64,000 bases of DNA from Elioraea tepida (GTDB lineage: Bacteria; Pseudomonadota; Alphaproteobacteria; Acetobacterales; Acetobacteraceae). The notes under the pieces are model-generated. The model was not told where the DNA came from. It made no database searches and saw nothing but the letters and a program-made list of their open reading frames with translations. Each line of letters starts with the position of its first letter. The first letter of the stretch is position 1. The stretch covers positions 1 to 64,000 of the forward strand of contig NZ_CP076448.1 of NCBI RefSeq assembly GCF_019203965.1, written 5' to 3'. Below, piece after piece: positions 1 through 64,000 of the stretch. The position numbers and the translations under genes were made by a program.

Positions 1-1188
1 GTGCCGCGCACGCCGCCCGTGTGGCTGCTCGTGCTGATGACGGCGATCGGGCCGTTCAGGATGCAGATCGTGGCACCGGCCATCCCCGGCCTCACGGCCG
101 CCCTCGGTGCAGCTCCGGCGGAGGCGCAGCTGACGCTGACCGTCTATCTCGGCGGTGTCGCGGCAGGCCAGCGCCTGCATGGCCCTCTGTCCGACCGCTT
201 CGGGCGTCGTCCGGTCGCGATCGTCGGGCTGGCCGTGTTCCTCGCAGCCTCAGCGGCCGGTGCCGTCAGCGGCTCGATCGGACGCCTCGTCGCCTGGCGT
301 GGTGCACAGGCGCTCGGCGCCTGTTCGGGCATGGTGCTCGCCCGCGCGATCATCCGCGACTGCCACCCGCGCGACCAGGCTGCGAGCGTGATGGCCTACG
401 TGTTCATGGGCATGACGGTCGCGCCGATGCTCGCCCCCCTCGTCGGCGCCCTGCTCGACGAACGATTCGGCTGGTGCGCCCTGATGGCGCTGCCGGCGGT
501 GGCCGGGCTCGCACCTCTTGCCGCCGTTCTCTTGTGCCTTCCCGAGACGCTGCCGCGCGAGGCGAAGGCCGCGCAGGGCGGCTTCGGCTCAGTCGCTTCG
601 GCGAGCCTCGGCCTCCTCTGCACTCCGGCCTTCCTTGTCTATGCCGGCTGCTTCGCCGCCTCCTCCGCGGTGTTCTTCGCCTTCATTGGCGGCGCGCCCT
701 TCGTGGTCGTCACCGGGCTCGGCCTGCCGCCGACGGCGTACGCGCTCGGCTTCATGCTTCTCTCCGCGGCCTACGCCACCGGCAATGTCGTCACCGCACG
801 TCTCGCCCGTCGCCTCGGCACGCTCAGGCTGCTCGCGGCCGGAACGGCGCTGACCTTCCTCGCCGCCGCGCTCGCTCTCGCGCTCGTCCTCTTCCGTCCG
901 CCGGGTCTGCCCAAGCTGTTCGTCCCGGCGATGCTGATGGCGCTCGGCAACGGGGTGGCGCAGGCGAATGCGATGGCCGCTGCCGTCAGCGTCCGCCCCC
1001 AGGCCGCAGGGGCCGCCTCGGGTCTTTCGGGCGCGATCCAGATGTCCGCCGGAGCGGTGGCGACCGTGACCGTGGCCGCGCTCGAAACGGGCTCTGGTGT
1101 GGCGACGGCGGCGCTGATGCTCGCCGCGGCGACCCTCTGCCAGGCGATCCTGGTGCTCGGGCGTCGACTCGCTACGGACGAAATCTGA
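1..1188 (+). CDS. Bcr/CflA-type MFS drug exporter
   Basis: Predicted proton-driven exporter of the major facilitator superfamily in the inner membrane, closest in pattern to the Bcr/CflA group (drug:H+ antiport). The 395 residues are almost wholly hydrophobic with about 12 membrane spans. The loop between spans 2 and 3 carries MFS motif A, GPLSDRFGRRP, at residues 61-71. The N-terminus lines up with the family start, so the GTG at base 1 may be the true start, although the window edge hides anything upstream. The first span reads FRMQIVAPAIPG; in this group an Asp is usual where Gln is seen here, so the motif is altered. It converges on yqgE. Substrate unknown. Confidence 0.8.
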   Translation: MPRTPPVWLLVLMTAIGPFRMQIVAPAIPGLTAALGAAPAEAQLTLTVYLGGVAAGQRLHGPLSDRFGRRPVAIVGLAVFLAASAAGAVSGSIGRLVAWRGAQALGACSGMVLARAIIRDCHPRDQAASVMAYVFMGMTVAPMLAPLVGALLDERFGWCALMALPAVAGLAPLAAVLLCLPETLPREAKAAQGGFGSVASASLGLLCTPAFLVYAGCFAASSAVFFAFIGGAPFVVVTGLGLPPTAYALGFMLLSAAYATGNVVTARLARRLGTLRLLAAGTALTFLAAALALALVLFRPPGLPKLFVPAMLMALGNGVAQANAMAAAVSVRPQAAGAASGLSGAIQMSAGAVATVTVAALETGSGVATAALMLAAATLCQAILVLGRRLATDEI

Positions 1189-1200
1189 GCGGCTGTGGGT

Positions 1201-1794
1201 TCAGGCCCTGCCGGCCGCGCCGGAGAGCAGAAGCGGATCGACCTTCAGCGAGGCCAGCGCACCGCGCCACATCGCCCCAAGATCGTCGGCGAACACGAAG
1301 TCCTCCTCGGCCGGAACCGAGAGCCAGGCGTTCTGCAGGATCTCGGCATCGAGCTGGCCCGGGCCCCAGCCGGCATAGCCAAGGGCGAGGATGCCCTGCC
1401 GCGGGCCTTCGCCACGCGCGATCGCCTTCAGCACGTCGATCGAGGAGGTGAGGGCGAACCTGTCGTCGATTAGGAGCGAGCCCTCCTGCACCCAATCGGC
1501 CGTGTGCAGGACGAAGCCCTTCGCCGTCTCGACCGGCCCGCCCGCATGTATGCGGATCCGCCGCAGCGGCGGCCAGGGTTCGACCTTGAGCTGCTCGAGC
1601 AGCGAGTCGAACGAAAGGCCGGCGAAGGGGCGATTGATCACGAGTCCCATCGCGCTTTCAGCCGTGTGCGCGACCATGAACACCACCGTTTGCGCGAACC
1701 TCGGGTCGCGCAGCGACGGCATCGCGACCAGGAGCTGTCCGGTCAGATAGCCTTCCCCGCCATCGTTCTGGGCGGCCGTGCTGTGCTTGGCCAT
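1201..1794 (-). CDS. yqgE: YqgE/AlgH family protein (UPF0301)
   Basis: A 197-residue cytoplasmic protein of the YqgE/AlgH family. Its biochemical role is not settled. The diagnostic N-terminal block (GYLTGQLLVAMPSLRDPRF, residues 15-33) is followed by GLVINRPF, the HAGGPV segment and the GYAGWGPGQL motif near residue 145, all in family order and at full family length. The gene is alone on this strand, converging with the MFS gene, and about 230 bases separate it from the divergent peroxiredoxin gene. I see no riboswitch or clear promoter in that gap. Confidence 0.9.
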   Translation of the reverse strand: MAKHSTAAQNDGGEGYLTGQLLVAMPSLRDPRFAQTVVFMVAHTAESAMGLVINRPFAGLSFDSLLEQLKVEPWPPLRRIRIHAGGPVETAKGFVLHTADWVQEGSLLIDDRFALTSSIDVLKAIARGEGPRQGILALGYAGWGPGQLDAEILQNAWLSVPAEEDFVFADDLGAMWRGALASLKVDPLLLSGAAGRA

Positions 1795-2025
1795 AGCGGA
1801 GATGTTGGCGTCTCCCGTCCCGAGGACAAGACCGGGCGGGAGGGAGGATGACCGGTCGGTCCCGCGTGCGCCGCCCCGGCACCCACCTGCAGCGCGGCCG
1901 TGCCCTCCGTGCGGGAGACCGTCGACTGACCGAGGCGGCGGGTCAGCGCCTCCCCCTGGCGTTTCCTCGCCGCCGCGCTATACCCGTGCCGCGCGAGGAC
2001 GCGCGTGCCAGGGGAGAGGCGAGAG

Positions 2026-2508
2026 ATGACGATCAAGGTGGGCGACACAATCCCGGCCATGAAGCTGATGCAGGCCACTGCCGAGGGCCCGCGCGAGGTT
2101 GACACCGGCGAGCTCTTCGCCGGCAAGACGGTCGTTCTCTTCGCCGTTCCCGGCGCCTTCACGCCCACCTGCAGTGCCCAGCACCTGCCGTCCTTCCTCA
2201 AGAACTACGACGCGCTGAAGGCCAAGGGCGTCGATCTGATCGTCTGTGTGGCGGTCAACGACGTATTCGTGATGGGCGCCTGGGCCAAGGACCAGGGCGT
2301 GGGCGACAAGATTGTCATGCTCGCCGACGGGTCAGGAGCCTTCACCAAGGCACTCGGGCTCGAGCTCGACCTTGTCGCGCGTGGCCTCGGCGTGCGCAGC
2401 CAGCGCTACGCGATGGTCGTGAAGGACCGCAAGGTGACCCATCTCGCCGTCGAAGCGCCGGGCGGGTTCGAGGTGAGCAAGGCCGAGGCGGTTCTCGCCG
2501 CCCTCTGA
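2026..2508 (+). CDS. Prx5-type peroxiredoxin
   Basis: Thiol peroxidase of the Prx5 (type II) group, which reduces H2O2 and organic peroxides in the cytoplasm. The active-site block PGAFTPTC puts the peroxidatic cysteine at C49, with the helper Thr at 46 and Pro at 42; a second Cys is at C74. The mature length of 160 residues is normal for the group. I chose ATG 2026 because a purine-rich GGGGAGAGG site lies just upstream; a GTG at 2005 would add seven residues without support. The reducing partner (glutaredoxin or thioredoxin) is not encoded nearby. Confidence 0.92.
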   Translation: MTIKVGDTIPAMKLMQATAEGPREVDTGELFAGKTVVLFAVPGAFTPTCSAQHLPSFLKNYDALKAKGVDLIVCVAVNDVFVMGAWAKDQGVGDKIVMLADGSGAFTKALGLELDLVARGLGVRSQRYAMVVKDRKVTHLAVEAPGGFEVSKAEAVLAAL

Positions 2509-2663
2509 GCCTTCTGGCACTGCGGCTGGAGGCGTTGCGACGCCGTCCGCTCCGGTGTCGAGCGCCGACGCCACCCGCGAGAGGGCGGTGCAGATCGCCG
2601 CCGTTCGACGCGGCGCGGGGCACGGCGGTGATCCGGCGTGCCGGCGGTTCCCTGCGGCGGCGG

Positions 2664-3611
2664 TCATCCCTCGTTGAGGCCGTAGCCCGGATAGGGGTGC
2701 ACGGCCGGCCAGTGCCGGGCAATCTCGATCCTGCGGCAGATCCACACGCCCGGGCGGGCCATCATGTGGTCGAGCAGCCGCGCGAGCCCTGCTGCCCGCG
2801 CGGGGTGCCCGATCAGCCGCGGGTGCAGGCCGACCGACATCATCTTCGGCGTCTTCGCTCCCTCCTCCCAGAGCATGTCGAAGGCATCGCGCACGAAGTA
2901 GAACCACTGCTCCGAGGTAACCAGCGGGCCCACGAACTTCGCGTCGTTGTTGGTCAGCGAATACGGGATGACAAGGTGGCCCTTGCCGTCCACCGTCACC
3001 CAGAAGGGGAGTTCGTCCCCGTAATAGTCGCTGTCGTAGAGAAAGCCGCCATGTTCGACCAGCAGGCGGCGGGTGTTCTCCGACGGGCCGTAGCGGCAGT
3101 ACCACCCCTCGGGCCGAGCGCCGAGGGTTCGTTCGAAAGAGGCAACGGCACGTGCGATCTGCTCCCGCTCCTCGGCCTCCGATAACTCGAAATGCTTGAT
3201 CCAGCGCCAGCCATGGCTGCAGACATCGAAGCCGCTTTTGCGTATGGCGGCAGCGGCCTCTGGGTTGCGCTCGAGGGCCAGCGCACAGGCGAAGACCGTG
3301 AGCGGCAGGTTCCGCTCCTGGAACAGACGCATCAGCCGCCAGAACCCCACACGGCTGCCGTATTCGAACATCCCCTCAGCCGCGAGGTCGCGCCCTGATC
3401 GCACCTGCGCGAGCCCGTGCGCCTCGGTCAGCCCCGTCTCGGTGAAGCCCTCTCCGTCCTGCACCGAGGGCTCGGAGCCTTCCTCGACGTTCATCACGAA
3501 GTTCACCGCGAGCCGCGCACCGCCGGGCCAGCGGGGGTCCGGCGGCGACCGCCCGTAGCCGACGAAGTCGCGTCGCACCTGGTAGGGCACGGCGGAAGTC
3601 TCGACCGTCAA
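2664..3611 (-). CDS. puuE: PuuE-type allantoinase / polysaccharide deacetylase family
   Basis: Cofactor-independent allantoinase of the polysaccharide-deacetylase fold, which opens the allantoin ring to allantoate in purine breakdown. Support: the N-terminal RRDFVGYGRSPPDPRWPGGA block, the NVEEGSEPSV segment, EYGSRVGFWRL, and the C-terminal GLHPRLIGHPAR motif, all in PuuE order over 315 residues. The start is uncertain: TTG 3611 has no visible ribosome site and GTG 3590 (just before PYQVRRDF) is an alternative. The ABC importer genes lie just upstream on the same strand, 120 bases away, so a shared role in ureide uptake is possible but not shown. A second purine gene, puuD, lies 45 kb away in this window. 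Confidence 0.85.
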   Translation of the reverse strand: MTVETSAVPYQVRRDFVGYGRSPPDPRWPGGARLAVNFVMNVEEGSEPSVQDGEGFTETGLTEAHGLAQVRSGRDLAAEGMFEYGSRVGFWRLMRLFQERNLPLTVFACALALERNPEAAAAIRKSGFDVCSHGWRWIKHFELSEAEEREQIARAVASFERTLGARPEGWYCRYGPSENTRRLLVEHGGFLYDSDYYGDELPFWVTVDGKGHLVIPYSLTNNDAKFVGPLVTSEQWFYFVRDAFDMLWEEGAKTPKMMSVGLHPRLIGHPARAAGLARLLDHMMARPGVWICRRIEIARHWPAVHPYPGYGLNEG

Positions 3612-3657
3612 GAAAAGGGGAGCATCGCTGGGGAGCGTACCGCGCCCACCTCACCTT

Positions 3658-3837
3658 GGCAGCCGCGATCACGGCCGAAGAACGTCGAAGACGCGAGCGG
3701 CGACGCGAACATCGCGGGCAGGGCCACGCCCTCAGCCCCGCATCCGGCGCGTCAGGCCAACGAGCCACTCCATCACCACCATCAGAACGATGGCAACCGC
3801 GATCAGCACGCCCGAGACGGCGGCGACGCGAACATCG
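3658..3837. repeat. Partial duplication of the 3' part of the ABC permease gene
   Basis: Two related blocks: 3658-3714, lying beyond the permease stop codon, and 3790-3837, inside the permease gene. They share a 17-base exact match (3698-3714 and 3821-3837, exactly 123 bases apart) plus an adjoining block of about 14 bases with one mismatch. Between these two matches the copies differ in length by about 11 bases. It looks like an old short duplication of gene end sequence into the intergenic region. Confidence 0.6.
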
Positions 3838-4553
3838 AGCGTGCTCTCCATCATGCCCCAGATGCGGATCGGGAGCATGTCGGTTCGCGCCGAAGAGAGG
3901 AACAGAGAGACCGGGACGTTGTCGACCGAAGCCATGAAGGCCAGGAATGTTCCGGCAGCGATCCCAGGGGCGATCAGCGGCAGGGTGACGCGTCGGAACG
4001 AGTAGAGCCTACCTGCCCCGAGGCTCGCCGAGGCGTCGAGCAGGGCGGGGTCGAGCTGCGTGAGGGAGGCGCCGACAGTGCGCAGCACGAAGGGAACAAT
4101 CACAATCAGGTGCCCGGCGATGAGGAGCTCGAGCGAGGGGCGGAACCCGAGCAGCGTGAAGTAGACGAGCGCAGCGAGGCCGAAGGCGAGACCGGGCAGG
4201 ACGAGCGGCGACATGAAGAAGCCGTCGAGCGCCCGCCCCGCCGCCGGAGCGAGGCGTGCGAGCCCGAGCGCAGCGAGCGTCCCCAGCACGCAGGCAAGCA
4301 GGGCCGACAGTGCCGCGACCTCGAGCGTGTTCGACGCGGCACGATGGATCTGGCTCGACCGAACCGGGTCGAGCAGAAGCTCGTACCATTGCAGGGAGAA
4401 GCCCGTCGGCGGGAAGCGGATCGAACGGCCTTCCGTCAAGCTCGTCGCAAGCACGATCAGCACAGGCCCGACGAGGATGACGAGCGCAAGAGACGCAAGC
4501 CCGCCGATGACGAGCGTGTAGGCGAGTTCGCCGATCGATCTGCGCCTAGCCAC
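3732..4553 (-). CDS. ABC importer permease, PotC-like
   Basis: Inner-membrane permease of a binding-protein-dependent ABC importer (BPD_transp_1 fold), the PotC-like second permease of polyamine/iron-type systems. It has about six spans and the EAA loop near DASASLGAGRLYSFRRVTLPL, which docks on the ATPase. I place the start at GTG 4553, which overlaps the stop of the upstream permease (GTGGCTAG); ATG 4583 is possible and would add ten residues. The C-terminal coding region is partly repeated just beyond the stop (see the repeat entry). It is the last gene of the ATPase-binding protein-permease-permease order. Confidence 0.85.
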   Translation of the reverse strand: MARRRSIGELAYTLVIGGLASLALVILVGPVLIVLATSLTEGRSIRFPPTGFSLQWYELLLDPVRSSQIHRAASNTLEVAALSALLACVLGTLAALGLARLAPAAGRALDGFFMSPLVLPGLAFGLAALVYFTLLGFRPSLELLIAGHLIVIVPFVLRTVGASLTQLDPALLDASASLGAGRLYSFRRVTLPLIAPGIAAGTFLAFMASVDNVPVSLFLSSARTDMLPIRIWGMMESTLDVRVAAVSGVLIAVAIVLMVVMEWLVGLTRRMRG

Positions 4554-5433
4554 CGATACGCCCCGCCGCAACCCGCCCCACAAGCGCGATCACCGCGATC
4601 ACTGCCATCACGGACACCATGAGCATCACGGCCGCCGTCGCGGCGAACGGCCAGTCAGACACCACCATCGCCTGCTGCCAGACGAGCGCGGGAAGATAGA
4701 CGAGCCGCCCGCCGCCGATCACCGACTGCGAGATGAACGCCGTCGTCGAGGAGGCGAAGACAAGCAGGCACCCGGCCGAGATCCCCGGCAGGCTCAATGG
4801 GAGAATCACCGTGAACAACGTCCGCCACGGCGAGGCGCCGAGCGAGGCGGAGGCATCGATGACGTTCGGGTCAATGCGCGAAATGACCGCCAGCAGTGGC
4901 AGCATTAGAAGCGGCATCTCGATCTGCGTGAGCGCGATGACGAGCCCAAGCTCAGTCTGCAACAGCCGCAACGGCTCGCTCGCGAGGCCGAGGCCGAGAA
5001 CGAGCGCGTTCACCACACCTTCCCGCCCGAGAATGACGATCCAGGCAAAGGTGCGCACCACCACCGACGTCAGGAGCGGCAGCACGACGATGAAGAGGAG
5101 CATGCGCTGCCAGAACGGCGGAGCAGTGCGCCAGACGAGGGCGAGGGGAAGGCCGAGCAGGACCGTCGCCGCGACCGTTTTCGCACCGAGAAGCAGCGTA
5201 TCCGCCACCACCTTCCAGTGGAACGGATCGCCCAGGAAACGCTCCCACTGCCTCAGGCCAAGCGTGGTCATGCGCTCGTCGGCGTAGAAGCTGACCGCGA
5301 GCAGCATCAGAAGCGGCGCGGCGAAGAAGGCGAGATAGGCGGCGCCGAGCGGAAGCGTGAGCGCCCAAGGGCCGATGTCGCGGCGGAGAGGGGCCGCGCC
5401 GGCAGCGACCGGCGCGGCGACGGCGATGCTCAC
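4546..5433 (-). CDS. ABC importer permease, PotB-like
   Basis: First permease of the same importer, 295 residues, PotB-like. The N-terminus (residues 20-45) has the conserved LPLGAAYLAFFAAPLLMLL first span, and the EAA docking loop is DASASLGASPWRTLFTVILPL. Six membrane spans are visible. Its start overlaps the stop of the binding-protein gene by four bases (ATGA), and its stop overlaps the start of the next permease, so the three are translationally coupled. Substrate class (polyamine, ferric ion or other small cation) cannot be read from the permease. Confidence 0.87.
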   Translation of the reverse strand: MSIAVAAPVAAGAAPLRRDIGPWALTLPLGAAYLAFFAAPLLMLLAVSFYADERMTTLGLRQWERFLGDPFHWKVVADTLLLGAKTVAATVLLGLPLALVWRTAPPFWQRMLLFIVVLPLLTSVVVRTFAWIVILGREGVVNALVLGLGLASEPLRLLQTELGLVIALTQIEMPLLMLPLLAVISRIDPNVIDASASLGASPWRTLFTVILPLSLPGISAGCLLVFASSTTAFISQSVIGGGRLVYLPALVWQQAMVVSDWPFAATAAVMLMVSVMAVIAVIALVGRVAAGRIGG

Positions 5434-6458
5434 CGCGCCATCTCGCGGTTGAAGCGCTGGATCCAGTCAGACCGAAGTGGGTTGATTTTGCTCCAGTCAT
5501 GGGAGACGAAATTGGCCATCTCGTCGAGGCTGCGCATGGGCATGTCGGCGCCGAGCGGAACGGCCTGGTTGACCGGGATGAAGTTGAAGGGCGGCTTCGA
5601 CAGGGCCTCCTGCACACCGGCGGAGACCACCGTGTCGATGTAGCGGTAGGCGTTCGCCGCCTCGCGCGTTCCCTTCACGAGGTGCATGGTGGTGAGGAAC
5701 GCGGGCGCGCCGGTCTCGGGAATGGCGAAGGCGATGTCAACGCCGCGCTCCTTCAGTGTCTGGACGTTCTGCGTGTTGGTGTACATCACGTCGCACTGCC
5801 CCTGCTGGAACAGCCCGGGCATGGCAGCCGGAGCGCCGACGGCAGCGATTCGCGGCAGCACCTTCTTGAGCTCGACGAAGGCGGGTTCGACATTCGTCTC
5901 CGACCCGCCGAACACCTTCGCGATCTCGATCAGGCTCACGGTTCCGAAGGTGGTCTGGAAGCCGGTGATGCCGAGGCGCGAGACGAATGGCTCACGAAAC
6001 AGATCGGCCCAGCCCTTCGGCGCGGGCAGCTTGCGCGGATTGTAGGCGATGCCGACGACCTGAACGCTCACCCCAATGCCCCACTGGTCGATCATGCGTT
6101 CCGGAACCTGCGCGCGATTCGGGATCTGCCGCGCGTCGAACGGCTCGCACAACCCGCGCTCGATCGCGGTGATTCTCGGGCCCGGGTCGAGAACGAACAC
6201 GTCGAAGGGTGGGGCGCCGCGCGCGGCCTGCACCTTGTTCACCTGGTCGACCGCGAAGAGTGGCTCCATCGCGAGATCAACATTGTGGGCGCGCTTCAGG
6301 GCCGGAACGACATGGGTCCGGAACGCCTCGTCCCAAGCGCCAGGATAGATGGCGGCGGTGACGCTGCCGCGTGCCCGGGCGGGAGTCGCGATGGACGCGG
6401 CGGCGAGGCCGCCGAGTGAGAGCAGGGCCGCGCGGCGGCCGAGGCTGAGGCGTGGCAT
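5430..6458 (-). CDS. ABC importer periplasmic binding protein, PotD/AfuA-like
   Basis: Extracellular solute-binding protein of the importer, 342 residues. The N-terminus carries a twin-arginine-like signal (SLGRRAALLSLGGLAAASIA, then cleavage near ARARG). The mature part has the family segments AIYPGAWDEAF, FDVFVLDPGP, GIAYNPRKLPAPKGWADLF and a C-terminal region ending in an MRSLDEMANFVSHDW-type helix. PotD-type and iron-type proteins look alike at this level, so the ligand is undecided. A role with the neighbouring puuE gene would be inference from position only. Confidence 0.86.
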   Translation of the reverse strand: MPRLSLGRRAALLSLGGLAAASIATPARARGSVTAAIYPGAWDEAFRTHVVPALKRAHNVDLAMEPLFAVDQVNKVQAARGAPPFDVFVLDPGPRITAIERGLCEPFDARQIPNRAQVPERMIDQWGIGVSVQVVGIAYNPRKLPAPKGWADLFREPFVSRLGITGFQTTFGTVSLIEIAKVFGGSETNVEPAFVELKKVLPRIAAVGAPAAMPGLFQQGQCDVMYTNTQNVQTLKERGVDIAFAIPETGAPAFLTTMHLVKGTREAANAYRYIDTVVSAGVQEALSKPPFNFIPVNQAVPLGADMPMRSLDEMANFVSHDWSKINPLRSDWIQRFNREMAR

Positions 6459-6460
6459 GG

Positions 6461-7561
6461 TCAGTCCTCCACGGTGTCTGGGAAGGGGAAGAGAGCGGGG
6501 CGGGCATCCTCGGCGAGGCGGCAGAAGCCCCTCGGGCCATGATCGGGGATCGCCCCGCGGCGGGTCTCGGTGAGCCGGAGCGTGGTTCCGTCAGAGGTCG
6601 TCGCCTCGCGGATCGTCTGCCCGCCGAGCGGTACGGCAAGGCCGAGCGTGACCGGAAAACGCCCCTCACCCGGACCATCCGCGAGCATGAGATGCTCCGG
6701 GCGGACCGACAGCAGCACGCGCTGGCCGGCGCCGACGCCGCAGGCATCGAGCGTGACCTCGGCGCCGGCGTCGAGCCTGACCGTGACGCGGCCAGCCACA
6801 ACCGCCTTCACCGTGCCGGCGAGGCGGTTGGCCGTGCCGATGAAGCCCGCGACGAACAGGGTGGCGGGCGTGTCGTAGACCGCGACCGGCGAGCCAAGCT
6901 GTTCGATCCGGCCGCGGCGCATCACCGCGATCCGATCGGCGACGCTCATTGCCTCGTCCTGGTCATGCGTGACGAGGATCGCGGTCAGCCCGAGGCTGCG
7001 CTGCAGACGCTTGATCTCGATCTGCATGTCGAGGCGCAAGGAGCGGTCGAGCGCAGCGAAGGGCTCGTCGAGCAGAAGGATCCGGGGATCGATCGCAAGC
7101 GCGCGCGCAAGCGCCACGCGCTGCTGCTGCCCGCCGGAGAGATGTGCCGGCCGCCGGTCTCGCAGCGGGCCGAGCTGGACGAGCTCGAGCAGTTCCGCCA
7201 CGCGCTTCGTCACCGCCTCACCGCGCTGGCCGCGGGCGCGCAGGCCGTAGGCGACGTTCTCGGCGACGGTCATGTGCGGAAAGAGGGCGTAGTTCTGGAA
7301 CACGATGCCGACATTGCGCCGGTTCGGCGGCAGAGCGTCGACGCGCTCGCCATCGATCATCACCGCGCCTGACGCCTGCCGCACGAAGCCCGCGACGGTG
7401 CGCAAGAGCGTGGTCTTACCGCATCCGGAGGGGCCGAGGAGAGCGACCACCTCTCCAGGCTCAACCGAGAGAGAAACGCCCGCGAGCGCAACGAAACTAC
7501 CGTAGCGGACGATCAGGTCCTCGACGTCGAGTGTATGGCCGCGACGGATCGAGCCGGGCAT
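6461..7561 (-). CDS. ABC importer ATPase, PotA-like
   Basis: ATP-hydrolysing subunit of the importer, 366 residues. Walker A GPSGCGKTT is at residues 43-51, the Q-loop glutamine at 89, signature LSGGQQQR at 141-148, Walker B ILLLDEP at 161-167, and the switch His in VTHDQDEAMS. The C-terminal third is a TOBE-type regulatory domain (VRPEHLML). ATG 7561 is chosen because the domain begins right after it; the open frame continues upstream to 8077 but is not protein-like there. It heads the operon; the stop is two bases before the binding-protein start. The 286 bases upstream, to 7847, hold no gene I can support. Confidence 0.9.
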   Translation of the reverse strand: MPGSIRRGHTLDVEDLIVRYGSFVALAGVSLSVEPGEVVALLGPSGCGKTTLLRTVAGFVRQASGAVMIDGERVDALPPNRRNVGIVFQNYALFPHMTVAENVAYGLRARGQRGEAVTKRVAELLELVQLGPLRDRRPAHLSGGQQQRVALARALAIDPRILLLDEPFAALDRSLRLDMQIEIKRLQRSLGLTAILVTHDQDEAMSVADRIAVMRRGRIEQLGSPVAVYDTPATLFVAGFIGTANRLAGTVKAVVAGRVTVRLDAGAEVTLDACGVGAGQRVLLSVRPEHLMLADGPGEGRFPVTLGLAVPLGGQTIREATTSDGTTLRLTETRRGAIPDHGPRGFCRLAEDARPALFPFPDTVED

Positions 7562-7847
7562 TCGGACTGGCCTGGGTGCAGAGAGGTGGGTCACGGCCCG
7601 ACGGGGAAGCAAGCTGCGTGCCAGTCGGAGCGCGACGGGGCGGGCGAGGCGCGGTGACGAGGTCTGCCCAGGAAAAGGGCAGAGAGAGAGGCGGGCTGCC
7701 CCCAGGCTGCGCACGGACGCTGCCGGGAGGATCCGTGCCAACATGGCAGAACGTCCTCCCGCGACCGTTCCGCCGCCGCCCGCGTGCGGCACACCTGCAT
7801 GGGCGATCGTCCTCGACAGCGCAGCGGAAGCAGGCCAGACTGTTCCG

Positions 7848-8840
7848 ATGACGGATGGTTCCCCGAGCGTCGATGCCGGCGAGGCGATGCGCGCGCGACA
7901 CGGGCGGCTTGACGCCCTTCTCGCCGAACGGCTCGACCATCTTCTTCCCACGCTCGCCGCCGAGCAGAAGAGGACGCGCCTTGCCTGGGGCGGCGGCCTC
8001 GCCGTTGCCGTCCTGGTCATGCTTCTCGCGCTCGCGGCGGAGGCCATGGAGGTCGCCGCCTTCGGCTTCGTCGCCATCCTGTTGGCCGGGAGCGGGCTTC
8101 ACCACCACGCAGGCGTGTTCTGAACCCATGTGCGCGCGGCCGTCACTCCGATCGTATGCGAGGCGATCGGCGAGATGACATCGGACAGCGGGGCCGGCCA
8201 CGAGGTGCTTGGCCGGCTGCGCAGCTTGCCGATCGTCGCCGCCTTCGCCCATCACACGCTTGATGACGTGTTCGCCGGCACGCATGACGGCACCGGCTTC
8301 ATCCTCGCCGAGATCAGGCTGTTCAACCGCACGACGCGCATGACCGGGTCGGGGCCGAACCGCAGGCCTTCGACGCGTGAGAGCACGGTCTTCAAGGGGC
8401 TTCTGTTCCTGATCGAGACACCGGAGAAGATCCCGGTGCGGATCCTCCTGCGCGGGCCGCGGATCCCGTGGTTCGCCGCGTGGCGTCTTCCTGCCCCGAC
8501 TCTCGGCAAGCTCGGCTTCGTGCGCGTTCCGGTGCCTGACGCCGCCTTCTCGCGCCACCTCTCGCTCTGGGCGGAGGATGGCGAGGCGGCATTGCGTGTG
8601 ATCGGCCCCGACCTCGCGGCCACGCTCGCCCGGCTTGCGGCGACCGCGCGCTGGCGCCGCCTTGATGCCGGGTTCTCGGGGACGCGGTTCCTCCTGCTCC
8701 TGCCGAAGGGCGGCAACAGCTTCGCCATCGGCGGGCTGTTCCGCCCGCTCTCTCGGCTCGGCGACGAGGCGCACCGCCTGCTCGAGGAGGTGATGGTGGT
8801 GCACCGGCTGATCGATGTTCTGAAGGGGAAGGCGGGTTAG
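7848..8840 (+). pseudogene. DUF3137-family membrane protein broken by an in-frame TGA
   Basis: Read as one frame, this is a DUF3137-type protein: a soluble N-terminus with LDALLAERLDHLLP, two close membrane spans (around 7980-8100), then the DUF3137 domain with GFILAEIRLFNRTTR, STVFKGLLFLIETP and a C-terminal GGLFRPLS block. A TGA at 8121-8123 cuts the frame right after the second span, and the same frame resumes at once with THVRAAVTPIV and runs to TAG 8840. TGG to TGA is a single change. Either the gene is dead, or the base is an error, or two fragments are made (the second from GTG 8130). Function of DUF3137 is unknown. The stop overlaps the rnhA stop on the other strand. Confidence 0.7.
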
Positions 8841-9292
8841 CGGGCGCCGAGCGACTCCCGTGCCGCGGTCGCGAGCGCGTCGGCGCGCTCGTTCATCGGG
8901 TCGCCGGAATGACCGCGCACCCAGCGCCACTCGACCTCGTGCCGCTTGGCGGCCTCGAGCAGCCTCTGCCACAGGTCCATGTTGGCGACCGGCTCGCGGG
9001 ATGCGCCGCGCCAGTTGTTCCGCACCCAGCCGCTCACCCAGCGTGTGACGCCGTTGCGGAGATATTCGCTGTCGGTGTGGATCACGACACGCGAGGGTCG
9101 CTTCAGGGCCTCGAGCGCGGCGATCGCCGCCGTGAGCTCCATGCGGTTGTTCGTGGTCTCGCGTTCCGCCCCCGAAAGCTCCTTCTCGTGGCCCTTCCAG
9201 CGCAGGATCGCGCCCCAGCCGCCGGGGCCCGGGTTCGGCTTGCAGCCGCCGTCCGTCCAGGCCTCGACGACGGGGCGATCGGGCTCAGTCAA
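8837..9292 (-). CDS. rnhA: Ribonuclease HI
   Basis: RNase HI, which cuts the RNA strand of RNA-DNA hybrids in the cytoplasm. The 151 residues show all family motifs: [16 protein letters not shown] with the first catalytic Asp, [10 protein letters not shown] with the Glu, HTDSEY with the second Asp, and the [14 protein letters not shown] end with the last Asp. The only in-frame start before the domain is TTG 9292, which overlaps the thrB stop codon by eight bases (TTGACTGA), so translation is probably coupled to thrB. Third gene of the ispH-thrB-rnhA order common in alphaproteobacteria. Confidence 0.95.
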
Positions 9293-10247
9293 GCCCGTAG
9301 TCCCGCGCGCTTCGCGCCGCGCGGTGGAAGCGCAGCTTGCGCGCGTATTCGAGCGGGTCCTTCGGCGTGACGAGCGCTCCGGCCGGGTGGTTCAGCCAGT
9401 CATGCAGGCGGGTCAGAAGGAACCGCAGCGCAGCGCCGGCGCAGAGCACGGGAAGCGCCTCCCGTTCCGGTACCGAAAGGGGCCGCTGCGCCGTGTAGGC
9501 GGCGAGGAGAAGCCGTGCTTTCGTGACGTTGAACGAGGCGTCCGCCTCGAAGCACCAGGCGTTGAGACACACCGCGACATCGTACGCGTAGAGGTCGGTG
9601 CAGGCGAAATAGAAGTCGATCAGGCCCGAGACGCGGTCGCCCAAGAAAAACACGTTGTCGGGGAAGAGATCGGCGTGGATCTGCCCGCGCGGAAGCCCCT
9701 CCGGCCAGGCGGAGAGGATGGCGGAGAGGGCGGACTCGATCTCCTCGGCGAGGCCCGCGCGCACCTCGTCGGCGCGCGTGGCAGATTGGGCGAAGAGCGG
9801 CCGCCAGCCGGCAGGCCCGAGCGCGTTCGCGCGGGTGAGCGGGAACCCCTCGCCGGCGTGATGCAGCGCGGCGAGAGCGGCGCCCACGCCAGCGCAGTGC
9901 TCGTTCCGGACACGTCTCGGCCAAACACCCGGCAGGAAGGTCTGAACCGCCGCCGGCCTGCCGCAGAGCGTTCGGAACAGCGCTCCGTCCTTCGCCGCGA
10001 CCGGAACTGGGCAGCTCAGCCCCCGCGCAGAGAGGTGGCGCATCAGGCCGAGGAAATAGGGCAGGTCGGCCGGATCGACCCGCTTCTCATAGAGCGTGAG
10101 AACGAACTGTCCGGCCGTGGTGATCAGGAGGTAGTTCGAGTTCTCCACCCCCTCGGCGATGCCCTTGAAGGAGAGAGCGGTGCCGATGTCATAGGCCTCG
10201 AGGAACGACGCGAGCGCCTCGTCCGACACCTCGGTGTAGACGGCCAT
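9285..10247 (-). CDS. thrB: Homoserine kinase (ThrB, choline-kinase-like fold)
   Basis: Phosphorylates homoserine on the way to threonine. This is the APH/choline-kinase-fold enzyme used by many alphaproteobacteria and pseudomonads, not the GHMP enzyme of E. coli. Over 320 residues it shows the N-terminal [13 protein letters not shown]-site block, the catalytic [11 protein letters not shown] (Brenner-type HxDxxxxN) and the metal-binding [18 protein letters not shown]. It starts ten bases after ispH and overlaps rnhA, so the three probably form one transcript. Confidence 0.93.
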
Positions 10248-10257
10248 GCGGAGCCGC

Positions 10258-11241
10258 TCAGGCGCTCGCGAGCGCTGCCGGAAGGCGGAAGACGATGTCC
10301 TCCTCCGCCACGCGTACCTCCTCGACGGTGACGGAAAAGCGCGTGCGCAGATGCTCGATCAGCTCCTCGACGAGCTGTTCGGGTGCCGAGGCGCCGGCCG
10401 TCAGCCCGAGCACGGAGACGCCCGAGAGCGCCTCGAGGTCGAGCTCGGCCGCGCGCTGGACCATCACCGCGCGCGGGCAGCCCGCCCGGGCGGCGACCTC
10501 GACGAGGCGGAGGCTGTTCGAGCTGTTCGGCGCGCCGATGACGATCACCATGTCGGCGCCCGGCGCGATTGCCTTCACCGCGGCCTGGCGGTTCGTCGTC
10601 GCGTAGCAGATGTCCTCGCGCCGCGGCCCCTCGATGGCGGGGAAGCGCTCCCGCAGCGCGGCGATGATCTCTGCCGTATCGTCCACCGAAAGCGTGGTCT
10701 GGGTGATGTAGGCGAGCGGCACTCCCTCCGGGACCGAGACCGTCCGCGCATCGTCGACACTCTCGACCAGCGTCACCCCTCCCGGCGGCAGCTGCCCCAT
10801 CGTGCCCACCACTTCCGGGTGGCCGGCATGGCCGATCAGAATTAGGTGCCTGCCTTGGGCGAAGTGCTTCTCCGCCTCGCGGTGAACCTTCGTCACCAGC
10901 GGGCAGGTGGCATCGAGCTGATAGAGGCCGCGCGCCTCGGCATCCGCCAGCACAGACTTGGGCACGCCATGCGCCGAGAACACGACCGGCACCTGCGGGC
11001 GATGGTCGCGCTGGGGCACCTCGTCGAGCTCCTCGACGAACACCGCCCCCTTCGCCTCGAGGCTCTCCACGACGAAGCGGTTGTGCACGACCTCGTGGCG
11101 GACATAGACCGGAGGCCCGAACCGCCTGAGCGCCTCCTCCACGATCTTGATGGCGCGGTCCACCCCGGCGCAGAACCCGCGCGGGCCGGCGAGCCGCACG
11201 GTCAGGGGAGGCTTGGCCGCGTTGTCTTCGGGGTCGCGCAT
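10258..11241 (-). CDS. ispH: 4-hydroxy-3-methylbut-2-enyl diphosphate reductase
   Basis: Last enzyme of the non-mevalonate isoprenoid route; an iron-sulfur enzyme that makes IPP and DMAPP from HMBPP. The three cluster cysteines are visible in [17 protein letters not shown] and ICYATTNRQ, together with the [27 protein letters not shown] and NSSNS motifs. I chose ATG 11241 (MRDPEDN); a longer frame to 11301 adds residues without family match. ispE of the same pathway is also in this window, at 37880. First gene of an ispH-thrB-rnhA cluster. Confidence 0.95.
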
Positions 11242-11315
11242 CGGTTGTTGCCGGTGAAGCTGTGCCTCTCCATAGTGCCGCGGCGATCGTGCGGTGCACA
11301 AGCGAGGGAAGGGTG

Positions 11316-11606
11316 ATGGCAGAGGGAGAGCAGACAGGCGGTGCGGCGGGCCGGAAACTTCCAGCGGTGGCTCAGGCCTCTCCTTACGAAGTGACGCTGA
11401 AGGCAGGAGAGAAGTACTGGTGGTGCTCCTGCGGCCTCTCGGCCACCCAGCCCTTCTGTGACGGCGCCCACAAGGGAACCGGGCTCAAGCCGGTGATGTG
11501 GAAGGCGGAGAAGGACGAGACGGTCTGGCTCTGCGGCTGCAAGGCGACAGCGGGAGCGCCCTTCTGCGACGGCAGCCACAATCGCCTCCCGGCCGATGCC
11601 GGCTAG
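11316..11606 (+). CDS. Double CDGSH iron-sulfur protein
   Basis: A 96-residue protein with two complete CDGSH motifs, each able to hold a 2Fe-2S cluster with 3 Cys and 1 His: [18 protein letters not shown] and [18 protein letters not shown]. Bacterial members of this mitoNEET-like family are small soluble proteins of largely unknown role, thought to handle electrons or clusters. ATG 11316 follows a GGGAAGGG ribosome site. The 3' end overlaps the possible ATG 11596 of the next gene by 11 bases. Confidence 0.9.
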
Positions 11607-12255
11607 AGAGGTCCGCCTTGGGCGCGACCGCTCTCCCGGCGTGACGATTCGCGCATGGGCGGGATGGCGCAGGTTCACGGCCAGCCCCGACCTCCCCCGG
11701 CTCTCGGTCGCGCTTGTCGCCTTTGTCCTCGTCGGATGCGAAACCCTTGGCTTCACTTCCGGCGGCAGGGGCGAGGCGCCGGTCGTCGAGCGACCCGTTC
11801 TCGTCTGCCCGCGCGTCGCGAGCCCGTCGGACACGGCCGATCTCGTCCGTTTCCGCACGCCCGAAAGCCGTGACCTGACCGACCTCGTCGTCTCGGCGCG
11901 GATCACCTCGCTCAACGGCACATGTGCGCTTGTGAACCGCAACGCCGCCGTGCAGGTGACCGTGACCATGGGCGTGGAGGCGATGCGCGGCCCGGCAGCG
12001 CCGGGGCGGACGATCCAGCTTCCCTACTTCGTCGCGGTCACGGGTCCGGACGAGGAGGTGCTGGACAAGGCGGTCTATACGCTTGCCGTCGAGTTTCCGG
12101 CCAATATGCAGCGGGCGCGCATGCAGGGCGAGGAGATACGCCTGACCATTCCGGTGACCGCGGAGCGGCCGGCTTCCGCCAACAGGGTGTATGTCGGCTT
12201 CCAGTTGACCGAGCAGGAGCTCGCACTGAACCGAAGCCGCGTGGTCGCGCGGTGA
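11596..12255 (+). CDS. Conserved lipoprotein of unknown function
   Basis: I do not recognise the family. A hydrophobic stretch, LSVALVAFVLVGC, ends in a lipobox-like LVGC, so the mature protein (about 170 residues) is probably a lipid-anchored, periplasm-facing protein. The mature part is rich in beta-type sequence (DLVVSARITSLNGTC, VQVTVTMGVEAMRG, NRVYVGFQLT), suggesting a beta-sandwich. ATG 11596 gives 219 residues and overlaps the CDGSH gene; GTG 11641 would give a more usual signal length. Probably cotranscribed with the CDGSH gene. Confidence 0.6.
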   Translation: MPAREVRLGRDRSPGVTIRAWAGWRRFTASPDLPRLSVALVAFVLVGCETLGFTSGGRGEAPVVERPVLVCPRVASPSDTADLVRFRTPESRDLTDLVVSARITSLNGTCALVNRNAAVQVTVTMGVEAMRGPAAPGRTIQLPYFVAVTGPDEEVLDKAVYTLAVEFPANMQRARMQGEEIRLTIPVTAERPASANRVYVGFQLTEQELALNRSRVVAR

Positions 12256-12320
12256 CGCCGCGCGTCGCGGCGGCTTGAACCCGACGCTGCGCTGGTGCAC
12301 ATAAGCCCCGTTCGAACCCC

Positions 12321-12530
12321 CCCGTGCGGGAGAGAGCGGAACGTGGCGGTCTCGCCGCGCTTCGCCGCCGAAGGCGCAACCGGCCCCCGGAAACGCTCAG
12401 GCACCAGGGACCGCTTCGGGGAGACGAACCTCTGGAAAGCCGGCGCCCGTGCTACGGGCGCCGCACCGACGGAGTAAGGGCGCCCGCCTCGGGAGCGGCG
12501 CCCGAATCTCTCAGGTCACGGGACAGAGGG
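12321..12530 (+). promoter_or_regulatory. Tandem glycine riboswitch
   Basis: Leader RNA of the gcv operon. Two glycine aptamers lie in a row: the first from about 12321 (CGGGAGAG start, GAAGGCGCAA core, CTCAGGCACCAGGGACCG end near 12411) and the second from about 12425 (CTCTGGAAAG start, AGTAAGGGCGCC core, CTCTCAGGTCACGGGACAGAGG end at 12530), joined by a short linker. These are the conserved family signatures. Glycine binding would raise expression of the glycine cleavage genes; the switch end lies about 50 bases from the gcvT start, with a GC-rich segment between that could act in the switching step. Confidence 0.9.
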
Positions 12531-12582
12531 GGGTCGCGCCTTCGGCATTCTGCCGCAGGGCGGCTAGCTGTTGGGGGAACCC

Positions 12583-13686
12583 GTGGCCGAGGATCTGAAG
12601 ACGACGCCGCTTGACGCGCTGCACCGATTGCTCGGCGCGCGGATGGTCCCCTTCGCCGGGTATGCGATGCCGCTTCAATATCCGGCCGGGATCATCGCCG
12701 AGCACACGCAGTGCCGCACGAAGGCCGCTCTGTTCGATGTCAGCCACATGGGCCAGGCGGTGCTGCGCGGCGAGGGGGCGGCGCTGGCGCTCGAGGCGCT
12801 CACCCCGGCTGACGTCCAGAGCCTCAAGCCTGGGCGTCAGAAATACGCCCTGCTCACCGTGGCAGACGGAGGGATCCTCGACGATTTCATGGTCGCGAAC
12901 CGGGGCGACCATCTTCTCCTCGTCGTCAACGCCGCGTGCAAGGACGCCGACTTCGCCCATATCGCCGCGCATCTGCCCGCGGGCGTGCGTCTCGAGCGTT
13001 GGGATGACCGTGCCCTGCTCGCACTCCAGGGGCCGGCGGCGGAGGCCGTGATGATCCGCCTCGGCGGCACAGCTGCCGCCGCCCTGCCGTTCCTCGGCGT
13101 GGGCGAGGTCACGCTCGCCGGAATCCCTGCCATCGTCTCGCGCTCGGGCTATACCGGCGAGGACGGGTTCGAGATCTCCGTCGCCGCTGACCAGGCTGAG
13201 GCGCTCGCGCGGGCGATCCTCGCCGACGCGGACGTCGCCCCGGCGGGGCTCGGGGCACGCGACAGTCTCCGTCTCGAGGCCGGGCTCTGCCTCTACGGCA
13301 ACGACATCGACCGCACGACGAGCCCGGTCGAGGCGGCTCTCACCTGGACCATCGGCAAGCGACGGCGAAGCGAGTGGACCTTCCTCGGCGCCGAGCGGGT
13401 ACGGGCTGAGCTCGAAAGCGGGCCGAGGCGGATCCGAGTCGGCCTCCGCCCCGAAGGCCGCGCGCCCGCGCGCGCACACACGCCCATCCTCGCCGGGGAC
13501 GGCACCACCCTCGGCGAGGTCACCTCCGGAGGCTTCGGGCCGAGCCTCAATGCACCGGTCGCGATGGGCTATGTGCCGCCCGCCTTCGCCGGAGAAGGAA
13601 CCGAGCTCACTCTTCTCGTGCGCGGCAAGCCGTTGCCCGCGCGCGTCACACCCACCCCCTTCGTTCCCCACCGCTACAAGCGCTGA
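12583..13686 (+). CDS. gcvT: Glycine cleavage system T protein (aminomethyltransferase)
   Basis: Transfers the methylene group of glycine from the lipoyl arm of GcvH to tetrahydrofolate and releases ammonia. The 367 residues show the folate-binding N-terminal [38 protein letters not shown], and a C-terminal T-domain with [13 protein letters not shown] and ALGY-like AMGYVPP. GTG 12583 is chosen because a GGGGGAA site precedes it by four bases; TTG 12571 is unlikely as it would sit on that site. First gene after the glycine riboswitch and followed by gcvH and gcvP. Confidence 0.95.
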
Positions 13687-13701
13687 GCAAGGAGCCACCC
13701 G

Positions 13702-14076
13702 ATGAGCGAGCTTCGTTTCTCCAAGGACCACGAATGGGTGCGCTTCGACGGCGACGTTGCCACCGTCGGCATCAGCGACCACGCGCAGACCGCGCTCGGC
13801 GACGTCGTCTTCGTCGAGCTGCCGGAGGTCGGGCGCGTGGTCTCGGCGGGCGAGGCCTGCGCCGTGGTCGAGAGCGTCAAGGCCGCCTCCGACATCTACG
13901 CTCCTCTCTCAGGCAGGATCGTCGAGGTCAACACGGCGCTTGCCGAGAACCCGGGCCTCGTCAACGCCGAGCCGACCGGCGAGGGATGGTTCTTCCGGAT
14001 CGAACCGTCCGACCCCTCCGAAGCAGAGGCGCTGATGGACGAGACCGCCTACGCCGCTTTCCTCGAGACGCTCTGA
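13702..14076 (+). CDS. gcvH: Glycine cleavage system H protein
   Basis: Lipoyl carrier that shuttles the aminomethyl group between GcvP, GcvT and the L protein. At 124 residues it is full length. The lipoylated lysine is K60 in [14 protein letters not shown], and the end [17 protein letters not shown] is typical. A strong AAGGAG ribosome site precedes ATG 13702. It lies 15 bases after gcvT. The L protein (lipoamide dehydrogenase) is not in this window. Confidence 0.97.
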
Positions 14077-14090
14077 GCCGGAGAACGCGC

Positions 14091-16981
<2,891 letters not shown>

Positions 16982-16985
<4 letters not shown>

Positions 16986-17438
16986 GCGCCGTGGCCGTCA
17001 CCGTCGTTCCGCTCGCGCCGGAACATCGCCCAGGCTGGGACCGGCTCTATGCCGGCTACGCTGCCTCCTACCGGGTCGAGCAGACGGAAGAGAGGCGCGA
17101 TACGGTGTGGGGCTGGCTGATGGATCCCGGGCACGACGTGAAGGGCCTCATCGCACTCGACGAAGGCGGCGAGCCGGTTGGGCTCGCGCACAACCGGCCA
17201 TTCGCGCGGCCGCTTCGCGCAGGGTACGGCGGGTTCCTCGACGACCTGTTCGTCGACCCCAAGATGCGCGGCAAGCGCGTGGCCGATGCGCTGATCGAGG
17301 CGGTGGCGGCGATCGGGGGGGGAGCGGGGGGGGGGCCTGATCCGCTGGATCACGGCGGACGACAACGATCGCGGCCGCGGCGTCTATGACCGGCTCGCGG
17401 CGCGGACCATGTGGATCACCTACGATATGGTGCTGTAG
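16982..17438 (+). pseudogene. GNAT acetyltransferase, frameshifted in a G run
   Basis: A small N-acetyltransferase of the GNAT fold. The first part (GTG 16982, overlapping the gcvP stop) reads PLAPEHRPGWDRLY, then LDDLFVDPKMRGKRVADALIEAV, the acetyl-CoA loop. The frame then enters G8 (17315-17322) and G10 (17326-17335) runs and goes wrong, ending at 17389. One G fewer in the first run restores a normal family ending, ERGGGLIRWITADDNDRGRG and then VYDRLAARTMWITYDMVL, with stop TAG at 17438. So the gene is whole apart from one extra G. It could be a sequencing error, decay, or slippage in a variable tract. Substrate unknown; it is coupled to the gcv operon by the overlap. Confidence 0.75.
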
Positions 17439-17672
17439 CGCGGTCCCCCGACGCGTAGGAACCCGTCGACCTCTTCTTCGAGAGCGGCATCGCAAGCACG
17501 TGGTCGGCGCGTAGCGCGAGTTCGGGGAATCGACGATCCGCCGCCACACTCCGCAATGCGCTGGCCGTATGTCAGCGTCCGCCTCAGGAGCGATTGAAAC
17601 GGCACCACACTCGGCTCCACCGACACACAACCCGCGAGCGTGAACGCTTGCAGAAGCGGCGATAACGCCCCG

Positions 17673-18155
17673 TCAATGCAGCTTCTGCGGGATGTCGGCG
17701 ATCGCGGCGTCGATCAGCCCGGCGTGCCCGGCCTCGGTCAACCCGGAGGCGATCAGGCTGCGCGCGGCGGCGATGGCGACCTCGGCCGCAGTGTTGCGGA
17801 CGGCGGCGGCAGCTTCGGCCTCAGCGGCAGCAATGCGGTCGAGCGCCATGCGCTCGCGACGTTTGAGCGTCGCCTCGAGCTCCGCGCGCGCCGCCTCGGC
17901 CAAGAGGCGCGCCTCGTCGCGCGCATGGGCGACGATCGCCGCCGCCTCCTGTTCCGCCGCGGCGCGGGCTGCCTCGGCCCGCCGCAGCATCGCCTCGGCT
18001 TCGGCGCGAAGCCGCTTCGCCTCCTCGATCTCGGCCCGGATCCTCTCGCCACGCTCATCGAGCATGCGGATGATCCGCATGATGAGCGGCTTCCAGGCGA
18101 TCACGATGAACAGGGCGAAGGAGACAGCAACCCAGAACTTCGGATCCTGAAGCAT
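17673..18155 (-). CDS. atpF: ATP synthase Fo subunit b
   Basis: Peripheral-stalk subunit of F-type ATP synthase, 160 residues. One N-terminal membrane span (FWVAVSFALFIVIAWKPLI) is followed by a long, charged, alanine-rich helix that dimerises with the b' subunit. It is last of the i-a-c-b'-b order on this strand. An 8-base inverted repeat (GCAGAAGC / GCTTCTGC, 17650-17690) overlaps its stop codon, but no T run follows, so I do not call it a terminator. Confidence 0.92.
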   Translation of the reverse strand: MLQDPKFWVAVSFALFIVIAWKPLIMRIIRMLDERGERIRAEIEEAKRLRAEAEAMLRRAEAARAAAEQEAAAIVAHARDEARLLAEAARAELEATLKRRERMALDRIAAAEAEAAAAVRNTAAEVAIAAARSLIASGLTEAGHAGLIDAAIADIPQKLH

Positions 18156-18160
18156 GAGGG

Positions 18161-18664
18161 TCAGCCCTCCTGGCGCGCAGCAAGGGCGGAGTCCACCGCC
18201 GCCACCACGGCGGCCGGGTCGGGGGCGAGGCCGGTGAGCTTCGCGGTCGCCTCCGCTGCGGCCTCGGCGGCGATCGAGCGGATCGCGCTCAGCGCCTTCG
18301 CCTTGGCCTCGGCGATACGCTGTTCCGCCGCCGCCAGTTCGGCCGAGAGCCTTGCGTTCAGCGCGGCTTGCGCCTTCGCCGCTTCGGCCTTGGCCGCTTC
18401 CGTCGCCTCGCGGATGGCGGCCTGGGCCTCGGCGCGGGCGCGGGCCGCAGCTCTCTCCTGCTCGGCGAGAGCCGCGTCCGCCTCCTCTTTGAGTTTGCGG
18501 GCCGCCTCGAGATCCGCTGCGATCGCCGCCTCACGATCGGCGAGCACCTGCGCCACAGGGGGCAGCGCGACCTTCGTCACGAGCACGTAGAGCGCCCCGA
18601 AGATCACGAGCATCCAGAGCACCTGGCTCAGGACAAGCGGGTTGGCGAAGTCGAGCTGCGGCAT
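18161..18664 (-). CDS. atpG: ATP synthase Fo subunit b'
   Basis: Second, diverged b-type stalk subunit (b'), 167 residues, as found in alphaproteobacteria and phototrophs, where b and b' form a heterodimer. The N-terminus has the typical MPQLDFANPLVLSQVLWMLV opening with one membrane span, followed by DREAAIAADLEAARKLKEEADAA and a long coiled-coil helix. It ends five bases before atpF. The 56-base gap to atpE is the widest inside the cluster apart from atpI-atpB and atpB-atpE. Confidence 0.92.
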   Translation of the reverse strand: MPQLDFANPLVLSQVLWMLVIFGALYVLVTKVALPPVAQVLADREAAIAADLEAARKLKEEADAALAEQERAAARARAEAQAAIREATEAAKAEAAKAQAALNARLSAELAAAEQRIAEAKAKALSAIRSIAAEAAAEATAKLTGLAPDPAAVVAAVDSALAARQEG

Positions 18665-18720
18665 GCCAGACCTCAGCGCCAGGTGGCGGGCCGCGCCGAG
18701 GCGACGCGGCCCGCGCGCCC

Positions 18721-18969
18721 TCAGGTGGTGAAGAGGATCAGGAAGGCGATCAGGAGGGCGAACAGCGCCACGGCTTCGGTCAGCGCGAAGCCGAGAATGC
18801 CGATCGGGAACACGGCGTCACGCGCGGCCGGGTTGCGCGCGACCGAGGTGATCAGAGACGAGAAGATGTTGCCGATCCCGAGCCCGACGCCGAACAGGGC
18901 GATGACGGCAATCCCGGCCCCGAGGGCTTTAATACCGGCCCCGAGGGCCTTCGCGGCTTCGACTTCCAT
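18721..18969 (-). CDS. atpE: ATP synthase Fo subunit c, with a 7-residue internal duplication
   Basis: Proteolipid that forms the rotating c-ring. The two-helix hairpin is clear: [13 protein letters not shown] in helix 1, the RNPAAR polar loop, and helix 2 with the ion-carrying Glu in [16 protein letters not shown]. The protein is 82 residues, whereas homologues of this type are usually about 74-75. The extra length comes from a tandem copy of KALGAGI near the N-terminus (residues 7-13 and 14-20). Coded between atpB and the b' gene. Confidence 0.93.
18910..18951 (-). repeat. 21-base tandem duplication inside atpE
   Basis: Two adjacent 21-base units encoding KALGAGI twice. They differ at only two bases, both silent (AAG/AAA and GGT/GGG), so the event is young or the sequence is held under selection. 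It keeps the frame and lengthens the N-terminal helix of subunit c by about two turns. Confidence 0.85.
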
Positions 18970-19026
18970 GTGTCTGTCCTTCCTTTACGGAGTGGGGTGG
19001 GTGGTGGCCGTCCCGTCGCCATGCGC

Positions 19027-19764
19027 TCAGTGCAGATGCACGGCGTCGTGGAGGTAGATGCAGGTCAGGATCGCGAACACATAGGCCTGCAGGAACGCGA
19101 CCAGGAACTCGAACCCGACCAGGGCAATGTTGAGAGCAAGCGGCGCCGCGGCACCGATCAACCCGATGCCACCCAAGGAGCCGAGCAGCACCACGAAGGT
19201 CGCGAACACCTTCAGCATCACATGCCCGGCGACCATGTTGGCGAACAAGCGAACCGAGAGGCTCACGACGCGCGAGAGATAGGAGATCACCTCGATCGGA
19301 ATGATGATCGGCGCGAGCCATAGTGGTGCGCCCTCGGGCAGGAAGTAGCCGAAGAACTTCGCCCCGTGCAACGCGATCGCGACCGCGGTGACCAGGATGA
19401 ATACAACAAGCGCGAGCGTGAACGTGACCGCGATATGGCTCGTGAAGGTGAAGGCGTAGGGCAACATACCGAGCATGTTGCCGAACAGGACGAACATGAA
19501 GAGGGTGAACACGAACGGGAAGAAGCGCCGCCCCTCGTGTCCCACCTGTTCGTCGACCATGTTGTGCACGAACTGGTAGCTGACCTCGGCGAGGCTCTGC
19601 AGCCGCCCCGGAACGCGCTCGCGACGCCGCATGCCGAGCACCATCAGCGACGAGATCGCGACCCCGGCGATCAGCATGTAGAGGTTGCTGTTGGCGAAAC
19701 CGGCGGCAACTTCGCTCAGAGCGAACTGGCTCAGCGCGTCGATCGTCTTGCCTTCAGCCGCCAT
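19027..19764 (-). CDS. atpB: ATP synthase Fo subunit a
   Basis: Stator subunit that forms the proton half-channels beside the c-ring. The 245 residues have five to six membrane spans. The essential arginine is in SLSVRLFANMVAGH, and the C-terminal AFLQAYVFAILTCIYLHDAVH is the family ending. Between atpI and atpE in the usual order. The F1 genes are not in this window. Confidence 0.95.
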   Translation of the reverse strand: MAAEGKTIDALSQFALSEVAAGFANSNLYMLIAGVAISSLMVLGMRRRERVPGRLQSLAEVSYQFVHNMVDEQVGHEGRRFFPFVFTLFMFVLFGNMLGMLPYAFTFTSHIAVTFTLALVVFILVTAVAIALHGAKFFGYFLPEGAPLWLAPIIIPIEVISYLSRVVSLSVRLFANMVAGHVMLKVFATFVVLLGSLGGIGLIGAAAPLALNIALVGFEFLVAFLQAYVFAILTCIYLHDAVHLH

Positions 19765-19831
19765 CCCGCCCCCCGGCCGACGCCGGGACTGCCGCGACCG
19801 CGCGGCCCGACCCGGGCGTCCCCTTCATCCG

Positions 19832-20131
19832 TCAACGCCGTCCCATCATCAGCCGGTAGACGTTCGAGACGCCCGCCGCCCCTCCCAGGAACAGGCCGAC
19901 GACCAGGAACACGGGGCGCGTTCCCGCCCAGGCGTCGAGCGCGAGACCGAGCCCCACACCAACGGCGAGAGCGGAGGCGACCTCGAGCCCGGCACGCATG
20001 CCGAGGCCCCAGCCACCGGCCCCTTTGGCATCCGCCCGGCGCTTGGGCTTGTCGAGCCCCTGCCGCGCGCGCGCCGCCTGCAACCGTGCCTCGAAGGAGG
20101 CCTGATCGCCGGCTTTGGCCGGATCCTCCAA
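19832..20131 (-). CDS. atpI: AtpI/AtpZ-type ATP synthase assembly protein
   Basis: A 99-residue small membrane protein heading the Fo operon. Two hydrophobic spans (VASALAVGVGLGLALDAWAG and VFLVVGLFLGGAAGVSNVYRL) follow a charged N-terminus. Proteins of this type are thought to help c-ring assembly or Mg2+ handling. It is about 67 bases upstream of atpB. The 258 bases upstream of it, to the smc stop, hold no gene. Confidence 0.85.
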   Translation of the reverse strand: MEDPAKAGDQASFEARLQAARARQGLDKPKRRADAKGAGGWGLGMRAGLEVASALAVGVGLGLALDAWAGTRPVFLVVGLFLGGAAGVSNVYRLMMGRR

Positions 20132-20342
20132 CCCGTGTTCCTCCCTTGCGCAGCCCGCCCGGAAGGCGTCCGCTACCTAGCGGCAGGGCAGGGGGGTGTC
20201 AAGAAACCCTCTGCTGCGCTGCACGCGCGCAACGCGAACGTGGTGGATGCTGGCGTCCACAACGTGCCGCCTCGCTGCGGCCCGAAGGAGAGGCATCGAG
20301 TCGCGGCCTTCGATGGTTCCAGGCCAGATGGGGTTTGGTCTT

Positions 20343-20376
20343 GGGTCACAACCAATGAACCGCCAGTTCGTGACCC
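20343..20376 (-). terminator. Candidate hairpin downstream of smc
   Basis: A perfect 7-base inverted repeat (GGGTCAC / GTGACCC) with a smaller GAAC/GTTC stem inside, starting about 14 bases past the smc stop codon. There is no T run after it on the minus strand, so it may slow transcription but is not a textbook terminator. Confidence 0.3.
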
Positions 20377-20389
20377 GGGCGGCCGATCG

Positions 20390-23300
20390 CTACTCGGCGG
20401 CGATCGGCGTCGCGGCATGCGCCTGGGCAGAGGCGAGATCCACCGAGACGAGTCGTGACACGCCGCGCTCGGGCATGGTCACGCCGTAGAGCCGGTGCAT
20501 CCGCGCCATGGTGAGCCGATGGTGCGTCACCACGAGGAAGCGGGTGCCGGTGGAGGCGGCGATCTCCTCGAGAAGCGTGCAGAACCGCGCCACGTTCGCA
20601 TCGTCGAGCGGCGCATCCACCTCGTCGAGCACGCAGATCGGCGCCGGGTTAGTCAGGAACACCGCGAAGATCAGCGCCAGCGCCGTGAGCGCCTGCTCGC
20701 CGCCCGAAAGCAGCGACAACGTGGTGAGCTTCTTGCCCGGCGGCGATGCCATGATCTCGAGCCCGGCCTCCAGCGGATCGTCACTGTCAACCATCCTCAG
20801 ATGCGCCGCGCCGCCGCCGAACAGGCGCGAAAACAGCGCCTGGAAGTGCCGGTCCACCTCCGCGAAGCAGGCCATCAGCCGCTCGCGCCCCTCGCGGTTC
20901 AGCGCCCCGATCGCGCCGCGCAGCTTGGCGATCGCTGCGGTGAGATCCTCCCGTTCCGCCTTGAGGCTCGCGATCCGCGCCTCGACGTCCTCCGCCTCGC
21001 GCTCGGCGGCAAGGTTCACCGGCCCCATCTGGTCGCGTTCCCGGGCGAGCCGCTCGAGCCTGCGCGCGGCGGACGCCTCCGCTTCTTCAGGCGTTTCATG
21101 CAGGACCGCGGAACGGAGCACGGCTTCGGCGCTCAGCCCGAGCCGCTCCTCGACCTGCCGGGCGAGCTCCGCGGCGGCGGCCTCCGCTTGGGTGACCAGT
21201 CCCTCGGCGCGCACCCGCGCCTCGCGCGCCCCTGCGAGCTCCGCCTCCGCCGAGCGCAGGGCGCGGGCGGTGGCCGCCGCTTCCTGCTCGGCGGCGTTGA
21301 GCCGTGCGGCGCTCTCGTCGCGCTCCGCTTCCGCCCGGGCAAGCAGGGCAACGGCCTCGCCAAGCTCGGCCGCGAGCCGCCCCGGGGCCTCAGCGAGAGA
21401 CGCGGCGTCGGCCTCGGCCTCGCTCAAGCGAGCGGAGAGCTCAGCGCGGCGCGCCGTCGCACCGGACGCGCGTTCCGCCCAGGCGTGGCGTTCCGCAGCG
21501 ATGGCGGCCCGGCGCGCGGCGATCTGGTCCGCCTCGCGGCGGAGCACGGCGAGCGCGGCGCTCGCTTCCGCTTCGACTCGACGTGCGTCGGCAAGCGCTG
21601 CCCGCGCCTCGGCAAGGGCGGCCTGAAGGTCGTGGAGACGGGGGAGCTCGCCCTCGCGCGCGCGGAGCTCGGCAAGCCGCCGCGACGCCTCGGCGTGCTC
21701 GGCGGCGAGCCGTGCCTCCTGCGGCGCGAGCGCCGCAAGCCGCGAGGACGCCGCGGTGGCGCGTGCCGTCAGGCTCGCCTGTGCCGAGCGCGCCTCCTCG
21801 AGTGACCGCTCGGCCGCTCTGCGGGCATCACGGGCGGCCCGCTCGGCGGCAAGCGCGCGCGCCTCTCGGCCGGCGGCCTCTTCGTGCTCGGCACGCGCGC
21901 GCGCGGCCGAGCGCTCGGCTTCGGCGAGCTGGCCGCGGAGCGTGGCGAGCCGGTTCCGCTGCGCGAGCCGGGTCGCGGCGGCGGTCGGCGTGCCGGCACG
22001 CACGGCGTAGCCGTCCCAACGCCAGACCGCGCCGTCGCGCGAGACGAGCGCTTGGCCGGGGCGGAGAAGCGGCCAGAGCTGCGCTCCGGCAGACGCGGTC
22101 TCCACGAGCCCGACCTGGGACAGGGCGCGCGCGAGCACGGACGGGGCGGTAACCAGGGCGGCGAGGGGGGTGCACCCCTCCGGCAGGGCTTGGGCCGGCA
22201 CGATCGGCGGCAGCGCGCGCCAGTGCCGCGGCGCCGCCTCGTCGGCCGGAGCCTCGAGCGCCTCGCCGAGGGCTGCGCCGAGCGCCGTCTCGAGACCCTC
22301 GGGCACGCCCACCGCATCGACGAGCTTCGGCCAAAGCTCGTCATCGCGGCCGCCGAGAACCTCCCGCAGAGCGGCGACCTCGGCGGCGAGCCGGGTACGC
22401 TCTGCCTCCGCCTGGGCGGAGGCCTTGGCCGCGCGTGCCGAGGCCGCTTCGGCCTCGCTCCGGGCGGCCTCGGCGCGCTCGACCTCGGCGCGTGCCGCGG
22501 CGAGGCGCTCCGTCGCCTCGGCCAGCGCAGCGGCCGCCTTGTCGAGTGCCGCCGCCTCCACGAGGTCCTGCTCGAGGGCCGCCCGCTCGCGACCGAGCCT
22601 CGCCGTCTCGGCCGACAGCCGGGCGAGAGCCTGTTCTCCGGAGGCGATCGCCTCGCCGATCGCCTTGGCGCGCGCCTGCGCCTCCGCGGCCTGTTCGGTC
22701 ACCGCTTCCGCCGCCGCCTCGCGTGCCGCGACCTCGCGAGCAGCCTCCTCCGCTCTCCTCATCGCCGCCGCCAGCCGATCGGGAAGGTCGGCCTCCGACC
22801 GGGCAAGCGACTCATCCTCGGCGGCAAGCCGGTGCTCGGCCTCGGCCGCGTCGGCGACGAGCTTTTCGGCGTGGGCAAGATCGCGCCCGAGCTCGGCGAG
22901 CCTCGCCTGGGCGGCAGCGAGCGACGCCTTCGCGGCACGCTCCTCGGCTTCATGTCGAGCGACGCGGGCACGCGCGCGCTCGACCGCCGCGCGCGCCGCG
23001 GCGTCTCTCTCGCGCAGCTCCGGCAGAACGGCTTCCACCTCGGCCGCGCGGGCGGCGGCCGCAGTGGCGGCCTCGGCCGCTTCGGCGACGCGACGGTCCG
23101 CCTCGCGAAGCCCGGCCTCCGCCTCGGCCCTCGACGCGGCGAGGCGGGCGAGACGCGCGGCGAAGAGCAGCGTCTCCGCCTCCCGGAGCTGCGCGGCCAG
23201 GTTGCGGTAGCGTGTGGCCTGGCGCGCCTGCTTTTTCAGAGTGGCGAGCTGCGCCTCGAGCGTGCCGAGGACGTCGTCGGCGCGCGCGAGATTGGCTTCC

Positions 23301-23899
23301 GCAGCGCGGAGCTTCAGCTCCGCTTCGTGGCGCCGCGCATGCAGCCCGGTGATGCCGGCCGCTTCCTCGAGCAGATGGCGGCGGTCCTGAGGATTGGCGT
23401 TGACGATCGCGCCGAGCTTGCCCTGGCTGACAAGCGCGGTGGAGCGTGCGCCCGTCGCACTGTCGGCGAACAGGAGCTGAACGTCGCGCGCCCGCCACTC
23501 CCGGCCGTTGACCCTGAAGATGCTGCCGTGGCCGCGCTCGATCCGACGCTGCACCTCGATCTCGATCGGGCCTGCTCGGCCGTCGCCGCCGTCATTCGCC
23601 GCCGCGTGCAGGGCCGCAGGGGCGGCCCCGGGGGGCGCCTCGAGCAGCAGCGACACCTCGGCATGGTTTCGGCTCGGCCGCGTGGCGGTGCCAGAAAAGA
23701 TGACGTCCTCCATCTCGCCGCCGCGCAGAGACTTCGCCGAAGTCTCGCCCATCGCCCAGCGCACCGCCTCGACGATGTTCGACTTGCCGCAGCCGTTCGG
23801 GCCGACGATCCCGGTCAGCCCAGGGAGGATGTCGAGATGCGTCGGCTCGACGAAGCTCTTGAACCCGGAAAGGCGAAGCCGCCTGAAGGTGAGCGCCAT
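20390..23899 (-). CDS. smc: Chromosome segregation ATPase SMC
   Basis: Structural maintenance of chromosomes protein, 1169 residues, which compacts and sorts the chromosome. The head is split between the ends: Walker A GPNGCGKSN at residues 33-41 and, from about residue 1063, the signature LLSGGEQALTALAL followed by Walker B VLDEVDAPLDD and the LVVTHH switch. Two long alanine/glutamate/arginine-rich coiled coils (about 170-500 and 670-1000) flank a globular hinge near residues 510-650. It is last in a dciA-dsbA-smc set. Confidence 0.96.
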   Translation of the reverse strand: MALTFRRLRLSGFKSFVEPTHLDILPGLTGIVGPNGCGKSNIVEAVRWAMGETSAKSLRGGEMEDVIFSGTATRPSRNHAEVSLLLEAPPGAAPAALHAAANDGGDGRAGPIEIEVQRRIERGHGSIFRVNGREWRARDVQLLFADSATGARSTALVSQGKLGAIVNANPQDRRHLLEEAAGITGLHARRHEAELKLRAAEANLARADDVLGTLEAQLATLKKQARQATRYRNLAAQLREAETLLFAARLARLAASRAEAEAGLREADRRVAEAAEAATAAAARAAEVEAVLPELRERDAAARAAVERARARVARHEAEERAAKASLAAAQARLAELGRDLAHAEKLVADAAEAEHRLAAEDESLARSEADLPDRLAAAMRRAEEAAREVAAREAAAEAVTEQAAEAQARAKAIGEAIASGEQALARLSAETARLGRERAALEQDLVEAAALDKAAAALAEATERLAAARAEVERAEAARSEAEAASARAAKASAQAEAERTRLAAEVAALREVLGGRDDELWPKLVDAVGVPEGLETALGAALGEALEAPADEAAPRHWRALPPIVPAQALPEGCTPLAALVTAPSVLARALSQVGLVETASAGAQLWPLLRPGQALVSRDGAVWRWDGYAVRAGTPTAAATRLAQRNRLATLRGQLAEAERSAARARAEHEEAAGREARALAAERAARDARRAAERSLEEARSAQASLTARATAASSRLAALAPQEARLAAEHAEASRRLAELRAREGELPRLHDLQAALAEARAALADARRVEAEASAALAVLRREADQIAARRAAIAAERHAWAERASGATARRAELSARLSEAEADAASLAEAPGRLAAELGEAVALLARAEAERDESAARLNAAEQEAAATARALRSAEAELAGAREARVRAEGLVTQAEAAAAELARQVEERLGLSAEAVLRSAVLHETPEEAEASAARRLERLARERDQMGPVNLAAEREAEDVEARIASLKAEREDLTAAIAKLRGAIGALNREGRERLMACFAEVDRHFQALFSRLFGGGAAHLRMVDSDDPLEAGLEIMASPPGKKLTTLSLLSGGEQALTALALIFAVFLTNPAPICVLDEVDAPLDDANVARFCTLLEEIAASTGTRFLVVTHHRLTMARMHRLYGVTMPERGVSRLVSVDLASAQAHAATPIAAE

Positions 23900-23929
23900 G
23901 TGGCTCTGCCGTCCTCTCCCGACGCCGGC

Positions 23930-24541
23930 TCAGCCGAGGCCCGCTTCGCGCGCGAAGCGCTCGAACCCGATCGCGCCGGAGACGGCGGGGGTGCGATCGT
24001 TGAACACGAAGGAGGGCGTGGCCTCGATCCGGAAACGCTGTTCGGCGGCAAGCCGCCCCTCGAGGATGCCGCGCTGCAGGGCCTCGCTCGCAAGCGCCGC
24101 CTCGACCGTCGCCCGCGGCATGCCGGCGAGAGCGGCAAGGCGCGTCAGATCCTCGATGAAGCTTCGCCGCACCCATTGCGCCTGCGCGCGAAACAGCATG
24201 CCGATGAAGGCCTCGTAGCGCTCGGCCGGCATCGCGCGCGCGATCGCGGCAGCGGCGAGCGCCGCTTGGTCGAGCGGGAAATCGCGCCAGACAAGCCGCA
24301 CTTTGCCGGTGTCGATCAGCTCCGCCTTCACGCGCGGGAAGGTGTCGTTGTGGAACGCGGCGCAGTGGCTGCAGGTGAGGGAGAAGAACTCCTGGACGGT
24401 GACGCCTGCCTCCGGGTTGCCGAGCGAGCGTTCGGCGAGCATCTCCGCAAGCGGCGGAAGCGCCGATTGCGCAGCCGCCGGAAGGGCGGCCAGCGAAGCG
24501 GTTGCACCCACAAGGCCTAGTAGGCTTCGACGATCGATCAC
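23930..24541 (-). CDS. DsbA-family thiol:disulfide oxidoreductase
   Basis: Exported thioredoxin-fold protein with the active site CSHC in FFSLTCSHCAAFHND, so a DsbA/DsbG-like enzyme that makes or repairs disulfides in the periplasm. The N-terminus (IDRRSLLGLVGATASLAALPAAAQS) is a signal peptide with a twin-arginine look. The cis-Pro loop is EATPSFVFN near the end. GTG 24541 is chosen because GGGGA lies seven bases upstream; GTG 24547 is too near that site. About 203 residues. It lies between the DUF721 gene and smc, an order seen often in alphaproteobacteria. Confidence 0.88.
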   Translation of the reverse strand: MIDRRSLLGLVGATASLAALPAAAQSALPPLAEMLAERSLGNPEAGVTVQEFFSLTCSHCAAFHNDTFPRVKAELIDTGKVRLVWRDFPLDQAALAAAAIARAMPAERYEAFIGMLFRAQAQWVRRSFIEDLTRLAALAGMPRATVEAALASEALQRGILEGRLAAEQRFRIEATPSFVFNDRTPAVSGAIGFERFAREAGLG

Positions 24542-24649
24542 GGTCACATCCCCAAGATGTGGTGGAAGATAGCGCCTCGCGCCGGGGCGAGTCGAGCGCC
24601 GCGACTGTGGCCTGCCCCGACCCGGCGCGCCCATCACCACGGCGCGATC

Positions 24650-25168
24650 TCACCGGCGCGCCAGCACCTCGGCACCGAGCCGGGCGAGCGCCTCCTTCAG
24701 CGGGCCCTCCGGCAGGTCGGCGACCGCCGCGGCGGCGCGCAGCACCGCCTCGCGCGACGGTGGCTTCGGTAAGGGCAGCGGCGGCGCTCCGGCACCGGTC
24801 GTCGCCCGGCGCCCGCTCCCGGCACTGAAGCGCAGCCTCGCCACCGCATCCCGGCCGAGCCGGGCGTTGATCCGCGCGAGGAGTTCCGGCGCTAGGTGGG
24901 ATAGTTCGAGCGCCATCGGCCCCGAGGCGCGTATGGTGAGCGTCGCGGACTGCCTGCCGCAGGAGAGACGCTCCGGCGCGGTGACGGCGGCGATCGCAGG
25001 CCCGACAATCTCGGGCCAGTCGAGAGCGAGACGGGCGAGCAAGCCACCGCGGGAACGCATCGCCGGCCGGGTGATCCGGCTGAGCAGCCCGGCGATCGGC
25101 ACGGGCCCGGCGGCGAGGCGCTCTTCCGCCGGCGCGTCATCCCGAAGCTTGCCGCTGTCCTCCGCCAT
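24650..25168 (-). CDS. DUF721 (DciA-like) protein
   Basis: A 172-residue DUF721 protein. Family members related to DciA act with the replicative helicase; the exact role of the alphaproteobacterial form is less clear. The core, RSRGGLLARLALDWPEIVGPAIAA followed by the ATLTIRASGPMALELSHLAPELLARINA segment, is a KH-like fold region at residues about 40-120; the rest is low complexity. ATG 25168 follows an AGGG site. The open frame extends to 26233 on this strand but that part overlies mutY and is not protein-like. Only 15 bases separate it from the divergent mutY start. Confidence 0.8.
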   Translation of the reverse strand: MAEDSGKLRDDAPAEERLAAGPVPIAGLLSRITRPAMRSRGGLLARLALDWPEIVGPAIAAVTAPERLSCGRQSATLTIRASGPMALELSHLAPELLARINARLGRDAVARLRFSAGSGRRATTGAGAPPLPLPKPPSREAVLRAAAAVADLPEGPLKEALARLGAEVLARR

Positions 25169-25183
25169 CACCACCCTGCCCGC

Positions 25184-28014
<2,831 letters not shown>

Positions 28015-28018
<4 letters not shown>

Positions 28019-28730
28019 GCGTTGGCGAGGGCGGCTGCCGCCTCGCGTTCGAGGTTCGCGCGCAAGGCAGGATCAAGCCCGAGGCGATGGCCGAGCGCGT
28101 CGAGGAAGGCGCGCTCCGCCGGCTGGTCGGGCTCGATGGCAAGCCGGGCGGAGAGCCAGAGCTCCGCGGCCTGTTGGGGCGTGGCAGCGAGCGCCGCGAT
28201 CGCCGCCGGGTCGACCGGAGCGTTCATCGCATCGAACAGAGCCGCCTTGGCTTCGGCGTCGAGGCCGGCGCGCTCAATGGCGGCGAAGATCGCCTGCTGC
28301 TCGGTGTTGTCCAGATGCCCGTCCGCCTTCGCTGCGGCGACCATTGCGCGCACCAGCGCCACGCCGAACGGACGGCCATCCGCCGCCGGCTCGCTCGGCA
28401 GGAAGCGTTCATCCGTCGAGGCGAGCTCGGCGGGAGAGGGAGGCGCCATCGCCCCCTGTGACCGGCCAGCCTGCCAGTTCTGCCACGCGCGGTAGGCAAG
28501 CGCGCCGAGCACGGCGGCACCGCCATAGCCGACCGCGCTGCCCGCGAGCTTGCGCGCCTTCTTGCTGCCGAGCAGGAGCCCGATGAGGCCGCCCGCTGCT
28601 GCGCCGCCGGCGAGCCCCCCGGGAACGTTGAGGCCGGAAAGCTTCTGGTCGGCCTGGGTGAGTGTGGAGGCCGCGCGATCCCCGCACCCGCGCCGAGGAA
28701 ACGGTCAAGGAGCTGTTTGGCGTCGATCAT
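28015..28730 (-). pseudogene. DUF533 (YebE-like) membrane protein, frameshifted
   Basis: A DUF533 protein in two frames. The start frame gives MIDAKQLLDRFLGAGAG from ATG 28730, then turns into nonsense. One base earlier, the other frame continues as ASTLTQADQKLSGLNVPGG, a glycine-rich membrane segment (LAGGAAAGGLIGLLLGSKKA), VGYGGAAVLGALAYRAWQNW, and the TerB-like helical domain with MVAAAKADGHLDNTEQQAIF. Adding one C to the C4 run at 28680-28683 (+ strand) joins them. Without it, only a fragment from GTG 28512 would be made. The protein family is of unknown function. Its stop overlaps rnhB. Confidence 0.75.
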
Positions 28731-28778
28731 GCGAGGAGAGATCGCCCGCAGCAGCTGGCGATGCAAGCAGGGCGTCGA

Positions 28779-29930
28779 TCACAGCAGGGCAAGCTGGCGA
28801 TCCTCCCCCCCGGTCGGGCGCGCCGGCACCCGGAAGCGGCTTGCGTCGAGCCCGCCCGATGGGCGCCCAAGACCATGCTTGCGCGCAGCCGCCGCGAAGC
28901 GTTGCGCGAGCAGGCCGGCATAGGGGCCGGAGCCTGTGAAGCGGCTGCCAAAGCGGGGATCGTTCAACCGGCCGGAGCGTGTCTGGCGTATCAGCGAGAG
29001 CACCTTCGCCGCCCGCTCCGGATAATGTGCCTCGAGCCAGGCAGTGAACATCTCCTTGAGCTCGTTCGGCAGGCGCACCAGCACGTAGCCCGCGGCATCG
29101 GCTCCGGCTCGGGCAGCGGCGGCGAGAATGCCTTCGAGCTCGGCGTCGTTCAGCCCGGGGATCATCGGCGCGGCCAGCACCCCGGCCGGTACGCCGGCCT
29201 GGACGAGCGCCTCGATCGCCTGCAGCCGCCGCGCCGGGGTGGCGGCGCGCGGCTCCATGACGTTGGCGAGCCTGCGGTCGAGCGTGGTGACGGAGAGGCA
29301 GACGCGGACGAGGCGCCGCTCCGCCATCGACGCGAGGATGTCGAGATCACGAATGACGAGCGCCGACTTCGTGACGATCGTGCAGGGGTGGTTGAACGCC
29401 GACAGCACCTCGAGGATCGCGCGCGTGATCCGGAGCTGGCGTTCTACCGGCTGATAGGGGTCGGTGTTCGAGCCGAGCGCGATCGGGGCGGGGCGATAGC
29501 CGGGCCGCGAGAGCTCGCGCGCGAGCAGGCTCGCCGCCTCCGGCTTGAACAGAAGCTTCGCCTCGAAGTCGAGGCCCGGGGAGAGGCCGAGCTGGGCATG
29601 CGAGGGCCGCGCGTAGCAGTAGATGCAGCCATGCTCGCAGCCGCGATAGGGGTTCACCGAGCGGTCGAAGCCGATATCAGGACTGTCGTTCCAGGCGATG
29701 ATGCTGCGCGTAGCGTCGCGCGTGAGCGTCGTCTCGAGGCGAGGCGGATCGGCGAGATCCTGCTCGAGCGTTCCCCAGCCGTCGTCAGCCGCCTCCGCCC
29801 TGAACCGGTCGTAGCGGCAGGGCGGCGAGGTGACGGCGCCACGCCCCTTGCGCGGCTGTGGCGGCGGCAGTTCCCAGCCGGCAGCCACCGGCAAATCGTG
29901 CCGATCCCACGCGTGAGCGAGCTCGTCCAT
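28779..29930 (-). CDS. PA0069-family radical SAM protein
   Basis: Radical SAM enzyme related to the spore photoproduct lyase group (PA0069 family), function unknown. The three cluster cysteines are in GCEHGCIYCYARPSHA (CxxxCxxC), followed by GSNTDPYQPVERQLRITR, KSALVIRDLDIL and GVLAAPMIPGLND. Length 383 from ATG 29930, which is preceded by an AAGGA site. The frame extends further upstream but that portion is not protein-like. It converges with nothing; the divergent glycosyltransferase starts 145 bases away. Confidence 0.88.
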   Translation of the reverse strand: MDELAHAWDRHDLPVAAGWELPPPQPRKGRGAVTSPPCRYDRFRAEAADDGWGTLEQDLADPPRLETTLTRDATRSIIAWNDSPDIGFDRSVNPYRGCEHGCIYCYARPSHAQLGLSPGLDFEAKLLFKPEAASLLARELSRPGYRPAPIALGSNTDPYQPVERQLRITRAILEVLSAFNHPCTIVTKSALVIRDLDILASMAERRLVRVCLSVTTLDRRLANVMEPRAATPARRLQAIEALVQAGVPAGVLAAPMIPGLNDAELEGILAAAARAGADAAGYVLVRLPNELKEMFTAWLEAHYPERAAKVLSLIRQTRSGRLNDPRFGSRFTGSGPYAGLLAQRFAAAARKHGLGRPSGGLDASRFRVPARPTGGEDRQLALL

Positions 29931-30075
29931 GGCCGTCCTTCCCCTCGCGGCGCCCCTGCGCGCGGGGAAAGCCTCGCCGAGCCTTGCCGGCTCTGTCAAG
30001 AACGAATCATGAACAAGCGCCGAGAACTGCCGCAGCGCGGCTGACACGACCGGCAGGCCATGCTCGCCTGTCGCC

Positions 30076-30756
30076 ATGGCGAAGCGCTTTCCCGACCTTT
30101 CGGTGGTGATCCCGGCACGCAATGCCGCCGCCTGCCTTCCGGCGACGCTCACCGCGCTGGGGGCGTGGCCGCGCGAGGTGATCGTTGCCGACTGCGGCTC
30201 TCCCGACGGCACGGCCGTGGTCGCCGCCGAGTGCGGCGCGCGCGTCGTTCCGGCGCCAGAGGGACGGGGTGTGCAGCTCGCGGCCGGAGTGGCCGCCGCC
30301 GCGGGCGAGTGGCTTCTGCTGCTGCACGCCGATACGGTTCTGGCTGAAGGTTGGGCGGAGGCTGTCGCGGCGTTCACCTGCGAGCGCGGTGCCGAGGGCC
30401 GGGCCGGCTATTTCCGGTTCCGGCTCGACGACGCCAGCCCGGCTGCGCGCCGTCTCGAGCGCCTTGTCGCCTTGCGCTGTCGCCTCTTCGCCCTGCCCTA
30501 TGGTGACCAGGGGCTTCTGATCCACCGCTCCCTGCTCGCGCGCGTGGGCGGCATTCCGGAACTCCCGATCATGGAGGACGTGACGCTCGTCCGCCGGCTC
30601 GGCCGGGCACGGCTCGCGCCGATCGGGGCGGAGGCGATCACCTCAGCCGAGCGTTGGCGTCGCGACGGCTATCTCAGGCGCAGCGCACGAAACCTCGCGC
30701 TTCTCTCCCTGTGGGCGCTTGGCGTGCCGCCGCGCGTTCTCGCCCGTCTCTATTGA
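30076..30756 (+). CDS. Family 2 glycosyltransferase (TIGR04283-like)
   Basis: Small GT-A-fold glycosyltransferase, 226 residues. Visible parts: DLSVVIPARNAAACLPATL nucleotide-binding start, EVIVADCGSPDGTA, LLLLHADTVL with the metal-binding DxD-like HAD, FRFRLDDASPAARRLE, and the YGDQGLLIHRSLLARVGG acceptor block. The pattern fits the TIGR04283 group of short transferases. Donor and acceptor are unknown. Some members lie beside arsenosugar genes; none is next to this one, although an arsenate operon is 22 kb away. Confidence 0.8.
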   Translation: MAKRFPDLSVVIPARNAAACLPATLTALGAWPREVIVADCGSPDGTAVVAAECGARVVPAPEGRGVQLAAGVAAAAGEWLLLLHADTVLAEGWAEAVAAFTCERGAEGRAGYFRFRLDDASPAARRLERLVALRCRLFALPYGDQGLLIHRSLLARVGGIPELPIMEDVTLVRRLGRARLAPIGAEAITSAERWRRDGYLRRSARNLALLSLWALGVPPRVLARLY

Positions 30757-30769
30757 GGCCCGGTGCTCA

Positions 30770-31318
30770 TCAGGCCGCAGCGCTGCCGAGATGCTCCCGA
30801 AGCCGAGGCATCAGCTCGACAAGATTGCAGGGCCTATGTCGGCTGTCGAGCTGCCACTTGAGGATGTCGTCCCAGGCGTCGCGGCACGCGCCCGGGCTGC
30901 CCGGGAGGGCGAAGAGGTAGGTGCCGCGGGCGACACCGCCCAGAGCGCGTGACTGGATCGTCGAGGTGCCGATCTTCTGGTAGCTCAGCATCCGGAACAG
31001 CTCGCCGAAGCCCTCAATCTCCTTCTCAAGCACGCGCTTGAACGCCTCCGGCGTGACATCGCGCCCGGTGATGCCCGTCCCCCCGGTCGTGATCACCACA
31101 TCGACCGCCGGATCGTCGATCCACTCGGTGAGATGGGTGAGGATGGCCTCCACCTCGTCCCGAACGATCGCGCGCGCGACCAGACGGTGCCCGGAGGCGG
31201 TAATCCGTTCCGCAAGCGTATCGCCGGACTTGTCCGTTCCCGGCGTGCGCGTGTCCGAAACGGTGAGGACGGCGATGTTGACTGGCAGGAAGCGACGCGT
31301 TTCATCGATGCGAGACAT
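30770..31318 (-). CDS. moaB: Molybdenum cofactor protein MoaB
   Basis: MoaB/MogA-fold protein that handles molybdopterin (adenylylation step) in molybdenum cofactor synthesis. Motifs: VLTVSDTRTPGTDKSGD, DVVITTGGTGITGRDVTPEAF and the FALPGSPGACRDAWDDILKWQ end. At 182 residues it is family length. It converges with the glycosyltransferase gene. No other moa/moe genes are visible here. Confidence 0.93.
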   Translation of the reverse strand: MSRIDETRRFLPVNIAVLTVSDTRTPGTDKSGDTLAERITASGHRLVARAIVRDEVEAILTHLTEWIDDPAVDVVITTGGTGITGRDVTPEAFKRVLEKEIEGFGELFRMLSYQKIGTSTIQSRALGGVARGTYLFALPGSPGACRDAWDDILKWQLDSRHRPCNLVELMPRLREHLGSAAA

Positions 31319-31352
31319 GTGCTGGCCCCACGCACGGCGATGACGGCCTCAG

Positions 31353-33197
31353 TCAACGCCGTCGCGCCGACGCCTCGGCACCCGGAATGGTGCCCCCTTC
31401 AGCGTCAGTATAGCGGGGCCATCGGCCGGCCGCGAGCGCGTCGAGCGACGGTGCGGGCCGCCCGAGGCGGCTTGCGTAGATCCAGGAGAGAGCGAGCACG
31501 GCCTGGACGTGACGTCTTGTCTCGTGGATTGGGATCGCCTCGAGGAACAGGAGCGGGTCGCCCATGTGCACCACAGTCGGTGACCAGCGGGCGAAACTTC
31601 CGGGGCCGCTGTTGTAGGCGGCGATCAAGCTGATCAGGTCGCCCTCGACCGCAGGGAGGCGGGCGAGATACTCGACGTAGCGCTGGCCGACCTCGAGGTT
31701 GAACTCGGGCTCGTGCAGGCGATGCCGGTCGCGCCCCGCGAGCGAGCGTTGGCCGGTCACGTAGCCTGCCGTCACCGGCATGATCTGCATGATCCCGCGC
31801 GCTCCGGCCGGGCTGATCGCGCGCGGCTCGAAATTGCTCTCGAGCCGGGCGAGTGCCATCAGGAGCGGCGGGTCGGTCCTGTAGCCGCCTGAGGGCGCCC
31901 AGCGCGGGATCGGGAAGCGGGCGTAGTCGCGCGGCCGGCCATCGCCGCTCTCGGCGAACTGGGCGAGCCGGATCGCGACCTCCGACATCCCCGCCTGGCT
32001 CGCGACGACAAGGAGGGCGCGGGCGAGAGCGGGATCGGACGCAGCGGCCTCTCCCATGACCATCAGCTCCGCCTCCGCCCGCGCCCGCTGCCCCACCTGA
32101 AGCAGGGCGAGCGCCCGGCGGCTGCCGTCATGGGCGAGCAGGCGCTGCGCCTCCGCCTCGCCGAGCGTGTCACGCTCCCAGGCGAAGCCGCCGGGAATGC
32201 CGAGCGTCCGCCGCGCGAGCAGGCCGTAGAGGCTTCGCTGGTCGCGCGCCGCCTCGGCAAGCCAAGGCACATAGGCGCGATGGTCGCGCAAGCGCAGCGC
32301 GGCACGCGCCGCCCAGTACGCCCCGGCGGCACGCCGCGCCGCTGTGGCGACCTCGGCACGCGCCGTCGCCTCGAAGTGACGACGCGCGACCTCGTGCCGG
32401 CCAAGCCGCCAGGCGGCGAGACCGGCATACCAGGAGAGATCTCCGACCATGGCGCCGTCGCGGCGGAGTGCGTCGGTCGCGGCGGCGAGCGCTTCGGCGT
32501 CGCGATTGCGCAGGAACAGCCCGCGCGCGATCTGCGCCCGTAGAAGCCCAGCCTGGGCGGGATCGAGACCGCGCGTCCGCGCGATCGCGGCCTCGGCGGC
32601 GTCGAACTCCTCGGCGCGGATCCGATCGGCGACGGCGCGGGCGAGGATCGGGTTGCGCGCCTGCGGCGGCAGGAGCACGAACCGCTCCTCCTCGTCCAGC
32701 GCCTCCGCCGCGGGCAGTTCCGCAAGCTGCGGTGCGGCCGGGCGCGCCGCACCGCGCGGCAGCCGCGAAAGCAGCAGAGCATGGATCCTCGGCGCATCGG
32801 GAAGGTTGGCGAAGCGGTCGAGCCAGGCGGAGAGCTCCGGCACCGTGGCGCGGGTGTGGGGGCCGAGCAGCCGATGCGCGAGCACGTGGCCGAGCAGCAG
32901 CGGATCGGTCAGCCGTTCCGTCTCGCGCTCGGCGTCGGCGATCCGACCTCGATCCTGAAGCTGGAAGATCCGCCGGTAGAGAGCGGCATCGGAGGGCAGG
33001 AGCACGACCGGAAGCCCGGCCCCGCCACCCGGTGGCGTGGGCCTCGGGACGGCGAAGGCGACTTCCGTCTGCCCGGCCTGCCCCCCTGATGCGCCATCCC
33101 CCCCGGCTGCGTCAGCCTGGGAGGGAAGACATGCCACAACCCAGATCAGGCCCGCCGTGGAGGCTGAGCGGGCCCATGCCCCCGTTTTCGTTCGCAT
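31353..33197 (-). CDS. Soluble lytic transglycosylase
   Basis: Periplasmic murein lytic transglycosylase, 614 residues, Slt70-like. A signal peptide (residues about 1-30) is followed by a long helical superhelix and a C-terminal goose-lysozyme-like SLT domain. The catalytic glutamate is E453 in LARLESNFEPRAIS; GARGIMQIMP, NLEVGQRYVEYL and IAAYNSGPGSFARW complete the domain. The gene has a full TTAA-N7-TTAA box 13 bases upstream of ATG 33197, suggesting cell-cycle control by CtrA. Confidence 0.92.
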   Translation of the reverse strand: MRTKTGAWARSASTAGLIWVVACLPSQADAAGGDGASGGQAGQTEVAFAVPRPTPPGGGAGLPVVLLPSDAALYRRIFQLQDRGRIADAERETERLTDPLLLGHVLAHRLLGPHTRATVPELSAWLDRFANLPDAPRIHALLLSRLPRGAARPAAPQLAELPAAEALDEEERFVLLPPQARNPILARAVADRIRAEEFDAAEAAIARTRGLDPAQAGLLRAQIARGLFLRNRDAEALAAATDALRRDGAMVGDLSWYAGLAAWRLGRHEVARRHFEATARAEVATAARRAAGAYWAARAALRLRDHRAYVPWLAEAARDQRSLYGLLARRTLGIPGGFAWERDTLGEAEAQRLLAHDGSRRALALLQVGQRARAEAELMVMGEAAASDPALARALLVVASQAGMSEVAIRLAQFAESGDGRPRDYARFPIPRWAPSGGYRTDPPLLMALARLESNFEPRAISPAGARGIMQIMPVTAGYVTGQRSLAGRDRHRLHEPEFNLEVGQRYVEYLARLPAVEGDLISLIAAYNSGPGSFARWSPTVVHMGDPLLFLEAIPIHETRRHVQAVLALSWIYASRLGRPAPSLDALAAGRWPRYTDAEGGTIPGAEASARRR

Positions 33198-33209
33198 GGT
33201 TCTCCGGCG

Positions 33210-33224
33210 TTAACCGCGGGTTAA
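33210..33224. promoter_or_regulatory. CtrA-type binding box (TTAA-N7-TTAA)
   Basis: TTAA-CCGCGGG-TTAA, also a perfect palindrome (GTTAACC-GCG-GGTTAAC) in a genome where TTAA is rare. It matches the full CtrA consensus of alphaproteobacteria and sits between the lytic transglycosylase start (33197) and the uracil-DNA glycosylase stop (33316). At 13 bases before the start codon it would cover the promoter or act as a repressing site. Confidence 0.6.
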
Positions 33225-33315
33225 CGGGTTGCGCAACACCGATCTGGGAGACGTTTTTTGCCTTTTGAGACCGCACTCGTTGAGTCAGCGCGTTGCACGG
33301 CAAAACTGACGTGCC

Positions 33316-34170
33316 TTAATCCTGCCTCAGATCGTCGATGCGGCGCCGCAACGCGATCAGGTCGGCCCAGGCATCCTTCTTCGCGCCAGGGTTGCGGAGC
33401 AGGTAGGCCGGGTGAAGCGTGGCCAGGGCCGGCACGGAGCCGAGCCCGTCGAACTCGAGCGTGAGCCAGCGCCCCCTGAGCCGGGTGATTCCCTCCCGCG
33501 CGCCGGTGAGCGACCGCACCGCCACCGCCCCGAGAAGGAGAAGCAGCTTCGGCTGCACCAGAACCACATGGCGGCGGAGAAAAGGCAGCGAGAGCGCCAC
33601 CTCGCCATCGGTCGGGTTGCGGTTTCCCGGCGGGCGCCAGGTGATGATGTTGGTGACGTAGAACGAGCCCCAGCCCGTCCCGTGGCGGTCGAGCCCGATC
33701 GAGGCCATCATCCGGTCAAGAAGCCGCCCCGAGGCACCGACGAAGGGCTTGCCCGCGCGGTCCTCCTCCGCCCCCGGCGCCTCGCCGATCAGCATCACCG
33801 GAGCGGCGGGGTTGCCATCGGCGAAGACGAGGTTGGTCGCCGTCTCGCGCAGCGCCAGCCCGCCGAACTCGGCGATCGCCCGTCGCAGAGACTCGAGGTC
33901 GGCCGCCGCTGCTGCGAGCCGCTCGGCTTCGGCAACCGCCCCGCCCGGCGAAGGAAGCGCGTGAGGCGAGGTGGCGAGCGCGGTCGGGGCGATCGGGGAC
34001 GGTGGCGCGGGGCTTTCCGGGACGGCGGCCGCCGGCAGGGTCGCGCGCATCGCCTCGGGCGAGGAGGCGCGGCGCCGATCACGCGGGGTCTCGTCCAGCG
34101 CCTCGTCCGCGCCCCAGGCGAGCTGGAGCGCAAGCGCCGCCTCGAGCGCACGTCGCATCGCCTCGTCCAT
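33316..34170 (-). CDS. Family-4-like uracil-DNA glycosylase lacking all cysteines
   Basis: Uracil-DNA glycosylase of the family 4/5 superfamily by its motifs: GEAPGAEEDRAGKPFVG (residues 129-145), TNIITWRPPGNRNPTD (173-188) and HPAYLLRNP (253-261). Family 4 enzymes hold a 4Fe-4S cluster with four cysteines. Here the first pair region reads FGGLALRETATN, the third position reads EVALSLPF and the fourth LLLLLG; the 284-residue protein has no cysteine at all. So it should fold and work without a cluster, or has changed role. The first 90 residues are a Pro/Ala-rich extension. It is upstream of the transglycosylase on the same strand, 118 bases apart. Confidence 0.85.
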   Translation of the reverse strand: MDEAMRRALEAALALQLAWGADEALDETPRDRRRASSPEAMRATLPAAAVPESPAPPSPIAPTALATSPHALPSPGGAVAEAERLAAAAADLESLRRAIAEFGGLALRETATNLVFADGNPAAPVMLIGEAPGAEEDRAGKPFVGASGRLLDRMMASIGLDRHGTGWGSFYVTNIITWRPPGNRNPTDGEVALSLPFLRRHVVLVQPKLLLLLGAVAVRSLTGAREGITRLRGRWLTLEFDGLGSVPALATLHPAYLLRNPGAKKDAWADLIALRRRIDDLRQD

Positions 34171-34264
34171 GCGCCGAGCAAGCCCGCAATATGCTCACTC
34201 GCGCAAGTCCCGGCTTGGCCCTATGTCTCGTGGCGCCGAACGAGGGCGGAGCGTTGGGGGAATG

Positions 34265-35896
34265 ATGAACCGCGAGTCGATGGAGTATGACCTGGTGATC
34301 GTCGGCGCAGGGCCTGCCGGCCTCTCGGCGGCGATCCGCGCCAAGCAGGTCGCCGCCCAAAGAGGGCGCGAGATCTCGGTCTGCGTGCTCGAGAAGGGAG
34401 CGGAGGTCGGCGCCCACATCCTCTCCGGCGCGGTGCTCGAGCCGCGCGCCCTGGACGAGCTTCTGCCCGACTGGCGGGCGCTCGGCGCACCGCTCACGAC
34501 CGAGGCGCGCGAGGACCGGTTCCTTTTCCTGACCGAGAAGCGCGCTTTCCGCCTGCCCACGCCGCCGCAGATGCACAACCGCGGCAACTGGATCATCTCG
34601 CTCGGCCAGTTCTGCTGCTGGCTCGCTTCCCAAGCCGAGGCGCTCGGGGTCGAGATCTACCCGGGCTTCGCCGCCGCCGAGCTTCTGATCGAGGGCGGCC
34701 GCGTCGTCGGGGTCGCGACCGGAGAGATGGGCGTGGCGCGGGACGGTACGCGTCGGCCGGACTGGCAGCCGGGGATGGAGTTGCGCGCCCCATATACCCT
34801 GTTTGCCGAAGGCTGCCGCGGCTCGCTCACGAAGCAGCTCGAGGCGCGGTTCGGCCTGCGCGACCCCGACCGGCCGCAGACCTACGCGATCGGCATCAAG
34901 GAGCTGTGGGAGGTGCCGGCCGAGCGGCACCGGCCCGGCCTCGTGCTGCACTCGATCGGCTGGCCGCTTACGCCCGATACCTATGGCGGCTCGTTCCTCT
35001 ACCATTGGGGCGAGAACCTCGTGAGCTACGGCTTCGTCGTCGGGCTCGACTATCCCAACCCTTATCTCTCCCCGTTCGAGGAGATGCAGCGGCTGAAGAC
35101 GCACCCGGCGATCGCCGAGCATCTTCGGGGTGCGCGGCGGATCGGCTACGGCGCGCGGGCGCTGAACGAGGGGGGGCTGCAGTCAATCCCCCGCCTCGTC
35201 TTCCCGGGCGGGGCGCTGATCGGCTGCGCGGCGGGGTTTTTGAACGTTCCGAAGATCAAGGGCACGCACACGGCGATGAAGTCGGGCATGCTGGCGGCGG
35301 AGGCGGTCGTCGACGCGCTCGCCGCCGACAACCCGCCGGCCGTGCTCGAGGCCTACCCGGCGGCGCTCGAGCGGTCCTGGGTGCAGGCAGAGCTGTATGC
35401 GGCGCGCAACATCCGCCCCGCCTTCGCGCGCTGGGGCCTCTGGGGCGGGCTCCTCTATTCCGCGCTCGACGCCTACGTGCTGCGCGGCCGCGCCCCCTGG
35501 ACCTTCCGCCACGACAAGGACCACGAGAGCCTGAAGCCCGCCGCCGACGCCTCGCCCATCGCCTACCCGAAGCCTGATGGCGTGCTCACCTTCGACCGCC
35601 TGTCCTCGGTGTTCCTTTCGAACACCAATCACGCCGAGGACCAGCCCTGCCATCTGCGGCTCGCCGAGCCCGAGCGCGCGATCGCGGTGAACTGGGAGCG
35701 GTATCGGAGCCCCGAGACGCGCTATTGCCCCGCCGGCGTCTATGAGATCGTCGGCGCCGAGGAAGGCAAGCCGAGGCTCGTGATCAACGCGCAGAACTGC
35801 GTGCACTGCAAGACCTGCGACATCAAGGACCCGACCCAGAATATCACCTGGGTGACGCCGGAGGGCGGCGGCGGCCCGGTCTATGCGACGATGTGA
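34265..35896 (+). CDS. Electron transfer flavoprotein-ubiquinone oxidoreductase
   Basis: ETF-QO, which passes electrons from acyl-CoA and other flavoprotein dehydrogenases to ubiquinone at the inner membrane. The FAD-binding start is YDLVIVGAGPAGLSAA; GCAAGFLNVPKIKGTHTAMKSG is a strong family block. The C-terminal 4Fe-4S domain supplies four Cys (RYCPAGVYE and NCVHCKTCDIKDP), ending ITWVTPEGGGGPVYAT. I chose ATG 34265 four bases after GGGGG; ATG 34262 is next to it. The last 36 bases of the gene are repeated 75 bases downstream. ETF subunits are not in this window. Confidence 0.95.
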   Translation: MNRESMEYDLVIVGAGPAGLSAAIRAKQVAAQRGREISVCVLEKGAEVGAHILSGAVLEPRALDELLPDWRALGAPLTTEAREDRFLFLTEKRAFRLPTPPQMHNRGNWIISLGQFCCWLASQAEALGVEIYPGFAAAELLIEGGRVVGVATGEMGVARDGTRRPDWQPGMELRAPYTLFAEGCRGSLTKQLEARFGLRDPDRPQTYAIGIKELWEVPAERHRPGLVLHSIGWPLTPDTYGGSFLYHWGENLVSYGFVVGLDYPNPYLSPFEEMQRLKTHPAIAEHLRGARRIGYGARALNEGGLQSIPRLVFPGGALIGCAAGFLNVPKIKGTHTAMKSGMLAAEAVVDALAADNPPAVLEAYPAALERSWVQAELYAARNIRPAFARWGLWGGLLYSALDAYVLRGRAPWTFRHDKDHESLKPAADASPIAYPKPDGVLTFDRLSSVFLSNTNHAEDQPCHLRLAEPERAIAVNWERYRSPETRYCPAGVYEIVGAEEGKPRLVINAQNCVHCKTCDIKDPTQNITWVTPEGGGGPVYATM

Positions 35897-35973
35897 CGCC
35901 TGGCGCTGCCGTCGCCCGACCGCTTCGGTCCACGCGCGGGCGGCGGCGGGGCGGTCTATGCGACGATGTGACG
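35863..35973. repeat. Duplicated 3' end of the ETF-QO gene
   Basis: The final coding bases of ETF-QO with its stop codon (35863-35898) recur at 35938-35973. A 22-base core is identical (35877-35898 and 35952-35973), with a GGCGGCGGCGG block before it in both. The copies are exactly 75 bases apart, and the 39 bases between them are unrelated. The second copy is outside any gene I can support. Confidence 0.8.
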
Positions 35974-36123
35974 TGCAGCGGCGTGAGGCCGCGTGCGGCA
36001 GCCGCGGCACGGCGACGTGCCGTGTGGCGGGCCGGCACGCAATGCGCTAGTTTTTCCGCCGTGGACACCATGCGCAGGACGGAGGCGGCGGGCCCGGGCG
36101 GCCAGCCCGGCTCGCGGCGGCGG

Positions 36124-37872
36124 ATGCGCCGCCTTGCCATCCTGCCGCTCGCCCTGCTTGCCGCCTGCGCCTCTGGAGCGCCGGCCGCACCCGGCCCGGG
36201 TGACGGCACGACTCCCCGCACGGCCGGGAACTTCCGACCCACGGGAGCCTTCGGCGCCTATCTTGCTGGCCGCTTCGCCGCGTCCGAAATGGACACGGCC
36301 GTCGCGGCGGAGCAGTTCGGCCGCGCACTTGCGGCCGATCCGAACAATCCCGAGCTCCTCCAACGCGCCTTCCTCGCAACCCTTGCCGATGGCCGCGACG
36401 CCACCGCTCTCGCCCGACGGGTTCTGCAGCACGACCCGCAGGCGCTGCTCGCCACCCTCGACATTGTCGTCGAGGAGGCGAAGTCAGGGCGCTTCGACAG
36501 GGCGGAGTCGCGCCTGCGCGCCCTGCCGCGGCAAGGGGCGGGGCAGTTTCTCCAGCCGCTCCTGCTCGCCTGGTCCCAGGTCGGGCGGAACCAGCCAGAA
36601 GCCGCGCTTGCTACACTCCGGCCGCTGACGGAGGGCGTGCGCTTCCGCGGCACCTTCGCCCTCCACGCCGGGCTGATCGCCGATCTTGCCGGCCGCCCCG
36701 CCGAGGCTGACCGGTTCTTCCGACTCGCCCTTGCCGAAGCGGGCGGGCAGAGCCTGCGGCTCGTTGAGATCCTCGCCGGCTTCGAGGCGCGGCAGGGACG
36801 GGCCGACCAGGCACGCTGGCTGCTCGCACAATTCTCCGCGGGTTCCGACGATGTCGCCATGGTCGAGGCGGCGCTTGCCGCCGACCTCTCCCGGCGGACG
36901 GTGCGCGACGCGCGCGAGGGCATGGCGGAGGCGCTGCTCGGCCTCGCCGGTGCGCTCAGGCAGCAGGAGGCGAGCGAGTTCGCCCTGCTCCTGCTCCGCC
37001 TCGCGCTCGAGCTTCGGCCCGAGTTCGGCCCCGCGACCATCATGCTGGCCGACCTGCTCGAGGGCGACCGCCGCTACGAACAGGCCTCCGCGGTGCTCGC
37101 CACGGTTCGCCCCGACTCCCCCTACGCGGCCATGGCACAGCTTCGCGCCGCCGTCCTGCTCGACCGGCTCGACCGCACGGCTGAGGCGCTCGCCGCGCTC
37201 GAGAACCTCGCCTCGGCCCATCCCAACCGGCCCGAGCCCTATGCACGGATGGGGGACATCCTGCGCGCGCGCTCCCGCTTCGCCGAGGCCGCCCGCGCCT
37301 ATGACCGCGCGATCGCCCGCCTCGGCCCGCCCGAGCGCAGGCACTGGACGCTCTACTACGCCCGCGGAATCGCGCACGAGCGCGCCAAGGACTGGCCGCA
37401 GGCGGAGCGCGATTTCCTGACCGCCCTCGACCTCTCGCCGGACCAGCCCTACGTGCTCAACTATCTCGGCTATTCCTGGGTCGAGCAGGGCAGGGAGCTT
37501 GAGCGCGCCCGGGCGATGATCGAGCGTGCCGTTGAGCTTCGCCCGAATGACGGCCATATCGTCGACAGTCTCGGCTGGGTGCTCTTCAAGCTCGGCGACC
37601 ATCGCGCCGCCGTGCGCTGGCTTGAGCGCGCCGTCGAGCTCGAGCCGCGCGATGCCGTGATCAACGACCATCTCGGCGATGCCTACTGGGCGGTTGGCCG
37701 CCACGCCGAGGCACGCTTCCAGTGGCGCCGCGCGCTGACCCTCGGGCCGGAGCCGGCAGAGATCCCGAAGATCGAGGCGAAGCTCCGCGATGGGCTTCCC
37801 GTGCCACCCGCCGCGGTCGCGGTCGCGCCGCCCGCGGCCGCATCGGGCGAGCCGCCTGCCGCGACACGCTGA
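36124..37872 (+). CDS. TPR-repeat outer-membrane or periplasmic lipoprotein
   Basis: A 582-residue tetratricopeptide-repeat protein. Starting at ATG 36124 it has a lipoprotein signal, RRLAILPLALLAACASG, with the lipobox Cys at about residue 15. Many TPR units follow; the last ones are clearest: YYARGIAHERAKDWPQAERD, YVLNYLGYSWVEQGRELERA, HIVDSLGWVLFKLGDHRAAV and VINDHLGDAYWAVGRHAEAR. It resembles alphaproteobacterial TPR lipoproteins upstream of ispE. Likely a scaffold for envelope proteins; partners unknown. Upstream ATG 36070 or GTG 36061 are less likely, as they bury the signal. ispE begins eight bases later. Confidence 0.82.
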   Translation: MRRLAILPLALLAACASGAPAAPGPGDGTTPRTAGNFRPTGAFGAYLAGRFAASEMDTAVAAEQFGRALAADPNNPELLQRAFLATLADGRDATALARRVLQHDPQALLATLDIVVEEAKSGRFDRAESRLRALPRQGAGQFLQPLLLAWSQVGRNQPEAALATLRPLTEGVRFRGTFALHAGLIADLAGRPAEADRFFRLALAEAGGQSLRLVEILAGFEARQGRADQARWLLAQFSAGSDDVAMVEAALAADLSRRTVRDAREGMAEALLGLAGALRQQEASEFALLLLRLALELRPEFGPATIMLADLLEGDRRYEQASAVLATVRPDSPYAAMAQLRAAVLLDRLDRTAEALAALENLASAHPNRPEPYARMGDILRARSRFAEAARAYDRAIARLGPPERRHWTLYYARGIAHERAKDWPQAERDFLTALDLSPDQPYVLNYLGYSWVEQGRELERARAMIERAVELRPNDGHIVDSLGWVLFKLGDHRAAVRWLERAVELEPRDAVINDHLGDAYWAVGRHAEARFQWRRALTLGPEPAEIPKIEAKLRDGLPVPPAAVAVAPPAAASGEPPAATR

Positions 37873-37879
37873 GGCGCGG

Positions 37880-38740
37880 GTGCGGGCCCGGGAGCAGGCG
37901 CCGGCCAAGGTCAATCTGTTCCTGCACGTGACCGGCAGGCGGGCCGATGGCTATCACCTGCTCGACAGCCTCGCCGTGTTCGCGTCGCTTGCCGACACGC
38001 TCACCGCCTCCCCGGCGCATGCGCTGTCGCTCGCCGTCACCGGCCCGTTCGCCGACAGGATCGGCCCCGGCGAGGAGAATCTCGTGCTTCGGGCGGCGCG
38101 GTCGCTGTGCCCGAACGGCAGGGGAGCGCTGATCGCACTCGAGAAGCGAATCCCGGTCGCCGCGGGCTTGGGCGGCGGCTCGTCGGACGCGGCCGCAGCC
38201 TTGCGCCTTCTGTCGCGCCTTTGGGGCGTGCCCGTTCCTTCGACTGACGCGGCGGTGCGGCTTGGCGCGGATGTTCCGGTGTGTCTCGCCGCCGCTCCGG
38301 CACGCATGCTGGGCATCGGCGAGGTGGTGGCGCCAGCGCCGCCCCTGCCGCCGGGTCTCGGCATGGTTCTCGCGAACCCTGGCCTCACGCTGGCGACTCC
38401 GGAGGTGTTCCGCGCCCGCTCCGGCCCTTTCGACGCCCCGGCCGAGCCGCCGCCGCGCTTTCCTGATGCCGCCGCGCTCGCGGCTTGGCTTCGCGGCACG
38501 CGCAATGCGCTCGAGGACGCAGCGGTCGCGCTCTGCCCGCCGGTTGCCGACGTGCTCGCAGCCTGCGCCGCGCTTCCCGGCGCGCTGATCGCGCGGATGA
38601 GCGGCTCCGGCCCGACCTGCTTCGCCCTGTTCGCGACCGTCGCCGAGGCCGAGGCCGCCGCGGCCTCCCTCGCGCGCGCCGAACCGCACTGGTTCATCTG
38701 GGGCGGCGGGCTTTACCGCGACCGGCGAGGCGGCCTATAG
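37880..38740 (+). CDS. ispE: 4-diphosphocytidyl-2-C-methyl-D-erythritol kinase
   Basis: GHMP-family kinase of the non-mevalonate isoprenoid route. Motifs: APAKVNLFLHVTGRRADGYH at the N-terminus, the phosphate loop PVAAGLGGGSSDAAAALR, GADVPVCL, and the C-terminal ARMSGSGPTCFALF. GTG 37880 with GAGG five bases upstream gives 286 residues, normal for the family. Coupled to the TPR gene in front; tRNA-Gln follows 11 bases after the stop. Confidence 0.95.
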   Translation: MRAREQAPAKVNLFLHVTGRRADGYHLLDSLAVFASLADTLTASPAHALSLAVTGPFADRIGPGEENLVLRAARSLCPNGRGALIALEKRIPVAAGLGGGSSDAAAALRLLSRLWGVPVPSTDAAVRLGADVPVCLAAAPARMLGIGEVVAPAPPLPPGLGMVLANPGLTLATPEVFRARSGPFDAPAEPPPRFPDAAALAAWLRGTRNALEDAAVALCPPVADVLAACAALPGALIARMSGSGPTCFALFATVAEAEAAAASLARAEPHWFIWGGGLYRDRRGGL

Positions 38741-38751
38741 GGCCATCGGCT

Positions 38752-38826
38752 TGGGGCGTCGCCAAGCGGTAAGGCAGCGGATTTTGGTTCCGCCATTCCC
38801 AGGTTCGAATCCTGGCGCCCCAACCA
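38752..38826 (+). tRNA. tRNA-Gln (anticodon TTG)
   Basis: A complete tRNA of 75 bases with encoded CCA. Acceptor stem TGGGGCG pairs with CGCCCCA; the anticodon stem GCGGA/TCCGC encloses loop TTTTGGT, giving anticodon TTG (reads CAA). The T arm is CCAGG-TTCGAAT-CCTGG. It lies just after ispE and has no second tRNA beside it. Confidence 0.97.
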
Positions 38827-38923
38827 GCGGCGCGGCCACGGCGGTCCTTGCCGGCCGCCTCTCCTCCTCGCACGCGATGTGCTCGGCCCGGACGCACTCT
38901 CGAACAGCTGCTCGCGACCGGGC

Positions 38924-39820
38924 TCAGCCGCTGCCGACGAGGGAGGCGAGACGCTTCGTCTCCGCCACCGCCTCGGCCGCGTGGTGCATGGAGTGGCCGG
39001 CGAGCTCGAGGATCATCGTCGTGCCCTCGCGCGGCCGGAGAGCGGGCAGGAGACGCTCGAACGGCGTGTCGCCCCAGCCGGGAGGGGCATGCAGGTCGCC
39101 CGTGCCGTAGGCGAGCTTCTCTCCCTTGCTCCAGGTACGCACCGTGTCGGGCCGGCCGAACATGTCCTGGAGATGGATGTGCACGATGTGGGGCGACAGG
39201 GCCGCGAGGGTGGCGGCGAAGTCCTGCTGCCGAACCGTTGCCTGCATGTAGGCGTGGCCGATGTCGAGCGTCACCCCAACCGCCGGGTGGTTCACCGCCG
39301 CCACTTGGGCGGCAAGCGCGAAGGCATCGTGGGAGAAGGGAAGAGAGGGAAGGGGGGGCAGGATCTCGAGAGCGATCGTTACGCCATGCCGGGCCGCATG
39401 CTCGGCAAGCCCGGCGAGGCTTTCGACCTCGAGCCGGGCGAGACGCCTGATCTCCGCCTCCGGCAGCGGGCGATGCCACACCCCGCCATGCACGACGAGC
39501 CGCGTGGCGCCGAGCGCCCCGGCCGCCTCGATCATGGCCGCGCAGACCTGCCGGTGAAGCTCAAGATGCGCCTCGTCCATGAAGTTCGTCGCAAGCGGCC
39601 CGTGCGCCGTGTAACCGAGCCTGTGCCTCTGCGTCACCGCCTCGACCTTGCGTAGCTCCGGAAGGTTCAGACGCCCGCCTGCGACCACGAACATGTTCTG
39701 AAGCGACAGCTCTGCGAGGTCGCAGCCGAGCTCGGTGAACCGCGCGAGCTCCCGGTCGAGCCCGTCGATGTCGCCCGAAGCACTCTCGGTGGCGAGCCCA
39801 ACACCTGCGATCCGCCCCAT
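38924..39820 (-). CDS. Xylose-isomerase-like TIM-barrel protein
   Basis: Sugar phosphate isomerase/epimerase or AP-endonuclease-2 fold protein, 298 residues. Metal-site segments can be seen: LVVHGGVWH, IALEILPP, GVTLDIGHAYMQ, HIVHIHLQDMFG and MILELAGHSMHHAAEA. These fit a divalent-metal TIM barrel acting on a sugar or keto compound. The substrate cannot be told. It is not obviously tied to either neighbour. The 97 bases between the tRNA and its stop hold nothing I can name. Confidence 0.78.
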   Translation of the reverse strand: MGRIAGVGLATESASGDIDGLDRELARFTELGCDLAELSLQNMFVVAGGRLNLPELRKVEAVTQRHRLGYTAHGPLATNFMDEAHLELHRQVCAAMIEAAGALGATRLVVHGGVWHRPLPEAEIRRLARLEVESLAGLAEHAARHGVTIALEILPPLPSLPFSHDAFALAAQVAAVNHPAVGVTLDIGHAYMQATVRQQDFAATLAALSPHIVHIHLQDMFGRPDTVRTWSKGEKLAYGTGDLHAPPGWGDTPFERLLPALRPREGTTMILELAGHSMHHAAEAVAETKRLASLVGSG

Positions 39821-39893
39821 CCCTCGCTCCCTCCGTGCCGCCGCGACAGAAACCGCGTCGCCCCCTGTGCATGTCGTGTGCGTGTCGTTTCCA

Positions 39894-40490
39894 TCACGGC
39901 ACGAGCCAGCTCGCCGCGAGCGCCCCTCCCGACCAGTCGAACAGGGCCCGGCGATGGCCGCGCGCGGCGAGGAACAGGAACTCGAGCCGCTCGACCGAGA
40001 CGGTCACGGCAAGGAACGCCTCACGCCCTGCCTCGTCTCCCGCCCCGGCCTCGGCGAGCGCTGCATAGGGGCTCTCCGCCACCGTTCCGGGCGGAAGGGC
40101 GACGCGATAGCAGGCGCGGCTGAAGGGCCGGGTCGCCGCCCAGGCCGCGGCGGCGACCGGGTCATCGCGATGCAGCGCGGCGCGGCCCGAGAGGCGGAGC
40201 TGGATTTTCGCCGCAGGATGATACGCGTGCAGGGCGATGCGCGGGTCGGCCGCGAGCTCGCGCGCCTTGCGGCTTCGCCGATCGGTGTGGAAGCGGACGA
40301 CCCGGCGGGCCGGCTCGACACCGCGGAGCACGACCGTGCGCACCGTGGGCGCTCCATCGAGCCCGATCGTCGCGACCTGCAGCGTATGGAAGGGATGGCG
40401 GCGATCGGCAGCGCCGCGCACGAGCAGCGCCCAGGCCTCAGCCAGGCTGCCCGGGAGATCGTCATACCAAGGCGGCAGCGGCGCGTTCAC
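39894..40490 (-). CDS. Pyridoxamine 5'-phosphate oxidase-like flavoprotein
   Basis: FMN-binding split-barrel protein of the PNPOx-like group, 198 residues. It has LQVATIGLDGAPTVRTVVLRG, the phosphate-binding FHTDRRSRKARELAADPRIALHAYHP, and KIQLRLSGRAALH. The true PdxH C-terminal motif is not clear, so this is probably a general flavin reductase-like member and not the vitamin B6 enzyme. GTG 40490 is taken as start; the frame runs on to 40565 without family match. Divergent from the MATE gene with 92 bases between. Confidence 0.78.
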   Translation of the reverse strand: MNAPLPPWYDDLPGSLAEAWALLVRGAADRRHPFHTLQVATIGLDGAPTVRTVVLRGVEPARRVVRFHTDRRSRKARELAADPRIALHAYHPAAKIQLRLSGRAALHRDDPVAAAAWAATRPFSRACYRVALPPGTVAESPYAALAEAGAGDEAGREAFLAVTVSVERLEFLFLAARGHRRALFDWSGGALAASWLVP

Positions 40491-40582
40491 CCGCCCATGC
40501 TGGCGACGCTGAGGAGCGGCCGCAAGCCTGGGCCGCGACGCTTTTCCTGGCGCGCATCGCCACACTCGGCTACAGCCCGCCC

Positions 40583-42049
40583 ATGCTCGTGGAGAGTGAC
40601 CGGGCCGGCCTGGCCGGCGAAATCGTCGCCACCGCGCGGCTCGCCTGGCCGATCGTTCTCTCCAACCTCGCCCAGATCGCCATCACCACAACGGACGTGG
40701 TGATGATGGGCTGGCTCGGGCCCGAAGCGCTCGCCGCCGGGACGCTCGGAGCCAATCTCTATTTCGCGTTCTTCGTGGTCGGTCTCGGGCTTGCGATGGC
40801 GCCGCCAGCGCTGATGGCGCAGGCGCTCGGACGGAGGTGCCATGCGGTGGCCGAGGTGCGCCGGTCGCTTCGCATGGGGCTGTGGCTCGTCGCGCTCGCG
40901 ATGGCGCCGGTGATGGTCGTGCTCTGGTTCGCCGGCCCCGTTCTTGCCGCGCTCGGGCAGGCGCCGGCGCTCGTCGATGCCGCGGCAGAGTATGTCCGGG
41001 CAATGATGTGGGGGCTCGTGCCGTTCCTGTGGTTCATGGTCCTGCGCGGCTTCACCGCAGCGCTCGAGCGGCCGCGGCCGGCGCTGTTCGTCTCGCTCGC
41101 CGGAGTCGTGTTCAATGCGTTCTCGAACTGGGTGCTGATGTTCGGCAAGCTCGGGGCGCCCGCGCTCGGCCTCCTCGGCGCCGGCATCTCCTCGAGCCTC
41201 TCCTCCGTCCTGATGTGCGCCGCTCTCGCCGCGATCTGCGTCACCACCCGGCCGTTCCGTCGTTTTGCCATCCTCGGGCGGCTGTGGCGGCCGCACTGGC
41301 GCAGACTTGCCGAGCTCGCGCGCGTCGGCGCCCCGATCGCGGGGGCGCTCTTCTTCGAGGTGACGGTGTTCAACGCCGCGGTGTTCCTGATCGGGCTGAT
41401 CAGCGCGCGCGAGCTCGCCGCGCATGCGATCGCCATCCAGCTCGCCTCCGTGACGTTCATGGTGCCGATGGGGCTCGGCCAGGCGGCGACGGTTCGCGTC
41501 GGCCTCGCGGCCGGGGCGGGAAATGCCGCCGGCGTGGGCCGCGCGGGATGGGTCGCGCTCGGTCTCGGCACGCTGTTCATGGCGACGATGGCGGCTCTGT
41601 TCCTGACCATCCCTGGGGTGTTCGTCGCGGGCTTCCTCGACCTTCGCGCCGAGGGGGCGGGCGAGGTCGCAGCGCTTGCCGAGCGCCTGCTCGGGCTCGC
41701 AGGCCTGTTCCAGGTTGCGGACGGGGCGCAGGCGATCGCTGCCGGCGCCCTGCGCGGGCTCAAGGACACGCGTGTGCCGATGCTGTTCGCCGGGCTCGGC
41801 TACTGGGTGTTCGGCCTGCCGACGGGGGCGGCGCTCGCCTTCCTCGCAGGCTGGGGCGCCTATGGGATCTGGGTGGGCTTCGTCGTCGGCTTGGGCATCG
41901 TCGCCGCGCTTCTCGTCAGCCGCTGGTCACGTCGCGAGTCGCTCGGGCTGATGCGACGCTCAAGCCCTCTCTTCCCTCAGTCGGCGAAGGGATCTGCCGG
42001 CGAGGGCTCCTTCCGCGAATACTCGATCGCGCAGAACGCGCCGCCCTGA
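40583..42049 (+). CDS. MATE-family multidrug exporter
   Basis: NorM/MATE exporter in the inner membrane, predicted 12 spans, 488 residues. Family features: ARLAWPIVLSNLAQIAITTTDVVMMGWLG at the start, ALERPRPALFVSLAGVVFNAFSNWVL, and the repeat-like second half with GQAATVRVG and QAIAAGALRGLKDTRVPM. It exports drugs or metabolites in exchange for Na+ or H+. Its last 24 residues overlie the end of the uronate dehydrogenase gene on the other strand and look like read-through. Confidence 0.92.
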   Translation: MLVESDRAGLAGEIVATARLAWPIVLSNLAQIAITTTDVVMMGWLGPEALAAGTLGANLYFAFFVVGLGLAMAPPALMAQALGRRCHAVAEVRRSLRMGLWLVALAMAPVMVVLWFAGPVLAALGQAPALVDAAAEYVRAMMWGLVPFLWFMVLRGFTAALERPRPALFVSLAGVVFNAFSNWVLMFGKLGAPALGLLGAGISSSLSSVLMCAALAAICVTTRPFRRFAILGRLWRPHWRRLAELARVGAPIAGALFFEVTVFNAAVFLIGLISARELAAHAIAIQLASVTFMVPMGLGQAATVRVGLAAGAGNAAGVGRAGWVALGLGTLFMATMAALFLTIPGVFVAGFLDLRAEGAGEVAALAERLLGLAGLFQVADGAQAIAAGALRGLKDTRVPMLFAGLGYWVFGLPTGAALAFLAGWGAYGIWVGFVVGLGIVAALLVSRWSRRESLGLMRRSSPLFPQSAKGSAGEGSFREYSIAQNAPP

Positions 42050-42795
42050 TAGCGCTCGCTCACCGGGTTGCCGCTCAGCTTGCCTTCGAGTTCGGCCGCG
42101 AACACATCCGCCGTGTCGGCCGGCGCCCAGCCGATGCGGCCGCGATGATCGCGACGCCACCAGGTGCGGCTGTTGTCTGAGGCGCCCCAGATCACCGCAT
42201 GGCCGGTGCTCTCGGCGAGGATGCAGCGCAGGACGAGCCGGCAGAGATCGGCATAGGAGAGCCAGGTCGAGAGCATGCGCGAATCGACCGGCCGGGGAAA
42301 CGAGCTGCCGATTCGCAGGTTGACGTTCTCGACCCCGTGCTTGTCCCAGTAAAGCCGCCCCATCAGCTCGCCATAGGCCTTGGAGAGGCCGTAGAATCCG
42401 TCCGGCCTGAAGGGGCAGTCGGCGTCGAGGGTCACCTTGCGCTCGTGGAAGCCGATCGTGTGGTTCGAGGAGGCGAACACGACGCGCGCCCCCTCGCGCC
42501 GCGCCGCCTCGTAGATGTGGTAGAGGCCGCGGATGTTCGGGCCCAGCACCTCCTCGAAGGGCCGCTCGACCGAGACGCCACCGAAATGGACGATCGTGCC
42601 GCAGCCTTCCGCGAGTCTCAGGATCGCCACTCCGTCCTCGAGGTCGGCCCTGGTGAAACTGGCGTTGGCGGCCAGCGCGTCGGGGAAGGGGGCGATGTCG
42701 GTGAGCCGAAGCGTCAGCCCTGCTGCCGCGAGCGCGGGCGCGAGCTGGCGGCCGAGCGCTCCGGAGGCGCCGGTCAGAAGCACGGGCCTGGTCAT
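41977..42795 (-). CDS. udh: Uronate dehydrogenase
   Basis: NAD-dependent short-chain dehydrogenase of the uronate dehydrogenase type, oxidising D-galacturonate or D-glucuronate to the aldarolactone. NAD site TGASGALG at residues 8-15; catalytic Y135 and K139 in FYGLSKA; the family block ASSNHTIGFHERK and LRIGSSFPRPVDSRMLSTWLS are diagnostic. 272 residues. It is the last gene of a locus with an SMP-30 lactonase, an RraA-like protein and a TRAP importer, which fits oxidative hexuronate use. Overlaps the MATE gene end by 73 bases. Confidence 0.87.
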   Translation of the reverse strand: MTRPVLLTGASGALGRQLAPALAAAGLTLRLTDIAPFPDALAANASFTRADLEDGVAILRLAEGCGTIVHFGGVSVERPFEEVLGPNIRGLYHIYEAARREGARVVFASSNHTIGFHERKVTLDADCPFRPDGFYGLSKAYGELMGRLYWDKHGVENVNLRIGSSFPRPVDSRMLSTWLSYADLCRLVLRCILAESTGHAVIWGASDNSRTWWRRDHRGRIGWAPADTADVFAAELEGKLSGNPVSERYQGGAFCAIEYSRKEPSPADPFAD

Positions 42796-42809
42796 CAGGT
42801 GATTCCCTC

Positions 42810-43691
42810 TCAGTCCGCGAACAGGGGAACGGGAACGCCCGCTTCGGGCGCCGGCATCGCGAACACGGCGCCGAGCAGCGGGTGCGCGCCCACGGCCTCC
42901 GCCCCGAGCGGGTGGCGCAGGCTCGTCCAGTAGAGCGTGCGGCGGTCAGGCCCGCCGAAGCAGGGCATGGTCACGCCTGGGCAGGGGAAGGGGTCGGACC
43001 CAAGCAGCGTCCCGTCGTCCGCAAAACGGTTGATCCGCCCAGCCCGCACGCCGGCGGACCAGTACGTGCCCGCGAGATCGAACGCCGCTCCGTCGGGGCG
43101 GCCGATCCGCTTGGCGTCCGGCGTGTGGACTCGCCTTCGATTCGAAGCCGTTCCGGTCACCGGGTCGAAATCCCACGCATCGATCCAGGGCGCGCCGCTG
43201 TCGCTGTGCAGCATGGTTCGCCCGTCCTCTGTCCAGGCGATGCCGTTCGAGGTGTAGAGCCCGTCGCAGATGCGCGTCCATCCGCCATCGGCGGTGACGC
43301 GATAGAGCGAGCCGGTGGGCGCGCGCGGGGTCCTGTCATCCATCGTGCCGACCCAGAAGGCGCCATCGGGCCCGATCTTGCCGTCGTTGAACCGGTTATG
43401 CGCCGGTTCCGGGCCGGGCACGCAGAGCGGCGTGATCCGGCGCGCCCGCCAATCATACTTGATGATACGATCACGCAACGCCACCACCCAGGCGCCGGAG
43501 CGGCAGAGGCCGAAGGAGCCGACCTCGGAGGGGAAGTGCCAGACATTGAGCACCACCCCCTCGGGCGAGAGCGCCGTGATCGTGCAGCCGATGATGTCGG
43601 CCACAAGAAGGCGGTTCTGCTGCGCGTCCCACACCGGCGATTCGCCGAGCGCGGTTCGAAAATCCGGGTTCAGGACGGTGATCTCGGCCAT
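42810..43691 (-). CDS. SMP-30/gluconolactonase family lactonase
   Basis: Six-bladed beta-propeller lactonase of the SMP-30/regucalcin family, 293 residues. The metal Glu is E17 in ALGESPVWD; further metal-site segments are RFNDGKIGPDGAFWVGTMDD, YTSNGIAWTEDG and GRPDGAAFD. In this locus it would open the aldarolactone made by uronate dehydrogenase to the aldarate. Fourteen bases separate it from udh and two from the RraA-like gene. Confidence 0.88.
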   Translation of the reverse strand: MAEITVLNPDFRTALGESPVWDAQQNRLLVADIIGCTITALSPEGVVLNVWHFPSEVGSFGLCRSGAWVVALRDRIIKYDWRARRITPLCVPGPEPAHNRFNDGKIGPDGAFWVGTMDDRTPRAPTGSLYRVTADGGWTRICDGLYTSNGIAWTEDGRTMLHSDSGAPWIDAWDFDPVTGTASNRRRVHTPDAKRIGRPDGAAFDLAGTYWSAGVRAGRINRFADDGTLLGSDPFPCPGVTMPCFGGPDRRTLYWTSLRHPLGAEAVGAHPLLGAVFAMPAPEAGVPVPLFAD

Positions 43692-43693
43692 GA

Positions 43694-44383
43694 TTAGTCC
43701 ACCACGCGGATGAGAGATTTCGACGCAAGCGCGGCGATCGCGGGCGGGTCCTTCAGCCCCGCGGCGACGCGGGCGAGGGTGTCGCTCTCGGCGGCGCGCA
43801 CGCGCTCGATCCCTGCGAGCGCCTCCTCGATCCGTGCGGCGGGGATGACTACGACGCCGTCACGGTCCCCCGCCACGATGTCGCCCGGGCTGACGGCGAC
43901 GCCGCCACACACCACGGGAAACCCGGCCGTCCCCGGCCCCGACCGGGCGCAGCTGTCGAGTGTCACGCCGGCTGCGAAGACAGGCAGGCCCACCGCGTCG
44001 AGCCCGTCGAGGTCACGCACCGCGCCATCGGTCACGAAGGCAACGACGCCCCGGTTCCTCGCGATCCCGGCGACCACGTCACCGCAGATCGCGGCGTCGA
44101 GAAAGCCATCGGCGGCCGCCACGATCACATCACCGGGTTCGGCGATCGACAGCGCTCCCATCACGGCGAGGTTGTCGGCGCGGCCGCAGAAGCAAGGAAC
44201 CGCAACGCCCGCGAAACGCTGCGCCGAGGCGACGACGGGCTTGATCGCAGGGCGCATCGCCGCCCGCCCGCCGAGCGCGTCGGCGAGATTGCCCGTCGGC
44301 ACATCCCGAAAGCGCGCCACGATCTCGGCAGGCGGGCGGGGGAAGCCGCAGCGCAGTGTGAGAAGCGGCGGATCCTCGATCAC
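43694..44383 (-). CDS. RraA-like / HMG-CHA aldolase family protein
   Basis: A 229-residue RraA-fold protein. The family spans aldolases or decarboxylases of keto acids and the RNase E regulator RraA. Key segments: GNLADALGG near the N-terminus, AVPCFCGRADNLAV, PGDVIVAAADG and VTDGAVRDLDGLDAVGLPVFA. Class II aldolases of this fold use R-D-x2-Asp/Glu; here the position after x2 is Gly (RDLDG), so classical aldolase activity is uncertain. By context it may act on a keto-deoxy-aldarate or its cleavage product. GTG start at 44383. Confidence 0.8.
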   Translation of the reverse strand: MIEDPPLLTLRCGFPRPPAEIVARFRDVPTGNLADALGGRAAMRPAIKPVVASAQRFAGVAVPCFCGRADNLAVMGALSIAEPGDVIVAAADGFLDAAICGDVVAGIARNRGVVAFVTDGAVRDLDGLDAVGLPVFAAGVTLDSCARSGPGTAGFPVVCGGVAVSPGDIVAGDRDGVVVIPAARIEEALAGIERVRAAESDTLARVAAGLKDPPAIAALASKSLIRVVD

Positions 44384-44495
44384 AGGTCATTCTCCCTGGT
44401 GGGGTGTGTGGCGCCTGGCACAAGCGCAACGAGCGGCGGGGCGAGGCCGGGGCGGGAGGGTGATGATGCCGCGCGCACGCCGCATCGCCCCGACC

Positions 44496-45788
44496 TCAGG
44501 CGCCATAGCCGAGCAGAAGCCTCGGCAGGGCAAGGGAGAGCGGAGGCCAGAAGGTGGTGAGCGCGAGTGCGACGAGGATCGCCGCATAGAAGGGCCAGAT
44601 CGTGCCCATCACCTCCTCGATCCGCACACGCGCGATCGCGCAGCCGACGAACAGCACCGCGCCCACGGGCGGCGTGGTGAGGCCGAGGCCGAGATTCATC
44701 ATCACCACCATGCCGAACTGCACCGGGTCGAGGCCGATGCCGGTCGCGACAGGCAGGAAGATCGGCGTGCAGATGAGGATCAGCGCCGCCATGTCCATGA
44801 TGCAGCCGAGCACGAGCAGTGCCGCGTTGATGAGCAGCATCAGGATGACGGGGTCGTCGGAGAAGCCGAGCATGGCTGAGGCGAGCAGCTCCGGCACGCG
44901 GTGAAGCGCGAGCATGTAGGCGAAGGCGGTCGCCGTGCCGACCAGCAGCATCACGACCGAGGTCGTGCGGACCGATTGGGCGACCGAGAGGACGAAGCCA
45001 CGCCAAGTGAGCTCGCGGTAGACGAGGAGGGTGCAGACCACCGCCCACAGAGCGCCGATCGCCGCGCTTTCGGTGACGGTGAACACCCCTCCCAACACGC
45101 CGCCGAGGATGATGATGGCGGTGAACAGGCCGGGAAAAGCGGAGGCCGCGGCACGCGCAAGCCGGCGCAGGCCCGGGAACGGGTCGGCGCGATAGCCGCG
45201 GCGGGCGCCGATGATGTAGGCCGCGACCGCGAGCGAGAGGCACATCATCGCCCCCGGAACGACGCCCGCAAGGAACAGGGCGCTGACCGACACCCCGCCA
45301 CCGGCCGCAAGCGAGAACAGGATCATGTTGTGCGAGGGCGGGATCATGATCCCCGCGATCGAGGAGGTGACCGTGACGTTCACGGCATAGTCGGTGTCGT
45401 ATCCTTTCGCACGCATGGCCGGGATCAGGATCGAGCCGAGCGCCGAGGTGTCCGCCACCGCCGAGCCGGAGATGCCGCCAAACAGCATCGAGGCGAGCAC
45501 GTTGACGATCCCCAAGCCCCCTTTGACGCCGCCGACGGCGGCGGAGGCGAGGTTGATCAGCCGCGTCGCGATTCCTCCATGCAGCATGATCTCGCCGGCG
45601 AAGATGAAGAAGGGGATCGCGAGCAGGGAGAACACGTTCATCCCGCTCGTCATCTGCTGGAAGGCGACGGCGAGCGGGATGCCCTCCCACCAGAAGGCGG
45701 CGACCGCGGCAATGCCGAGGCTGAAGGAAACCGGAACGCCAAGCGCGAGCGTCAAGACGAAGACGCCGAAGAGAACGGCGAGGCTCAT
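44496..45788 (-). CDS. dctM: TRAP transporter large permease, DctM
   Basis: Twelve-span membrane subunit of a tripartite ATP-independent periplasmic importer, 430 residues. DctM features: ALGVPVSFSLGIAAVAAFWW, SLLAIPFFIFAGEIM, FGGISGSAVADTSALGSILIP, IAGIMIPPSHNMILFS and MNLGLGLTTPPVGAVLFV. It carries the ion-coupled transport step. Ten bases after the small-permease gene. The 112 bases between it and the RraA-like gene hold no gene. Confidence 0.95.
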   Translation of the reverse strand: MSLAVLFGVFVLTLALGVPVSFSLGIAAVAAFWWEGIPLAVAFQQMTSGMNVFSLLAIPFFIFAGEIMLHGGIATRLINLASAAVGGVKGGLGIVNVLASMLFGGISGSAVADTSALGSILIPAMRAKGYDTDYAVNVTVTSSIAGIMIPPSHNMILFSLAAGGGVSVSALFLAGVVPGAMMCLSLAVAAYIIGARRGYRADPFPGLRRLARAAASAFPGLFTAIIILGGVLGGVFTVTESAAIGALWAVVCTLLVYRELTWRGFVLSVAQSVRTTSVVMLLVGTATAFAYMLALHRVPELLASAMLGFSDDPVILMLLINAALLVLGCIMDMAALILICTPIFLPVATGIGLDPVQFGMVVMMNLGLGLTTPPVGAVLFVGCAIARVRIEEVMGTIWPFYAAILVALALTTFWPPLSLALPRLLLGYGA

Positions 45789-45798
45789 CGAGCCGAGA

Positions 45799-46317
45799 TC
45801 ACTCCTGGCCGCCGCGGCGCTCGCCGAGCGGCGGCAGGCCGGCGGCGCGGCGCAGCAGATGCTCGGCGGCGAAGAGCGCGGTCAGCCCGCCGCAGATCAC
45901 CAGGGGAACGAACTGCATCCCCTGCGGCACCCCGAGCAGCGGCATGCGGAAGCCCCACATCAGCGTCGCAAGCATGTCTCCCCAGGCGAGCATGACGATG
46001 CCGAAGCCGAGCATCAGCAGCTCGACGACGATGCCGACGCCGTGTCGCACCGGCGACGGAAGGGCGGCGACGACGATCTCGACCGCCATGTGGAAACGCT
46101 CGCGCACGCCGACGGCCGCGACCGGCAGCGCGACGAACAGGATCGCGAGAAGGGCGGCGCGCTCGACCCAGGTGGGCGTGTCGTTCAGCACGTAGCGGCC
46201 GAACACCATCCAGCCGGTGATGAGGAGGAGCGCGACCAGTGCGGCGCCGGCGAGCAGGATGACAAGGCGCGCGAGCCGATCGAGCGCAACAGAGAGGGTG
46301 GAGACGGCGCGGCTCAC
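45799..46317 (-). CDS. dctQ: TRAP transporter small permease, DctQ
   Basis: Four-span small membrane subunit of the TRAP importer, 172 residues. The conserved TGWMVFGRYVLNDTPTWVERAALLAILFVAL segment (residues about 34-64) is typical of DctQ. I chose GTG 46317; the frame continues upstream to 46416 but overlies the end of the binding-protein gene. It pairs with DctM downstream. Confidence 0.87.
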   Translation of the reverse strand: MSRAVSTLSVALDRLARLVILLAGAALVALLLITGWMVFGRYVLNDTPTWVERAALLAILFVALPVAAVGVRERFHMAVEIVVAALPSPVRHGVGIVVELLMLGFGIVMLAWGDMLATLMWGFRMPLLGVPQGMQFVPLVICGGLTALFAAEHLLRRAAGLPPLGERRGGQE

Positions 46318-46351
46318 CGCTGCCGTCCCTCCCTCCCGAGGCAGCACCGCG

Positions 46352-47332
46352 TCACTGGACCGCGCGGATCCGATCGACGAGCGCCCGCATGCTCGGCGCC
46401 CCGGCATACTTCTCATAAAGCGGGGCCATCAGGGCAGCCCAGGGCGCGCGGTCGGTGATCTCGGTCACGGTCACGCCGGCGGCGACCACCTTGTCGCGGC
46501 TCGCCTTCTCCCGCTCGGCCCAGAGCTGCCGCTGCAGCGCCGAGGCCTCGCGCGCCGCGGTGCGCAGGATCTCCCGGTCGGCAGGCGAGAGCCGGTCCCA
46601 CCGCCCCTTGGCCACCACGACGATCTCGGGAACGTTCGAGTGCTCCGTGGTCGAGTAGAAGCGCGCGACCTCGAAGTGCCGCTGGCTCTCGTAGGACGGC
46701 CAGTTGTTCTCTGCGCCGTCGATCACGCCCGTCTGCAGGGCGGTGTAGACCTCGCCGAACGGAAGCGGGGTGGCGTTCGCGCCGAGCGCGCGGATCAGGT
46801 CGACCCAGAGGTCGGAGGTCTGGACGCGGATCTTCAGCCCCTGCATGTCGGCCGGCGTGCGGATCGGGCGGGAGCGTGTGTACATCGAGCGCGCGCCGGC
46901 GTCGAACCAGGAGAGCACCACCATGTTCAGCCGCTGCTCGATCAGCTTCGCGAGCTCATCTCCCACCGGTCCATCAACCGTCTTGTGCAGATGCGTAACG
47001 TCACGGAAGATGAACGGCAGCGTCAGGACCTGGGTCTCGGGAACGAGGTTGTTGAGCGGCGAGAGGTTGAAGTTCGCGAAGTCGATCGCGCCGAGGCGGA
47101 GCTGCTGGATCGCCTCGTCCTGCTGTCCGAGCTGGGCGGAGTGGAACGTGCGCATGCGGATCCGGTTGTTCGTCCGCTGCGCGACAAGCTCGCCCCAGCG
47201 GTCAAGCGCGCGGCTGTTCGGGTAGTCCGGCACATGCGTGTTCCAGCCGCGCCATTCCTGGGCGGACAGCGGCGCGCTGCCGATCGCGAACACCGCCGCG
47301 GCGACGACCGCCACGAGACCCGTTCTCGACAT
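46352..47332 (-). CDS. dctP: TRAP transporter substrate-binding protein, DctP type
   Basis: Periplasmic binding protein of the TRAP importer, 326 residues, with a cleaved signal (LVAVVAAAVFAIGSAPLSAQ). The carboxylate-binding arginine region is LKIRVQTSDLWVDLIRALGANATPLPFGEVYTALQTGVIDGAENNW, the usual DctP core. ATG 47332 follows a strong GGAGGGG site. Gene context (uronate dehydrogenase, lactonase) suggests a hexuronate or aldarate ligand. First gene of the operon and divergent from the GntR regulator. Confidence 0.92.
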   Translation of the reverse strand: MSRTGLVAVVAAAVFAIGSAPLSAQEWRGWNTHVPDYPNSRALDRWGELVAQRTNNRIRMRTFHSAQLGQQDEAIQQLRLGAIDFANFNLSPLNNLVPETQVLTLPFIFRDVTHLHKTVDGPVGDELAKLIEQRLNMVVLSWFDAGARSMYTRSRPIRTPADMQGLKIRVQTSDLWVDLIRALGANATPLPFGEVYTALQTGVIDGAENNWPSYESQRHFEVARFYSTTEHSNVPEIVVVAKGRWDRLSPADREILRTAAREASALQRQLWAEREKASRDKVVAAGVTVTEITDRAPWAALMAPLYEKYAGAPSMRALVDRIRAVQ

Positions 47333-47391
47333 CGTTTCCCCTCCGTTGTTCTCACCCCGGCCTCTGCGCCGGTTGAAGCCGAGACTGCCAC

Positions 47392-47403
47392 CTGATACAT
47401 CAG
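47392..47403. promoter_or_regulatory. Palindromic operator candidate for the GntR regulator
   Basis: CTGAT-AC-ATCAG, a perfect 12-base inverted repeat in the 77-base gap between the divergent dctP and gntR genes. It ends six bases before the gntR start codon and about 60 bases before dctP. Size and AT core fit operators of FCD-type GntR proteins, so binding here could shut down both directions. Confidence 0.5.
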
Positions 47404-47409
47404 TGCGCA

Positions 47410-48117
47410 ATGACCTCGTTGCTGACGATGCAAGGGAGGGGGAAACGGCGGCGGCTCGCGGTCTCGGCTGAGGGGCTGCCGGTCGCCGAATGGGTCTATC
47501 GCACGCTGCGCGACGCGATCGCGACCGGCAAGCTTCCGCCGCGCGGTCGGCTCTCTGAGCGGGAACTCTCCGCCGAGCTTGGCGTCTCGACGAGCCCGGT
47601 GAAGGCGGCGCTTGCGCGCCTTGAGGCAGAAGGAATGGTGGTGACCCAGCCGCGTCGCGGCACCTGGGTCGCCTTCGAACCGGGCAAGCTCGCCGAGATG
47701 GGGCTGATCCGCGCCGCCCTTGAAGGCGTGGCCGCGCGTCTCGCCGCCGGGCGAGTCACCGAGGCGCAGCTTGAGACCCTGCGGCAGATCCTCGCCGAGC
47801 TCGCGCAAGCGACCGAGGCACTCGACACTGCGTGGCTGATCGAGGCGAACGAGCGTTTCCACGCCACCATTCTCGCCGCTGCGGACAACCTGTTCCTCGC
47901 CAACGCCGTCAGAGCGCTGCGCGGCTACTACACGATGACGCAGAACCGCATGCGCACGGCCCAGCTCGAGCCGCACAAGGCGCAAGAGGAGCACGAGGCG
48001 ATCGTCGCCGCTCTCGCCGCATGCGACGGCGCCGCTGCTGAAGACGCGATGCGCGCCCACATCGTGCGCAGCGTCGAGACGCTCTGGGCGGAGGAGCTCG
48101 CGCGCGCGCGGCGCTGA
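47410..48117 (+). CDS. GntR-family regulator, FCD domain
   Basis: Transcription regulator with an N-terminal winged helix (VYRTLRDAIATGKLPPRGRLSERELSAELGVSTSPVKAALARLEAEGMV) and a C-terminal FCD ligand domain (residues about 95-225) whose metal/ligand helices include ANERFHATIL and EEHEAIVAAL. 235 residues. Divergent from the TRAP-uronate operon, which it probably represses until a sugar acid binds. No clear ribosome site precedes ATG 47410; ATG 47428 is another option. Confidence 0.9.
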   Translation: MTSLLTMQGRGKRRRLAVSAEGLPVAEWVYRTLRDAIATGKLPPRGRLSERELSAELGVSTSPVKAALARLEAEGMVVTQPRRGTWVAFEPGKLAEMGLIRAALEGVAARLAAGRVTEAQLETLRQILAELAQATEALDTAWLIEANERFHATILAAADNLFLANAVRALRGYYTMTQNRMRTAQLEPHKAQEEHEAIVAALAACDGAAAEDAMRAHIVRSVETLWAEELARARR

Positions 48118-48202
48118 CTTGCGCCGGGCCGTCACGGCGGCATGGCGCTTGCTTCCTTTTCGCCGCGCGCGTCTGATGGCGCATCGACCATGCGGGGAGA
48201 GG

Positions 48203-49393
48203 ATGGATCCTTACCTCTGGGAATGGGGCAGCCTGCTGTTGCGCTGGCTGCATGTCGTGGCGGCGATGGCCTGGATCGGCTCATCGTTCTTCTTCATGCA
48301 TCTCGATGCCTCGCTACGGGCACGACAGGACCTCCCGCCCGAGGTCAAGTCGGCCTGGCAGGTGCACGGCGGCGGCTTCTACGAGATGCGCAAATGGGCG
48401 GTCGCGCCGCCCGGCATGCCGGACCATCTGACCTGGCACAAATGGCAGGCCTACTGGACCTGGATCTCGGGCGCGCTGCTGCTCGCCTGGATCTACTACG
48501 CGCAGAGCGAGCTGTACCTGATCGACCCGGAGGTGCGCGATCTGTCGCCGCTCGCCGCCGCGGCGTTCGGCGCGGGCGGGATCGTGCTCGGCTGGCTTGT
48601 CTATGACGGTCTCTGCCGCTCTCCGCTCGGGCGCAACGACGCGGCGCTGCTCGCCGTGCTGTTCGCCTATGTCGTGCTCGTCTCGGCGGGCTTCGCCGCT
48701 CTCTACTCCGGGCGGGGGGCGCTGCTGCACACCGGCGCGGTGCTCGCCACCATCATGACCGGCAATGTCTTCCTCGTGATCATCCCGAACCAGCGGAAGG
48801 CGGTGGCGCAGCTCCTCCGCGGCGAGACGCCCGACCCCCGCTACGGCCTCGAGGGCAAGCAGCGTTCGACGCACAACAACTACATCACGCTGCCGGTCGT
48901 GTTCCTGATGCTTGCGAACCACTATCCGCTCACCTGGGCGTCGCAGGCGGCGATCCCGGCGGTGGTCGCGCTCACGCTCGTCGCCGGCGCGCTGGTTCGA
49001 GTGTTCTACAACCTGCGCCATGCCGGCCGCGGCAATGCCTGGTGGGCCTGGGGCGGGGCGGCGGCCGCGATCGCGGCGGCGGCGTTCCTCACCATCCGTC
49101 TCGGCCCGGCCGATCCGGCGGCGGAATGGCCTACCCAAGCGGCCATGGTTCCCCCGGCCGTGGAGGAGATCGTGGTCGGCCGCTGCGCGATGTGCCACAT
49201 GCCCGCTCCCGCCTGGGCAGGGCTCGGCATGCCGCCGAAGGGCGTGGTGCTCGACCATCCGGAGGCGATCGCGCGACAGGCATACGCGATCCGGCTGCAT
49301 GCCGTCCTGACGCATGCCATGCCGCCCGGCAACATCACCGGAATGACGGCAGAGGAACGCCGCGTGCTCGCGGCCTGGACGGCGGGGCGCTGA
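48203..49393 (+). CDS. puuD: Membrane urate hydroxylase with cytochrome c domain
   Basis: PuuD-type urate oxidase: an integral membrane urate hydroxylase feeding electrons into a C-terminal cytochrome c. Residues 1-300 hold about eight spans with WLHVVAAMAWIGSSFFFMHLD and THNNYITLPVVFLMLANHYPL, the PuuD (DUF989) hallmarks. The heme site CAMCH is at C328-H332, with MPPGNITGM supplying the Met ligand. It acts one or two steps before allantoinase (puuE, 2664). ATG 48203 follows GGGGAGAGG. Placed after the gntR gene with no clear link to it. Confidence 0.93.
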   Translation: MDPYLWEWGSLLLRWLHVVAAMAWIGSSFFFMHLDASLRARQDLPPEVKSAWQVHGGGFYEMRKWAVAPPGMPDHLTWHKWQAYWTWISGALLLAWIYYAQSELYLIDPEVRDLSPLAAAAFGAGGIVLGWLVYDGLCRSPLGRNDAALLAVLFAYVVLVSAGFAALYSGRGALLHTGAVLATIMTGNVFLVIIPNQRKAVAQLLRGETPDPRYGLEGKQRSTHNNYITLPVVFLMLANHYPLTWASQAAIPAVVALTLVAGALVRVFYNLRHAGRGNAWWAWGGAAAAIAAAAFLTIRLGPADPAAEWPTQAAMVPPAVEEIVVGRCAMCHMPAPAWAGLGMPPKGVVLDHPEAIARQAYAIRLHAVLTHAMPPGNITGMTAEERRVLAAWTAGR

Positions 49394-49399
49394 GCCGGT

Positions 49400-49783
49400 T
49401 CAGCCCCGGCCGCAGGCGCCGGCAAGGAAGGCGCGCAAGTCGGTGGCAGAGAAGGGTTTGGCAAGCGTGGCGAGGCGCTCGATCCCGTGGCTCTCGGCGA
49501 AGCGGCGGGCCTGGGCAAGGAACGCCTCGCCATAGCCGGAGACGACGAGTGTCGGCAGGGTCGGGCGGTCAGCCGCGATCAGGGTGAGGAGCCCGAGCCC
49601 GCATCGCTCCCCGAGCATGCAGTCGACGATCGCCGCAACTGCATCCTCGCGCCCGAGCAGCGCTGGGAACTGGTCCGGGTCGTCGGTCGCAGCCGTCGCG
49701 AGGTCGAGCGGACGGATCACCGACGCGACGGCGCGGACGAAGTCGGGGTTGTCATCGAGCACGAGAACGGTGCGTTCCGACAT
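49400..49783 (-). CDS. Single-domain response regulator
   Basis: A stand-alone receiver domain of 127 residues with no output domain. The acidic pocket is in VLVLDDNPDF, the phosphorylated Asp in AAIVDCMLGERCG, the Thr/Ser switch in TLVVSGYGE and the Lys in LATLAKPFSA. Such proteins relay phosphate or act as sinks. The likely partner kinase is not here. An AAAGGA site precedes ATG 49783. Confidence 0.88.
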   Translation of the reverse strand: MSERTVLVLDDNPDFVRAVASVIRPLDLATAATDDPDQFPALLGREDAVAAIVDCMLGERCGLGLLTLIAADRPTLPTLVVSGYGEAFLAQARRFAESHGIERLATLAKPFSATDLRAFLAGACGRG

Positions 49784-50097
49784 TGCATGTTCCTTTCCCG
49801 CGCGCTCCCGGCTGCGCCCGTGCCAGGGTGTGCGGCGGTGGGTAAAGGACCAGTCAACCCGGCTGCGCCCGCGGCGCAGATCAGCCATACCTCTGCAGGC
49901 ACGGCATCGATCACGCCGATGCGCCGAGGAAGCGGGACGGCACCACGGCCGACGCCACGCCTTGGCTCAGGCCGGGACGGCAGCACCAACGTGCTCGATC
50001 GCCACTTCGAGCGCGCCCCTGGCCCCAGGCGACCCGACGGTGGCAGCGAGAGGCTCGGCCTTGGAAGGAATCCGCCGTCCGCGCGCGGGCAAGCCCG
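49784..50097. other. 314-base stretch without a recognisable gene
   Basis: Between the receiver gene and the TAXI gene I see only short open frames with no family match and strong GC-codon shadow composition. Two CGGCTGCGCCCG copies (near 49807 and 49860) are the only repeat noted. The promoter of the receiver gene should lie here. Confidence 0.5.
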
Positions 50098-51090
50098 TCA
50101 GCGCGTATGGTCGAACCGTGTCCAGCCGGGCACCTGGGCGGCGAGGTTCACCTCGCGCCATTTCGGGTGCCGCGGCGGGCGAAGGAACTGCTCGAACTTC
50201 TCGTTCAGCGCGACGACGAAGCGCGAGACCTTCCGATGCCGCTCGCTGCCCGGCGGCCAGGCATAGACCGCCATGACGGCGCCGACAGCGATCGTCTCCA
50301 CTGACGTGCCGGCGGGGATGAGGTTCGGATAGTCGGTATGGCTGATGCTGGCCGGCAGGTAGGTCTCGAGCAGGGCGGGCGTGGGGGTGATCGGGAGGAA
50401 GCGGAGCCCGCTTGCAGGCTCGATCGTGGCGAAGAGCCGCGCCGGCTTGCCGGCGACGAACACCATCGCGTCGATCTCGCCGCGACGGAGCCTGGTCAGC
50501 GCCACGTCCTGAGGGTCGTAGGCCGGGGTGATGCCGATTCCGAGCGCGCCGAAGACGAGCGAGGCCGTCATCGCCGTGCCGCTGCCGCGGCCATCGACAT
50601 TGACGGTCTTGCCGGCGAGCGCGGCGAGGTCGCGCACGCTTTCGCGCGCGAGCACGTGCACCTCCTCGTCATAGAGTTTCGTGATGTACTGGATCAGGCT
50701 CACGACACCCGGGATCAGCCGCTCCCGGCGCGCATAGGCAAGCACGTCAGACTGCACGATGCCGATGTCGATGCCGCGCAACAGAACGATGTCTCTCAGA
50801 TTCTGGATCGAGCCCTTGCCGACCACCGGGACGACGCGCAGCGTGTCGCCGTCGTCGAGCACGGCGGCGAGGTCGGCCGCAAACCGGATATAGGTGCCGT
50901 CGACCCCGCCGGAGATCACGCCGACCGTCCCGGCATTCGCGCGTGCGGCCATGGCGCGCAGGATCTGGGTGACTCTCTGGGCGCTTTCCGGGGCGGTTGT
51001 CTGTGCTGATGCGATCCCGGACGTTGCGGAACCGAAAAGGCCGGCGAGCACGGCACGGCGCGAGGGCGTGTGGGCAACGGGTCTGCTCAT
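50098..51090 (-). CDS. TAXI-type TRAP substrate-binding protein
   Basis: Periplasmic binding protein of the TAXI group of TRAP systems, 330 residues, with a twin-arginine-like signal (HTPSRRAVLAGLFGSATSGIASAQ). Core motifs: VGVISGGVDGTYIRFAADLA, VVGKGSIQNLRDIVLLRGIDIGIVQSDVLAYA, LAGKTVNVDGRGSGTAMTA and EIDAMVFVAGKPARLF. TAXI proteins normally work with a fused DctQM permease; none is in this window. It overlaps the stop of the upstream repeat protein by four bases (ATGA), so the two are translated together. Confidence 0.87.
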   Translation of the reverse strand: MSRPVAHTPSRRAVLAGLFGSATSGIASAQTTAPESAQRVTQILRAMAARANAGTVGVISGGVDGTYIRFAADLAAVLDDGDTLRVVPVVGKGSIQNLRDIVLLRGIDIGIVQSDVLAYARRERLIPGVVSLIQYITKLYDEEVHVLARESVRDLAALAGKTVNVDGRGSGTAMTASLVFGALGIGITPAYDPQDVALTRLRRGEIDAMVFVAGKPARLFATIEPASGLRFLPITPTPALLETYLPASISHTDYPNLIPAGTSVETIAVGAVMAVYAWPPGSERHRKVSRFVVALNEKFEQFLRPPRHPKWREVNLAAQVPGWTRFDHTR

Positions 51091-52742
51091 CGTGATCCTT
51101 CCAGTGCTCTGATTCGTTCCGCCGCCCGGGTTTCCCCGAGCGAGGCGGCATAGCGATACCAAGCGAGGGCCATGTCCCGGTCGGGTGTGATGCCGCGTGC
51201 GCCGAGGCGTGCGAGCACGCCCGGATCGTAGGTTCCGCCCATCGCGAGTGCGGCGCTCGCATTGGCCGAGGCGGCGGCGCGTTCGAAGAACTTGCGTGCC
51301 CCCGAGATGTCGCCGAGGGAGAGCAGGGCCTCGCCGCGCAGAAGCATCGCTCCCACGACGGCAGGAGGATCGGGAACGGGGAGGAGGGGGATAGGCGCCT
51401 CAGCGGCCGGAAGGGCCGGCGCTGTGACGGCTTGGGGCGAGGTCGTCCTCGCGGCAGTCATCTCGCGGGCGAGGGCGGCGAGCGCCGCCTCGAGCTCCGG
51501 CTCGGGCGGCTCTTCGACCGGCTCCGGCCTTGGCGCAAGGTCGCGGGCGAGGGCGGCGAGGGCAGCCTCGAGCTCAGGGGCGGGTGGCTCCTCGATCGGT
51601 TCCGGCCTCGGGGCGATGTCACGCGCGAGCGCCGCGAGCGCCGCCTCGAGAGCGGGCTCAGGCGGCTCCTCGATCGGTTCTGGCCTCGGGGCGATGTCCC
51701 GCGCGAGCGCCGCGAGCGCCGCCTCGAGAGCGGGCTCAGGCGGTTCCTCGATCGGTTCCGGCCTCGGGCCGAGGTCGCGTGCGAGGGCGGCGAGCGCCGC
51801 CTCAAGCGCGGGCTCAGGCGGTTCCTCGACCGGCTCCGTTGTCAGCGCGGCGAGGTCCGAGAAGGAGGACGCGAGCAGATGCCTCACACGGCTTTCGGAC
51901 ACAAACCCGTTCTCGGCCAGACCGGGGGTCGCTGCTCCTGCGCCGCCTGAGCCGGCGCCCCCGCTCTCGACCACCGGCGCGGCGGCGAGGGAGGACGGCG
52001 CTCCGGCATCGGTTCGCATCGTGCTCGAAACGTTGGCAGCAACCTGCAAGGGCTGATCGGGCGGCTCCGTGGGCTGCGGCGAGGGGCCGCGCAGCGCGGC
52101 GATCACCACAAGCCCGGCTGCCAAGGCTCCGGCGCCGATCGCGAGCGGAACGTTGCTGCGGCGGCGCGGCACAGCCTGAGCGGCGTCCGCCGTCGTCCTC
52201 GTCGGTTGCCCCCCCGCTTCGCTCGAGCCCGTTTGCGAGGCAAGAACGGCCGGGGCCTCGCGTGCGGCGGAGGGAGCGTGCGTCACCTCCCGCCGCTCCG
52301 GCCGAGCCGTCTCAGGCGAGGTTTCCTGGGGGACGCACAGCACCCGCCGCAGCGCCTCCACCCAGGCTCCGCCCGGCGGCAGCGTCAGCGCCGGCTGAAG
52401 GCTGAACGCCTCCGCGAGGATCGTCGCCAATTCAGGGAGGTGCTCGCGGCGGAGGCGCCGATGGATGGCAGGCAGCCGGCCCGGAAAGGCGGAGGTGAAC
52501 CCGGTTTCCTCAAGCCGACGCGTGAGCCAGGCAAGCGCATCCGGCGTCCAGCGCGGTTCGAACTGAAACAGGGCAAGCCCCTTCTCCGGATGCACCAGAA
52601 CGAGGTCGCCCCGTGAGCGGGTGTCGCAGATGACGGCCCCCTCGAGCACAACCCAGCGGGCCCCGGGCGAGAGGCCCGCCCCGCCGGCGCGTCGCTCGGG
52701 TGTGGCCACCCTGTCCGTTACGCGGTCGCGGCCGTCTGACAC
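51087..52742 (-). CDS. Membrane protein with five 26-residue repeats and Sel1-like end
   Basis: Unrecognised 551-residue protein, GTG start. Parts in order: an N-terminal domain (28-135; GARWVVLEGAVICDTRSRGD, HPEKGLALFQFEPRW) that looks nuclease/NERD-like but without a clear active site; a linker; one membrane span (198-218, after RRRSN, so the N-terminus is probably cytoplasmic); a Ser/Ala linker; five repeats of 26 residues (303-432) of the type EPxEEPPEPALEAALAALAR; and a C-terminal Sel1-like segment (about 465-551, ARKFFERAAASANASAALAM, DMALAWYRYAASLGETRAAE). The Pro/Glu part may span the periplasm. Translationally coupled to the TAXI binding protein, so a sensor or scaffold using its ligand state is conceivable. 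Confidence 0.65.
   Translation of the reverse strand: MSDGRDRVTDRVATPERRAGGAGLSPGARWVVLEGAVICDTRSRGDLVLVHPEKGLALFQFEPRWTPDALAWLTRRLEETGFTSAFPGRLPAIHRRLRREHLPELATILAEAFSLQPALTLPPGGAWVEALRRVLCVPQETSPETARPERREVTHAPSAAREAPAVLASQTGSSEAGGQPTRTTADAAQAVPRRRSNVPLAIGAGALAAGLVVIAALRGPSPQPTEPPDQPLQVAANVSSTMRTDAGAPSSLAAAPVVESGGAGSGGAGAATPGLAENGFVSESRVRHLLASSFSDLAALTTEPVEEPPEPALEAALAALARDLGPRPEPIEEPPEPALEAALAALARDIAPRPEPIEEPPEPALEAALAALARDIAPRPEPIEEPPAPELEAALAALARDLAPRPEPVEEPPEPELEAALAALAREMTAARTTSPQAVTAPALPAAEAPIPLLPVPDPPAVVGAMLLRGEALLSLGDISGARKFFERAAASANASAALAMGGTYDPGVLARLGARGITPDRDMALAWYRYAASLGETRAAERIRALEGSR
51447..51836 (-). repeat. Five 78-base tandem repeats (26 residues each)
   Basis: In-frame tandem units within the gene above, each beginning EP(V/I)EEPPEP or EPIEEPPAPE and continuing with an Ala/Leu helix EAALAALARD and a PRP turn. 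The middle units are nearly identical at the DNA level, which points to recent expansion or gene conversion; the last unit decays after ALAREM. No single-base run drives it. Confidence 0.85.
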
Positions 52743-52848
52743 AGGCTCGCCCGCTCGATCCTGTTCCCCGGTCCAGCCCTCAAGCGTAACGCGAGTGGTC
52801 CCGAGGATCCAACCCTCGGGCGTGGGTTCGGCGCGGGGCTGCGTCGGA

Positions 52849-54078
52849 TCAGGCCGCCGGTGCGGCCCGTGCCGGAAGCCTTGTGGGAAACGCGAAGGCG
52901 ACCGCAGCGGCGATCACAAGCAGCGCCGCCGACCCGGCAAGGCAGGCGGAGAGCCCGCCCGCCGCCGTCAGCGCCCCGGAGGCGAGGGTGCCGAGCAGGC
53001 GCCCTGCCGCGTTGGCGGCGTAATAGAACCCGACATCCTCCGCCGCCTTCTCAGACCCCGCATAGGCGAGGATCAGGTAGGAGTGCAGCGAGGAGTTGAC
53101 CGCAAAGGCGAGGCCGAACACGGCAAGCCCGACGACCACGACGAGGTCGGGCCGAACCTCGAGAGGAGCGGCGAGCACGGCCGCGAGCGCCGCAGGCACG
53201 GCAGCAAGCGCGACCGCCCACCCTCTGGCCGCCGGAACCTCGCTCGACAGGCCGTCGGCGGAGCGTCGCACGAAGCCGGGCGTCGCCGCCTGAACCGCGC
53301 CGTAGCCGATCGTCCAGAGCGCGAGGAACAGGCCGACACCGGCAAAGCTCCAGCCCTGGCCGTAGAGGAACAGCGGCAGGCCGACGACGAACCACACGTC
53401 GCGGGCGCCGAAAAGCGCGATCCGTGCCGCGGCGAGCAGGTTGACGCCGCGGTTCTTGGCGAACAGCTCCCGCGCCGAGCGCGAGGGCTTCGCCCGGCCG
53501 AAGAGCGGCGGCAGGGCGAGCACGGCACCGACAAAGACCACGCCGAGGCCCGCCGCCATAGCAAGGAGCGCGCCGCGGAAGCCGAGCACCTCGAGCAGGA
53601 GACCGCCCAGGAAGAAGCCCGCTCCCTTCATCGCGTTCTTCGACCCGGTGAACCACGCCACCCAGTGGAACAGCACTGCCCCGCCGTTGTGCACCGCCGC
53701 TGCGGTGAGCTTGATCGCGCTCTTCGAGGCGGTCTTCGTTATATCCTTGGCGATTCCGGCGAGCCCCTGCCCGGCGACCGCCCAGACGACCGAGAGTGCA
53801 AGCCCCCAGCCAGGGTCGAGCGCCGCGAGGAAGAGGAAGGCGGCGACCTGAAGCCCGAGGCCCGCCGCGAGCATGCGCGAGATGCCGAACCGGACGGCAA
53901 GCCACCCGCCCGCGAGGTTGGCCACGATCCCGGCCGCTTCGTAGAGCACGAACAGGAGCGCCAACGTGAAGGGCGAGAAGCCGAGGCGGAAGAAATGCAG
54001 GAGCACGAGCATCCGCAACGCGCCATCGGTTAGCGTGAAGCCCCAGTAGGCAGCGGTGACGATGGCGTAGGTGCGCAT
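52849..54078 (-). CDS. arsJ: ArsJ organoarsenical exporter
   Basis: MFS-type exporter of the ArsJ family, 409 residues, about 12 spans. ArsJ ejects 1-arseno-3-phosphoglycerate, which then breaks down to arsenate outside. The call rests on the AYWGFTLTDGALRMLVLLHF start, the TGSKNAMKGAGFFLGGLLLE block and the adjacent GAPDH gene, the known functional partner. It begins five bases after the GAPDH stop and closes the operon. An antisense frame of comparable length is a shadow. Confidence 0.9.
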   Translation of the reverse strand: MRTYAIVTAAYWGFTLTDGALRMLVLLHFFRLGFSPFTLALLFVLYEAAGIVANLAGGWLAVRFGISRMLAAGLGLQVAAFLFLAALDPGWGLALSVVWAVAGQGLAGIAKDITKTASKSAIKLTAAAVHNGGAVLFHWVAWFTGSKNAMKGAGFFLGGLLLEVLGFRGALLAMAAGLGVVFVGAVLALPPLFGRAKPSRSARELFAKNRGVNLLAAARIALFGARDVWFVVGLPLFLYGQGWSFAGVGLFLALWTIGYGAVQAATPGFVRRSADGLSSEVPAARGWAVALAAVPAALAAVLAAPLEVRPDLVVVVGLAVFGLAFAVNSSLHSYLILAYAGSEKAAEDVGFYYAANAAGRLLGTLASGALTAAGGLSACLAGSAALLVIAAAVAFAFPTRLPARAAPAA

Positions 54079-54083
54079 CCGGC

Positions 54084-55127
54084 TCAGACGCCCCGTTCAG
54101 CGACGATCACGGCGAGATCGACCATCCGGCACGCGTAGGCCATTTCGTTGTCGTACCAGGCATAGACCTTGAGCAGCGTGCCGTCGGTCACGAGCGTGGA
54201 GGGGGCGTCGACGATCGCCGAGCGCGTGTCCCCGGCATAGTCGGACGAGACGAGCGGCCGCGTCTCGATGCCGAGGATCCCGGCAAGCGGCCCCGCTTCG
54301 GCGGCGGCGAAGGCCGCGTTGACCTCAGCTGCCGTGACGGGGCGGGAGAGCTCGAACACGCAATCGGTCAGCGAGGCATTCAGGATTGGCGCGCGCACGG
54401 CGTGCCCATCAAGCCTTCCCTTGAGGTCGGGATAGATCAGCCCGATCGCTGTCGCCGAACCTGTGGTCGTCGGCTGCAACGACAGCATGGCCGAACGAGC
54501 ACGCCTCAGGTCCTTGTGCGGCGCATCGACCACGACATTGGTGTTCGTCGGCGCGTGGATCGTGGTGATCTGGCCGTGGCGTATGCCGAAGCACTCATGC
54601 ACCACCTTTACCACCGGGGCGAGGCAGTTGGTGGTGCAGGAAGCGGCTGTGAGCAGTCGGTTGCGGGCGGGGTCGTACCGGTCGTCATTGACGCCGACGA
54701 CGATGTTGAGAGCGGGCTCGGCCTTGACAGGGGCGGCGACGATCACCCGTTTCGCACCGCGCGCGAAATGGCCCGCGACCGAGTCAGGCGTGATGAACTT
54801 GCCGGTGCACTCGAGCACGACATCGACCCCGAGCTCCCCCCAGGGGATCGCCTCAGGCGCGGCATGGGCGCTGAAGCCGATCCGGTGGTCGCCCACGCGG
54901 ACCGCCGTCTCGCCTTCGGCCTCGATCGGCACGCGCCAGCGCCCCTGCACGCTGTCGAAAGCAAGCAGATGCGCTGTCGCGGCCGCTCCCCCCTTGAGCT
55001 CGTTCACGTGCACGACCTCGAGCCGGTTTCCGGCGCGCGGGTCGGAGGGCGGCCGGTCCGCCCCGCCGAGCGCCGCGCGCAGCACAAGCCGCCCGATCCG
55101 CCCCATGCCGTTGATGCCCACGCGCAT
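54084..55127 (-). CDS. gap: ArsJ-associated glyceraldehyde-3-phosphate dehydrogenase
   Basis: GAPDH, 347 residues. NAD site [16 protein letters not shown] at the N-terminus; catalytic C164 in [11 protein letters not shown]; substrate blocks [19 protein letters not shown] and [15 protein letters not shown]. In this operon it uses arsenate in place of phosphate to make the unstable 1-arseno-3-phosphoglycerate that ArsJ exports. Its start shares one base with the arsR-arsC stop (TGATG), so translation is coupled. A housekeeping GAPDH is presumably elsewhere. Confidence 0.93.
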
Positions 55128-55927
55128 CAGGCCGCCACCCTGGGGCCGATCGCCTCGAGCTGCGCCTTCGCCGCGAGCCGGTCCGCATGATCGAAGGGAA
55201 GGCTCACGAACAGGTCAATCCGACGTTGCAACGACAGGTAGAGGTCGTCGAGCAGCCTCTCCCGCTCGGCGGCGCTGCCTCGGAACGCTGCCGGATCGGG
55301 AAGCGGCCAAGCGGCGGTGACGGGACGGTCCCCGAACTCGGGGCACGTTCTGTTCTCGAGCGTGTCGCACAACGCGATCACGAAATCCATCCGCGGCGCG
55401 GCGGGGCCCGTGAACACCTCCCACGACTTGCTCGCAAGCCGCGAGACGTCATGGCCGAGGGAAGCGAGCTTCGCGATCACCTCCGGCATGGGCTCTGGTG
55501 CCGGGTCGGACCCGGCGGAATAGGCGCGGAAGCGCCCCGCCCCGAGACGGTCGAGAATCGCCTCCGCCATGATCGAGCGCGCGGCATTGCGCGTGCAGAG
55601 GAAGAGAACGTTGAAGGCGGGGGAGAGACGGTCGGTCCCGGAGTGATCGCTCGAGCAGGTCTCGGCGAGCAGACCGAGGAGCGACCGCAGCGTGTCGAGC
55701 CGTGCGGCGTAGCGGATCGAGCGCCCCTGGCGGGAGGCAGCCACCAATCCGGCCCGGTCGAGCGCCGCGAGGTGGAAGGAGAGGGTGGAGGGGGGGACGC
55801 CAAGCCGGGTTGCGATCTCGCCTGCCGCGAGGCCGGAGGCACCGGCGCTGGCAAGGAGGCGAAGCATGGAAAACCGCGTTTCCTGGGCGAGGGCAGCGAA
55901 GGCGCGGGTGATCGTCTCCGTTTCCAT
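55127..55927 (-). CDS. ArsR regulator fused to LMW-type arsenate reductase
   Basis: Two-domain protein, 266 residues. Residues 1-90 are an ArsR/SmtB winged helix ([19 protein letters not shown]) and 105-266 a low-molecular-weight phosphatase-type ArsC with CTRNAARS (C111, R117) and the thiol pair C187/C195, plus the general acid region LPDPAAF. So the same chain senses arsenic and reduces arsenate. ArsR proteins of this build usually bind As(III) through three Cys at the end of the winged helix; here only C91 is seen (ETCSSDHSG). ATG 55927 heads the operon; the upstream 230 bases to the next gene should carry its promoter. Confidence 0.9.
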
Positions 55928-56047
55928 TGTTCCAGGATACTTGAAATCACTTTCCTCAGCAAGCCATCGCGAAACCCGCCTGAGGGAAGACCGCAAGGAA
56001 GGAATTCGCGCGAATGTCACGCGCCTGGAGCGAGGATTTCTCGAAAT

Positions 56048-56078
56048 GAGACTTGTCTCGCGATTAACCGGAGGTTCA
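56048..56078. promoter_or_regulatory. GAGAC-TT-GTCTC palindrome and near-CtrA box
   Basis: In the gap between the divergent arsR-arsC and orphan gene pair: GAGACTTGTCTC (56048-56059), and TTAA-CCGGAGG-TTCA (56064-56078), one base off the full CtrA box. Both lie 80-110 bases upstream of the orphan pair start. Confidence 0.35.
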
Positions 56079-56158
56079 ACGGTTCACCCCATGCTCAGCC
56101 GCAACGGGAGTCGCCCGTCGACTCTCGCGCTTCCGGTCCGGTCGGGAACGAGGCGGTC

Positions 56159-56824
56159 ATGGCTGAGACAGGTCGAACGGTTCCGTTTGCGCTTCCCGCT
56201 GGTGCGGATCGCGAGGCGGCACGGTGCCTCGGCCTCGCGCACCCGCTCGGACCTCCGGAAGGGCTTCGTGCGGTCGAGGCCGCACTCGCGCGCGGTCTCG
56301 CCTCGGTCGGCGAGGCGCTCGTCGCGCTCGACCGCGCGGTGACGCTGATCGGCGATCTGCGCGCGCTTCTCGAACGCCTCGCCGACGCGGACGCGACGGC
56401 CACCGAGCGCGCTGCGGTCATGCGCGGCTTCGCCGCCGCGCGGCTCGGGCTTCGCTCGCTCTGCGAGAGCGTGGCCCTGCTCGACGGCTCCCTGCCGCGT
56501 GGCTTGAGGGTGATCACTGGCATCGACGCCGGGGCGATTGTCGTCGCGTCGTTCGATCTGCGTCCCGCCATCGCGGCAATCGCCGAGGCGCCGTCGGCGC
56601 GAGTCGCCGCCGCCATGCTCGCCCCTCGCGGAGCGCTCGCCGAGGCAGAGCGCGCGCTTGCCGAGGCGCAGCGCCGGCTTGCCGCCGATTTGCGACGGTT
56701 GCGCAATCGCCAGAGCCTCAATCGCGCGCTCACCCTCGCCTGGGGCGACGGCTCGGCAGCCGAACCGCCTGCACTGTGGCAGCGCCTCGCAGCACTGCTT
56801 CGCCCGCGGGCGCAGGCGCGATGA
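56159..56824 (+). CDS. Hypothetical protein, first of an orphan pair
   Basis: Not recognised. A 221-residue protein, mostly helical and very alanine-rich, without a signal peptide or membrane span. Two helical stretches (about 38-115 and 150-200, the latter AEAERALAEAQRRLAADLRRLRNRQ) look like coiled coils; between them lies RVITGIDAGAIVVASFDLRPAIAAIAEAP, a block with more fold-like character. ATG 56159 follows GAGGCGG. The next gene overlaps its stop (ATGA). The near-CtrA box upstream hints at cell-cycle or motility control, but that is speculation. Confidence 0.6.
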   Translation: MAETGRTVPFALPAGADREAARCLGLAHPLGPPEGLRAVEAALARGLASVGEALVALDRAVTLIGDLRALLERLADADATATERAAVMRGFAAARLGLRSLCESVALLDGSLPRGLRVITGIDAGAIVVASFDLRPAIAAIAEAPSARVAAAMLAPRGALAEAERALAEAQRRLAADLRRLRNRQSLNRALTLAWGDGSAAEPPALWQRLAALLRPRAQAR

Positions 56825-57123
56825 CGTTGAACCACGGCTTCATCCTCTCCTCCCCCGAGGCCTTCGCCAGCACCGCCGAGCGATTGCTCGCCGCCGGCGA
56901 CGATTTGGTCGCGCGTAGCAAGGCCTTCGGCGACCAGCAGGCTCTCTGGGGCGAGGTGCTCGCGGCGATTGCCGCCTCGGGAGACACCCTCCCGTCTGCG
57001 CTTCGTGACGACCTCTTGCGCCTCGCCGCCCTGGTGCTCGAGGACCTCGAGGAGGTCGAGCCGGATCTCGCGCTGCATGTGACGGTGAACCGGGCGATGC
57101 GCGACGGGCTCGGGGAAGGCTGA
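56821..57123 (+). CDS. Hypothetical protein, second of an orphan pair
   Basis: Not recognised. A 100-residue, all-helical acidic protein; LRDDLLRLAALVLEDLEEVEPDLALHV is its most marked helix. The start overlaps the stop of the 221-residue protein by four bases, so the two should be made in fixed ratio and may bind each other. No signal or membrane span. It could be a small chaperone-like partner of the first protein. Confidence 0.6.
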   Translation: MTLNHGFILSSPEAFASTAERLLAAGDDLVARSKAFGDQQALWGEVLAAIAASGDTLPSALRDDLLRLAALVLEDLEEVEPDLALHVTVNRAMRDGLGEG

Positions 57124-57164
57124 GCCGCCTTGCCACGGCGGCGCGGCTTGGCGAAGGTCGCGCC

Positions 57165-58274
57165 ATGCACCGGACCGACATCGCCGTGATCGGCGCTGGA
57201 ATCGCGGGCGCCTCCGTCGCGGCGGAGCTCGCCGCCGCCGGCCGTCGCGTCACCCTTCTCGAGGCCGAGGACACGCCCGGCTACCATTCAACCGGTCGCT
57301 CCGCCGCCCTCTGGATCCTCAACTATGGCCCGCGCGATGCCCGGCTTCTTTCGGGCGCGAGCCGGGGCTTCTTCTTGTCGCCGCCGCGGGGCTTCGCCGA
57401 CCATGCGCTCACCCGACGACGCGCGGTTCTGATGATCGCTCCGCCCGGGCAGGAGCAGGCGCTCGCCGCAATGCTTGCGGAGGGCGAGGGGATGCGCGCT
57501 CTCGGGCCGGCGGAGGCATGCGCGCTCGTTCCCATCCTCCGGCCCGGGGCGGTGGCGGGAGCGGCGGTGGAGGAGGACGCGTTCGACATCGATGTCGCGG
57601 CGTTGCACCAAGCCTATCTCCGCATGCTCCGCGCCCATGGCGGGCAGGTGGTGACCGGGGCACGCGCGGAGGCGCTCACCCGCCGCAACGGCATGTGGGA
57701 GATCGCGACCCCCGCCGGCGCCTTCTGCGCCGCCGTCGTGGTCAACGCCGCAGGAGCGTGGGCTGACGTCGTCGCCAAGCGCGCTTCCGTCACTCCCCTC
57801 GGCCTCACCCCGATGCGACGCACCGCCCTGATCGTCGATGGCCCGCCCGGGCACGACCCCGACGCCTGGCCGCTCGTCGGCGATGTCGCCCACACCTGGT
57901 ACGCCCGCCCCGAGGCGCGCCGGAAGCTGATGCTCTCCCCGGCCGACGAGACCCCGATCGAGCCTTGCGACGTTCAGCCTGACGAGCTCGACCTCGCGCT
58001 CGCGATCGACCGTGTGCAGGCGGCGCTCGATCTCCCGGTGGCGCGGATCGAGCACCGCTGGGCGGGGCTTCGCACCTTCACGCCAGACCGTTCGCTCGCG
58101 ATCGGGCCGGGGAGGGAGGAGGGGTTCTTCTGGTCCGCGGGCCAGGGCGGCTACGGCATCCAGACCGCCCCGGCGGCCGCGAAGCTCGCGGCGGCTCTGG
58201 TGCTCGGGCGCGACCCCGGCGCTCTCGGGCTCGCCGAAGCCGCGCGTCTCGCCGACCCGCGACGCTTCGCCTGA
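57165..58274 (+). CDS. FAD-dependent oxidoreductase, DAO/DadA-like
   Basis: Flavoprotein of the D-amino-acid oxidase superfamily, 369 residues. FAD-binding GxGxxG is TDIAVIGAGIAGASVAAELAAAG at the N-terminus, followed by YHSTGRSAAL; the C-terminal FWSAGQGGYGIQTAPAAAKL is the second FAD contact. Substrate is not given by the sequence (an amine, amino acid or glycerol-type compound). It precedes the transglutaminase gene by about 130 bases but no functional link is evident. Confidence 0.85.
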   Translation: MHRTDIAVIGAGIAGASVAAELAAAGRRVTLLEAEDTPGYHSTGRSAALWILNYGPRDARLLSGASRGFFLSPPRGFADHALTRRRAVLMIAPPGQEQALAAMLAEGEGMRALGPAEACALVPILRPGAVAGAAVEEDAFDIDVAALHQAYLRMLRAHGGQVVTGARAEALTRRNGMWEIATPAGAFCAAVVVNAAGAWADVVAKRASVTPLGLTPMRRTALIVDGPPGHDPDAWPLVGDVAHTWYARPEARRKLMLSPADETPIEPCDVQPDELDLALAIDRVQAALDLPVARIEHRWAGLRTFTPDRSLAIGPGREEGFFWSAGQGGYGIQTAPAAAKLAAALVLGRDPGALGLAEAARLADPRRFA

Positions 58275-58405
58275 TCCCCCGGTCCGGCACCGGGCGGCGA
58301 CAGGGGGCTTGCGGCCGCGCGGTCACGCCGCGGCGGGCGTTAGCGTCGCTCCCCGCCGGCACGGCGCGTGCTATGTCGCTCGCGCATCCAGCCCCCGAGG
58401 GAAAG

Positions 58406-61400
58406 ATGAGCATCCATGTCGCGCTGACGCACCGAACCTCCTACCGCTACGACCGCCTCGTCTCCCTCGGGCCGCAAACGATCCGGCTCAGGCCCGCGCC
58501 GCATGCGCGCACGCCGATCCTGAGCTATTCGCTCACCGTCGCCCCGAAGCCGCACTTCCTGAACTGGCTCCAGGACCCGCAAGGCAACTTCCTCGCCCGC
58601 GTCGTCTTTCCCGAAGAGGTCGACCGCTTCGAGGTCACCGTCGACCTCGTCGCCGACATGGCGACCATCAATCCCTTCGACTTCTTCCTCGAGCCCGAGG
58701 CCGAGCACTTCCCCTTTGCCTACGACCCCCGTCTCGACCAGGAGCTCGCGCCCTTTCGCAGGCTGGAGCCTGCCGGCCCGAGGCTTGCCGCCTTCCTCGC
58801 CACCGTCCCGCGCGCCCGCCGCCGCAGCGTCGATGTCCTGGTCGATCTCAACGCAAGGCTTTCGCGCGAGATCGCCTATATCGTGCGCCTCGAGCCCGGC
58901 GTCTGGACGCCGGATGAGACGCTCGCCAACGGGAAGGGCTCGTGCCGCGACACGGCCTGGCTGCTTGTGCAGATCCTGCGCCATCTCGGCTTCGCCGCAC
59001 GGTTCTGCTCGGGCTACCTGATCCAGCTCGTCGCCGACGTCAAACCGCTCGAGGGGCCGGCCGGCCCGTCGGCCGACTTCACTGACCTGCACGCCTGGTG
59101 CGAGGTCTATCTCCCGGGCGCGGGCTGGGTCGGGCTCGACCCGACCTCGGGCCTGCTCGCCGGAGAGGGCCACATCCCGCTCGCCGCGACACCCGACCCT
59201 GCCTCCGCCGCGCCGATCACCGGCACGCTCGAGAAGGCGGAGACCGAGTTCAGCTTCGAGATGAAGGTCACGCGCGTCTCGGAAACCCCGCGCGTGACGA
59301 AGCCCTACACCGAGAGCGCGTGGCAGGCGATCACCCGCATGGGCGGCCTCGTCGACCGCGCTCTCGAGAGCGGGGCAGTGCGCCTGACCATGGGCGGGGA
59401 GCCGACCTTCGTCTCAGCGACCGATCGTGACGCGCCCGAATGGACCACCGACGCCCTCGGCCCCACCAAGCGCCGCCTCGCGGGGCGGCTTCTGCGACGT
59501 CTGCACGCCCGCTGGTCACCGGGCGGGGCGCTGCTCTACGCGCAAGGCAAGTGGTATCCGGGCGAGCAGCTGCCGCGCTGGGCGCTCTACGTCCACTGGC
59601 GAACGGACGGAGAGCCGGTCTGGCGCGACCCGGCCCTTCTCGCCTCCGACGATGACCGCGACAACGCCACTGCGCGCGACGCGAGGCGCTTCGCCGAACG
59701 CCTCGCCGAGCGGCTCCAGGTCGATCCCGGCTGTGCGCTGCCGGCTTACGAGGACGTCCACTACTATCTCTGGCGCGAGCAGAGGCTTCCCGCCAACGTG
59801 CTCGCCGAGGACGCGAAGCTGAAGGACCCGCTCGAGCGCGCGCGGCTTGCCAGCGTGTTCGGCCAGGGGCTCGGCGCGGAGGTCGGCACGGTGCTGCCGC
59901 TGCGCCGGATCGAGGCGGGCGGCGCGCGGCGCTGGCAGACGGGCCGGTGGTTCTTCCGTCCGGGAACGCTGTTCCTGATCCCCGGCGACTCGCCGATCGG
60001 CTACCGCTTGCCGCTTGAGAGCCTGCCTTGGGCCTCCGAGGAGGCGATCGACGCCGAACCTGTGCGCGACCCCTTCGCCGCGATCGAGCCGCTGCCGCCG
60101 CGTGAGGCGCTCTGTCGGCATAAGGGCCTCGCCCAGCGCGTGGTCGAGCAGCGCCCGCCCGAGCCGGGCCGCGAAGAGCCAAAGGTCGTGCGCACCGCGC
60201 TCACGGTGGAGCCGCGCAGCGGGATCCTGCATGTGTTCCTGCCCCCCCTCACGCGCGCCGAGGACTGGCTCGACCTCGTCGCCGCGATCGAGGAGACGGC
60301 CGCCGAGGCGCACCGGAAGGTGATCCTCGAAGGCTACCTGCCGCCCTATCACCCCGGCCTCCTGCACTTCTCCGTCACGCCCGACCCGGGCGTGATCGAG
60401 GTCAATGTCCACCCCGCGCGGAGCTGGGACGAGCTCGTCGAGCGAACCGACACGCTCTACGAGGAGGCACGCCAGGTCGGCCTCGTTGCGGAGAAGTTCA
60501 ATCTCGACGGCCGCCATGTCGGCACGGGCGGCGGCAACCACGTGGTGATCGGCGGTGCCACGCCGGCCGACAGCCCGTTCCTGCGCCGGCCCGACCTCCT
60601 CAAGTCACTCCTCGGCTTCTGGCACAACCACCCCTCGCTGTCGTACCTGTTCTCCGGCCAGTTCATCGGCCCGACAAGCCAGCACCCGCGCGTCGACGAG
60701 GCGCGCTCGGACAGCCTCTACGAGCTCGAGATCGCGTTCCGACGCGTCCGCGCCGGAGAGGAGACCCCGCCCTGGCTGACCGACCGGCTGTTCCGCAATC
60801 TTCTGATCGACGTCACCGGCAACACCCACCGCACCGAGTTCTGCATCGACAAGCTCTACGACCCGGTCAACCCGGGCGGGCGGCGCGGCCTCGTCGAGTT
60901 CCGCGGCTTCGAGATGCCCCCGCATCCGCGGATGAGCCTTGTGCAGCAGCTTCTTCTGCGCGCCGCGATCGCCGCCTTCTGGGCGAAGCCCTATGAGCGC
61001 CGGCTCGTGCGCTGGAACACACGGCTGCATGACCAGTTCATGCTGCCGCACTTCGTCGCGCAGGATTTCCACGACGTGCTCGAGGAGTTGGCCGGGCACG
61101 GTTTCGCGCTCGACCCTGCCTGGTTCGCGCCGCACCTCGAGTTCCGCTTCCCCCGGATCGGCAGCGTCGTCGTCCGGGGCATGGAGCCCGAGCTCCGCCA
61201 CGCACTCGAGCCGTGGCATGTGCTCGGCGAGGAAGCCTATGCCGGCGGAACGGTCCGCTATGTCGACAGTTCGGTCGAGCGGGTTCAGGCAAGGGTCACG
61301 GGCTGGGTCGAGGAGCGGTTCGTGCTCGCCTGCAACGGCATCGCCGTTCCGCTCACGCCGACCGGAACGGAGGGCGAATATGTCGCCGGGGTCCGATTCA

Positions 61401-61702
61401 AGGCCTGGCAGCCCCCCTCCGCGCTTCACCCGACGATCGGCGCCCAGGGGCCGCTCGTGTTCGACATCTACGACACGTGGTCTGGCCGGTCGCTCGGCGG
61501 CTGCACGTGGCATGTCGCGCATCCGGGGGGGCGCGCCTACGAGACCTTCCCGGTGAACGCCAACGAGGCGGAGGCGCGGCGTCGCGCCCGCTTCCTGCCG
61601 ATAGGGCACACGCCTGGGCAGATTCCGCCCCCGCGCGGCGCGGACGCGGGGACCGCAAGCCTCGAACACCCCTGCACGCTCGACCTCAGGCGCTTCGCCT
61701 GA
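58406..61702 (+). CDS. Transglutaminase-like protein fused to DUF2126 amidoligase
   Basis: A 1098-residue fusion. Residues 1-80 form a bacterial transglutaminase N-terminal beta domain (ALTHRTSYRYDRLVSLGPQTIRLRP), 150-250 the transglutaminase-like core with the triad C180 (NGKGSCRDTAWLL), H229 (DLHAWCEVYLPGAGW) and D245 (GLDPTSG), and about 300-1098 a DUF2126 domain, a predicted COOH-NH2 ligase; MGGEPTFVSATDRDAPEW and HVGTGGGNHVVIGG are its clear blocks. It probably makes or breaks peptide-type bonds. It sits 52 bases before an ATP-grasp/alpha-E gene, its usual partner. ATG 58406 follows GAGGGAAAG. No signal peptide, so cytoplasmic. Confidence 0.9.
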   Translation: MSIHVALTHRTSYRYDRLVSLGPQTIRLRPAPHARTPILSYSLTVAPKPHFLNWLQDPQGNFLARVVFPEEVDRFEVTVDLVADMATINPFDFFLEPEAEHFPFAYDPRLDQELAPFRRLEPAGPRLAAFLATVPRARRRSVDVLVDLNARLSREIAYIVRLEPGVWTPDETLANGKGSCRDTAWLLVQILRHLGFAARFCSGYLIQLVADVKPLEGPAGPSADFTDLHAWCEVYLPGAGWVGLDPTSGLLAGEGHIPLAATPDPASAAPITGTLEKAETEFSFEMKVTRVSETPRVTKPYTESAWQAITRMGGLVDRALESGAVRLTMGGEPTFVSATDRDAPEWTTDALGPTKRRLAGRLLRRLHARWSPGGALLYAQGKWYPGEQLPRWALYVHWRTDGEPVWRDPALLASDDDRDNATARDARRFAERLAERLQVDPGCALPAYEDVHYYLWREQRLPANVLAEDAKLKDPLERARLASVFGQGLGAEVGTVLPLRRIEAGGARRWQTGRWFFRPGTLFLIPGDSPIGYRLPLESLPWASEEAIDAEPVRDPFAAIEPLPPREALCRHKGLAQRVVEQRPPEPGREEPKVVRTALTVEPRSGILHVFLPPLTRAEDWLDLVAAIEETAAEAHRKVILEGYLPPYHPGLLHFSVTPDPGVIEVNVHPARSWDELVERTDTLYEEARQVGLVAEKFNLDGRHVGTGGGNHVVIGGATPADSPFLRRPDLLKSLLGFWHNHPSLSYLFSGQFIGPTSQHPRVDEARSDSLYELEIAFRRVRAGEETPPWLTDRLFRNLLIDVTGNTHRTEFCIDKLYDPVNPGGRRGLVEFRGFEMPPHPRMSLVQQLLLRAAIAAFWAKPYERRLVRWNTRLHDQFMLPHFVAQDFHDVLEELAGHGFALDPAWFAPHLEFRFPRIGSVVVRGMEPELRHALEPWHVLGEEAYAGGTVRYVDSSVERVQARVTGWVEERFVLACNGIAVPLTPTGTEGEYVAGVRFKAWQPPSALHPTIGAQGPLVFDIYDTWSGRSLGGCTWHVAHPGGRAYETFPVNANEAEARRRARFLPIGHTPGQIPPPRGADAGTASLEHPCTLDLRRFA

Positions 61703-61754
61703 GGCGGACCACGCCATCCCTGGCCGGCAGCGCCGGCTCGTCTAGAGTGAAGGC

Positions 61755-64000
61755 ATGACGCCCGATCGAGCGGCTGTGGCCGCGCCGGCGAACCCGCCTC
61801 CGTTCTATGACGAGATGGTCGATGGCCGCGGCGGGATAAGGCCGCACTGGCGTGGACTCGTCGGCCTGCTCGCGAGCCTTCCCCAGGGAGGGCTGGCTGA
61901 CCGCGCCCGACGCCTCGACCGTGCCTTTGAGGAGGAGGGGATCGCCACCGTCCTGCCGGCAGACCCGGGCCAGGGGCCGGCGCAACGGCCCTGGCGCTGC
62001 GACCCGCTGCCGATGGTGCTTCCGGCAGGCGAGTTCGCCGCCCTGGAAGCGGGCCTCGCGCAACGGGCGGCGCTGCTCTCGGCCATTCTCGCCGACCTCT
62101 ACGGGCCGCAGCACCTGCTTGCCGCGGGCCTTCTCCCGCCCGCGCTCGTGTTCGCGAACCCTGCCTTCCTCCGCCCCTGCCGGGCGCCCGTCCCACCCGC
62201 CGGCCCGATCATCCACCTGATGGCGGTGGATCTGATCCGGAATTCGAGGGGAGAGTGGCAGGTGCTCGCCGACCGCACGGGCGCCCCGAACGGGCTCGGC
62301 TTTGCCCGGGAGAACCGCCGCATGGTCGCCCGCGTGATGCCGGAGGCGTTCCGCTTCGTCCAGGTGCGCCAGCTCCGCCCCTTCTTCGACCACTGGCTCG
62401 ACAGCCTCCAGCGCGCCGCTCCTCCGGGCAGCGATAACCCGCGAATCGGTCTGCTCACGCCCGGCGCGGCCCACGCGAGCTGGGTCGAGCACGTGTTCCT
62501 CGCGCGCGAGCTCGGCTGCGCGCTCGTGGAAGGGGGTGATCTCACGGCGCGTGACGGGGCGGTGTTCCTCAAGACTCTCAAGGGGCTGCAGCGTGTGCAT
62601 GTGCTGGTGCGCCAGGTCGAGGGGCGCCATGTCGACCCGCTCGAGCTTTCGCCCGACAGCGCCGTCGGCGTGCCCGGTCTTCTCGATGCCATGCGCGCGG
62701 GCGGGGTGAAGGTTCTGAACGATCCAGGAAGCCACCTCGCCGAGGCACCGGCACTCGCCGCCTTCCTGCCGCGTCTTGCCAAGCATCTGCTCGGCGAGCC
62801 CTTGCGCCTTCCCTCTGTTCCGACCGTCTGGCTCGGCGACCCGGCGGCACTCGCCGCCGTGCTTGCCGCTCCGGAGCGGTGGATGATCCGGCCCGCTCTC
62901 GACGGCACCGCCCCGGCCCTTCACCCGGGAGAGCTCGGCGATAGCGCCCGCGCCCATCTGCTCGCGCGGATCCGCGCCGCTCCAGCGAACTTCGCCGCGA
63001 CCGAGGCGATCGCGCCCTCCGCCGTTCCCGCTCTTGACGGTCAAGGTCTCGCGCCGAAGCCGCTCGTGCTCCGCCTCTTCGCTCTCGCCGATGGCGCCGG
63101 CGCGTGGCGGACGATGCCGGGGGGGCTCGCCCGCCTGCTCGAGGAGGGTGATCGCCTCGCCGGCCGCCTGCCGCGCGAGGGGGTCGCCAAGGACGTGTGG
63201 GTGTTGAGCGAGGATCGCACCGACATCGTCGGGCCCGCCGCCTTCGCTCTCCCGCCGCTTGCGATCCGCCGCGTCTCGGCAGAGCTGCCGAGCCGGGTGG
63301 CGGATGATCTCTACTGGCTCGGCCGCTACGTCGAACGCCTCGAGAATGCCGCGCGCCTGCTTCGCGCCGTGATCGTGCGTCTTGCCCGCGGCTGGCTCCT
63401 GCCGCGCGATCTCGCCGAGCTCCGCGCGCTCGCCCGCTGCCTTGCCGATGCCGGGCTGATCGACCGCGAGGTCGCCTCGGCCGCGCCCGATGGCCCCGCA
63501 CTTCCGGGCGCGATCGCGGAGGTCTGCCTGCCGGGGCGGCCGGTCGCCCAGCTCTTCGACCATGTCGGCCGGCTCACGCGAGCGGTGCGCGACCGGCTCA
63601 CGACCGACATGTGGACCACCATCACTCATTTCGCCGCCGAGGCACGCGAGCGAGCGGCCGAGGCCTGCCGCGGCCTCGAGGAGCTGAACGAGGCGGCAGG
63701 CGCGATCCTGCGCTTCTCGGCAGGGCTAGCCGGCCTCGCCGCGGAGAACATGGTGCGCGGCGGCGGTTGGCTGTTCCTCGACCTCGGCCGGCGGATCGAG
63801 CGGGCGATGCACACGGCGCGCGACCTCGCCCACGCTCTCGACCAGCCGCCGGCTCGGGTCGAGGCTGGCCTGAGGCTCGCGATCGAGCTCTGCGACAGCG
63901 CCATCACCTACCGTGCGCGCTACCTCTCCGTCCTCCAGCCGGGCCCTGTGCTCGACCTCGTTCTTGCCGACCCGGGGAACCCGCGCTCGGTCGCCTATCA
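61755..64000 (+). CDS. Circularly permuted ATP-grasp protein fused to alpha-E domain (partial)
   Basis: Open to the window end (748 codons seen, no stop). The first part, to about residue 500, is a circularly permuted ATP-grasp ligase: NPPPFYDEMVDGRGGIRPHW at the start, LMAVDLIRNSRGEWQVLADRTGAPNG, and KVLNDPGSHLAEAPALAAFLPRLAKHLLGEPL. The second part, from SELPSRVADDLYWLGRYVERLENAARLLRA (near 63285), is an alpha-E helical domain with WTTITHFAAEARERAA and FLDLGRRIERAMHTARDL. Such proteins are thought to ligate amino acids to a peptide or protein end using ATP. Its product is unknown. ATG 61755 is preceded by GTGAAGG. Confidence 0.88.
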   Translation, partial: MTPDRAAVAAPANPPPFYDEMVDGRGGIRPHWRGLVGLLASLPQGGLADRARRLDRAFEEEGIATVLPADPGQGPAQRPWRCDPLPMVLPAGEFAALEAGLAQRAALLSAILADLYGPQHLLAAGLLPPALVFANPAFLRPCRAPVPPAGPIIHLMAVDLIRNSRGEWQVLADRTGAPNGLGFARENRRMVARVMPEAFRFVQVRQLRPFFDHWLDSLQRAAPPGSDNPRIGLLTPGAAHASWVEHVFLARELGCALVEGGDLTARDGAVFLKTLKGLQRVHVLVRQVEGRHVDPLELSPDSAVGVPGLLDAMRAGGVKVLNDPGSHLAEAPALAAFLPRLAKHLLGEPLRLPSVPTVWLGDPAALAAVLAAPERWMIRPALDGTAPALHPGELGDSARAHLLARIRAAPANFAATEAIAPSAVPALDGQGLAPKPLVLRLFALADGAGAWRTMPGGLARLLEEGDRLAGRLPREGVAKDVWVLSEDRTDIVGPAAFALPPLAIRRVSAELPSRVADDLYWLGRYVERLENAARLLRAVIVRLARGWLLPRDLAELRALARCLADAGLIDREVASAAPDGPALPGAIAEVCLPGRPVAQLFDHVGRLTRAVRDRLTTDMWTTITHFAAEARERAAEACRGLEELNEAAGAILRFSAGLAGLAAENMVRGGGWLFLDLGRRIERAMHTARDLAHALDQPPARVEAGLRLAIELCDSAITYRARYLSVLQPGPVLDLVLADPGNPRSVAY

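Follow-up and report, generated by a model that had tools for sequence, protein, structure and literature searches.

An orphan TAXI binding protein paired with a stalked, Sel1-like partner in Elioraea tepida and its relatives

TAXI solute-binding proteins are automatically annotated as subunits of TRAP transporters, and a TAXI gene without a permease beside it raises the question of what its product works with. Orphan TAXI proteins have been mentioned in the literature, where a TAXI-GltS system has also been described (PMC12344293). Such a gene lies in the window analyzed here, the first 64,000 nucleotides of contig NZ_CP076448.1 of Elioraea tepida, in which no DctQM permease gene adjoins the TAXI gene or its partner. 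An earlier note, made from the sequence alone, had described this TAXI gene as coupled by an ATGA overlap to a one-span protein with a repeat stalk and a Sel1-like end, and both open reading frames, the overlap, and the domains are confirmed. Here, we ask whether the two genes belong together, whether they depend on a TRAP permease, and what they may do; the pair probably does not import a solute but forms a complex beyond the cell membrane that serves in docking or sensing.

The gene pair and its surroundings

The features of the pair, all on the minus strand, are as follows.

50098..51090, minus: gene for the TAXI solute-binding protein (330 aa), which has a Tat-like signal (SRRAVLAG); from sequence, profiles, and the fold model of a relative
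51087..52742, minus: gene for the 551-aa partner, which has a single membrane span; from sequence
51087..51090, minus: ATGA overlap of the partner stop and the TAXI start; from sequence
51097..51102, minus: GGAAGG, six bases before the TAXI start and within the partner gene, resembling a ribosome-binding site; sequence, with a presumed role
52323..52664, minus: N-terminal cytoplasmic alpha/beta domain of the partner, residues 27-140; iterated profile and fold model
52092..52145, minus: single membrane span, residues ~200-217, with RRR on its N-terminal side; hydrophobicity, topology predicted by the positive-inside rule
51402..52091, minus: periplasmic stalk rich in Pro, Ala, and Glu; from composition
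51463..51838, minus: 78-bp tandem repeat in 4.8 copies (26-aa unit) within the stalk; repeat search
51090..51401, minus: C-terminal TPR/Sel1-like domain (CT), the segment of the partner whose conservation goes along with TAXI; family profile

The TAXI frame runs from an ATG at 51090 to a stop codon at 50098-50100, and 51090 is the most likely start, not 51162, the first codon of the open frame. Its product matches Pfam NMT1_3 with 54.4 bits (cut-off 27) and TIGR02122 (TRAP_TAXI) with an E-value of 1.6e-19 and 69.9 bits, which is under the curated cut-off of 84.35. The fold model of a relative that is 66% identical (locus L121) has TAXI structures as all of its top seven PDB matches, with TM-scores to the target of 0.66-0.73.

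In the partner, the stalk comprises 229 residues (17% Pro, 24% Ala, and 14% Glu), and the repeat array within it reaches 86% matches and a score of 493. The window CT matches Pfam Sel1 weakly (23.4 bits, cut-off 30.7); the CT family profile matches solved Sel1 proteins with a best E-value of 2e-25, and the CT fold model is all-helical. The N-terminal domain of the window partner has no Pfam match, and its fold model is a confident, small alpha/beta fold (pLDDT 83.8). A fold search with this model gave no clear match, with a best Z of 5.8 (Schlafen) and weaker hits to VRR_NUC and XisH, and any likeness to endonuclease-like folds (PD-(D/E)XK or NERD-like) is weak. According to an iterated profile this domain is common to 26 partners, the window partner included, and it also occurs in paralogues with other periplasmic heads, as in genomes G023 and G026, where it is likewise combined with the stalk. 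It thus looks like a general anchoring unit. Paralogues at loci L071, L073, L074, L075, and L063 match the window partner in N-terminal domain, membrane span, and Pro-rich stalk but end in SH3-like heads or a short Cys-containing tail, as in a modular display family.

The nearest TRAP genes in the window form a separate DctPQM set at 44.5-47.4 kb. The gene of a single-domain response regulator (49400-49888) follows the TAXI gene in the same orientation at a distance of ~300 bp, and was rejected as a member of the system, as it does not recur as a neighbor among the 80 loci introduced below. Next to it, 48119-49393 encodes a urate oxidase of the membrane type (PF06181), which may carry a cytochrome c domain at its C-terminus. 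Upstream of the pair, on the same strand, genes for an ArsR-phosphatase fusion, GAPDH, and ArsJ follow in a row (52849-56020) and make up an organoarsenical efflux operon, which is not kept beside the pair in relatives.

Conservation of the pair and variation of the partner

Eighty GTDB loci were retrieved with peptide patterns from the TAXI alignment alone (HPKW..., KLYDEE...), so that conservation within these patterns is by construction; CT was sought afterwards. A CT gene neighbors TAXI in 75 of these loci, directly upstream in 69 and elsewhere within 6 kb, downstream or convergent, in 6; the 4-base overlap is present in 31 of the 69. Two of the five loci in which CT was not found are near contig ends, and the other three are Belnapia/Craurococcus copies behind an unrelated gene. 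Clustering of the neighbors of the 80 loci gave no family other than TAXI and its partner at a fixed place, and no transporter gene either. The earlier note had proposed a search for the pair in other genomes and for a DctQM permease in these; neither DctQM nor any TAXI-type permease lies within 6 kb of TAXI in the 80 loci.

The association also holds in an even sample of 385 Alphaproteobacteria, of which 14 have CT, 18 have the orphan TAXI, and 12 have both, for an expectation of 0.65 (hypergeometric 9e-17, not corrected for phylogeny). The genes are adjacent in 11 of the 12, with CT upstream, downstream, or divergent, and far apart in G383. Among 22 genomes of the same family, strong CT matches were found in all seven with the TAXI and in none of the 15 without it. 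In a second family, that of G105, TAXI usually comes first and the partner second, and CT lies beside TAXI in 14 of 17 loci read. Random separation of the two genes in relatives, which the earlier note had named as evidence against its view, is thus not what is seen; the orphan TAXI is tied to this partner, in many gene orders and backgrounds.

A few clade TAXI genes, at L118, L139, L142, L155, and L265, are without a CT neighbor. In the six TAXI-only genomes, the gene upstream of TAXI codes for a coiled-coil partner in G106 and for a short one-span protein in G145 and G339. In G166 and G351 a secreted protein is encoded divergently, with a Sel1 match below threshold in G166, and G267 has nothing clear beside TAXI.

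The partners themselves vary. AAA_22 was found in 8 of 26 other partners scanned and Ig-like domains in two, and the partner at L163 carries SPOR and PG_binding_1 domains, assigned to it by reading the sequence. In Azospirillum and Methylobacterium, the partner seems to carry a signal peptide and to lack a cytoplasmic part, and in Belnapia some partners consist of little beyond a signal and CT. The repeats in the stalk are lineage-specific, and what stalks have in common is their richness in Pro. A Pfam scan of the window partner and >30 others detected no kinase, HAMP, cyclase, or chemoreceptor domain. Because relatives may have an AAA ATPase in place of the cytoplasmic domain, a shorter version of it, or none, and because secreted partners occur as well, the constant core is, as far as sequence comparison goes, the periplasmic CT together with TAXI, and a cytoplasmic sensor cannot be the common function. 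The suggestion in the earlier note of a sensor or scaffold in preference to a transporter stands as regards a role outside TRAP transport, but not as regards a transmembrane sensor.

Ligand site, TRAP permeases, and rival explanations

The glutamate site of VcGluP is formed by Y45, S75, Q93, and E125 (PMC11574862), which align with Y91, S118, Q137, and E166 of the window protein (ORF numbering). All four are identical in the 81 TAXI proteins aligned, where 16% of columns are invariant overall; E166 falls inside a pattern used in the locus search, and Y91, S118, and Q137 fall outside the patterns. Conservation of the site in the clade can accordingly be rated above background, but not extreme. 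Q137 is lost in a few more distant members (L070, L080, and L081). The orphan TAXI proteins form one clade in the tree (support 100/100), apart from the permease-linked ones, and conserve a C-terminal HPKW...GW motif that is absent from permease-linked TAXI proteins.

The TAXI protein could still feed a TRAP permease encoded elsewhere, with the partner merely tethering it near the membrane. A TAXI permease elsewhere in the genome, with a matching regulon, was the other observation that the earlier note had named against its view, and such permeases are present: the E. tepida genome has 24 DctM matches and six other TAXI proteins, five of them beside a permease. DctM genes also occur in most of the genomes that hold the pair. 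However, each of these five TAXI-permease pairs has its own binding protein, and the clade is separate and has its own C-terminal motif. Moreover, no DctM was found in G456 (100% complete) and G439 (98%), which keep the adjacent pair, or in G145 (100%) and G267 (90%), which keep the clade TAXI, and the single DctM of G105 is located in a DctP-type set. A shared TRAP permease is thereby refuted for G456 and G439, and TRAP transport is excluded as the general function of the pair, so that we regard this explanation as very doubtful. Rather unlikely, too, is a non-TRAP transporter encoded elsewhere, for which TAXI-GltS of Bordetella, backed by gene coupling and fusions, is a published precedent (PMC12344293); of 24 genomes searched for GltS, G456 and G439 not among them, 18 lack it, E. 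tepida included, and the 80 loci hold no transporter gene at a fixed place near the pair.

A cell-envelope scaffold, in which the stalked protein would organize the periplasm or the cell wall, with TAXI as a subunit of structural or regulatory kind that needs no ligand, would fit the SPOR and PG_binding_1 domains of the L163 partner, the AAA_22 domains, and the paralogues in which, by eye, SH3-like heads replace CT on the same cytoplasmic domain and stalk. Yet a purely structural role does not require the fully conserved ligand site, and we consider this explanation unlikely. That the genes are chance neighbors coupled by genome compaction has nothing in its favor beyond the compactness of bacterial genomes; it has a negligible likelihood and is rejected by the co-occurrence, well above expectation, and by the conserved pairing, which is repeated in different orders and backgrounds.

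We favor, with a probability of about 0.5, a permease-free two-gene module in which TAXI and the Sel1-like domain form a ligand-controlled periplasmic complex, tethered by the stalk and with a regulatory or scaffold function. The exported TAXI protein would bind a small acidic ligand, such as glutamate or a similar amino or oxo acid, and close. Its state would be read, or its position fixed, by docking on the TPR/Sel1-like head of the partner, which a flexible stalk would hold away from the inner membrane. As the Elioraea partner has a cytoplasmic domain and a single predicted span, ligand state or localization could be passed inward, while in relatives with secreted partners the complex would have to act inside the periplasm, perhaps upon some other membrane protein. 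CT and TAXI of L121 were also modelled with AlphaFold2 as an artificial read-through fusion (with the TGA read as W, an artificial linker); the domains are confident, but with a pTM of 0.65 their relative placement is not.

E. tepida has another TAXI gene without a TRAP permease (L001; G000:C1:1409232-1413080), and the gene immediately upstream of it encodes an ABC transporter ATPase.

Comparison with known systems and other partners

The TAXI fold and the residues of the glutamate site are shared with TAXI-TRAP systems (VcGluP/VC0430; TtGluBP, 1US4/8U79). In contrast to these, the pair has no adjacent permease, belongs to a separate clade with an altered C-terminus (HPKW...GW), has a one-span Sel1-like partner, and occurs in genomes without DctM. 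In TAXI-GltS of Bordetella pertussis (BP0403), TAXI is likewise translationally coupled to a non-TRAP gene, and the arrangement, as here, is membrane-tethered and elongated (PMC12344293), whereas the partner described here is not a transporter, the E. tepida genome has no GltS, and the tether is on a separate protein.

Among alphaproteobacterial proteins, ExoR and PodJ have periplasmic Sel1/TPR repeats, a likeness to CT based on the Sel1 profile alone, and PodJ is a one-span protein with a cytoplasmic part. To our knowledge, neither of them is paired with a binding protein. Receptors of the LuxP-LuxQ type are activated by a binding protein. Solute-binding proteins that activate sensor kinases have been described (PMC11113362). 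In such receptors, as in the pair, the gene of the binding protein is accompanied by that of a membrane partner with a periplasmic head. Unlike in those receptors, no kinase, HAMP, cyclase, or chemoreceptor domain was found in the partners here, and some have no span beyond the signal peptide.

No paper that brings TAXI together with a Sel1 protein in the periplasm was found among the open-access papers searched. The parts are of known kinds, and the combination appears to be new. We lean somewhat toward regarding the pair as representative of an undescribed, widespread class of non-transport TAXI systems, in which a glutamate-type binding protein and a dedicated stalked or secreted Sel1-like partner would serve as a ligand receptor or ligand-gated scaffold, independently of TRAP. 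Since a whole clade with an intact ligand site goes with a Sel1-like partner and is retained where no TRAP permease exists, the TRAP annotations of its members are probably wrong, and these orphan TAXI proteins are not mere stray subunits. This offers a testable answer to the role of orphan binding proteins, and builds on the published result that partners other than TRAP permeases are used by TAXI proteins (PMC12344293).

In the small, complete genomes G145 and G339 (L236:5061-6632 and L239:4987-6897), the short one-span protein before TAXI is Pro-rich in G339, where its tail is similar to that of TAXI (DLLSIIDRQ vs. DLLNIIKGQ). In a Rhodobacter/Shinella/Paracoccus branch of the clade (L082, L083, L084, and L235), a coiled-coil protein replaces CT directly upstream, and partner and TAXI often both end in Cys (e.g., LGGC, VVGC), which suggests a shared tail or a disulfide.
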